Part shown: positions 1 to 36,047 of the stretch, piece after piece
Layout of the letters: every line of letters starts with the position of its first letter
How positions within the stretch are numbered: the stretch's first letter is position 1
Assembly: GCA_024641125.1 (NCBI GenBank)
Contig: JAHEDQ010000018.1
Span: 1 to 36,047 of the forward strand
DNA: 36,047 nucleotides
Source: Candidatus Competibacteraceae bacterium
Lineage (GTDB): Bacteria > Pseudomonadota > Gammaproteobacteria > Competibacterales > JAHEDQ01
Direction of reading: 5' to 3'
Program-made: the position numbers and the translations under genes
The notes under the pieces: generated by a model
The model's input: the letters and a program-made list of their open reading frames with translations, nothing else
What the model was told of the DNA's origin: nothing
Database searches by the model: none

Positions 1-134
1 TGGTTACTGACAAGGCGCGGTGAGGAGGAATAGCCAGCGCTATTGCGACGATCCGCAACGCCGTCAGGGACCGCGAGGGCCAGCGCAGGTGTTAAGTTAT
101 TTGGGAGACACTACACTAGTGGGTTGACGCTGCC
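1..134. other. Non-coding edge segment with a small hairpin, possible dispersed-repeat remnant
   Basis: No gene is supported here. The stretch has a perfect 6-bp hairpin at 29-44 (AATAGC, loop CAGC, GCTATT). It ends next to the stop codon of the kelch gene. Its composition (purine-rich GAGGAGGAA, then CGCAACGCCG, then a TTATTTGGGAGACAC-like tail) reminds me of short dispersed intergenic repeats in some gammaproteobacterial genomes. That is an impression only; no second copy is visible in this window. Confidence 0.25.
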
Positions 135-1157
135 CTAATCGGGCCTGAGCGCCTCCACCGACGCGAGGGAGTTAAAGTCCGATGTCGCGCCGCCGATGGC
201 ATAGATCTCATTTCCCACCGCGGCCGCGGTGAACAGTGTGCGGGGCGTCGGCATGTCCGGCATGGCAGCCCAGGCATCGGTCACGGGATCATAGGCCTCC
301 ACTTTTGCGAGTGCTTCGCTATCCCATTCAATACCGCCCATGACGTAGATTTTGCCGTCCAGGGTGGCCGCCCAGAGACCGGTGCGCTCGGTGGGCATGT
401 TTGCAGCCGTGGTCCAGGTGTCGGTCACGGGATCGTAGGCTTCGGTAGTTGAAAGCGGCACGGGCCACTCTGGCGAGCCACCGAATACATAAATCCTGTC
501 CTTGACCACGCCGCTGGCCAGGTGCAGGCGGGGCGTTGGCATATCGGCCTTGCGGCTCCAGGTGTCGGTGGTCGGATCGTACTCCTCAACGATGGTCAGT
601 GCGTCCACGCCCACATTTCGAGTGCCGCCGATCGCGAAAATCTTGCCGCCGGCCGCGCTCACCGTGAGGTCCGCACGGGGCGTGGGCATATCCGCCTTTC
701 GGGTCCAGGTATCCGTTTTCGGGTCGTAGGCTTCAACCACCGCCAGGCCTGGCGCATGCTCGACACCTTGGGTGGCCCCGCCGATGACGTAAAGCAACCC
801 GTCCACCACCACGGTGTCCAGGAAGATACGACCTGTCGGCATGGACGCACCCGCGGACCAACGATCTTCGACGGGGTCGTAAATCCACAGGGCGCCGGTC
901 GCCGCTGGAAGGCTGGGATCGTTCCAGTTCTGACCTCCCACCGCGTAGATTTTCCCGTCGAGCGTGCTTGCGTGCAGGCCCGATGTCGGCACCGGGAGAT
1001 CGTGCCGCGGCTCCCAGCTTCCCGCAGTCCAGCCGGGGGACTGAGCGCCTATCGCAAAAACCCCACTCAGAACCGCGGTACGGCAGGTCCGCCAGAATCC
1101 GAAAAGCGCCGGCTTCGAAAACAAAAACCCCATCTGAACTGAAGCAGTCGATTCCAT
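135..1157 (-). CDS. Secreted kelch-repeat beta-propeller protein
   Basis: 340-residue protein with an N-terminal export segment (hydrophobic stretch at about residues 23-45) followed by six kelch motifs. Each repeat has a hydrophobic strand ending in GG (IYAVGG, LYVIGG, IFAIGG, IYVFGG, IYVMGG, IYAIGG) and then a VEAYDP.TDTW...MPTPR block, giving a complete six-bladed propeller. No enzymatic domain is attached, so a binding or scaffold role outside the cytoplasm is likely; the ligand is unknown. It lies 28 bp downstream of the cyclase/TPR gene on the same strand, so the two may be co-transcribed. The ATG at 1157 has a weak AGGG three bases upstream; a second ATG at 1133 would give a shorter signal peptide. 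Confidence 0.85.
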   Translation of the reverse strand: MESTASVQMGFLFSKPALFGFWRTCRTAVLSGVFAIGAQSPGWTAGSWEPRHDLPVPTSGLHASTLDGKIYAVGGQNWNDPSLPAATGALWIYDPVEDRWSAGASMPTGRIFLDTVVVDGLLYVIGGATQGVEHAPGLAVVEAYDPKTDTWTRKADMPTPRADLTVSAAGGKIFAIGGTRNVGVDALTIVEEYDPTTDTWSRKADMPTPRLHLASGVVKDRIYVFGGSPEWPVPLSTTEAYDPVTDTWTTAANMPTERTGLWAATLDGKIYVMGGIEWDSEALAKVEAYDPVTDAWAAMPDMPTPRTLFTAAAVGNEIYAIGGATSDFNSLASVEALRPD

Positions 1158-1185
1158 TATCCCTGTGTCTCTTATCAGGGCCCGC

Positions 1186-3468
1186 TCATCGCCGTTTCAG
1201 GTACCAGACCTGATGCCCGGCCATTACGTAGTCTTGCTCATTCAGGCCCGATCTGGCTGGCTTGGTGTTCTCGAAAACGCGAAAGCAGGCCGTCTGTCCC
1301 CGGGTGAGAGCGTCGAATCTGAGGCACAGCGTGTCGGCTTCCACCGTAGCCGTCCCGGTCTCAGAAACACCCGGTCGATACTGAAGTTTAGCAGTCCCGC
1401 CGCCGCGCAAGGTCAAATGTCCAGACGATCTGCCTTCCCGCTCGGTCAGGACGAAGTCGATACCTTCCAGCCAGGCGTGCAAGCTGGCGCTGCTCACCTG
1501 CTGGCCCGCTTCCCGTGCTGGATCGAAACCGTCGGCGTATCGGCTAACCCCGGCTCGCTTCAACCCCTCCTGGTAGCGCTGGGCGTCCGTCAGCCCCTCA
1601 TAAAAGGGGTGTAACTGCACACCTTCCAGGTTGAAGCCGGGCGCCCAGATGTCGCCGTCTATGGCCAGATAGGCGCGCGCCTTGTCCGCCATGCCGAGAT
1701 GCCCATAGGCGGCGGCGAGATAGTAGCTGTTACGCCAGGTGTAGCCCGCGATCTCACCTTCCGCCGCCTGCTCCAGATAGGCCACGGCCTGCCCGTATTG
1801 CCCCAATGCGAATGCGATTCTACCCAGTGTGCCGTAGTAACGGGCCGGTGGCTTGGGATCCAGCCGCACAGCGTGTTCCATGGCTTCCAGCGCCTCCTCA
1901 TGCTGCCCTATCGCGGTGAGCACATTGGCCTGGGCCTCGAACACACGGGAATCACCCGGTTCCAGATCCACCGCCCGGTTCACATGGGCAAGGGCTTGCT
2001 CGAAATTGCGCTCGGCCAGCGCGACTTGCGCAAGCGCCAGTTCCGGCAGTGCCATGGTCGGTTCCAGGGCCGTGGCCTGGCCCGCAAGCCTAATTGCCTG
2101 GCGTCGCGATACGGTTGGGGGTTCCACCCAGTCGTCCCAGTACTGGTTGCCGCCAAAATCCAGGGCGTAGTTCATCGCCAGTGTGGCATAGGCTTCAGCG
2201 AATCCGGGGTCGAGATCGATCGCCTTTTCCAATGCGTAGTAGGCGAGGCGGATATTGCGACGGGTGCCTATCTCCATCGCGCGCCGCCCCCGCAGATAGT
2301 ACTCGTACGCTTCCAGGTTGTCGGTTGGTTGCCGTGCCAGCTTCTGGGCATCGGCGGTGTTGAGTTCCAGGGCGAGTGCCGTCACGATTTGCCGCTTGAC
2401 CTCGTCTTGAACGTCGAACACGTCGTCCAGAACGCGATCATAGCGTTCCGCCCAAAGGTGCCCATCGGTCTCGGCGTCAATCAGCTGAGCGTTGATTCGG
2501 ATGCGATCCGCCGCGCGCCGGACGCTACCCTCCAGCACATACCGGACCCCCAGTTCCCGCGCGACATCGCGCACTTTGATCGCCTGACCTTTGAAGGTGA
2601 ACACAGAGTTTCGGGAAACCACGAAAAGGTCCGGGAGTTTGGCCAGGTCCGTGATCAGGTCTTCGGTTAGACCGTCTACAAAGTACTCCTGCTCGGCGTC
2701 GTCGCTGAGGTTTGAAAACGGCAGCACCGCGATCGAGGGGCCATCGGGTTGTTGCGCCTCAGTGGATACTGTCGCGGTCGCCTGTATTGCCGGGGTCGGC
2801 GCGGGCGGATTGAGTTGCCAATACGCGATCGCCCCGATCGCAGCGCATCCTGCACCGACCCCGACCAGGGCAAGGGTTCGGCGGCCCGACGGCCCAGAGC
2901 GCCGGGACCGACCGTCGCCCACCTCGTTCAGCAACCGATAGGCGCGAACCGGTTCGGTGATGTTCTTAACCCGTTGCTCGCCCAGAAATCCATAGCCGTA
3001 GGGCAGCTTATTGCCCAGTGCATCGTAGACGCCGCCCGAGATACAGATCCCGCCGGGCTCGGCCAGGGCCTCCAGGCGTGCCGCGATGTTGACGCCGTCC
3101 CCGTAGATGTCCTCGCCGTCGACGATGACATCGCCCAGATTGATCCCGAGCCGAAACACGATCAGCGGTTGTTGCGGTTGTTCCGCGTTCCGCTGAGCAA
3201 TGCCGCGTTGGAGCTCGACGGAACAGCTTACCGCGTCCACCACGCTGGCGAACTCGAACAGTGCCCCGTCTCCCATCAACTTGACGATGCGGCCGTGATA
3301 CCGTTCGATAAGCGGTTCGATGAGTTCCCGCCGGTGGGCATTCAATCGCGCGAGTGTGCCGACCTCATCAACGCCCATCAGGTGGCTGTACCCCACCGCG
3401 TCTGCCAGAACGATCGCCGCAAGACGTCGTTCGGCTCGTTTGTCGTTCAATCCAGAGTCTTGGGCCAT
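1186..3468 (-). CDS. Class III adenylate cyclase with TolB-like and TPR domains
   Basis: 760-residue membrane-anchored protein. Residues 12-180 form a class III nucleotidyl cyclase domain. It keeps both metal-binding Asp residues (D23 in ADAVGYS, D67 in MGDGALFEF), the adenine-selecting pair K63 and D120 (EDIYGDGVN), and the transition-state residues N127 and R131. ATP is therefore the expected substrate and cAMP the product. One transmembrane helix follows at about 199-219, then a TolB/FlgO-like domain at about 245-360 (SIAVLPFSNLSDD, LEGSVRR), then tetratricopeptide repeats to about 690. This architecture is common in proteobacteria; the cyclase would be cytoplasmic and the TolB/TPR part periplasmic. 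I chose the ATG at 3468 because the domain begins soon after it; an upstream in-frame start at 3528 would add 20 Arg-rich residues of no family resemblance. Confidence 0.88.
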   Translation of the reverse strand: MAQDSGLNDKRAERRLAAIVLADAVGYSHLMGVDEVGTLARLNAHRRELIEPLIERYHGRIVKLMGDGALFEFASVVDAVSCSVELQRGIAQRNAEQPQQPLIVFRLGINLGDVIVDGEDIYGDGVNIAARLEALAEPGGICISGGVYDALGNKLPYGYGFLGEQRVKNITEPVRAYRLLNEVGDGRSRRSGPSGRRTLALVGVGAGCAAIGAIAYWQLNPPAPTPAIQATATVSTEAQQPDGPSIAVLPFSNLSDDAEQEYFVDGLTEDLITDLAKLPDLFVVSRNSVFTFKGQAIKVRDVARELGVRYVLEGSVRRAADRIRINAQLIDAETDGHLWAERYDRVLDDVFDVQDEVKRQIVTALALELNTADAQKLARQPTDNLEAYEYYLRGRRAMEIGTRRNIRLAYYALEKAIDLDPGFAEAYATLAMNYALDFGGNQYWDDWVEPPTVSRRQAIRLAGQATALEPTMALPELALAQVALAERNFEQALAHVNRAVDLEPGDSRVFEAQANVLTAIGQHEEALEAMEHAVRLDPKPPARYYGTLGRIAFALGQYGQAVAYLEQAAEGEIAGYTWRNSYYLAAAYGHLGMADKARAYLAIDGDIWAPGFNLEGVQLHPFYEGLTDAQRYQEGLKRAGVSRYADGFDPAREAGQQVSSASLHAWLEGIDFVLTEREGRSSGHLTLRGGGTAKLQYRPGVSETGTATVEADTLCLRFDALTRGQTACFRVFENTKPARSGLNEQDYVMAGHQVWYLKRR

Positions 3469-3820
3469 TTGCACAGATCGCGGACCGCAGCGGTGGGCTG
3501 CATCGCCGCGACGGCGCCTCCCCACCATTTGAATCCTGGCAGTATAGACTGCTCGCAGGCTGCAGCCCCGGAAAGTCAGAGGGATTGGGGATTTCGGATC
3601 AAGTTGAAAAAGGACGCCTGGCAGCGCGAGGCGCAGTCCGGGTTGCGGCCCAATAGGAGGTATTGGACGGCGGCAGGATCCGGCCAGACACCAAAAGGGT
3701 TATACGCAACCGCGTCACCGGCCGGTTACTTACCCACGGGCGACTCTCACCTTTGGCAGTCCGGCTCGGTGGATGCACACGTCCCAGTAGCCCAACTCAT
3801 TCGATGCCCGCAGGGGCAAG
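3469..3820. other. Gap between the cyclase gene and the esterase pseudogene; nothing recognised
   Basis: About 350 bp with no supported gene on either strand. Reading frames running through it continue antisense frames of the cyclase gene and show no family resemblance. It should hold the promoter of the minus-strand cyclase-kelch pair, but I could not pick convincing -35/-10 boxes. Confidence 0.4.
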
Positions 3821-4270
3821 CTATCTCCGAATTGGCGCCAGGCTGTTCCTGTCGAACAGATCGTCCACGTTTTCCAGTTTCAGAAACCGGGTCTCGCCGG
3901 ACCAATCGTCGACCCGGTCATTGCCGGTGACGACATACACGTTCCCGTCCTTGTCAATGGCGGTTCCCTCGGGCTTGTCGCTGATCCAGCGCCGGTTCGC
4001 CTAAAGATTCAAGATCAGGTCGTATACGCGTTTCTCGTCCGCCATTACGCCGTCTGCCGCGTCGGCGGCATCGACCCGGACCAGGGTCTTCAGCGCCGCG
4101 AAATCACCGGTGCGATTATCGCGTTCGATGACCACGTAGCTGCCATCCCCCACCCAGGTGATTTTCGACAAACCGACCCAACTTGCGTTGGTGTGAGTCG
4201 GCGAAAGTTGGATCTTCAGTATGAACGGATGTTGAGTGTGGATAAATCTGCCACTCACGCTGTTCACGTA
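3821..4270 (-). pseudogene. Decayed 3' end of a phytase-like esterase gene, interrupted by an in-frame TAG
   Basis: The minus strand encodes the C-terminal region of the 'esterase-like activity of phytase' family (PF13449 type). First comes a part with WVGLSKITWVGDG and VVIERDNRTGD, ending VYDLILNL at a TAG (4003-4001). After that stop the same frame carries on without a shift through DKPEGTAIDKDGNVYVVTG, NDRVDDWSGETRFLKL and on to a second TAG at 3823-3821. In intact relatives these blocks are contiguous, with the final block (EGLAID.DG..YVVTDNDGVDDSSGET type) closing the propeller. The N-terminal majority of the family is missing: upstream of about 4270 the frame stays open to 4423 but no longer resembles it. 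I read it as a 5'-truncated pseudogene with a nonsense codon. Exact ends are approximate. Confidence 0.75.
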
Positions 4271-4450
4271 AAATGACATGGTGATGACCATTTCCGTGAC
4301 CTTGCGCCCTGCGTTCAGGCAGGCCGGGCGACTGGTCTCCGTGCCTGCTGGACCCAACGGTGTGGGGCTGGCATCGAATAGGGACTTGATCGGGGAACGA
4401 TGGGCGGCGGCAGTTTCCGGCACCGACGGAACCTTGCTGCAGGCGTGAAG

Positions 4451-4489
4451 ATCCTATCGCCGTACATTCCAATCCGAGAGCGATAGGAT
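4451..4489. repeat. Perfect 10-bp inverted repeat upstream of the hemolysin III gene
   Basis: ATCCTATCGC at 4451-4460 is exactly repeated in inverse orientation as GCGATAGGAT at 4480-4489, with a 19-bp spacer. The repeat ends 40 bp before the GTG start at 4530. It could be a repressor operator in the promoter or a stem in the 5' untranslated RNA. No T-run follows, so it is not an obvious terminator. Confidence 0.6.
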
Positions 4490-4529
4490 AAGCTCGCGCG
4501 AGACGCTTGCGTGGGGCAGGAGAGCCAGC

Positions 4530-5174
4530 GTGATCGAATCCCACTACACCTCAGGCGAGGAAGCGTTCAACCGGCTAACGCACTGGCTGGGCATCCTCGC
4601 CAGCATCCTCGCCATTCCTTGGCTGGCTTGGGCTGGTTGGCGGGGTGGGGACCCCTGGCGGCTGACGGGCGGCGTGATTTTTGGCGTGAGTGCGCTGTTG
4701 TTGTTCGTGACTTCGGTTCGCTATCACTCAGCCACCGATCCAGCTATACGGCTCAAGCGCCGGCGGATGGATCACTCGGCGATTTATCTGTTGATTGCGG
4801 GCACCTATACCCCGTTCACGCTTGGCGTGCTGCACGGCGCCTGGGGCTGGACCTTGTTCGGAATAACCTGGGGCCTGGCTGTGCTTGGGATCCTGGCAAA
4901 GACCACCGACTTCGGGTTCCGATTTCACAAGACTTCGGTCTTTCTGTATCTGGCCATGGGCTGGATCGTGATCGTCGCGATACGGCCGCTGATCGAGAGC
5001 CTGACCCGGTTTCAACTGAGTTGGCTGGTCGCGGGCGGAGTTGCCTATACCCTGGGCGTTCCGTTTTACCTGTGGAAGGGTCGGCGATACACCCACGCAA
5101 TCTGGCATGCCTTCGTGCTTATGGGTGTCGCCTGCCATTTTGTGGTTGTGTTCAGCATTATGGCGCCGGGTTGA
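4530..5174 (+). CDS. Hemolysin III / PAQR-family integral membrane protein
   Basis: 214-residue inner-membrane protein with about seven transmembrane helices, the usual size for bacterial hemolysin III (YqfA/TrhA) proteins. The PAQR metal-site signature is intact: S62-x3-H66 (SVRYH), D81 in RRMDHSAIYLLIAGTYTPF, and H189-x3-H193 (HAIWH) in the last helix. These residues hold zinc in the family and suggest a ceramidase-like hydrolase fold; E. coli TrhA has been linked to membrane lipid homeostasis, and haemolysis is not a safe inference. It starts at GTG 4530 with an AGGAG at 4518-4522, seven bases away. It stands alone and is convergent with the aminotransferase gene. Confidence 0.9.
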   Translation: MIESHYTSGEEAFNRLTHWLGILASILAIPWLAWAGWRGGDPWRLTGGVIFGVSALLLFVTSVRYHSATDPAIRLKRRRMDHSAIYLLIAGTYTPFTLGVLHGAWGWTLFGITWGLAVLGILAKTTDFGFRFHKTSVFLYLAMGWIVIVAIRPLIESLTRFQLSWLVAGGVAYTLGVPFYLWKGRRYTHAIWHAFVLMGVACHFVVVFSIMAPG

Positions 5175-5276
5175 GGCGCCCGCCAATTCGCACCCGCCAC
5201 TTTGCACCACACCGTCAGGATCGGGTTTTGGAGACGAAGGGCGGCGCCGATCCGGCAGTACCAGCGCGTGATCGAG

Positions 5277-6446
5277 TCAGTCGCCGCCAGCCTGATCGCG
5301 CACGAACGTGACCAGGCGATGGAGTCCCTCGGCCAGTCGCTCATGTGATTGAGCGAAGCAGATCCGAACGTGACCATCGTTTCCCGGTCCGAAGGTGTAG
5401 CCTGGCGCCACGCCCACGTTGTGTTTCTCAAGCAGCTGCTCCGCGAAGCGCCGCGAGGAATCGAGGCCTTTGATGCGCGGGAACGCATAGAATGCGGCCA
5501 CCGGCTCTGTAAGCTGAATCGCTGGTTCGCGCCCCAGTATGTCCATCGTGATCTCCCGGCCGCGTTGGTACTGAGTCCGCAGCTGGCGCACTGTCGCCTC
5601 GCCGCCTTCAAGGGCGGCAATCGCCCCCGCCTGCGCGAATACCGTCGCACCTGTATTGAAGCATTCAGCCAGCGTCGCCATCTGCACCACCAAACGCCTG
5701 GGCGTTACCATCCATCCCACACGCCAGCCGGTCATCGCCCAGGCCTTGGAGAACCCGTTCACCACCACCAGCGGATCGTCGTCCTGCGCAATGGACAGGA
5801 ATGACGGCGCCGCATCCCCGTGGTACACGGTGCGGTGGTAGACCTCATCGGCCAGCAGCAAGATGCCGCGCTCGCGGCAGAATGCCAGCATCCGCTGCTG
5901 TTCTGCACGACCCATTACCCAGCCGGTGGGATTGCAGGGAGAGTTGACATAGATGCAGCGTGTCTCAGGCTCAACCGCCGCGATGATGTCTGCCGCGCGC
6001 AAATTCCACCCGGCATCGTTTTCGCTCTGACGCACGCACGAAACGCGTGCGCCGGTGACTTGAAACACCGATTCGATGTTGGGCCAATGGGGTGAGGTGA
6101 TGAGTGCATGATCCCCCTTGCTGAGCGCCATCTGTGCCGCGATGGTGACCCCCAGCATGGCGGAGCCCGGCACCGTTATGCGATCGGGATCCAGGTCGAT
6201 ACCGTACAGATCGTCCAGATAAGCCTTGATCGCATCGCGCAATTCTATGCGCCCGCGCGTGTTCACGTAGAATGTGTCGCCCGCATCGAGGGCGCGTTTG
6301 GCGGCGTCGCAAATGAAAGCAGGCGTCGGCGTATCCCCTTCGCCGAACCACAGCGGAATCACATTCGGATCCGACAGTCGGGGCAATGCGACACCGGTAA
6401 TGCCGTTCTGCTGCAGGGCTTCGATCTCTGGGCGGAACGGGCGCAT
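5277..6446 (-). CDS. Class I/II PLP-dependent aminotransferase
   Basis: 389-residue fold-type I aminotransferase of the aspartate aminotransferase superfamily. Visible signature residues are N172 in NPTG, D200 and Y203 in LADEVYH (pyridine nitrogen and ring contacts), the PLP-binding K234 in GFSKAWAMTGWRVGW with R242, and the C-terminal R in GHVRICFA that binds the substrate carboxylate. The amino donor cannot be told from sequence; the FGEGDTPTP and SPHWPN motifs fit the general aspartate/aromatic/alanine-type branch. The start at ATG 6446 has GGAGG four bases upstream. An upstream in-frame start at 6641 would add 65 residues that look like translated leader. It is divergent from the SulP gene. 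Confidence 0.88.
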   Translation of the reverse strand: MRPFRPEIEALQQNGITGVALPRLSDPNVIPLWFGEGDTPTPAFICDAAKRALDAGDTFYVNTRGRIELRDAIKAYLDDLYGIDLDPDRITVPGSAMLGVTIAAQMALSKGDHALITSPHWPNIESVFQVTGARVSCVRQSENDAGWNLRAADIIAAVEPETRCIYVNSPCNPTGWVMGRAEQQRMLAFCRERGILLLADEVYHRTVYHGDAAPSFLSIAQDDDPLVVVNGFSKAWAMTGWRVGWMVTPRRLVVQMATLAECFNTGATVFAQAGAIAALEGGEATVRQLRTQYQRGREITMDILGREPAIQLTEPVAAFYAFPRIKGLDSSRRFAEQLLEKHNVGVAPGYTFGPGNDGHVRICFAQSHERLAEGLHRLVTFVRDQAGGD

Positions 6447-6695
6447 ACTGCCTCCGTGGGTTCGACTGCGCAGCTGAGAGCGTACCAGAGTCAAGCTGAC
6501 TGCCGATACGAAACTCGGCCCAGACGCCGACGATTCCAGCGGACCGAGCGTCTGCCCCGCGCCTGTGAATAACCGAACTTCCTGCATAGCCCAGTATATG
6601 GAGCTAGAGATGGAACCGGACCCCGTCGTCCAATCCCGCATTCGGTTTGGCTTTGTTATTGGTTTTCAGATCACGGGCCTCGCTGACTTCCCGAT

Positions 6696-6723
6696 CGGGC
6701 ATTCCGCCCTGGGCGGTTGCCCG
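6696..6723 (+). promoter_or_regulatory. Strong two-tier hairpin in the leader of the SulP gene
   Basis: In the 309-bp divergent gap (6447-6755) the plus strand has an outer stem CGGGCA/TGCCCG (6696-6701 with 6718-6723). It encloses an inner stem CCGCC/GGCGG (6704-6708 with 6712-6716) closed by a three-base loop. It lies 20 bases before the SulP ribosome binding site at 6744-6748. No U-run follows, so it looks more like a leader structure affecting RNA stability or translation than a terminator. The rest of the gap shows nothing I recognise. Confidence 0.5.
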
Positions 6724-6755
6724 GCCACGCCGATACTCAATCCAGGAGCTGCCCA

Positions 6756-8390
6756 TTGACGCTAATCCACGGTTTGGATTTTCGGAATCTGAGGGGCGAT
6801 ATCTACGGTGGGTTGACCGCGGCTGTGGTGGCCCTTCCCCTCGCACTGGCTTTCGGCGTTGCCTCTGGGGCTGGACCAGTGGCGGGTCTGTATGGCGCGA
6901 TCTTCGTCGGTTTCTTTGCGGCGCTTTTTGGCGGCACGCCGGCGCAGGTTTCGGGCCCGACGGGACCGATGACCGTCGTCATGGCCGGGATTCTCACCCA
7001 CTACGCCCATGAACCGTCCCTGGCGTTTACCGTCGTGGCAATGGGCGGTGTATTGCAGATCCTGTTCGGCGTATTGCGCCTCGGCCGCTATATCAACCTG
7101 ATGCCCTATCCGGTGATTTCCGGATTTATGAGCGGAATCGGTTGCATTATCATCATCTTGCAACTCGGGCCGTTGCTGGGCCATACCAATCCGGAAGGCG
7201 GTTCCCTGGGCGCCCTGGCGGTTTTGCCCGCTGTGCTTGGGGCACCATTGACGCACGCCACCATTCTGGGCCTGTTGTCGCTGGTCATTGTCTTCCTGCT
7301 CCCCGCGCGCATCGCCAAGCTCGCGCCGTCGCCTCTAGTGGCTCTGCTGGCGGGCACTCTGGTGGCGGCTCTGCTGCTGCCGGATGCCGCTCGCATCGGC
7401 GAGATTCCCAAAGGGCTGCCGTCGCCCGAGCTGCCGCGGTTCGAACTGGCAGCCTTGCCGGGAATGTTCAAATCTGCGCTGGTTCTCGCTCTGCTCGGGT
7501 CCATAGATAGCCTGCTGACCTCTTTGATTGCGGACAGTGTGACCCAGAGTCAGCATCGTTCCGACCGGGAGCTGATCGGCCAGGGCATTGGCAACACCCT
7601 AGCCGGGTTGATGGGCGCCATCCCCGGCGCTGGGGCAACCATGCGCACGGTTGTGAATGTCCGCGCAGGAGGCCGAACCCCCCTTTCGGGCATGCTCCAC
7701 GCGCTGGTGCTTCTACTCATCGTGCTGGGTCTGGGCGGATTCGCCGAGGACATACCCCATGCCGTGCTGGCCGGCATTCTGGTCAAGGTCGGCATAGACA
7801 TTATCGATTGGGACTATCTGCGCAGGCTGCGACAGGCCCCGCGTGCCGGCATGATCATCATGCTGGTGGTGCTCGCGCTCACCGTGCTGGTAGATCTGAT
7901 CACAGCGGTGGCGACCGGTGTGGTGCTCGCCAGCCTTCTGTTTGTCAAGCGCATGGCGGACCTTCAGGCGGCGAACATGCGGGCCATTATTGAGCCGGAT
8001 GAGTCGCTCAATCTATCGGAGCAGGAGCGGGAGATCCTGAGCCTGGCCGGTGGGCGTATACTGCTGTTCCACCTCGCTGGCCCCATGAGTTTCGCTTCAG
8101 CAAAAGTTTTGTCGAACACCGTCGGCGCTTATCAGACCCACGAGGTGATGGTGCTCGACCTGAGCGATGTGCCGTTCATCGACAGCAGCACCGGGCTCAC
8201 CATCGAGGAAATCATCGAACGGGCGCGACATGCAAACCAACGGGTCTTGGTGGCCGGCGCCAAGGGCTCGGTCGCGATTGTCTTGGAGCGCCTGGGTGTG
8301 TTTCGGATGCTGGGCAGCGAGGCCCGTTGCGACACGCGGTCACAGGCGTTGAGTCGGGCCGGAGCAATCACCAATCCGGCGGGATCGTGA
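6756..8390 (+). CDS. SulP-family anion transporter, BicA-like (probable Na+/bicarbonate symporter), with STAS domain
   Basis: 544-residue inner-membrane transporter: a hydrophobic SLC26/SulP core (about residues 10-410) and a cytoplasmic STAS domain (about 430-530, core motif LDLSDVPFIDSSTGL). The N-terminus (FRNLRGDIYGGLTAAVVAL, ALAFGVASGAG, FFAALFGGTP) matches the cyanobacterial BicA pattern closely as I remember it. D251 and T255 in GSIDSLLTS and T295 in GAGATM sit at a constant offset of 7 from the Na+-site residues D258, T262 and T302 recalled for BicA. Bicarbonate uptake is therefore the leading guess, with sulfate or another anion possible. Start chosen at TTG 6756 because AGGAG (6744-6748) is seven bases upstream; a TTG at 6717 would lie inside the leader hairpin. 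Confidence 0.87.
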   Translation: MTLIHGLDFRNLRGDIYGGLTAAVVALPLALAFGVASGAGPVAGLYGAIFVGFFAALFGGTPAQVSGPTGPMTVVMAGILTHYAHEPSLAFTVVAMGGVLQILFGVLRLGRYINLMPYPVISGFMSGIGCIIIILQLGPLLGHTNPEGGSLGALAVLPAVLGAPLTHATILGLLSLVIVFLLPARIAKLAPSPLVALLAGTLVAALLLPDAARIGEIPKGLPSPELPRFELAALPGMFKSALVLALLGSIDSLLTSLIADSVTQSQHRSDRELIGQGIGNTLAGLMGAIPGAGATMRTVVNVRAGGRTPLSGMLHALVLLLIVLGLGGFAEDIPHAVLAGILVKVGIDIIDWDYLRRLRQAPRAGMIIMLVVLALTVLVDLITAVATGVVLASLLFVKRMADLQAANMRAIIEPDESLNLSEQEREILSLAGGRILLFHLAGPMSFASAKVLSNTVGAYQTHEVMVLDLSDVPFIDSSTGLTIEEIIERARHANQRVLVAGAKGSVAIVLERLGVFRMLGSEARCDTRSQALSRAGAITNPAGS

Positions 8391-8408
8391 GCGCCTACGG
8401 GGACGGCG

Positions 8409-8428
8409 TCAGCGTCGTTTAACGCTGA
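8409..8428 (+). terminator. Possible weak terminator hairpin after the SulP gene
   Basis: TCAGCGT (8409-8415) pairs perfectly with ACGCTGA (8422-8428) around a six-base loop, 18 bases after the SulP stop codon. There is no T-run behind it, so termination is uncertain; the stem may simply protect the 3' end. Confidence 0.3.
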
Positions 8429-8577
8429 TTCGGCGCGCCGCGCTGCGCACGGTCGATGAACCAGCCCCGGTCCCCGCCGTAGATACTCAGATATATCCGT
8501 TCGATACCAACCGACGCGGCCAGAATGGCCCTTACCATATATACATAATGGTATTTCCGAGCTAGCTTCATAATTGA

Positions 8578-8601
8578 GCAAGGTCTGAAATCAGACCTTG
8601 C
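8578..8601. repeat. Near-perfect 24-bp palindrome, 11-bp arms
   Basis: GCAAGGTCTGA (8578-8588) and TCAGACCTTGC (8591-8601) are exact inverse copies separated by AA. The symmetry and tight centre are typical of a dimeric regulator's operator or of a very stable RNA hairpin. It lies about 260 bp upstream of the next gene and 190 bp after the SulP stop. Confidence 0.6.
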
Positions 8602-8858
8602 CAATAGGGTAATTTCACCAAGCGATGTCGGTTTGGCACTGTGTTGTGCCCGGACAATTGCAACGTCCTGAAAATCGAGGTGACGATGCCGAAAAGGGCA
8701 TTTTCCGAAATGCCGATCTGACGGAAGTACGCGCTTCTGATCATCCATCATAAAACGGCGTTCCATGATCAAGATCTATCGGAATTGCCGCCCATAGGCG
8801 CTTGGGTAACTTCTTATCGAGCGAAACGGTTAGTAGCTTCGGACGAAAGGAGATGGGT

Positions 8859-9254
8859 ATGAACAGTTTAATCACGCTCAGCCGGCGCCTTTTTGAAGCG
8901 ACAGCCATCGGCGCTGTGCTGTTGTTTTGTGGCGCATCGAATGCAGCCACCGTGAATCTGCAGACCACGATTGTACGGACCCTGGTGGCGGACGAGGGGC
9001 GCTGGGGCGGGTGCATGGCGCTGACCTCGACGGTGCTCGCTACGGTCGGTTTGGATTGCCCCGGTCAGTGGGTAACGTTCAGTTGCGCGGGACCTGTAGG
9101 AGGGCAGGTGTTTACCACCAAAGACATCGCCTACCGCATGTTCGAATCCGCACAGCTTTCGATGGTGCTCGACAAGCGGGTGGTGCTCATGGTCACCGAC
9201 GAGAAGAGGCACAGCGGTGTCTGTTACGCCAACCGCATCGACTTGATCAAGTAA
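8859..9254 (+). CDS. Small exported protein with four conserved-looking cysteines, function unknown
   Basis: 131-residue protein with a clear Sec signal peptide (Arg pair at 9-10, hydrophobic core 14-24, SNA-A cleavage site near residue 29). The mature part of about 100 residues has four cysteines (52, 67, 76, 122), suggesting two disulfides in the periplasm. A VTFSCAGP...FTTKDIAYRMFESAQLS pattern and a GVCYANRIDLIK tail recur, as far as I recall, in uncharacterised small periplasmic proteins of gammaproteobacteria; I know no function. ATG 8859 is preceded by AGGAG at 8848-8852. Cys24 is not a lipobox cysteine because Phe precedes it. It is followed after 90 bp by another secreted-protein gene on the same strand. 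Confidence 0.75.
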   Translation: MNSLITLSRRLFEATAIGAVLLFCGASNAATVNLQTTIVRTLVADEGRWGGCMALTSTVLATVGLDCPGQWVTFSCAGPVGGQVFTTKDIAYRMFESAQLSMVLDKRVVLMVTDEKRHSGVCYANRIDLIK

Positions 9255-9344
9255 ACGCCTCAATCGGCCGACCGGTGCATGATTCGGCGGGAGTTGGATG
9301 GTTAGTTGAGTTTCATGTTCGGCGTCGTGCGATGAGGGGGAGCA

Positions 9345-10679
9345 ATGAGATCATCTACGCGCACTCTTTTGACGCGACTGTTGGTCATAGGTGTTTCCTA
9401 CGCTGCAATTGGCACCATGCCGATCACAGCCCAGAGCGAACCAATAGGAGACGAGTTCCAAGTCAATTCAACGACCCTCGATCACCAGCGGGCGCCGGAC
9501 GTGGCAATGGATGGTCAGGGCGATTTTGTCGTTGTGTTTCAGAATTGGCTGGCCGGCACCGGCGCCAACGTGTCCGCTCAGCGTTATCGCTCGAACGGTG
9601 AACGGCTGGGGGGCGAGTTTAAGATCAATACCACCGCGAACTCCGACCTTACCCTGCCGGCCATCGCCATGACGCCCAATGGCGACTTCGTCGTCGTCTG
9701 GCAGGATTTCGGCGACGACGGCTCCGGCTTCGGGATTTTTGCCCAGCGATACAGTTCCGACGGTCAGGCGCAAGGTCCCAACATTCCGGTCAACACGACG
9801 GTCGAAGATGCTCAGCGACGCGCGGACGTCGCCATGAGCGACAGCGGCAATTTTGTGGTGGTCTGGGAAGACGATACCGTTGGCAACAACAAACGCGGCA
9901 TCCGTGGCCAGCGCTTCGATGCGTTTGGTTCTCAGCAAGGATCCGAGTTCGACATCAGCACCGATCCGGATATCGATCATACCTATCCCAAGGTGGCCAT
10001 GGACACCCTGGGTAATTTCGTTGTTGGCTGGTCGGCAGGCACCGTGGGGGCAAACCAGGACGTGGTGTTCCGTCTGTTCGACCCGAATGGGCTGCCCCGC
10101 GGACAGCCTACTCAGGTCAACGTCACCAGCAAAATGGATTCGGCCTCGGGTGTCGTCAACAACATGAGCATTGACTCCGACAGCCTGGGGAACTTTGTCG
10201 TGGCGTGGCGAGCGGACAACTACTCAGGTCCCGGCATCCCGGGTCTGGCCGTCGGTATCCTGGCGCGAAGATACGACAAGAATGGGAATCCGCTCGGTGC
10301 ACCGTTCGAAGTCCATACAGATCGAGCAAGTACAACCGGGGCACCGGAAGTCGTGGCGTTGCCGGACGGCGAATTCGCTATAGCCTACGAGGCAACGGAT
10401 GACAGTCTAACCGGCATCTTTGAGCGGGCTTACAGTTCGAATGGGCAGCCGATCGGACCGGCGGCCCAACTCAACACCACGACTTACTTGGTTCAAAGCC
10501 GCCCGGCCGTCGCCCTGAATGGGCGCAGCGGGGGTGTCGTCGCGTGGCGGGCCACCTTTGATCAGGACGGTGACCGGGACGGCGTCTTCGCCCGCTTGTT
10601 CGCATATGACGATGGCGTGTCCAGCGAGAATCGTGTGTTGAAGACCGTATGTGCTGTGGAAGGTGTATGTAGCGAATAG
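9345..10679 (+). CDS. Secreted repeat protein, probable beta-propeller
   Basis: 444 residues with a signal peptide (about 1-31, ending ITAQS) and about seven degenerate repeats of 50-60 residues. Each has an Asp/Gly turn before GDFVVVWQ or GNFVVVWE, then an acidic Gly-rich loop (DDGSGFGIF), then AQRYSSDGQ.QG..F.VNT. The periodicity and the alternating hydrophobic VVVW strands suggest an extracellular beta-propeller or beta-helix. The acidic loops could bind calcium; that is inference. The C-terminus has two cysteines (TVCAVEGVCSE) and no visible sorting motif. ATG 9345 has GGGGGAG just upstream. No enzymatic motif is visible. Confidence 0.8.
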   Translation: MRSSTRTLLTRLLVIGVSYAAIGTMPITAQSEPIGDEFQVNSTTLDHQRAPDVAMDGQGDFVVVFQNWLAGTGANVSAQRYRSNGERLGGEFKINTTANSDLTLPAIAMTPNGDFVVVWQDFGDDGSGFGIFAQRYSSDGQAQGPNIPVNTTVEDAQRRADVAMSDSGNFVVVWEDDTVGNNKRGIRGQRFDAFGSQQGSEFDISTDPDIDHTYPKVAMDTLGNFVVGWSAGTVGANQDVVFRLFDPNGLPRGQPTQVNVTSKMDSASGVVNNMSIDSDSLGNFVVAWRADNYSGPGIPGLAVGILARRYDKNGNPLGAPFEVHTDRASTTGAPEVVALPDGEFAIAYEATDDSLTGIFERAYSSNGQPIGPAAQLNTTTYLVQSRPAVALNGRSGGVVAWRATFDQDGDRDGVFARLFAYDDGVSSENRVLKTVCAVEGVCSE

Positions 10680-10765
10680 CAGCAACCTTCTTCTGTTTAT
10701 CACCATCAGCGTTCTATGGGGTGTAACTTGGCACGGGCGAGTCTTTGTGTCGACAGGATGAGTCA

Positions 10766-11755
10766 ATGAACATTCGTGGGCGCGTTTTCGACATCATCGC
10801 GGTTCTGGTGTTGACGCTTGGCGGGGCCGCCCATGGGGGCGCCGGGGCCAATGTGGTGGGGTTTCTTGGCATCGCCGATCAACCGAGCCACACAGCCGAC
10901 GTTGCGGCGCTCCGCCGTGGGCTCACGGATCTTGGCTATGTCAATGGCCAGACCATCGTGATCGAGGAACGCTATGCAGATGGCGGCATGGAGCGCTTTC
11001 AGGTCTTGCTCGGGGGCCTGCTGGCGGGTGATGCCAGCGTAATTGTTGTACCCGGCCTCGCTGCCGCCTTGGCCGTGCGTCGTCGTGCGCCGGACATGCC
11101 GGTTGTCGCCGTAGGGCTGCCTTCGACCGTCGTCTACCCCGATTTGTTTGCCAGTCTTCAGCGACCCGGCGGCAGTGTCACCGGGTTTTCCCATTTTGGC
11201 GAGGATCTCGCCATCAAGCGGGTGGAACTGCTTCGGGAAACCATTCCGGGACTCTCAACCGTCGCGATCCTGCACAACTCAGCAGATCCCTTGTACCGCG
11301 CCTGGGGTGAGAAAACCGAAGATGCGGCGATTCAGCAGGGGCTGAAGACCGTGCGCATTGGGCTCGAGTCCGCCGACATTTCAGATATGACCGTTGCCCT
11401 CGAGTCGGCGGCCGACAGGGGCGCCGCGGGCCTGATCGTGGTCCGTGACTTTATGACCCACACGTTGCGGAGTGACATTGTCCGGGTGGCCAATGTTTTG
11501 AATATGCCCGTGATGTCCGAGCAGCGCGTTTTCGTGGAAGCAGGCGGGCTGATGTCCTATGGCGCGAGCTTTCCGGATCTTTTCCGCCGCGCCGCAACCT
11601 ATGTCGACGCGATTCTGCGGGGGTCGAGTCCGTCCGAGATGCCGATTCAACTGGCCACGGAGTTCGAGCTGGTGGTCAATCTGACAACCGCGGAGCAACT
11701 GGGTATCACGATCCCGCCGTCAATCCTATTGCGCGCCAACCAGTTGATTCACTGA
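10766..11755 (+). CDS. Orphan ABC-type substrate-binding protein (ABC_sub_bind / TrpX-like)
   Basis: 329-residue periplasmic binding protein of the PF04392 family, with a signal peptide in the first 27 residues. Family features: an N-terminal VVGFLGIADQ strand, RGLTDLGYVNGQ, IEERYADG, the hinge region VTGFSHFGEDLAIKRVELL, and the C-terminal block VNLTTAEQLGITIPPSILLRANQLI. Some members bind aromatic amino acids; the ligand here is not predictable. No permease or ATPase gene accompanies it. Instead an adenylate cyclase with an extracytoplasmic sensor starts 55 bp downstream, which suggests it presents ligand to that sensor. ATG 10766 has AGGA seven bases upstream (10755-10758). Confidence 0.87.
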   Translation: MNIRGRVFDIIAVLVLTLGGAAHGGAGANVVGFLGIADQPSHTADVAALRRGLTDLGYVNGQTIVIEERYADGGMERFQVLLGGLLAGDASVIVVPGLAAALAVRRRAPDMPVVAVGLPSTVVYPDLFASLQRPGGSVTGFSHFGEDLAIKRVELLRETIPGLSTVAILHNSADPLYRAWGEKTEDAAIQQGLKTVRIGLESADISDMTVALESAADRGAAGLIVVRDFMTHTLRSDIVRVANVLNMPVMSEQRVFVEAGGLMSYGASFPDLFRRAATYVDAILRGSSPSEMPIQLATEFELVVNLTTAEQLGITIPPSILLRANQLIH

Positions 11756-11810
11756 CGGATACCGGTATCGACGCGCAACCGATCCCGCCCCGTTTCTGCG
11801 AGGAACTTGG

Positions 11811-13787
11811 GTGAATGGCAATGGGTTAGGTCCGCAGCCGCGTGGTCGGCTGCTGCGGAAATATGCACTCGGTCTGGCCGCCCTGGTCGCGATTGCCTTG
11901 GGTGTGAGCGGCGCGGTTCAGATCTGGTTTTCCGCGGCGGAGCAACAGCAGGCGCTCATCCGTATCCAGAGCGAGAAGGCGGCTGCGGCGGCCTCGGCGA
12001 TCCAGGGTTTCGTATCGGGAATCGAAACGCAGTTGGGTTGGACTTTGCAGGCCAGCGCCTATGCGGCCATGGGCGGCAATGAGCAGCGGCGTTTCGATTT
12101 CCTGCGTCTGCTGAGACAGGCGCCACCCATTACCAGTCTGCTGTACATCGACAGCCGGGGACATGAGCAACTCAAGGTTTCACGAATCGCCATGGACGTG
12201 GTGGGCAGCGGTGCCGATCGATCCGATGAGCCGGCTTTTACCGGTGCGAAGACCGACAGCATATGGCGGGGGCCGGTTTACTTCCACAGAGAGTCGGAGC
12301 CTTACATGATCGTTGCCGGTGCCGATCAGAATCGTGACGGCGGCGTGACGGTCGCAGAGGTCAATCTCAAGTTTATCTGGGATGTGGTTTCCGCAATTGA
12401 GGTAGGCCGAACCGGGCGGGCGTATGTGGTGGATGCGGAGGGCAGGCTGATTGCCCACCCGGATATCACTCTGGTGCTGCGACGAACCGACCTCGGCGAA
12501 CTGGATCGTGTTTCGACGGCCCTGGCCGGTGGTTCAGGCGATGCGACCGTGCTGGTGGATGATCCCGAGGGGCGGCGTGCGCTCAGCACGTTCGCACCCA
12601 TTGCGCCTCTTGGATGGTTCGTGTTCGTCGACCTGCCCGCGACCGAGGCATTCGAGGCGCTTTATGCTTCCATCCTGCGGATGGCCTGGTTGCTGTTGGG
12701 AGGGGTCGTGTTGGCCGTGGTGGCTGGGTTCATGCTGGCTCAACGGATGACCGGACCCGTCCAACGCTTGCAACAAGGCGCCGCACGTCTGGGCGCGGGT
12801 GGCCCCTTTAATCCCATCGACATCCATACCGGCGACGAGTTGGAAGCCCTTGCCGGTGAGTTCAACAACATGGCGGCACGGCTGCAGGAGTCCTACGCCA
12901 GCCTCGAACAGAAGGTTGCGCAAAGGACGCGTGAACTCCAGGGGAAGAACACCGAGCTTGAAGCGCTCTCCACAAAACTTGCGAAGTATCTGTCGCCGCA
13001 GGTGTATGACTCCATTTTCGCCGGCAAGCAGGAAGTGAAACTCGCCAGCCGGCGTAAAAAGCTCACCGTTTTCTTTTCCGACATCGCCGGGTTTACGGAA
13101 ATCGCCGACATCATGGAATCGGAGGATCTCACGCAACTGCTCAATCACTACCTGAGCGAAATGTCGATGGTGGCCCTGGAATACGGGGGGACCATCGACA
13201 AATTTGTCGGGGACGCGATCATGATTTTTTTTGGCGATCCGGATACCCGTGGAGTCAAGGAGGATGCGCTTGCCTGTGTCGGCATGGCGATCGCGATGCA
13301 AAAGCGGATTCGGGCGCTGGGCACCATTTGGCGAAATTCCGGTATTGAGCGACCACTGACCTGCAGGATGGGAATCCACACCGGCTATTGCACTGTGGGC
13401 AATTTTGGCAGTGACGATCGCATGGACTACACCATCATCGGCGGCGCCGTTAACCTGGCGTCGCGGCTTGAGCACGAAGCGGTGCCAGGTGGCATTCTGA
13501 TCTCGTATGAGACCTATGCACATGTCAGGGAGACCGTTTTCTGCGAAGAAATGGGGGACATTCAAGTGCGCGGTATCGGCCATGCCATCGCCACCTATCG
13601 AGTGGTCGATCTGTACGACAATCTGAGCGAGTCGAGCGATGCGCAGTGTCTGGAAATGCCCCACCTGAGACTCCAGGTCAATCCCGAGCAGATGTCCAGG
13701 CAGGAGCGCATCGAGGCCGCTGCCGTTCTGCGGAAAACCCTTGTTCGTCTGCAACAGGGTCCAGATGAACCGGTGGATCTCGATTGA
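11811..13787 (+). CDS. Membrane-bound adenylate cyclase with periplasmic sensor, HAMP and class III catalytic domain
   Basis: 658 residues: TM1 about 17-39, a periplasmic sensor of about 250 residues (40-290) with a Cache-like core (GRTGRAYVVDAEGRLIAHPD), TM2 290-311, HAMP 309-362 and a short coiled coil. The class III cyclase domain follows at about 415-595. It has metal ligands D424 (FFSDIAGF) and D468 (VGDAIMIFFGDP), K464, T541 in DYTIIGGAVNLASR, N548 and R552. The Lys/Thr pair is the adenine-selecting combination of CyaB1-type bacterial cyclases, so cAMP is the expected product, with two catalytic sites per homodimer. GTG 11811 has AGGAA at 11801-11805. It lies 55 bp after the binding-protein gene, most likely in one operon. 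Confidence 0.9.
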   Translation: MNGNGLGPQPRGRLLRKYALGLAALVAIALGVSGAVQIWFSAAEQQQALIRIQSEKAAAAASAIQGFVSGIETQLGWTLQASAYAAMGGNEQRRFDFLRLLRQAPPITSLLYIDSRGHEQLKVSRIAMDVVGSGADRSDEPAFTGAKTDSIWRGPVYFHRESEPYMIVAGADQNRDGGVTVAEVNLKFIWDVVSAIEVGRTGRAYVVDAEGRLIAHPDITLVLRRTDLGELDRVSTALAGGSGDATVLVDDPEGRRALSTFAPIAPLGWFVFVDLPATEAFEALYASILRMAWLLLGGVVLAVVAGFMLAQRMTGPVQRLQQGAARLGAGGPFNPIDIHTGDELEALAGEFNNMAARLQESYASLEQKVAQRTRELQGKNTELEALSTKLAKYLSPQVYDSIFAGKQEVKLASRRKKLTVFFSDIAGFTEIADIMESEDLTQLLNHYLSEMSMVALEYGGTIDKFVGDAIMIFFGDPDTRGVKEDALACVGMAIAMQKRIRALGTIWRNSGIERPLTCRMGIHTGYCTVGNFGSDDRMDYTIIGGAVNLASRLEHEAVPGGILISYETYAHVRETVFCEEMGDIQVRGIGHAIATYRVVDLYDNLSESSDAQCLEMPHLRLQVNPEQMSRQERIEAAAVLRKTLVRLQQGPDEPVDLD

Positions 13788-13870
13788 TTTGGCCGGTGGG
13801 CCGAGGCTTGGAAAGGTCTGAGTCAGCATACCCCAGCGGATTCTGATGGCCGCAGCGGTTGATACGAGTG

Positions 13871-13994
13871 CATGACGCAATTGGCCCACAGCAGAGTTGC
13901 CGCAGGGGGTCGTCAGGCCAAGGGCTCTGGCCGCCTTCAGGTTCACAGCCGACTCAAACCAACAGGGCTGTTCGACCGGCAAATTCGCTGGCGC
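13871..13994 (-). pseudogene. Frameshifted C-terminal remnant of a second ABC_sub_bind gene
   Basis: In the otherwise gene-free 369-bp gap 13788-14156 the minus strand reads ANLPVEQPCWFESAVNLKAA and then RALGLTTP. This is the hallmark C-terminal block of PF04392 binding proteins ([27 protein letters not shown] type). One base later, in the next frame, it continues PAATLLWANCVMH, matching the family's PPSLLLRANEVI ending. The piece is therefore about 40 codons with one frameshift and two changed hallmark positions. No upstream part of the gene is convincing. It is antisense to, and just downstream of, the intact binding protein/cyclase pair. The rest of the gap holds nothing I recognise. Confidence 0.7.
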
Positions 13995-14156
13995 TGCGGA
14001 TTGTTCTGATAACGTCATAGAAATCGGGATCGATGATTTTCCATGACCGGAGTTGATGGTGGGGACGTCGAATGGTATTCGGATGATTGAAGCCCATTTC
14101 TTGTGGCCTGCGCACATCATCTCAGCAGGTCGTAGTTACATTGCACGGGACACAAA

Positions 14157-14819
14157 ATGAGCAAAAACAGCGCTGAACTCCATGCTCAAACCTACGACTA
14201 CCTCTTGTCGATGGCGGGACGGGAAACCCCCGAGATGGTTGGGCTGCGTAAGGCCACATCAACCCAGAAATGGGCGATGATGCAGATATCGCCAGACCAG
14301 GGCCGATTTATGGCCTTGATGGTCAAGCTGCTCCAAGCGCGCAACATCGTCGAAGTCGGCACGTTCACCGGATACAGCGCGCTTTGTATGGCGTTGGCGC
14401 TGCCGGATGACGGACGGGTGGTTGCCTGCGACATCAGCGATGAATGGACGCGCATTGGGCAGCCCTACTGGCAATCAGCAGGGGTGGATCACAAGATCGA
14501 TCTCAGGCTCGCACCAGCGATAGAGACGTTGTCAGCGCTTTTGCAGGACGGCTGCGCTGAAACCTTCGACATGGCATTTATCGATGCCGATAAGGGCGGC
14601 TACGATGACTACTATGAGCTGTGCTTAAAGCTCTTGCGGAAAAACGGCCTGATCCTGATCGACAATGTACTGTGGGGCGGCAGTGTTGTTGATGCCGATA
14701 ACCAGGAAGAGGATACCGTCGCAATCAGAAACCTGAACAGTAAGATCGTCCGAGACGATCGGGTAGATGCCACCATGATTTCGGTCGGCGATGGTTTGTT
14801 TCTGGTGAGGAAGAAGTGA
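14157..14819 (+). CDS. SAM-dependent O-methyltransferase, CCoAOMT-like
   Basis: 220-residue cytosolic enzyme of the PF01596 family, full length for bacterial members. The SAM site is seen in IVEVGTFTGYSALCMALALP and ACDIS. The divalent-metal ligands are the Asp of FIDADKGGYDDYY and the Asp-Asn of LILIDNVLWGG. The family methylates catechol-type hydroxyls or related small molecules; the acceptor here is unknown. The start at ATG 14157 has only a weak GGGA upstream. It is followed at 190 bp by an NQO-type flavoprotein gene; a shared role in quinone or catechol chemistry is possible but unproven. Confidence 0.9.
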   Translation: MSKNSAELHAQTYDYLLSMAGRETPEMVGLRKATSTQKWAMMQISPDQGRFMALMVKLLQARNIVEVGTFTGYSALCMALALPDDGRVVACDISDEWTRIGQPYWQSAGVDHKIDLRLAPAIETLSALLQDGCAETFDMAFIDADKGGYDDYYELCLKLLRKNGLILIDNVLWGGSVVDADNQEEDTVAIRNLNSKIVRDDRVDATMISVGDGLFLVRKK

Positions 14820-15008
14820 TTTGGGCGCGCCCGAGGGGCAAGGCGATAAGCGCCTGTCTGCCGTGTTGGCGCGCTTGGGTGAGCGCGGGCCGGTCCTGCG
14901 CCCGGGCGCTTCTCGTACTGCTGAATTTTCCTTCATTCTCGGTGCTTCCGCACTGAACGTGGTCGCTGGCAGGTGATGGACTGACTGGATGAGCACGGAG
15001 GATTGTCT

Positions 15009-15761
15009 ATGCATGCCTTGATTGTGTACGCGCACCCGGAACCCCGATCGTTCAATGGCGCCATGAAGGACCGTGCGGTGGCAACTTTGGAAAGCATGGG
15101 GTGGGTGGTCGAGGTTTCGGACCTGCATGCGATGTCATTCGATCCGCTGCCTCGGCGAACCGATTTCGCCGACCCGGAGAACGCGGATTTTTTCAAATAT
15201 CAGGCGGAGCAGGCTCACGCCGCGACCCTCGAAAACGGATTCGCACCGGATATCCGGGCGGAGCTCGACAAGCTGCTACGGGCCGAGTTGCTGATTCTTC
15301 AGTTCCCGCTCTGGTGGTTCTCCGTGCCTGCGATACTAAAAGGGTGGGTCGATCGGGTGTTCGCCATGGGTGTGATTTATGGTGGCGACGTTGGATTCTA
15401 CAGCCGTGGCCGATTGCGAGGGCGTCGCGCCATGCTTGCCTTCACCACCGGCGGTCCACCCGAGATGTATGGGACCACGGGCTTGAACGGTCGTGTGGAT
15501 GTCGTGCTATGGCCGCTGCAGAACGGCGTGTTGAACTTTGTCGGCTACGATGTGCTGCCGCATTTCCATGCTCCGGGACCGGCGCGGGCCGACGACGCCA
15601 CCCGTGCGGCAATGCTGGACGCTTGGGGACACCGGTTGCGGGAAATCGACCGCACGCCGAAGCTCGAATTCCACCCTCTGGATGATTTTGATGCCGAGGC
15701 GGGTTGGACGCTGAAACCGGGCATCAAGGGTCGCACCGTGGGGCAGACTGGGACCGGATAG
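15009..15761 (+). CDS. NAD(P)H:quinone oxidoreductase-like flavoprotein (flavodoxin_2 family)
   Basis: 250-residue flavodoxin-fold protein of the NQO1/MdaB/KefF type (PF02525). The N-terminal ALIVYAHPEPRSFNGAM motif binds the FMN/FAD phosphate, and the LQFPLWWFSVPAILKGWVDR segment and FTTGGPPEMY line the flavin and nicotinamide pocket as in the family. It would reduce quinones or other electrophiles by two electrons in the cytosol. It is longer than bacterial flavodoxin-like reductases of about 200 residues and closer to animal NQO length. ATG 15009 has GGAGG at 14997-15001, seven bases upstream; a TTG two codons earlier is less suitable. Confidence 0.88.
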   Translation: MHALIVYAHPEPRSFNGAMKDRAVATLESMGWVVEVSDLHAMSFDPLPRRTDFADPENADFFKYQAEQAHAATLENGFAPDIRAELDKLLRAELLILQFPLWWFSVPAILKGWVDRVFAMGVIYGGDVGFYSRGRLRGRRAMLAFTTGGPPEMYGTTGLNGRVDVVLWPLQNGVLNFVGYDVLPHFHAPGPARADDATRAAMLDAWGHRLREIDRTPKLEFHPLDDFDAEAGWTLKPGIKGRTVGQTGTG

Positions 15762-15836
15762 TCATGTGCCGTTGAACTGCGCCGCGGTCCACTGGCGCAA
15801 GCAAAATCCGCTATCCCTCACCGGTTTTGTCGCGTT

Positions 15837-16451
15837 GTGGCGAGTTCTCCTCTGGTCAAGGCTGCGTCCGGTGTCCTTCTGATGTCCTTCTATCCAGATT
15901 CTTCTCCGGTACCCGGTATCTTGGTCACCACCGAATTCCTGTTGGAACCGCTGACCCCTGAACATACCCGGCGGGATTACCGTGCGCTGATGGAAAGCAG
16001 ATACGCGCTGCGTCTCTGGAGCGGCAGTGATTGGCCGGCGGATGACTTTTCGCTGACAGATAACCGGGCGGATCTGGCGCGGCACGCGGACGAACATGAG
16101 CGTCGCGTCGCGTTTACCTACACCGTGCTGTCGCCGGATAGGCATCGCTGCCTCGGATGCCTCTATATCAAGCCGTTGAGCGAAGCACTTGGATCGGCTG
16201 CGGTGAACGACAGTCTTGCCCGGTTCTGGGTGACGCAGCCATTGGTGCCGGTGGGCCTGGACCGCGCTTTGCTCCATGCTTTGCTGACCTGGTTCAGGTC
16301 GGACCAGTGGGCGTTGGGACGCATCTGTTTCCATACGCCCGCCACCCATGCTCAGCAGGTGGCGCTGTTTGACGACTCGCCCCTCACGCCCATCGGCGCA
16401 GTTGCGATCTTGGATCGAGGCGGAGCACATGCGCTCTATGAGCTGCTATAG
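15837..16451 (+). CDS. GNAT-family N-acetyltransferase
   Basis: About 204 residues with GNAT features: an N-terminal LEPLTPEHTRRDYRALM strand-helix, an AFTYTVLSPDRHRCLGCLYI beta hairpin, and a GLDRALLHALLTWF helix in place of the usual acetyl-CoA loop, which is not a textbook Q/RxxGxG/A. It has an RLWSGSDWPADDF block I associate with an uncharacterised subfamily. Substrate unknown. The start is uncertain: GTG 15837 gives the full frame but has no good ribosome binding site; ATG 15882 would drop 15 residues outside the domain. Confidence 0.75.
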   Translation: MASSPLVKAASGVLLMSFYPDSSPVPGILVTTEFLLEPLTPEHTRRDYRALMESRYALRLWSGSDWPADDFSLTDNRADLARHADEHERRVAFTYTVLSPDRHRCLGCLYIKPLSEALGSAAVNDSLARFWVTQPLVPVGLDRALLHALLTWFRSDQWALGRICFHTPATHAQQVALFDDSPLTPIGAVAILDRGGAHALYELL

Positions 16452-16687
16452 AGCCAGGTCACGCCCGGATCGCCGTGGGGTCTGTTGGCGGGTTGCGATT
16501 TGGCTATGGCCTGATTCGAGCACGGATGGCCGTGTGTGGTTCGGATTAGCGTGCCGCAGGATGCACACTTCCCTGGAATTGCTCGGTCGCCGCCCGCCAT
16601 GAAAGTTTTTCCGCATGTGCCCGGGCCGTTTGACGTTCAATCTTCAGTGCGCCCATGCAGGCCTGGCGCAGATCGTTGTTCACGACA

Positions 16688-18493
16688 CTACAACCATGCC
16701 AACGGATCCTCGTCGGAGCTCGGCGTTCGGCCCGGATTCTCGATCAGCAGATTGCTCCACAGGCCGAACTGCATGAGCGACCAGAGCATGCGATTGCGAT
16801 GGGGCGAGGGCACGGACCGGGCCAGGCGATCGATCCCCGGGGCGGAAAACCACTCCGTCACGGTTGGGTGATGTCGGAGTTTCTGACCCAGCGCGCGGAC
16901 GAATTGATCGGTCAGAATGACACCGGTGGGTACATGGAAACCCCTCTTTTTGCGATTGATATGGGCAGAGGGTAAGTGCCGCGCCGCCCACCATCTGAGG
17001 GGCGCTTTGCCCACCTTCCCGCGCATTTTCACACTGTCCGGCAGCGCCAGGCCAAATTCCACAATCCGGTGATCCAGCAGGGGGACGCGGGCTTCCAGGC
17101 CAAATGCCATGGTGGCGCGGTCGACCTTGACCAGCAGGTTGTCGGGCAATGCGGTCTCGATGTCGGTGTATTGGCTCTTGCGCAGATACGACCAGTCAGG
17201 CGGCGCGCTGCGCCAGGCGGTCGTAAACGGGCGCCGGAAATCCACAGCCGGGTCCCGCAAGCGCGGGCCGGCGACGGTGTTCCAACTGGATGCCACCTGG
17301 CTGCGGGTTCGAAATCCGCCCGTCCCGGGGTGAATCAGGTTTTTCAGCCAGCGCACGGGCGCATGCTGGCGGTAGCGCCCGTAACCGGCAAACACTTCGT
17401 CGCCCCCTTCGCCGGTGAACACAACCTTCAGGTCCTGGGCGGCCCGCTCTGACATGGCCAGCGTGGGCAGCACCGCGTAGTCCCGCATCAGATCGTCGCA
17501 GGCCCAGGCGTTCTGAACGGTTCGGCCCCGAAGTGCCCCGGGAGAGAGCATCAATGTGGTGTGATCCGTGTCGAATTGCCGGGCAATCACCTCGGCGGCC
17601 TCCACCTCGCCGCTGGTGTCGCTGGCGAAACCGACCGAGTAGGTTCTGAGCCGGTACTGGGTTACCGGACTGAGGCTGGCGAGAATGCTTGCTGAATCTA
17701 GCCCGCCGGATAGAAACAAGCCGTAGGGCACGTCGGCGCGCTGGTGCTCACTCAGGACCTGAGTGAACAGGGCCTCGAACGCCTCACCGGCCTCATCCAG
17801 TGAGCCGTGCCAGGGCGACACTTCTCGCAGCGCCCAGTAGGGGGATTCATGAATCCGGTTGTCCGGGCCCACCTGCAGGTAGTGGCCGGGGGGCAGGCGC
17901 TCCACGCCCTCCAGAATGGTATGGCGACCGGTGTTGAACTGATTGTGGCAAAACTCAACCAGCGCCTGGGGAGAGACGTCGGGGCGATGGGGCAGAAGCG
18001 CTATCAGGGCCTTGAGTTCGGACGCGAACACCAGTTGGTCAGGCAGCCGTGCGACAAACAGGGGCTTGATCCCAAGGCGATCCCGGCAGACCAACAAAGT
18101 GTCATCGTCCCGGTCGAACAACGCGAAGGCAAACATGCCGTTAAGCCGGGTGAGTCCAGCGACGCCCTGGGTGGCCACCAAATGAAGAATGACCTCGGAG
18201 TCGGAATTGGTGGCAAATCGACAGCCCGATTGTATCAAGGTCTCCCGCAGTTCCCGGTAGTTGTAGATTTCGCCGTTGACGATCAGGGCATAGCGCCCGT
18301 CGGGGCTGATGATGGGTTGATGCCCGCCATCCAGATCAATGATCGACAGCCGTGTGTGGGCGAGGCCAGCGCGCCCCTGGGCATAGACGCCGCTGTCGTC
18401 GGGCCCGCGATGCCGTAGCAGGCCCGCGGCCCGCTCGAGGCCAGCCAGCTGCGGTCGGCCTCGTGCCTGGATCACACCTGCAATTCCGCACAT
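16688..18493 (-). CDS. asnB: Asparagine synthase (glutamine-hydrolysing)
   Basis: 601-residue two-domain amidotransferase. The class II glutaminase domain begins with the catalytic Cys2 (MCGIAGV) and has RHRGPDDSG and VNGEIYNYREL. The synthetase domain has the ATP-pyrophosphatase loop LSGGLDSASI (262-267), VVFTGEGGDEVFAGYGRY and LEARVPLLDH. It makes asparagine from aspartate, ATP and glutamine, or amidates a related acceptor; many paralogues of this length act in cell-surface polysaccharide loci, but no such genes adjoin it. The start ATG must directly precede Cys2 and has GAGGAA nine bases upstream. The C-terminal tail beyond residue 575 is short and ordinary. Confidence 0.9.
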   Translation of the reverse strand: MCGIAGVIQARGRPQLAGLERAAGLLRHRGPDDSGVYAQGRAGLAHTRLSIIDLDGGHQPIISPDGRYALIVNGEIYNYRELRETLIQSGCRFATNSDSEVILHLVATQGVAGLTRLNGMFAFALFDRDDDTLLVCRDRLGIKPLFVARLPDQLVFASELKALIALLPHRPDVSPQALVEFCHNQFNTGRHTILEGVERLPPGHYLQVGPDNRIHESPYWALREVSPWHGSLDEAGEAFEALFTQVLSEHQRADVPYGLFLSGGLDSASILASLSPVTQYRLRTYSVGFASDTSGEVEAAEVIARQFDTDHTTLMLSPGALRGRTVQNAWACDDLMRDYAVLPTLAMSERAAQDLKVVFTGEGGDEVFAGYGRYRQHAPVRWLKNLIHPGTGGFRTRSQVASSWNTVAGPRLRDPAVDFRRPFTTAWRSAPPDWSYLRKSQYTDIETALPDNLLVKVDRATMAFGLEARVPLLDHRIVEFGLALPDSVKMRGKVGKAPLRWWAARHLPSAHINRKKRGFHVPTGVILTDQFVRALGQKLRHHPTVTEWFSAPGIDRLARSVPSPHRNRMLWSLMQFGLWSNLLIENPGRTPSSDEDPLAWL

Positions 18494-18911
18494 TCCGACG
18501 GGTTCCTCAATTCAACACTTGTGTTTGCGAAGCCATATCCTACAGGCTTAGCCCGGCCGTTCTGGTTTTCAGTCCGTCCCGAATTTTGCCCTCCGCCACG
18601 GTCGGGCGATGTCCGCGACGTATTGGACGGGGCACCTGGGAGCCAACCAGGATTCTCTTACTAAGACGCCCCGGCAGACTATGCTTATGAGGCGCGTGTT
18701 AGACGGGGCCCTCACGAAACTCTGGACCATGGGCGATTGCGGGCTCATTGCCCGCTCCCGTGGCTGCTACGACGCCGACACCTGTCAGCCTCAGTTCGTC
18801 ATGGGGTGATTTTAGGCCGAACCTGCTGTGCCGAGTGAGCGCCGCCGGGTAAGGGCCAGCATCGCGGTTTGCTCGAAATGCCGCGCCATTTCTACAATGG
18901 GAGGGTTTTAC
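18494..18911. other. 418-bp divergent gap between asnB and the DUF4242 gene
   Basis: No gene is supported. The only structure I see is a perfect 6-bp hairpin, GCGGGC/GCCCGC around TCATT (18739-18755), without a T-run. An open frame at 18609-18809 (66 codons, four Cys) has no recognisable family. Promoters for both flanking genes should lie here. Confidence 0.4.
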
Positions 18912-19196
18912 ATGCCCAGGTTTGTAATCGAAAGAGATATTCCCCAGATCGGCTCGGCTGAACGCGTGGCTCTGCGGGGCGCGTCGGAGAAATCCAACGG
19001 TGTGCTTGCGGACATGCGTTCCGAATCAAAGAATATCCAGTGGGAGCACAGCTATGTAGCGGCCGACAAGACATTCTGTATCTACATTGCCGACAATGAA
19101 GCGTTGGTCCATGAACACGCTGAACGCAGCGGCTTTCCTGCGACGGTGGTCACCGAAGTGCGGAAGATGATCGATCCGGTGACAGCGGAGGGATAA
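18912..19196 (+). CDS. DUF4242-family small protein
   Basis: 94-residue protein with the DUF4242 (PF14026) pattern: MPRFVIERDIPQIG at the start, IQWEHSYVAADKTFCIYIA in the middle and an acidic/His stretch (DNEALVHEHAERSGFPATVV) at the end. A Streptomyces member (SCO4226) has been described as nickel-binding; the His and Cys here may support a metal site, but function is unproven. No export signal. ATG 18912 is preceded by GGGAGGG at 18899-18905, a strong ribosome binding site; upstream in-frame starts are unnecessary. Confidence 0.85.
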   Translation: MPRFVIERDIPQIGSAERVALRGASEKSNGVLADMRSESKNIQWEHSYVAADKTFCIYIADNEALVHEHAERSGFPATVVTEVRKMIDPVTAEG

Positions 19197-19540
19197 GCCG
19201 TTAGTAACCGCGGGTGACCTGTATACCGGGTGGCCGAATGGGCACGACACCGTTTTCGGCTTTCGTGCCCTTGCTCCAAGAAGAACCGGCTCCCAAGGGA
19301 TATGCGGGGGGCGGCGCACAGAGCGTGTCCGCCCAAATCCGCCGCGTGGGGTCGGCAGGCGAGCCAGATTGTGCCCTTGACGTAGAAACAACTTGCCGCG
19401 GATCATGGTTGCCACTGCAAAACTCAGCATCCTTTGGCTGAACTTTTGGTCGGCTGCTCGATTGCGTCACTCGCACAGAGGCGATGGCCAGCACGGCCTT
19501 TTCTCCGGTTAACCATGCCCGCATATCGCGAGAGGCTGAG
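19197..19540. other. Gap of about 340 bp; no recognisable gene
   Basis: A minus-strand frame with a stop at 19201-19203 runs through most of this gap (peptide ending PIRPPGIQVTRGY) but overlaps the next gene's start region, lacks a clear start and matches no family I know. The right end should contain the promoter of the oxygenase-like gene. Confidence 0.35.
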
Positions 19541-20425
19541 ATGGAAGCGCACAGTGTCCTGGCCAACGTCACGCCGGATCAGGTTAGCCTCGATCCTTAC
19601 CCCCACTTTGTGGTGGACGATTGCTTGCCGGCCGCCTACTTTAACGCGCTGGCTGCCAGCTATCCTTCGAACCAGGTCATACTCGATTACTGCAGGAGCC
19701 ATGAGGATCGTCGGTTCAACTTCGTCGAGGGAGCGGCGCGGGCGAATGACCGTTATGACGTGTCGGCGTATCAGGCGATCGAGCATCCCGATCTGCTTTC
19801 TGACATCTGGCTGAAATTCATCCAATATCACACGTCAAGCGCTTTTTTCTCCGAAGTGGTGGCGGTCTGCGGGGATGCGATCCGGCGCGTCTACCCTGCC
19901 CTGGAGGACACCATCGGTCGTCCGCTGGAGACAATGAGTACCGGCATCCGATACCGCTCGGATTGCGACGTCTCTCTTGACTGTCAGGTCGGCATAAACA
20001 CACCGGCTGAATCCCGATCCAGCGTACGCCGCGTGCACGTCGACGCCCGCGAAGAGTTGTTTGCCATTCTGCTCTATTTCCGCGACCCGGCAGACGACAC
20101 CGCGGGGGGGAATCTTGAGATTTGCCGCTGGAAAAACCCGCATCGTAAACGGTTTCGCCGGTCGGAAGTCGATGAGGTGGATGTCGAGCTATTGGAAACG
20201 GTCGAGTACAAGGCCAATCGCATGGTGATGTTCATCAACTCGCAGGACTCCCTGCATGCAGTAACGCCCAGGGATCCGTCGCCCCACACACGCAAGTTGG
20301 TCAACATCATCGGAGAGGTGGACAAATCGATACCCCGGGGTTTGTTCGCCCTGCCGAAGAAAAAGGATTTGGATTACTTTCGCAAAAAAATCGCGTCGAA
20401 AAGGAAGAAGCTACTGGGTGTCTGA
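19541..20425 (+). CDS. 2-oxoglutarate/Fe(II)-dependent oxygenase-like protein
   Basis: About 294 residues. The double-stranded beta-helix core carries an iron triad: H-x-D in RRVHVDAREELFAILLYF, the distal His in SLHAVTP, and an Arg in PHTRKLVNIIGEV placed to bind 2-oxoglutarate. GGNLEICRW is the usual strand between. The N-terminal DPYPHFVVDDCLP motif is typical of prolyl-hydroxylase-like relatives that act near glycosyl or sulfotransfer genes. The substrate is unknown. The C-terminus is very basic (KKKDLDYFRKKIASKRKKL), which could bind nucleic acid or phospholipid. Start chosen at ATG 19541 (GAGAGG five bases upstream) over ATG 19484, whose GAGG lies too close. Confidence 0.8.
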   Translation: MEAHSVLANVTPDQVSLDPYPHFVVDDCLPAAYFNALAASYPSNQVILDYCRSHEDRRFNFVEGAARANDRYDVSAYQAIEHPDLLSDIWLKFIQYHTSSAFFSEVVAVCGDAIRRVYPALEDTIGRPLETMSTGIRYRSDCDVSLDCQVGINTPAESRSSVRRVHVDAREELFAILLYFRDPADDTAGGNLEICRWKNPHRKRFRRSEVDEVDVELLETVEYKANRMVMFINSQDSLHAVTPRDPSPHTRKLVNIIGEVDKSIPRGLFALPKKKDLDYFRKKIASKRKKLLGV

Positions 20426-20463
20426 GGCGGGTCCGGACGGTCGGCGCCGTTCAGCCGCCCGCT

Positions 20464-23115
20464 TTAAACCGTCCAGGGTGCCGGTGCATCGGTGTCGATC
20501 TGATACCGGGATATGGCCTCCAGCAGTGTTTCCCTCGGCATTGCGCCGTCTCGGGTGAGCTGATCCAGCGCAGCCAGAGTGATGTGTCTCCGGTCCACCT
20601 CAAAGAAACGCCGCAGGGCTTCACGGGTGTCGCTGCGTCCAAATCCGTCCGTGCCCAGGGTGGTAAGTCGGCCCTCCACATAGGGTGCAATCAAATTGGG
20701 TACTGCGCGCACATAGTCGGTGGCAGCCACCACCGGATCGGCGCCCGGCAGCAGGCGCGCCAAGTGGGAGACCTCCAGGTCCTTTCCTGGGTTCAGTCGG
20801 TTGCGGCGTTCCACGGTCCGTGCATCCCGCTCCAGTTCCGAAAAGCTGGTGGCGCTGAACACTTCAGCAGACACATTCCAGTCATCACGCAGCAGCTGTG
20901 CCGCGTACTCCGCCTCCCGCAGAATGGCGCCGGCGCCCAGTAGCCGCACCCGGCCGACCGGGCTGTCGGGCGTTGCCTCAGACAATCGGTACAGACCCTT
21001 GATCAGATCTGGCTCGATCCCCTCGGGTTGCGATGGATTCGGGTAATTTTCATTCATGGCGGTGAGGTAGAAAAACTCGTCAACCTGCGCCTCCATCATC
21101 CGTCGGGCGCCATAGTCGAACAGAACCGCGATTTCATAGGCGTAGCAGGGGTCGTAAGCGCGGCAATTGGGGACGGTGGTTGCGATCAGATGGCTGGCGC
21201 CATCCTGGTGCTGCAGCCCCTCGCCGCCCAGCGTGGTTCGGCCCGCGGTGGCGCCAATCAGAAAGCCGCGAGCGCGCTGGTCGGCCGCAGCCCAGATCAG
21301 GTCCCCCACCCGCTGGAAGCCAAACATGGAATAGTAGATGTAGATCGGCAACATGGCCGTGCCGTGGACGCTGTAGGCGGTGGCGGCGGCCGTCCACGAG
21401 GCGAGGGCGCCGGCCTCGGTAATTCCCTCCTCCAGCATTTGTCCGGTTTCCGATTCCCGGTACAGCAGCAGACTGGATGCGTCTTCGGGTTCGTACAGCT
21501 GCCCATCGGGCGCATAAATGCCGATCTGACGAAACAGGCTCGCCATCCCGAAGGTACGCGCCTCGTCGGCCACGATGGGAACGATACGAGGACCCAGGCG
21601 CTCATCGCGCAGTATCGTGGCCAGCATCCGAACGAAGGCCATGGTGGAAGACATGTCCTTGCCGTGTGCTTCAAGCGCGAACTTGCCATAGGTGCCCAGC
21701 GGTGGCACCGGCACCGGCTCAGCCTGTTGTCGTCGAGTTGGCAGCGGCCCGCCCAGCGCTTCGCGCCGCGCTTTGAGGTATCGCATCTCCTCGCTGTTGG
21801 CAGGCGGTTTTACGAACGCCAGTGCCTCCACCTCTGCATCGGACAGGGGCAATGCAAAACGGTCGCGGAACGTGAGCAGCCCGTCCAGTTTGAGTTTTTT
21901 GGTCTGGTGGGCCGTCATCCGTGACTCACCCGCGTCTCCCATGCCAAAGCCTTTTTTCGTTTTGGCCAGGATTACCGTCGGTTGCCCGGCGTGCGCGCGG
22001 GCGGCTGCAAAGGCGGCGTGAAGTTTTCTGAAATCGTGACCGCCACGATGCAGCTGGTCGATGTCGTCGTCGCTCATGTGGCGGACAAGGGCGGCCGTTT
22101 CCGGGTCCTCCTGGAAAAAATGGCTGAGATTGTAGGCGCCGTCCTTGGCCCCCAGGGTCTGGTACTTTCCGTCCACCGTGGCGGCGAAGCGGCGCAGCAA
22201 GGCGTGGTGGGTATCGCGTGCGAACAGCGCGTCCCAATCGCTGCCCCAGAGCACCTTGATCACGTTCCAGCCGGCACCTCGAAACAGGCCCTCCAGTTCC
22301 TGGACGATCTGGCTGTTACCCCGCACCGGTCCATCCAATCTTTGCAGATTGCAGTTGACGATGAAGGTCAGATTGTCGAGCCGCTCCCTGGCCGCCAGGG
22401 AAAGTGCGGCGATGGACTCCGGCTCGTCCATCTCGCCGTCGCCGAACACGCCCCAGACATGGCGGCCTTCGGTAGTCCGCAGACCGCGGGCCTGCAGATA
22501 GCGCAGAAAACGCGCGTTGTAGATCGCGCTGATCGGTCCGATGCCCATGGATCCGGTCGGGAACTGCCAGAAACCCGGCATCAGCCACGGGTGGGGGTAG
22601 GAACAGAGCCCCCCACCCGCCACTTCCTGCCGGAATCTGGACAAGGTGCCTTCGTCCAGGCGGCCCTCGAGAAAGGCACGGGCATATACACCCGGTGCGG
22701 AATGGGGCTGAAAGTAGACCAGGTCACCGTCTTCGCCGGCGTTGAAAAAATGATTGAAGCCGACTTCGAATATTTCGGCCGCCGACGCATAGCTGGCGAT
22801 GTGCCCGCCCAGATCGCCATACGCCTGATTGGCCCGCATCACCATCGCAAGCGCGTTCCAGCGCAGCATGGCCGTGATCCGCTGCTCGATCCTGATATCG
22901 CCCGGATACGCCGGTTGCTGCTCCAGTGGGATCGAGTTGCGATAGGGAATATAGGGCAGCGGCCGGCGTTTTAGTTCACGCTCTTCGGCATGGTTTTCCA
23001 GCGTATTCAGCAGCGACACGGCAGCGTCCGGTCCACGCTGGGTGATCAGAGAGTCAAGGGCGTCCATCCATTCCTGTCGTTCCAGGTCGAAGTCATCGTC
23101 TTCATCGGTCGCCAT
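20464..23115 (-). CDS. aceE: Homodimeric pyruvate (2-oxoacid) dehydrogenase E1 component
   Basis: 883-residue thiamine-diphosphate enzyme of the AceE type, full length. It has GGHIASYASAAEIFEVGFNHFF at the N-terminal domain and the ThDP motif FGDGEMDEPE...NCNLQRLDGPV near residues 225-260. HRGGHDFRKLHAAF carries the active-site His region, and RTTLGGEGLQHQDG lies in the middle domain. It decarboxylates pyruvate and reductively acetylates a lipoyl E2. No E2 or E3 gene is adjacent, so it must borrow them, or it may be a paralogue such as the 2-oxobutyrate-preferring MdeB type. ATG 23115 has AGGA seven bases upstream; a GTG at 23139 is possible. Confidence 0.9.
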   Translation of the reverse strand: MATDEDDDFDLERQEWMDALDSLITQRGPDAAVSLLNTLENHAEERELKRRPLPYIPYRNSIPLEQQPAYPGDIRIEQRITAMLRWNALAMVMRANQAYGDLGGHIASYASAAEIFEVGFNHFFNAGEDGDLVYFQPHSAPGVYARAFLEGRLDEGTLSRFRQEVAGGGLCSYPHPWLMPGFWQFPTGSMGIGPISAIYNARFLRYLQARGLRTTEGRHVWGVFGDGEMDEPESIAALSLAARERLDNLTFIVNCNLQRLDGPVRGNSQIVQELEGLFRGAGWNVIKVLWGSDWDALFARDTHHALLRRFAATVDGKYQTLGAKDGAYNLSHFFQEDPETAALVRHMSDDDIDQLHRGGHDFRKLHAAFAAARAHAGQPTVILAKTKKGFGMGDAGESRMTAHQTKKLKLDGLLTFRDRFALPLSDAEVEALAFVKPPANSEEMRYLKARREALGGPLPTRRQQAEPVPVPPLGTYGKFALEAHGKDMSSTMAFVRMLATILRDERLGPRIVPIVADEARTFGMASLFRQIGIYAPDGQLYEPEDASSLLLYRESETGQMLEEGITEAGALASWTAAATAYSVHGTAMLPIYIYYSMFGFQRVGDLIWAAADQRARGFLIGATAGRTTLGGEGLQHQDGASHLIATTVPNCRAYDPCYAYEIAVLFDYGARRMMEAQVDEFFYLTAMNENYPNPSQPEGIEPDLIKGLYRLSEATPDSPVGRVRLLGAGAILREAEYAAQLLRDDWNVSAEVFSATSFSELERDARTVERRNRLNPGKDLEVSHLARLLPGADPVVAATDYVRAVPNLIAPYVEGRLTTLGTDGFGRSDTREALRRFFEVDRRHITLAALDQLTRDGAMPRETLLEAISRYQIDTDAPAPWTV

Positions 23116-23189
23116 GTCCGGTTCCTGTGATGTTGTCACGCCATACGCGCCTCTGGCAGCGGCTGCGCAGGCCTATCTCATCTCTTGCA

Positions 23190-24077
23190 TCAGGCCGTAT
23201 GCAGGCTGAAAAACGATTTCATCGCTTCCGCCGTTTCCGCTGGCGCTTCCTCCGGCAGGAAGTGCCCGCAGTCTATGCCTTGCGCGGTGACATCGACGGC
23301 GCGTTCCCGCCAGGTTGCGGGCACGTCATACAGGGCCTCCATCAGTCCGCGCAAGCCCCACAGCACCAGTAACGGACATTCAATGCGGCGCCCGATATCC
23401 GACGCATCGTGCTCCAGGTCGATGGAGGCGCCGGCCCGGTAGTCCTCGCAAGTGGCATGGATGGTGGCGGGATCCCGGAAACAGCGTAGATACTCGGCCA
23501 GCGCATCCGGGTCTTGCGCATCGGGTATGCGGCCCCAGCGTTTGAGCTTCTCGGTCAGATAGAAATCCGGGTCCGCGCCGATCAGGTGTTCCGGCAGCCC
23601 GCCCGGCTGGATCAGAAAAAACCAGTGATAGTAGGCGGTCGCCAGGCGTTGGTCCGTGGTTTGGAATACGGTAAGGGTGGGGACTATATCGAGTACGGCG
23701 GCAGCGACGATCCGCCGGGGATGATCCAGGGCCAGCCGGTGTGTGACCCGTCCGCCCCGGTCATGTCCGGCCACGGCGAAGCGCTCGTAGCCCAGCGCCG
23801 CCATCAGGCCTGCCTGATCCGCTGCCATGGCCCGTTTCGAGTAGGCCGTATGGCTTGCATCGCTGGTGGGTTTGGCGCTGTCGCCGTAGCCGCGCAGGTC
23901 CGGACACACCAGGGTAAAGGCCTGCGCCAGATCCGATGCGATCTTGTGCCACATCACGTGGGTCTGTGGATAGCCGTGCAGCAGCAGCAGGGGCGGCCCG
24001 GAACCGCCGATGCGGCAATGCAGCTCCAAATCGCCTATGTCGATCCGTCGAGACTCGAAGCCTTGGAACAAGTCCAT
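23190..24077 (-). CDS. Fluoroacetate/haloacetate dehalogenase-like alpha/beta hydrolase
   Basis: 295-residue alpha/beta hydrolase. The nucleophile motif is AGHDRGGR with D106, R107 and R110. D130 and H272 (CGHFLPEE) complete the triad, and H151-W152 (YYHWFF) and Y213 (CEDYRAGASIDLEHD) line the halide pocket. Against the structurally studied Rhodopseudomonas defluorinase RPA1163, as I recall it (D110, R111, R114, D134, H155, W156, Y219, H280), every residue is kept at offsets of 4 to 8. Hydrolysis of a haloacetate to glycolate and halide is the best prediction. Start chosen at ATG 24077; a GTG at 24128 would add 17 residues. It lies between fhs (111 bp) and aceE (74 bp) on one strand. Confidence 0.85.
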   Translation of the reverse strand: MDLFQGFESRRIDIGDLELHCRIGGSGPPLLLLHGYPQTHVMWHKIASDLAQAFTLVCPDLRGYGDSAKPTSDASHTAYSKRAMAADQAGLMAALGYERFAVAGHDRGGRVTHRLALDHPRRIVAAAVLDIVPTLTVFQTTDQRLATAYYHWFFLIQPGGLPEHLIGADPDFYLTEKLKRWGRIPDAQDPDALAEYLRCFRDPATIHATCEDYRAGASIDLEHDASDIGRRIECPLLVLWGLRGLMEALYDVPATWRERAVDVTAQGIDCGHFLPEEAPAETAEAMKSFFSLHTA

Positions 24078-24188
24078 GCGTCTGTCCGCCAGTGGTGAGA
24101 AATTGAACGGCCGCTCATTGCGGCCCACAGCACCAGCTTAGCGGACCGCTGCCGGGGTTTGCCACACCCGGCAGCGGCGGTCGAGAAC

Positions 24189-25874
24189 CTAGAACAAACC
24201 CACCACGTTGCCTTGGGCGTCCAGGCCGATGCGGTTGGCTGCCGGCTCTTTTGGCAAGCCGGGCATGGTCATGATGTCGCCGCACACCACCACCAGGAAC
24301 TCGGATCCGCCCGCGAGCCGCAACTCGCGGATGGGGACCACATGGTTCGATGGCGCACCCTTCAGGTTGGGGTCGGTGGAGAAGCTGTACTGGGTCTTGG
24401 CCATGCACACCGGGAAGTGGCCGTAGCCGGCTTCCTGATACTGGGCGAACTGGGCCCGCACTTTCTTGTCTGCAATGATGCCGTCGGCGTGGTAGAGATG
24501 GGTGGCGATGCTTTTCACTTTGTCCCACAGGGGCATATCGTCTGAGTACAGCGGAGCGAACTGGCTGGTGCCGCCCTCCACCAGGTCGGAAACAGCTTGA
24601 GCCAGGGCCTCCGCGCCTTCACCACCATCCGCCCAATGGCTGCAGACGATTGCGGTGGCGCCGTTCTCGGCACTGATCTCCTGTATTGCAGCGTGCTCTG
24701 CATCGGTATCGCCGCCGAATCGATTGATGCACACCACCACCGGTACGCCAAAGGTCTTCACGTTGCGGATGTGCCGAATAAGGTTGTCACAGCCGTGGCG
24801 CACGGCCTCTACGTTCTCGGGCCCCAGGCCCTTCAGATCGACCCCGCCATGCATCTTGAGCGCGCGAACCGTGGCTACGATAACCGCCGCGGCCGGTTTG
24901 AGACCGGCCTTACGGCATTTGATGTCGAAGAATTTCTCCGCCCCCAGATCGGCGCCAAAGCCGGCCTCGGTGACCACGTAATCGGCCAGTTTGAGAGCCG
25001 TCTTGGTGGCGATGACCGAGTTGCAGCCGTGGGCGATATTGGCAAAGGGGCCGCCATGGATAAACACCGGATTGTTTTCCAGAGTCTGCACCAGGTTCGG
25101 CATAAAGGCGTCTTTCAGCAGCACCGTCATGGCGCCGTCCGCCTTGAGTTCGCGGGCCGTAATCGGTTTGCGATCATGGTTGTAGCCGATGATGATGTTG
25201 CCCAGGCGACGTTGCAGATCTTCGAGATTGGTGGCCAGGCAAAAAATCGCCATCACCTCCGAAGCCACGGTAATGTCGAAACCGTCCTCGCGCACATAGC
25301 CGTTGCCGACGCCGCCCAGGGAACAGACGATCTGCCTCAGGGCACGGTCGTTCATGTCCACCACCCGCCGCCAGCTGATCCGGCGGCTGTCGATGTCCAG
25401 AGGGTTGCCCCAGTTGATGTGGTTGTCGATCATGGCCGCCAACAGGTTGTTGGCGGCGCCTATGGCGTGGAAGTCACCGGTGAAGTGCAGGTTGATGTCC
25501 TCCATCGGCACGACCTGGGCATAACCGCCGCCGGCGGCGCCGCCCTTGACCCCGAAACAGGGTCCCAGGCTGGGTTCGCGCAGGCACATGACAGTCTGCT
25601 TGCCGATGCGGTTGAGCGCATCGCCCAAGCCTATGGTGGTGGTGGTCTTACCTTCTCCTGCGGGTGTCGGTGAGATCGCAGTGACCAGTACCAGTTTGCC
25701 GTCGGGCCGCTGGCCCACTCCATCGGTGAAGTCCCGGGTGACCTTGGCTTTGTGATGGCCGAACTGGTATAGGTGCTTGGACTCGATGCCGAGCTTCCCC
25801 GCGACGTCCTGTATCGGCAGCATGCTGGCCGCACTGGCGATTTCGATATCCGTCAAGCCACTTTGCTTCGCCAC
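24189..25874 (-). CDS. fhs: Formate-tetrahydrofolate ligase
   Basis: 561-residue cytosolic enzyme, full length, that makes 10-formyl-tetrahydrofolate from formate, ATP and THF. The P-loop-like [11 protein letters not shown] is at residues 70-80, followed by [45 protein letters not shown] and [15 protein letters not shown], all family landmarks. GTG 25874 has GGAGG six bases upstream. It heads a minus-strand run with the dehalogenase-like and aceE genes, and is preceded by a 265-bp leader/promoter region with several inverted repeats. One-carbon supply for purine or serine synthesis, or growth on C1/C2 acids such as glycolate, would be its role. Confidence 0.95.
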
Positions 25875-26139
25875 GCGACACCTCCGAATTCATTGTTGGA
25901 ACAACCCACTTCGCCGGCGGATGGTCCGCCTGCGGGCCTTGATCGGCTTGCCCAGAATCGACATGCACTTGTGTGTCGTAGCGGTTCCCGGGTGCCGGCG
26001 TCGCCGTGAGGAACATGCGGGTCGCTTGCTGGTGTGTGTTCGACGCATGGCCCATTAGGCTCGACACACTCGCGGGATTCTGCTGGTAGACTGCCGGGCC
26101 AGTCATACATCTCATCAGGCTGCGAGCCGTGCCCACTTC
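25875..26139. promoter_or_regulatory. Divergent fhs/rarD promoter region with several inverted repeats
   Basis: Seen here: GGCGGA-TGG-TCCGCC (25916-25930); GTTG-GAA-CAAC next to the fhs ribosome binding site; a CGACA...TGTCG stem; and, read on the minus strand, GTGTGTCGA pairing (one bulge) with TCGAACACAC around a 17-base insert. Such density suggests a structured fhs leader RNA. I compared it with what I remember of THF and ZTP (pfl) riboswitches and do not see their conserved cores. Confidence 0.4.
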
Positions 26140-27051
26140 ATGTCTTCCAGATCCACCGATCGCGGCCTGACCGGCGCTCTGCTCGCCCTGGCGGCGTTCA
26201 CCTGGTGGGGACTGGCGCCGATCTACTTCAAGGCGGTGTCCTCGGTCCCGCCGTTGGAAGTCTTGGCCCACCGGGTGGTCTGGTCGGCTGTTCTGCTGGG
26301 CGGCGTGGTCGTGGTTCGCCAGGGCGCCCGTGTATTGTGGGCCGAATTCGCGGATCTGCGGCGGCTCCGGTTCTACGGCCTGACCGCGATCCTGCTGTCC
26401 ACCAACTGGCTGATCTTCATTTGGGCCGTACAGAGCGGACGTTTGCTGGAGGCCAGCCTGGGCTATTACATAAACCCCCTGGTCAATGTGTTGCTCGGCG
26501 TGCTGTTTTTAAAGGAACGCCTCAACCGCCCTCAGCTATTGGCCGTGTTGTTGGCCGGTCTGGCCGTCGGCTTTCAGGTTCTGGCCTACGGACGATTGCC
26601 CTGGGTGTCGCTGACCGTGGCGTTCACCTTTGGTTTCTACGGGCTGTTGCGGAAAAAGGCCGGCTTTGATCCGTTACGCGGATTGTTGGTGGAGACCTTG
26701 GTAATGTTGCCGTTGGCGCTGGGCTACATGGCGTTTCTCTGGCAACAAGGGAGTGGCAGCTTCGGCCAACAGGGATTGCTGATCGATGGTTTGTTGATTT
26801 CGTCCGGGGTGGTGACTTCCGTGCCCCTGATTCTGTTTCTGGAAGGGGCCAACCGGATTCGCCTGTCCACTCTCGGGGTGATGCAGTATGTCGCCCCGAC
26901 GCTGCAGTTTCTGCTCGCTGTGGCGGCCTACGGGGAATTGTTCACCTGGGTCCAGGGGGTGACCTTCGGCCTCATCTGGAGTGCGCTCGGGGTTTACAGC
27001 TGGGATGCGTTTCGAAATCGCAGACGGCGCGCTGGGGGCAGAGCCGTCTGA
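26140..27051 (+). CDS. rarD: RarD-type EamA-family transporter
   Basis: 303-residue inner-membrane protein with ten predicted helices in two EamA repeats and the RarD hallmark FTWWGLAPIYFKAVSSVPPLEVLAHRVVWS at the start. STNWLIFIWAVQSGRLLEASLGYYINPLVNVLLG and LSTLGVMQYVAPTLQFLLAV follow. RarD was named for chloramphenicol sensitivity but is a drug/metabolite superfamily permease whose substrate is not settled. ATG 26140 lacks a strong ribosome binding site, so a leaderless or short-leader message is possible. Convergent with pckA. Confidence 0.92.
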   Translation: MSSRSTDRGLTGALLALAAFTWWGLAPIYFKAVSSVPPLEVLAHRVVWSAVLLGGVVVVRQGARVLWAEFADLRRLRFYGLTAILLSTNWLIFIWAVQSGRLLEASLGYYINPLVNVLLGVLFLKERLNRPQLLAVLLAGLAVGFQVLAYGRLPWVSLTVAFTFGFYGLLRKKAGFDPLRGLLVETLVMLPLALGYMAFLWQQGSGSFGQQGLLIDGLLISSGVVTSVPLILFLEGANRIRLSTLGVMQYVAPTLQFLLAVAAYGELFTWVQGVTFGLIWSALGVYSWDAFRNRRRRAGGRAV

Positions 27052-27063
27052 ATTGGTTGAACC

Positions 27064-27092
27064 AAAAAAACAGCCCCGGCGGATGCCGGAGC
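27064..27092 (-). terminator. Intrinsic terminator of pckA
   Basis: Read on the minus strand: GCTCCGGC, loop ATCC, GCCGGGGC (8 bp with one G-U pair; plus-strand 27073-27092), then CTG and a run of seven T (27070-27064). A GC-rich stem followed by a T-run is textbook rho-independent termination, about 50 bp after the pckA stop codon. Confidence 0.8.
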
Positions 27093-27108
27093 CTGGAGGC
27101 CTCGGTCC

Positions 27109-27132
27109 GCGGCGCCGCTCCTGCGGTGCCGC
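27109..27132. repeat. 10-bp GC-rich inverted repeat between rarD and pckA
   Basis: GCGGCGCCGC (27109-27118) and GCGGTGCCGC (27123-27132) form a stem of ten pairs (one G-U) with a four-base loop. It precedes the pckA terminator in the same 93-bp convergent gap. It may slow polymerase from either side; no T-run accompanies it on the plus strand. Confidence 0.5.
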
Positions 27133-27144
27133 GGCAACGGTTGC

Positions 27145-28803
27145 CTACATAATGGCTTCGATGCCCAACTCGCCGAAGCCCTTCGTATCGAAATTGTCCT
27201 GGAACATTTTACGCAGGGTTTCGGCCTGCTCGTCATAGGCGTTGGCGTCGCCCCATGTATTCCGGGGATTCAGCATCTCGTCCGGGACCCCGGGGCAGGA
27301 TTTCGGCATTTTCAGATTGAATACCGGATGGGTGACATATTCGGTCTTGTCCGGATCCAGATCGCCACACAACGCGGCATCGAGCAATGCCCGTGTGTGC
27401 TTGATGGAGATGCGCTTACCTTCACCATAGGGTCCGCCGGACCAGCCCGTATTCAGCAGGATGCAACGCGCTTTGTGCTTGGACATCTTGTCGGCCAGGA
27501 TCTTGGCGTAGACTGACGGCGGGCGGGCCATGAAGGGCGCGCCGAAGCAGGCGCTGAAGGCCGCCTTCGGTCGGGTCAGGCCCACTTCGGTGCCGGCCAG
27601 CTTGGCCGTGAAACCCGATACAAAGTGATACATCACTTCCTTGCCCTCCAGAATCGATACCGGCGGCAATACGCCGAAGGCGTCGGCGGTGAGCAACACG
27701 ATGGTCTCCGGATGGGGGCCCTGAGCGCCGGGGGCCACATTGGGATTGGCGTTCAGGGGATAGGACAGACGGGTGTTTTCAGTATAGGAGGCGTCGGTCA
27801 GGTCGAGTTCCTGCGGGTCGGTTTCCTCCAGCGGTTTGCCCGGCAACGGGGGCACGTTTTCGATCAGGGTGCCGGGCATGGACAGGGCCGCGGCAATAAT
27901 CGGTTCGTCCTCCTTGTCCAGATCGATCAGCTTGGCATAGCAGCCGTCCTCGAAATTGGAAACGCCGTCGCGGGTCCAGGCGTGCTCGTCGTCCCCCACC
28001 AGCTTGCGCGCCGGGTCGGCGGAAAGCGTTGTCTTCCCGGTGCCGGAAAGCCCGAATAGGATCGCTGCATCGGACGCGTCGCCCACATTTGCCGAACAGT
28101 GCATGGACAGGTCGTTTAAGTCCGGCAGCATGTAGTTCATTACGGTGAACATGGTTTTCTTGACCACGCCGCAGTAGTCGGCTCGACCCAGCACCAGCAC
28201 GCGGCGGTGTCGAATGTCGATGATCACGGCCCGATGGCTCGGGGTCCCGTCCACGTCCGGATCGCAGTGGTAGGAGGGGACGTTCAGCATGGTCCAGCGT
28301 TTGTCCTCCTCATTGGTGACGCCCTGCAAGTCCTTGGGAAACATGTTGTGGGCGAACAGCGCATGGGTGGCGTACTCGCCGACAAATCGATATGGGATGG
28401 CGTATTCCGGGTTGACCCCGCAGTACACGTCTTTGACGTAAAGCGTCGCGCGGCGCCGGTTCAGGTGTTCGCTGACCCGGTCCACCAGCTTTTCAAAAGT
28501 GTCGGGATCGAATTTCTTGAAGTCGTCCTTCCACCAGATTTTGTCCTCCACCTCAGGCCAGGCCACCCCGAATGTGTCCTGTACCGGGCGGCCGGTGCAA
28601 CTGGGGTCGGTGTAGTAAACCATGGGGCCGTCCAGGCCAAGCTTGGTGGCATGCGCCTTTGGCTCGTCGTCGGGGCCATCCGGACGAATTCGACCGCGGT
28701 CGTTTTCCAGGGCGGCCTGAAACAGGGCGCGCTTATCCAGGCCATATTTGTAAAAGACCTTTTTCAGGCCGAAGCGGTTCTCCAGAGCCGCGCTGAAATC
28801 CAT
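27145..28803 (-). CDS. pckA: Phosphoenolpyruvate carboxykinase (ATP)
   Basis: 552-residue cytosolic gluconeogenic enzyme converting oxaloacetate and ATP to PEP, CO2 and ADP. It has the ATP-type signature: FGLSGTGKTTLSADP (P-loop), MHCSANVG with the Mn-binding His, GDDEHAW with the metal-binding Asp residues, and NTGWSGGPYGEGKRISI. The ATG at 28803 is chosen because GAGG lies eight bases upstream and MDFSAALENRFGL fits the start of relatives. An ATG at 28845 has no ribosome binding site. It is slightly longer than E. coli PckA. Transcription ends at the hairpin 27064-27092. Confidence 0.94.
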   Translation of the reverse strand: MDFSAALENRFGLKKVFYKYGLDKRALFQAALENDRGRIRPDGPDDEPKAHATKLGLDGPMVYYTDPSCTGRPVQDTFGVAWPEVEDKIWWKDDFKKFDPDTFEKLVDRVSEHLNRRRATLYVKDVYCGVNPEYAIPYRFVGEYATHALFAHNMFPKDLQGVTNEEDKRWTMLNVPSYHCDPDVDGTPSHRAVIIDIRHRRVLVLGRADYCGVVKKTMFTVMNYMLPDLNDLSMHCSANVGDASDAAILFGLSGTGKTTLSADPARKLVGDDEHAWTRDGVSNFEDGCYAKLIDLDKEDEPIIAAALSMPGTLIENVPPLPGKPLEETDPQELDLTDASYTENTRLSYPLNANPNVAPGAQGPHPETIVLLTADAFGVLPPVSILEGKEVMYHFVSGFTAKLAGTEVGLTRPKAAFSACFGAPFMARPPSVYAKILADKMSKHKARCILLNTGWSGGPYGEGKRISIKHTRALLDAALCGDLDPDKTEYVTHPVFNLKMPKSCPGVPDEMLNPRNTWGDANAYDEQAETLRKMFQDNFDTKGFGELGIEAIM

Positions 28804-28999
28804 CTGTGCCACCTCATAAACGTTATGGGAACTGTGCGAATGCATCTTGGGCGTGGCCCGTCTGCAATCAGGCCATCCGTAAACCCGCCAGCGTACCTAG
28901 GCGGGCGGGTGCAGGCAAGTTGCCAGCCAGCCTCCGGCGCAATCGTGAAATATCATTGCCACCCGATTTCTTATCGTGGGAGGCGGTGAATGGAGCGGT

Positions 29000-29899
29000 C
29001 TAGGAAGACACGTCGACCACACGTATGGGAATGTTCCGCAGTTCCAGTGGATTCCCGGGCGCATCGGCTTGGTCTGGCTGACTTTCGGCTGGTTCGAGGT
29101 GCGTCCCCGGCTCCAGGTTGACGAAGTCGTACAAGCGCCGGTCCGCCAGGTGGGATGGGGCCACATTCTGCAGGGCGGCGAAAATGCTGTCGATCCGACC
29201 GGGATGTTGCCGCTCCCACGACTGGAGCATTTCTTTGGTGGCCTGACGCTGAAGATTGTCCTGTGATCCGCACAGATTGCACGGAATGATCGGGAACCGC
29301 CGCAACTCGGCAAAGCGCTTAATATCGGCCTCTTTACAGTAGGCCAGTGGGCGGATAACGATGTGTTGACCGTCATCACTGATCAACTTGGGCGGCATCG
29401 CCATCAGCTTGCCGCCGTGAAACAGATTGAGGAACAGAGTCTCCATGCTGTCGTCCCGGTGGTGGCCCAGGGCAATCTTGGTGGCATCCAGTTCGTCTGC
29501 CGTGCGGTAGAGGATACCGCGGCGCAGACGCGAGCAAAGACCGCAGGAGGTCTTGCCTTCGGGAATAATCCGTCTTACCACGCTGTAGGTGTCTTCCTGG
29601 ACAATGTGGAACGGCACACCCAGGCTGCTCAAATACTCGGGCAGCACGTGCTCGGGGAAGCCCGGCTGTTTCTGGTCCAGGTTGACGGCCACCAGTTCGA
29701 AATCCACCGGTGCGCTCCGGCGCAACCCGATCAGTAGATCGAGCATGGTATAGGAGTCCTTCCCGCCGGACAGGCAGACCATCACTCGGTCGCCATCCTC
29801 GATCATATTGAAGTCCCGAATCGCACGCCCGGCGTTGTGCCGCAGGCGCTTCCGCAGTTTGTTGAAGTCGAGTCGGCCTTGACGGGTTTCGCTGTGCAT
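29000..29899 (-). CDS. ttcA: tRNA cytidine(32) 2-sulfurtransferase
   Basis: 299-residue enzyme that thiolates C32 of tRNA using a [4Fe-4S] cluster and ATP. The PP-loop [15 protein letters not shown] is at 44-49, the cluster cysteines are CGLC (C119, C122) and CNLC (C207, C210), and [16 protein letters not shown] and [10 protein letters not shown] follow. The length is near the E. coli enzyme's. The ATG at 29899 is preferred; an upstream frame to 29986 adds 29 residues of no family character. It is divergent from the lipoprotein gene and 196 bp downstream of the pckA start on the same strand. Confidence 0.94.
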
Positions 29900-30057
29900 T
29901 GGATGGCTCGGTACGGCACCTGATCCGCTCACGGTCCGGCAGTTTAACGGGTCCGGCGGCGCGATGGCAGCATCGGCAGGGCACAATTCAACAGAGGACC
30001 GTGTTCGGAACGACCTGCGGTCAACCGCGGTCTCAGCGTTCAGGGTGGTAAACGGCA

Positions 30058-31008
30058 GTGAGCATGTTGAGCAGACCGATCAAGCTGATGCCCAGGAGTA
30101 TCCGGTCCGGGCTTGCCGTGGCGGTCGTCGCGGTGGCCGCGACGGCCTGCTCGCTGGTGGGCGTGGCCTACGACAATCTCGAATGGTATGTGCTGCGTGA
30201 GACCGACGGGCTTGTGGAGTTGACGGCACCTCAGAAGGAAATCCTGCGGGTCGATTTTCGTGGGGCACAGGCGCGTCATCGCGCCGAACAGTTGCCGATG
30301 GTGATCGCCTACCTCGATGGCCTGGCGGTCGTGGCGGGACGTGGATTGACCCCACCCGAGGCCGAGTGCGCGGTGGATTGGGCCCGCTGGTTGTACCGGG
30401 AGACCGCCGCAATGGCCGTGCCTGCTTCGGCACGTCTACTGGCTTCTCTCAGCCCGACGCAGCAGGTTCGGTTGTCGGAGGCCCTGGCGGAGCGAAGCGA
30501 GGAGTATCGTGAGGCGTATCTGGGCCCGAATGCTGAGCGGCGCTCACAAGTCCGAGCGGAGCGGGCCACCGAGTTCATCGAGTATCTGACCGGTGATCTG
30601 GAACCGTCCCAACGGCTCAGCATCGAGGCCTGGAGTGTGGCGGCACCCGACACAGCCGGGCCCTGGCTGGACTATCGCACAACAGAGCAATCCAGCTTGC
30701 TGCTCGCTTTGGCCGACGGGGCCTCGGAGCCCGAACTGGAGGTGCAGCTGCGACGCTGGTGGGTGGACCGGGCGGGCATGCCACCGTCACTGCTGGGCCA
30801 GATCCAGCTTTTGGAGCGCAGCGTCGTCGATTTGAGCCTCTCCCTGGACCGAAGCCTGAACTCGGGTCAACGCCAACATGCCCAGCGCAGGCTTCAGAAT
30901 CTGGCGGACGATTTGCGCGAGCTGTTGCCCAAGGTCGATGGGGCGGCGCAAAGCGTCAACGGTAAGCCAACATCTGCGCCGGCCTTTGTCGACTGTGGGC
31001 TTGCCTAG
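30058..31008 (+). CDS. DUF6279-type lipoprotein
   Basis: 316-residue putative lipoprotein. A basic N-terminus and hydrophobic segment lead to a lipobox-like AATAC at residues 27-31, so lipidation at Cys31 and membrane anchoring are likely. The mature part starts [21 protein letters not shown], then is helical and charged ([13 protein letters not shown]-like region), a pattern I associate with DUF6279 proteins of gammaproteobacteria, whose role is unknown. GTG 30058 has AGGGTGG about nine bases upstream; ATG 30064 is an equally close alternative. Confidence 0.75.
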
Positions 31009-31379
31009 GAGTGCGGTAGAAAGGGAACGGTCTGCGGCACAGCCATTTGGGCCCGGTTCCGCGATCCTCTTCGTCACATAGCGACGGCTGTGCCGCCCCG
31101 ACGATCCCGAAAGCGTTCTCGAACTGGACAGCGCCTCGCCTCGTCCACTGTCTAACGCGCAGACTCCCAGTGTTCCGTCCCATGAGTTGTTCGTGTTTCA
31201 GAGCGCCCGAGATGCGCCACCGCGGCATCCGTTTCCAAACCACCGCACCCCGACAAGGCCGCTGGGATTCATGCGTGCAGCGCGTTCGTTATGCACAATC
31301 TGCGCTAAAGTATCCCTCACATCCTTGATTCCATCACCCAGGGTTAAACACCCGATCATGCCTGTGAGCGCACCATAAA
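31009..31379. other. 371-bp gap upstream of aceK
   Basis: No gene supported. Apart from the long inverted repeat listed separately the region is unremarkable; the last 60 bp become A/T-richer (CGCTAAAGTATCCC, CAGGGTTAAACACC), where the aceK promoter may lie, but no box pair is convincing. Confidence 0.4.
31034..31096. repeat. Perfect 11-bp inverted repeat with 41-bp spacer
   Basis: GCGGCACAGCC (31034-31044) recurs in inverse orientation as GGCTGTGCCGC (31086-31096). It begins 26 bp after the lipoprotein stop. It could end the lipoprotein message, be two operator half-sites, or be the edges of a small mobile or RNA element. No T-run follows. Confidence 0.55.
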
Positions 31380-33191
31380 ATGAACGAACTGGCCTTGGAG
31401 GACGGAGCGATCCAGTGCCGAGAAATCCTGGAGCGTATCCGCGGGACCAACCAGGAACTCGAGGCCCTTGGACTGACCGTGCGCTGGATCCTGGCCGAGT
31501 TCGATGTGTTTTATTCCGAGTTCAGGAAGATCTCGCCGCTGGCGCAGCAGGCCTTTGAAGCCCGCGAGCCACAGACCTCTCTGGCGCTCAGTCGCCACCG
31601 ATTGTCTTTGTACAGCGTATGTGTTCATCGTATGGGCCTGGAACTGGTGGAAGCGTTTCCCGCCATCGCGATGAACGAGAACTTCTGGCGCGAGGTGGAA
31701 CGCCGCTACCAGCCGCTGATCGAGGGACGCTATGAGTGGGATCTCGCGCTGGCTTTCATCCACTCGGTAAGACGTAAGGTCTATCTCGAGGAGTGGCGCC
31801 CGGTGGATTACAGCCAAACTGGACTTGAGCTGCCAACCCACAAGCATACCGACGATGTTTGCCGCACCTTCGCCGGTGGCGACCGGATCGACCCTGCAAC
31901 CGTGCGGGAGATACTCGAGTTGCCGGGCTTCAAGGTTGCCTATCGGGATATTGAGGACGATGCCCGCCTGGTCGCCGAGCGGGTGAATCGGGTTCTGGGC
32001 CTCGATTCAGGTGAGGCCGGCCCGGTTGAGGCAGTTCAGATGGTGGGCGCGGGTTTTTTTCGAAATCGTGGCGCCTACCTGGTGGGCCGGATCGTTCTGC
32101 AGGGTGGCAGGCTGACGCCCTTCGTGATTGCGTTACTGAATTCGCCGGAAGGCATTTATGTGGATGCGGTGCTGACCACGGAAACCGATACGCACAATTG
32201 TTTCAGCTCCACACTGGCGAATTTCCATGTAACCCACGACGCCTACCATGAGCTGTCGCGGTTTCTGCATAGCATCATGCCGAGTCGCACGGTTGGTCTG
32301 CACTACACCACCATCGGCTATAACCACCTGGGCAAAGTTGCGGTCATGAACGAGTTGGAGCAGGAAATCGAAAGCTCCGGTGAAGTCCTGCAGACCGCGG
32401 TGGGTTCTCCCGGCACCGTAGCCATCGGATTTTCCACCCCCTCATCGGCCTATAATCTCAAGGTCATCCGCGACCATCCCACGGACGGGTACAAGTGGGG
32501 CGAGTTCGGCGGCATTGAATCGGTCAAGGAGAAATACGCCCAGGTTCATGACATCAACCGCACGGGCAGCATGTTGGACAACATCATCTATCACTTCGTC
32601 AGGCTTGATCGGGATTGGTTCGAGCCGGCGTTGCTCGCAAATTTGCTGGAGCAGGCCAGCGAGAGTGTGTCGCTTCAGGGTGATTCCATCGTGTTCAAAT
32701 TTCTGATCGTTCAGCAGCGGCTTACGCCTCTGCCAGTGTATCTGGAAACGGCATCTGACCGGCACAAGGAAATCGCGGTGGTCAACCTGGGGTACTGCAT
32801 TCGCAACAACACCGCCGCCAACATATTCAACAAGGATCTGGACGCCCGTAATTACGGAGTCAGCCGCTATCGCAAGGTCTATCTGTTCGACTACGACGCC
32901 CTCGAGCCGCTGGGCGAAGTGAAGATCCGCAGCAATCAGGATCGTTTCGACGGTGAAGAGGACATTCCGGATTGGTATTTCGAAGAGGGTGTCGTGTTTT
33001 TGCCTGAGGAAATGGAGGTGGGGCTCTGCATTCCCAACCGCCACCTGCGACGGCTGTTTCGCGAGGCCCATGGCGATCTGATGACCACCGCTTACTGGGA
33101 GCGGATCCAGCGCGAGATTCAGGATGGGAAGGTGCCGCCGGTCAGTGTGTATCCGGATGAACGGCGTCTGCGGCGAACCGCGCCGGCCTGA
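31380..33191 (+). CDS. aceK: Isocitrate dehydrogenase kinase/phosphatase
   Basis: 603-residue bifunctional enzyme that inactivates and reactivates isocitrate dehydrogenase to direct carbon into the glyoxylate bypass. Landmarks: the regulatory N-terminal half (FRNRGAYLVGRI, NCFSSTLANFHVTHDAYHELSRFLHSIMP), the ATP-binding AIGFSTPSSAYNLKVIRDHPTDGYKWG with the family Lys, and ARNYGVSRYRKVYLFDYDALEPL with the catalytic Asp region. Full length (E. coli AceK is slightly shorter). ATG 31380 lacks a strong ribosome binding site. No glyoxylate-bypass gene (aceA, aceB) or icd is in the window. The 3' end is 4 bp from the converging glycosyltransferase stop. Confidence 0.95.
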   Translation: MNELALEDGAIQCREILERIRGTNQELEALGLTVRWILAEFDVFYSEFRKISPLAQQAFEAREPQTSLALSRHRLSLYSVCVHRMGLELVEAFPAIAMNENFWREVERRYQPLIEGRYEWDLALAFIHSVRRKVYLEEWRPVDYSQTGLELPTHKHTDDVCRTFAGGDRIDPATVREILELPGFKVAYRDIEDDARLVAERVNRVLGLDSGEAGPVEAVQMVGAGFFRNRGAYLVGRIVLQGGRLTPFVIALLNSPEGIYVDAVLTTETDTHNCFSSTLANFHVTHDAYHELSRFLHSIMPSRTVGLHYTTIGYNHLGKVAVMNELEQEIESSGEVLQTAVGSPGTVAIGFSTPSSAYNLKVIRDHPTDGYKWGEFGGIESVKEKYAQVHDINRTGSMLDNIIYHFVRLDRDWFEPALLANLLEQASESVSLQGDSIVFKFLIVQQRLTPLPVYLETASDRHKEIAVVNLGYCIRNNTAANIFNKDLDARNYGVSRYRKVYLFDYDALEPLGEVKIRSNQDRFDGEEDIPDWYFEEGVVFLPEEMEVGLCIPNRHLRRLFREAHGDLMTTAYWERIQREIQDGKVPPVSVYPDERRLRRTAPA

Positions 33192-33195
33192 CGCA

Positions 33196-34599
33196 TCAGC
33201 CTGGGTCAGTCTGTGCTCCGGCGGGCTCGGACATCAGCTGCTCGATCAGACGGACCGCCGCTCCGTCCGCCGCGTAGGCCCTGAATCTGGCCTGCATTTC
33301 GTCCATGCGATGCCGCAGTCTGGTATCGCCCAGGATGCGCAGCAGACGGTGTTCGATGGCGGTTGCATCGTCCTGGGTCCTGTCGCCCAGCAGCCCCAGG
33401 CCGTGGTAGACCACCCGGGCCGCATTGCCATTCTGGTCACCGTGCCCGGTGGAGTACATCAGCATCGGCACGCCGAAGTGAATGCACTCATTCAAAGTGG
33501 TGCTGCCGCCATGGGTAACCATGCACTGTGCCTGTTTCAGTACCGCCAGTTGCGGCGCGAAATCCAGTGCCAGCACATTGCTTGGCAGCGCGCTGAGCTG
33601 GGTTGGGTCCACTTTTGAACCCAGCCCCAGCACCAGATCCCATTCCGGATGTCGCTCCAGCACCATAACAATGCGCTTGAGAAAATCCAGGTCGCTCACC
33701 CAAAAGGTGCCGAGGGAGCAATACAGCAGCGGCCGGTCCGGCTGGCCTTCAACACGGCGCTTGGACTGAAAATCATTCCAAAGCGCCATGGAATCCGGGC
33801 TGACGCTGGTTTCCTTGCGCTCGCTCTGGACCAGCGGTCCCAGATAGCGCATGAGCGGGTGAGGGTCGTGGGGAAACTCCAGGTCCCAGGCGCAGCAGCT
33901 GAGCACCGGTAGCCTGCGGTAGGCCATCGGGATTGGCCAGGCATCCAGATCGGTCTCGCGTTTGAAATCGAAACCATGCACCCTGGCCACGGCTTTAAGC
34001 TCCGCCAAGTCCATGGTCTGATAGCGGACAGCGCGCCCTGCGGTTCTGAGCCGCGATGGTGAGAAGCGTCGGCGGATCCGCTGGCGGCGTTTGGCTTGGC
34101 GCAGTTCCGCCCACGCCTGTTGGATTCTGGATTGTGTCTGTGCAGTGCCGTCCGGAATGATTTCGGTGTGGGTCGGCGGCAGGCCGGGGCGCTCGAAAAT
34201 CCCGTACCAGCTCTCGATCACCGCCGTGGGAATACCAAGCCCAGCACTCGCGATGACAACGTAATGCAGTTCCAGATCGATCAGGAGCAAATCCGGCATC
34301 AGCCGTCGGATGACCTGTTCGATCTCCGGGTTTGCCAACGAAGCCCGTCGGGTCCTGCGTCGGGCCAACAGGCGGCGGATGGGATGCAGCCGGCGGCTGC
34401 GGCGCAGCCAGTCTTCGCGAACCTGTTGATCCCCGCGGAGTTGCTCGAACTTCAGCCCCTCCGCGCTCATGCGCTGGCGTAAATCCGCCGGGCTGAGCAG
34501 GGTGACCCGGTGACCCGCGGCTTGGAGTCGATGGGCCAGGGTCACCGCCCGGTTGATGCTGCTGTTCATGTTCTTGATTACTTGGACGATATGGCCCAT
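33196..34599 (-). CDS. GT1-type glycosyltransferase (MGT/UGT-like)
   Basis: 467-residue GT-B fold enzyme. The N-terminal acceptor half starts HIVQVIKNMNSSINRAVTLA and has VTLLSPADL. The C-terminal donor half has LLYCSLGTF, LDFAPQLAVLKQAQCMVTHGGSTTLNECIHFGVPMLM and GDQNGNAARVV, the nucleotide-sugar binding signature of UGT/MGT proteins. The acceptor is unknown; lipids, carotenoids or small metabolites are typical. ATG 34599 has AGGAG five bases upstream. An in-frame upstream start at 34686 is not needed. Divergent from the O-antigen-ligase-like gene, which suggests a shared envelope-glycan role. Confidence 0.85.
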   Translation of the reverse strand: MGHIVQVIKNMNSSINRAVTLAHRLQAAGHRVTLLSPADLRQRMSAEGLKFEQLRGDQQVREDWLRRSRRLHPIRRLLARRRTRRASLANPEIEQVIRRLMPDLLLIDLELHYVVIASAGLGIPTAVIESWYGIFERPGLPPTHTEIIPDGTAQTQSRIQQAWAELRQAKRRQRIRRRFSPSRLRTAGRAVRYQTMDLAELKAVARVHGFDFKRETDLDAWPIPMAYRRLPVLSCCAWDLEFPHDPHPLMRYLGPLVQSERKETSVSPDSMALWNDFQSKRRVEGQPDRPLLYCSLGTFWVSDLDFLKRIVMVLERHPEWDLVLGLGSKVDPTQLSALPSNVLALDFAPQLAVLKQAQCMVTHGGSTTLNECIHFGVPMLMYSTGHGDQNGNAARVVYHGLGLLGDRTQDDATAIEHRLLRILGDTRLRHRMDEMQARFRAYAADGAAVRLIEQLMSEPAGAQTDPG

Positions 34600-34695
34600 T
34601 ACCACTCCTGTTCGGGTCGGCGGCTGACCGGATTGCTGCTTGGGCGGGCGCTTTGATGTAGTGTTCGCGAAACGACGGTTCACCAAGGGGCGGGC

Positions 34696-34752
34696 ATGTC
34701 AGCAAGTCTGCGGGATCTGCCCGAATACGCCAATCCAGCGCAGACGCAATGA
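34696..34752 (+). CDS. Short 18-codon reading frame overlapping the ligase start (candidate leader peptide)
   Basis: ATG 34696 is preceded by AAGGGG at 34685-34690, five bases upstream, and encodes MSASLRDLPEYANPAQTQ before TGA at 34750-34752. That stop overlaps the ligase ATG as ATGA. The ligase ATG has no ribosome binding site of its own, so translation of the short frame may be needed to load ribosomes onto it. No repeated regulatory codon is evident. It may instead be a chance frame. Confidence 0.4.
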   Translation: MSASLRDLPEYANPAQTQ

Positions 34753-36047
34753 ACAGATCATCGCATATGGGTGATGACCGAATTTACGGTTTCAGCGAGC
34801 GTATTGGTCTGCTGGGTTTGTATCTGTTCGCCCTGTTCGCCTATCTGGGCGTTGCCATCGCCCACATCGGATTGTTCCTGATGCTGATGGCGGCCTTGAT
34901 CCAATGGCGAGAGTTTGGGTCGGCACTGCGCGCGCCACCGCTGCCGCAACTGGCGTTCAGCGTACTCGGGCTGGCCCTGATTTCCGCCCTCGTGGCCGCC
35001 AGATCCCATCCGGAGCATGCGGGCCCGCACTGGTCGGGATTCGGTGATGTGCTCCAGTTCTGGCTGTTCCTGCTTCCGGCCTGGTGGATGGGCGGGCGGA
35101 CTTCTCGCATCCTGGCGGCCCTGACCCTGACCCTGATCGGGTTCGTATTCGGTGTGATCAAAGTCATGGAGTGGGACGATCTGCAACGCCTGCTTGCCTT
35201 CGATCGCCCAACTTTTCGGTGGTCCATCAACGCCTTCGGCCAGTATGCCGGCTCGGGGCTTCTGGGCATCGTTCTATTGTCACCCCGACTGTGGAAGTGG
35301 AGCGCCGGGCGCCGTGGTGGCATGGCGGCACGGGCGGTCGCGGTGGTTCTCGCTGGGTTGATGCTGTCAGGGGTGATTTTTTCGCTATCGCGGGGCGTCT
35401 GGTCTTCGCTGCTTTTGGTGACGGCCGGTCTGGCCCTGCTTGCGTGGAGGTTGCGCGGCGGCGGACGTCCGAATCATCTGGGTCGCTGGGCAGTGTTCGG
35501 AGCGACCCTGCTCGCCTTCGGGTTGTTGCTGACGGGAAATCCGGCGACCGTTCGATTAAACCAGATCGTTGAACCCTTTGCCCAGTTGCTGGCCGCCGAC
35601 GGTGACCTCACAGCCGTCGACGATATCTCGTTCCGGGAACGCCTTGGAATGCTCTCCCTGGGCATTGACAGTTGGTTGCAGGCGCCATGGATCGGTCTCG
35701 GTCCGGGCGCACCGGGGTTGATCCTCCGGGCCAATGAGGCGCGTTTTGTCGGCGGCAGCACATATACCGATTTTCACGCCTTGCCGCTGGATCTTCTGGT
35801 GGCGTTCGGCCTTCTGGGCACACTGGCACTGAGCGCTTTGCTGGTCGCGGTTCTGGTCTGGGCCTGGCGGGGTTATACCGCCGGTTGCCTGCCCCCCGAT
35901 CTGTTCCTGACCGTGATGGGCCTCAGCGTCTTCAATGTGCTGTGCCAGATGACCGACACCCGCATTTTCAGCATTCATGGGCGATTTTTCTGGATACTGG
36001 TGGCCGGTGCGGCCTGCAGTTGCTGGCTGCGTGCCCGGGTTTCGGCG
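34749..36047 (+). CDS. O-antigen ligase/polymerase-family membrane protein (partial, runs off the window)
   Basis: The frame is open from ATG 34749 to the last base, 433 codons with no stop, so the 3' end is missing. The product is a multi-spanning inner-membrane protein, about ten helices so far, with the PF04932 (Wzy/WaaL-like) pattern. Early helices GLYLFALFAYLGVAIAHIGL are followed by SGVIFSLSRGVWSSLLLV with the family Ser/Arg, and a long periplasmic loop with RLGMLSLGIDSWLQAPWIGLGPGAPG. THis last motif and DFHALPLDLLVAFGLLG are typical. It would transfer or polymerise an undecaprenyl-linked glycan at the periplasmic face. Its start overlaps an 18-codon frame (ATGA). Confidence 0.85.
   Translation, partial: MNRSSHMGDDRIYGFSERIGLLGLYLFALFAYLGVAIAHIGLFLMLMAALIQWREFGSALRAPPLPQLAFSVLGLALISALVAARSHPEHAGPHWSGFGDVLQFWLFLLPAWWMGGRTSRILAALTLTLIGFVFGVIKVMEWDDLQRLLAFDRPTFRWSINAFGQYAGSGLLGIVLLSPRLWKWSAGRRGGMAARAVAVVLAGLMLSGVIFSLSRGVWSSLLLVTAGLALLAWRLRGGGRPNHLGRWAVFGATLLAFGLLLTGNPATVRLNQIVEPFAQLLAADGDLTAVDDISFRERLGMLSLGIDSWLQAPWIGLGPGAPGLILRANEARFVGGSTYTDFHALPLDLLVAFGLLGTLALSALLVAVLVWAWRGYTAGCLPPDLFLTVMGLSVFNVLCQMTDTRIFSIHGRFFWILVAGAACSCWLRARVSA

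Follow-up and report, generated by a model that had tools for sequence, protein, structure and literature searches.

The solute-binding protein (SBP) and the receptor-type class III cyclase encoded side by side in the window, a 36,047-nucleotide stretch of Candidatus Competibacteraceae DNA, probably form one SBP-gated sensing unit with a cyclic-nucleotide output, in the manner of LuxPQ and NspS-MbaA. The SBP gene is the only member of family PF04392 among the several thousand genes of the genome (4.76 Mb; 94% complete), and eight further genomes show the same pairing; its place beside this receptor is therefore more than chance. An ORF check located both genes, 55 bp apart, at the coordinates given by the initial annotation, with the following features:

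10766–11755, + strand: orphan PF04392 (ABC_sub_bind) solute-binding protein, 329 residues, ATG start (Pfam, 126 bits), sole PF04392 gene of the genome
10766–10849, + strand: probable Sec signal peptide of the SBP, about residues 1–28 with an approximate boundary (MNIRGRVFDIIAVLVLTLGGAAHGGAGA; N-terminal hydrophobic segment with its peak at residues 3–21; by inspection)
11756–11810, + strand: intergenic stretch of 55 bp with a Shine-Dalgarno-like GAGGAA 6 nt upstream of the GTG (sequence and scan)
11811–13787, + strand: receptor-type class III cyclase, 658 residues, GTG start, ordered TM, dCache, TM, HAMP, coiled coil and catalytic domain (Pfam)
11850–11939, + strand: first TM segment, about residues 14–43 (hydropathy; helix 11–84 in the model)
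11940–12629, + strand: periplasmic dCache_1 domain, residues 44–273 (Pfam, 59 bits; alignment; AF2 model; PDB dCache matches)
12681–12737, + strand: second TM segment, about residues 291–309 (hydropathy)
12735–12890, + strand: HAMP domain, residues 309–360 (Pfam, 39.8 bits)
13050–13601, + strand: class III cyclase catalytic domain, residues 414–597 (Pfam, 90 bits; residues checked)

A scan of the 55-bp intergenic stretch revealed no promoter- or terminator-like sites above chance, and an Rfam search of the window returned zero matches. Directly upstream of the SBP, positions 9345–10679 (+) encode a 444-residue predicted secreted protein with internal GDFVVVWQ-like repeats, for which no Pfam match was obtained. 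A second class III cyclase-domain gene of the window (1186–3528, − strand; 780 residues) has a TPR-like C-terminal part, a weak NCBIfam match to TIGR04510, and K and D as base-selecting residues. The source genome has some 20 or more class III cyclase genes (20 scored of 50 candidates), many with different sensors.

The receptor is a two-TM/HAMP class III cyclase, as had been annotated, and its domain order is confirmed by Pfam and hydropathy; the periplasmic domain, which had been left unnamed, is a dCache domain. The matches exceed their cut-offs in each case (59 versus 45 bits for dCache_1, 39.8 versus 25 for HAMP, and 90 versus 21.9 for Guanylate_cyc, PF00211). The AF2 model of the sensor folds as a dCache domain with a pLDDT of 89.6, and its best matches are dCache domains of kinases and chemoreceptors, an amino-acid chemoreceptor among them. 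By eye, the R and W residues of the dCache_1AA amino-acid motif seem absent, and the PDB matches lie mainly on the proximal half.

The motifs FFSDIAGFT, DKFVGD, DYTIIG and NLASR were read in the catalytic domain, and the class III set is intact: the metal aspartates D424 and D468, the transition-state residues N548 and R552, and the adenine-selecting K464 and T541 all occur at the previously claimed numbers and in the expected motifs. The K and T are common to the window cyclase, its Ensifer homologue and the closest paralogues, and this adenylate-cyclase-like pair indicates that the window enzyme probably makes cAMP. The earlier statement that the module sets cAMP output is consistent with this pair in the window protein and the Ensifer homologue, and less certain for most other members. 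The remaining direct fusions mostly carry R, H, N, C or Y and G, A or S at one or both base-selecting positions, and in the receiver-linked cyclases (L072, L091, L099, L112, L133 and others) R or H is mostly combined with G or A.

The SBP matches PF04392 over residues 35–327 with a Pfam cut-off of 25.9 bits, and misses the TrpX equivalog NF041285 of NCBIfam (99 bits versus a cut-off of 390). The source genome has 25 BPD_transp_2 permease matches. These were searched with the permease of the L061 cassette, an apparent PF04392 transporter of a relative that comprises an SBP, an 8-TM protein and an ABC-type ATPase. In the 94% complete assembly, and for the permease component only, no homologue was found at E ≤ 1e-3. 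The same query gave a match of 64% identity in the Ensifer control, located beside its other PF04392 gene and not beside the receptor-linked one. The absence of a permease, claimed by the initial annotation for the locus, therefore extends past the window, and the unlinked cognate permease that it had named as a counter-finding did not appear in the source genome with this query. In relatives, the PF04392 genes of L054 and L061 stand in what look like ordinary transporter cassettes.

Homologues of the whole cyclase were searched in 385 alphaproteobacterial genomes with the SBP absent from the queries. Besides Ensifer, this yielded four full-length sensor-cyclase proteins, plus one with a weaker sensor match (L196); a Rhizobiaceae search added another (L211), and a scan with the sensor contributed the direct fusions L102, L127 and L142. 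Among 369 gammaproteobacterial genomes, the direct fusion was found in the window alone. Single-protein scans of viral_contigs and genome_contigs with P0001 returned no relatives. An adjacent PF04392 SBP is present in eight of the ten other full-length sensor-cyclase homologues, with one lacking it and one at a contig end; this was the neighbourhood check proposed initially, and the pairing is clearly not confined to the source genome. Gene arrangements differ among the eight. The SBP lies upstream of the cyclase in L070/L197, L102/L199, L127/L198, L188 (two SBPs) and L211, where the two genes overlap by 4 bp; it is divergent in L189 and L191, and downstream in L190. No SBP was found in the 20-kb stretch around the direct cyclase of L196/L214, and L142 starts approximately 0.1 kb from the contig end. 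The occurrence of the same pairing in unrelated bacteria suggests that the SBP switches the enzyme on or off.

The sensor is found far more widely on other outputs. When genome_contigs was scanned with the sensor alignment only, the SBP not being part of the query, 80 loci were recovered from Alpha-, Beta- and Gammaproteobacteria, Rokuibacteriota, Methylomirabilota, Nitrospirota and Chloroflexota. The output is a histidine kinase in 66 of them and a cyclase in 4, the other 10 being cut off or unassigned; the kinase-heading sensors are approximately 50% identical to that of the window. PF04392-type SBPs occur at 51 of the 80 loci, with no SBP in the fetched stretch at the other 29. Where more than 1.3 kb of upstream sequence was available (n = 70), an SBP was present in the fetched stretch at 45 loci, and directly upstream on the same strand at 30. 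A separate cyclase-domain gene, mostly receiver-fused, lies within 3.5 kb at 34 of the 44 kinase loci with enough downstream sequence; examples of the receiver-linked cyclases were confirmed by Pfam.

Five of the nearest in-class relatives of the SBP also adjoin receptors with a matching sensor and differing outputs. L051 and L052 have a histidine kinase with a receiver, and their sensors are 54% and 49% identical to that of the window; the output is a histidine kinase in L053, PAS-GGDEF-EAL in L056 and GGDEF-EAL in L057. The SBP/sensor module of the initial annotation is thus supported, but its cyclase-only view did not extend to the histidine-kinase and receiver-cyclase versions. As a separate observation, the PF04392-type SBP genes of L056, L057 and L065–L067 adjoin GGDEF-EAL or histidine-kinase genes that have only distantly related sensors.

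Several loci carry five to seven divergent PF04392 genes in tandem upstream of one receptor gene (L091:66-6998, L133:3-6313 and L117:1987-6875), the largest array being the seven SBPs of L091. Tandem SBPs within one locus share 27–73% identity, and no permease was recognised by size and hydropathy adjacent to the arrays of L091 and L117. We tentatively suggest that PF04392 SBPs, alone or in tandem with different ligands, may converge on one conserved dCache receptor as a widespread and undescribed class. Its output could be cyclic-nucleotide synthesis, either direct or relayed by a histidine kinase and a receiver-linked cyclase; the latter has a non-canonical pair of base-selecting residues and may make a product other than cAMP.

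Comparison of the parts of the receptor indicates that the SBP belongs with the sensor, because close catalytic paralogues with other sensors are without an SBP. The own-genome cyclases L044–L046 have catalytic domains 53–63% identical to that of the window and unrelated sensors, and the rhizobial cyclases L212 and L213 are 67% identical catalytically and have other sensors; no SBP is encoded near any of them. In a quick tree of catalytic domains, those of the window and Ensifer cyclases group with the own-genome paralogues and stand clear of the remaining direct fusions, a part of which falls near receiver-linked cyclases. A single clade for all direct fusions was rejected on this quick tree (AU p = 5.2e-5), and the sensor therefore became joined to cyclases on more than one occasion. 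Because the window and Ensifer domains fall with own-genome paralogues, the idea that the window catalytic domain came from a receiver-linked cyclase gene was rejected. On the sensor tree, 7 changes of the cyclase label are required, of which starred branches force at least 4; together with the non-monophyly of the fusions, this implies that the sensor swapped outputs repeatedly and met cyclases by more than one route. The median pairwise identity is 52% for the periplasmic domain, a value inflated by the selection of sensors by sensor similarity, versus 36% for the SBPs. A conserved periplasmic domain with varied SBPs is what a single conserved receptor surface serving a diversity of binding proteins would produce. 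SBP and sensor distances correlate only weakly (r = 0.27, a value attained in 2 of 2000 permutations), and shared ancestry confounds the correlation.

A fused-chain model was built from L112, a homologous pair whose SBP and sensor share one frame (stop codons read through), and was predicted as a single chain from 121 alignment rows, four of them paired. Both domains of the AF2 model are confident, with a mean pLDDT of 90.4, and the pTM is 0.60; with two equally sized domains, this value does not demonstrate a fixed SBP-sensor arrangement. In Foldseek, the SBP half superimposes on 3lkv, on 3lft in complex with L-Trp and on CD0873, and 5ere (Dret_0059) was also matched; the nearest solved relatives of the SBP thus include the L-Trp complex and ligand-bound CD0873. 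For the ligand-sensing module proposed at the outset, the conserved SBP-sensor linkage, the kinase versions and the lack of a cognate permease argue in favour, and the fused-chain model speaks neither for nor against docking.

The gene pair, its domains and catalytic residues, the conserved linkage, the absent PF04392-type permease and the exchange of outputs are observed, and we infer docking, a ligand, a direction of control and a nucleotide product. In the proposed mechanism, the exported SBP would capture a small molecule in the periplasm and, loaded or empty, would dock on the dCache domain of the receptor. The resulting change would travel via TM2, the HAMP domain and the coiled coil, reach the dimeric class III catalytic domain and set the rate of cyclic-nucleotide synthesis, with cAMP as the most likely product. 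The input module, a PF04392 SBP with a dCache/HAMP sensor, is common to proteobacteria and other phyla. Most relatives signal to a histidine kinase, often with an adjoining receiver-linked cyclase gene, and in the window the sensor is fused directly to a cyclase.

The adjacency of SBP and receptor genes is not proof of interaction. In characterised SBP-kinase couples the genes are neighbouring in 10 of 11 cases, yet neighbouring pairs without interaction have also been reported, since nearby SBPs showed no binding to the AgtS and AruS sensors in two neighbouring sets (PMC11113362). The dCache domain could accordingly sense a small ligand of its own, as dCache domains usually do and as the amino-acid chemoreceptor and kinase domains among its best folds would suggest, with the SBP co-encoded for scavenging or buffering that ligand and making no receptor contact. 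The 29 sensor loci without a nearby SBP agree with such an arrangement. We nevertheless consider it unlikely, because the window SBP is without a PF04392-type permease, SBP linkage is seen again in eight further direct cyclases and many kinase versions, and the periplasmic domain is strongly conserved though the SBPs vary.

That the SBP serves a transporter encoded elsewhere, the cyclase being merely co-transcribed or co-regulated, is more improbable still. The 25 BPD_transp_2 permease matches could be shared, and the assembly is 94% complete; however, the L061 query that found its counterpart in Ensifer retrieved none in the source genome, the receptor linkage is kept across divergent, upstream and downstream arrangements, and the SBP arrays of L091 and L117 are flanked by no recognised permease. 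Marginally less probable again is a reversed or shared control, in which the apo-SBP is docked as an inhibitor and released by ligand, or several SBPs from elsewhere compete for the receptor. Up to seven tandem SBPs beside one receptor would suit competition, which is unexpected here because the genome has a single PF04392 gene. The binding protein of LuxPQ remains receptor-bound while the ligand changes its state, which would suit the docked inhibitor; the direction of control, however, cannot be read from sequence. The SBP-gated receptor cyclase thus remains our preferred reading.

SBP-activated receptor families comprise chemoreceptors, sensor kinases, protein kinases and c-di-GMP enzymes, with adenylate cyclases absent (PMC11113362). 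The partners listed by the initial annotation, histidine kinases and chemoreceptors, are both correct, but diguanylate cyclases/phosphodiesterases and protein kinases had been omitted. Searches of the open-access PMC literature turned up no account of an SBP-linked class III cyclase or of PF04392 proteins together with cyclases, in agreement with its remark that it knew of no described cyclase version with this family. If the class III cyclase branch is true, outside nutrients could set cyclic-nucleotide levels directly, and transporter-less PF04392 proteins would gain a function. The SBP lends itself to ligand screening by ordinary binding assays, and the signal of a receptor cyclase would thereby become directly testable.

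LuxP-LuxQ is the autoinducer-2 receptor of Vibrio, in which the binding protein acts on the periplasmic domain of LuxQ. The proposed likeness is that a type I periplasmic binding protein works on a two-TM receptor through its dCache-like domain, and the LuxQ Cache domain is among those without a cofactor or ligand of their own (PMC8694187). By contrast, the SBP here is of family PF04392 and the output a class III cyclase, and sequence searches gave no match to LuxP or LuxQ structures. In NspS-MbaA, a polyamine and c-di-GMP system, the nucleotide-messenger enzyme has a periplasmic domain and is under the control of an SBP (PMC8967002, PMC8079147), as is proposed here, but MbaA is a GGDEF/EAL c-di-GMP enzyme, whereas the present receptor is a PF00211 class III cyclase paired with a PF04392 SBP. 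SBPs of the TrpX kind (PDB 3lft, 3lkv, 6hni) share family and fold with the window SBP, which differs in scoring below the NF041285 cut-off, lacking a permease and being receptor-linked. Dret_0059 (PDB 5ere) joins an SBP fold and a dCache fold, listed as dCache-cytosine (PMC8694187), within one polypeptide; its SBP is of another family and has no cyclase tie. The SBP-linked dCache histidine kinases (L051, L052, L091 and others) have a homologous sensor and an adjoining PF04392 SBP, and differ from the window receptor in their kinase output, commonly with a receiver-linked cyclase gene nearby.

Follow-up and report, generated by a model that had tools for sequence, protein, structure and literature searches.

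The window, that is, the whole stretch of 36,047 nucleotides analysed here, contains a gene (P0001) encoding an alpha/beta hydrolase of the fluoroacetate dehalogenase type (Table 1). Its reading frame extends on the minus strand from an in-frame ATG at 24077 to a stop codon at 23190-23192; the plus strand across 23190-24077 is interrupted by stops. The coordinates given in a preliminary description of this DNA are thus retained, and the strand is corrected to minus. An alternative GTG upstream, at 24128, would make the protein 17 residues longer. We prefer the ATG form, since Alr0039, FA1 and similar homologues start no more than 2 residues from the same place.

Table 1. The P0001 gene and the codons of its catalytic and pocket residues, with their counterparts in RPA1163.
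Feature	Position	Strand	Counterpart in RPA1163	Length or basis
Fluoroacetate-dehalogenase-type alpha/beta hydrolase gene (P0001)	23190..24077	minus		295 aa
D106, nucleophile	23760..23762	minus	D110	alignment
R107, carboxylate binding	23757..23759	minus	R111	alignment
R110, carboxylate binding	23748..23750	minus	R114	alignment
D130, catalytic acid	23688..23690	minus	D134	alignment; Thr in P. aeruginosa 4b9a
H151-W152, halide pocket	23622..23627	minus	H155-W156	alignment
W181, mobile pocket Trp (Trp180 of H-1)	23535..23537	minus	W185	alignment
Y213, halide pocket	23439..23441	minus	Y219	alignment
H272, catalytic base	23262..23264	minus	H280	alignment

Genomic neighbourhood

P0001 is flanked on the minus strand by genes for a formate-tetrahydrofolate ligase (fhs, 24189-25874) and an AceE-like dehydrogenase (20464-23139). 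An operon of fhs, P0001 and the aceE-like gene, all on the minus strand, was considered and rejected: none of the 7 neighbours tested has a relative (E ≤ 1e-15) near any of the best 80 loci, where the test covered flanks of up to 6 kb and many contigs are shorter. The neighbours that do recur in the best 80 loci look like gene order shared within clades; a membrane-protein-like ORF is the most widespread of them, at 18 loci, and a neighbour cluster of 57 loci is apparently the P0001-type gene itself read in an antisense frame. No promoter-like site was found near P0001. Terminator-like sites number 7, near the level of shuffled sequence (4.5, sd 2.0), and one of them lies between fhs and P0001 at 24109-24125. 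The idea of foreign DNA was likewise dropped, as the GC content over P0001 (0.636) is like that of its surroundings (0.58-0.64) and repeats of note are absent.

Several other proteins of the window deserve mention. The AceE-like protein scores higher with the NCBIfam model AKGDH_not_PDH (1487 bits) than with aceE (1389 bits), both above the cut-off, and its 2-oxo acid substrate is uncertain. The gene at 19484-20425 gives a weak match to 2OG-Fe(II) oxygenases (28.2 bits, cut-off 27) and has no NCBIfam family. A guanylate-cyclase domain and TPR repeats are combined in one protein of 780 residues (1186-3528), and a protein of 444 residues (9345-10679) has no Pfam match at E 0.001.

Catalytic and pocket residues

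P0001 was compared in a MAFFT alignment with six reference enzymes deposited or described as fluoroacetate dehalogenases, namely NOS0089, DAR3835, RPA1163, FA1, H-1 of pUO1 and D4B of 9c9f. R111 and R114 of RPA1163 we take to be its carboxylate-binding Arg pair. The available sections of the review PMC11022551 name the RPA1163 residues D110, D134, H155, W156, Y219 and H280. The preliminary description had listed eight RPA1163 residues as present in order and at nearly constant spacing, and the alignment bears this out on both counts: D106, R107, R110, D130, H151, W152, Y213 and H272 are all found, and the offset from RPA1163 runs from −4 (up to H151/W152) through −6 (Y213) to −8 (H272). All eight are identical in the six reference enzymes. 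P0001 hence has the Asp-His-Asp catalytic triad (D106, H272, D130), the carboxylate-binding Arg pair (R107, R110) and the His-Trp-Tyr fluoride pocket (H151, W152, Y213). A serine esterase was rejected as a candidate, because position 106 is occupied by Asp and not by a Ser nucleophile.

A ninth position, W181, corresponds to Trp180 of H-1, described as the mobile pocket Trp in the available part of PMC12955510; its counterpart W185 of RPA1163 is named in structure entry titles. Trp occupies this position in five of the six reference enzymes and Arg in 9c9f, such that all nine pocket residues match in NOS0089, DAR3835, RPA1163, FA1 and H-1. The set of eight is, by itself, neither sufficient nor strictly necessary for activity: SlDefH is functional although a Ser stands at the site of the nucleophile Asp (available part of PMC13230308).

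Sequence and structural relatives

The best match of P0001, by sequence as well as by structure, is not RPA1163 but Alr0039 of Nostoc, followed by DAR3835; Alr0039 is NOS0089 according to PMC11022551 (available sections). A phmmer search against the PDB yields 404.7 bits for Alr0039 (3qyj, E = 2.3e-120), 361.1 and 357.6 bits for the DAR3835 chains 8sdc and 8sdd (the latter titled as a D107-glycolyl intermediate), 324.3 bits for 4nvr, 322.6 bits for FA1 and 311.3 bits for RPA1163 (E = 6.4e-92). E-values of this size for Alr0039 and RPA1163 exclude a chance resemblance. By similarity, P0001 is not placed among esterases or epoxide hydrolases, the outcome that the preliminary description had named as speaking against a dehalogenase: the defluorinases range from 404.7 to 296.8 bits, compared to 263-260 bits for the P. 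aeruginosa 'probable epoxide hydrolase' (4b9a) and at most 134 bits for all remaining matches.

An AlphaFold2 model of P0001 built from 40 aligned sequences has a mean pLDDT of 96.0 and a pTM of 0.94. Its top Foldseek match is 3qyj (TM 0.96/0.98, rmsd 0.7), then DAR3835 (8sdc) and RPA1163 (3r3u); VIA Z scores are 49.6 for 3qyj, 48.7 for 4nvr, 48.3 for 8sdc, about 48 for RPA1163, 46.7 for 9c9f and 43.9 for the P. aeruginosa protein. The predicted fold is that of an alpha/beta hydrolase with a cap, and its nearest solved structures are fluoroacetate dehalogenases. In terms of modelled fold alone, active enzymes and 4nvr are not told apart.

NOS0089 (Nostoc sp. PCC 7120, 3QYJ) is 60% identical to P0001 across 288 residues, has the nine pocket residues and the oxyanion motif HGYP in common with it, and superimposes on the model with an rmsd of 0.7-0.8 Å; it differs in being cyanobacterial and assayed. 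DAR3835 (Dechloromonas aromatica RCB, 8SDC/8SDD; 55% identity) also has all nine residues and HGYP, but forms a separate supported pair with locus L107 in the trees. RPA1163 (Rhodopseudomonas palustris, 3R3U; 51% identity) keeps the nine residues but has HGFP where P0001 has HGYP, as well as indels ahead of Y213 and H272. FA1 (1Y37) and H-1/DehH1 of pUO1 (49% and 45% identity, respectively) again have all nine but constitute their own starred clade. The pUO1 sequence used, WP_011137958.1, is labelled 'alpha/beta hydrolase' in its record and is a candidate for H-1 because it has 294 residues, is encoded on this plasmid and is close to FA1; this dehH1 candidate is plasmid-borne and lies two genes from crcB, near a LysR gene. 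Two further structures retain seven of the eight residues: 4B9A (46% identity, same fold) differs by a Thr in place of the catalytic Asp, and 4NVR, a 'putative acyltransferase' of Salmonella (52% identity), by a Trp replacing the pocket His and a Gln at the position of W181.

Such losses recur in other relatives, and P0001 shows none of them. In the alignment the pocket His is Trp in 4nvr, Klebsiella L098 and Acetobacter L103; the catalytic Asp is Thr in 4b9a and Caballeronia L089; and the second Arg is Leu in Rhizobium etli L101 and Tyr in Pantoea L102. The His-to-Trp relatives (L098 at 1360-2274, L103 at 1477-2370 and 4nvr) form a starred clade from Klebsiella and Acetobacter plasmids and Salmonella, and the Klebsiella plasmid gene adjoins leuD and a fumarylacetoacetate hydrolase gene. 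The proteins with Thr (4b9a and L089 at 2974-3879) retain the fluoride pocket; those lacking the second carboxylate Arg (L101 at 1507-2370 and L102 at 1501-2367) have a gap at the position of W181. Among ten hand-picked plasmid loci (L089-L091 and L097-L103), four keep all eight residues.

Phylogeny and distribution

A quick tree of 69 rows comprised every third of the best 80 loci, all references and the class loci, with L084 left out. The window protein joins L001 (84) and then L004 and L017 (88), which are loci of Kiloniellaceae and Ectothiorhodospiraceae, and the backbone is mostly without resolution; a more careful tree of 32 rows likewise leaves its branch within the family without resolution. 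The characterised defluorinases are not one clade: FA1/H-1, DAR3835 and NOS0089 belong to three different groups, and RPA1163 has no partner in the 32-row tree. In the same tree the variants with a lost residue fall into separate starred groups of two or three, none of which includes the window protein. The assignment of the DNA to a gammaproteobacterium is supported, and its order is that of Competibacteraceae: a genome of the same order carries locus L094, which in the tree is identical to the Competibacteraceae record L080. No 16S gene was found in the window's genome assembly.

All eight residues occur in each of the best 80 of at least 589 confirmed genome relatives, and 77 of these 80 also have Trp at position 181; this search is biased towards the residue set, because its query peptides included one spanning the His-Trp pair. 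The set is also complete in 20 of 20 class relatives at E ≤ 1e-40 (one of these, L094, is the sequence identical to L080). Matches were found in 15 of 369 genomes of the class, or 14 of 368 without the window's own, and in 5 of 59 genomes of nearer relatives, or 4 of 58 others. Since all 80 and all 20 relatives carry the set and only 14 of the 368 other class genomes match, we regard it as a trait of the family that is patchily distributed, and not as rare within the family.

Functional interpretation

P0001 is very probably a member of the fluoroacetate dehalogenase family whose nearest assayed relative is NOS0089. By homology with that family, its substrates are most likely fluoroacetate and other small 2-halo acids, which it would hydrolyse via an Asp-ester mechanism. 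R107 and R110 would grip the carboxylate of the substrate. D106 would attack in an SN2 step that expels the halide, with H151, W152 and Y213 stabilising the fluoride as it leaves, and H272, paired with D130, would activate a water such that the glycolyl-aspartyl ester is hydrolysed. The expected products are halide and glycolate, or glyoxylate in the case of difluoroacetate. The genome encodes several FAD-oxidase_C proteins, a family that includes the glycolate oxidase subunit GlcD.

C-F hydrolysis by P0001 in vitro is likely. The preliminary description had called it plausible with RPA1163 in mind; it is now better supported, because two closer relatives are reported defluorinases. NOS0089 and DAR3835 are listed as acting on fluoroacetate, difluoroacetate and two further substrates (PMC11022551, Table 2 and available text), and purified DAR3835 has been employed as a defluorinase (available part of PMC12350541).

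In nature the substrate may not be fluoroacetate but chloroacetate, bromoacetate or a different 2-substituted acid. A stronger form of this view, that P0001 is by nature a dehalogenase of chloroacetate, bromoacetate or another 2-halo acid, that its activity on C-F bonds is weak or negligible and that its pocket was inherited and not selected for fluoride, we consider unlikely. Chloroacetate and bromoacetate are among the substrates reported for the family (PMC11022551), and neither a riboswitch nor a gene related to fluoride was recognised next to P0001, in contrast to the dehH1 candidate of pUO1 with its nearby crcB. Nor did we find an operon or regulator pointing to a fluorinated substrate. 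The single copy of crcB in the genome lies on another contig (C272), and the fluoride riboswitch RF01734 has no match in the window's genome. The missing link to fluoride is, however, weak evidence, as the riboswitch was present in only 4 and CrcB in only 10 of 14 control genomes. Against this view stand the defluorination by both NOS0089 and DAR3835 and the retention of W152, whose counterpart Trp150 in FA1 is reported to be needed to defluorinate but not to dechlorinate (PMC11022551, available sections).

An epoxide hydrolase or esterase that merely resembles a fluoroacetate dehalogenase is far less probable still. These enzymes belong to the same superfamily, and 4b9a was deposited as an epoxide hydrolase; yet 4b9a has Thr where P0001 has the catalytic Asp, and epoxide hydrolases outside the family stay at or below 134 bits, compared to 311 for RPA1163. 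In an AU test, a topology holding the window protein with five outgroup rows is not rejected (p-AU 0.87) and has a likelihood above that of the free tree, and grouping the window protein with the 4b9a pair and the outgroup gives p 0.10. Because the outgroup branches are 3-6 changes per site long, the value of 0.87 bears on the position of the root, which is not fixed, and says little beyond that. A haloalkane dehalogenase is scarcely conceivable: the match to PRK03592.1 is weak (63.7 bits, cut-off 241), the genome has a separate true enzyme on contig C93, and all three haloalkane dehalogenases compared have HGNP and Asp-Trp and lack the His-Trp pocket, a contrast rightly drawn in the preliminary description, where P0001 has HGYP and Asp-Arg. 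That separate gene (G000:C93:25133-26005, L120) scores 428.6 bits against the same cut-off of 241.

P0001 adds to a known family, being 60% identical to a reported defluorinase, and neither its site nor its neighbourhood offers anything new. The titles and abstract openings of the literature found contain no assayed member from the window's order. We tentatively suggest that the patchy NOS0089-like set, spread over Cyanobacteria, Alphaproteobacteria, Chloroflexota, Actinomycetota and an organism of the Competibacteraceae order, might be kept for a natural 2-halo acid yet to be recognised and that P0001 might also turn over difluoroacetate. If active, P0001 would be one more candidate to join the few C-F hydrolases that have been assayed. 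Since the pocket in its complete form is frequent and found in scattered phyla, the question to ask of this family is that of the natural substrate, and not whether the residues are present.
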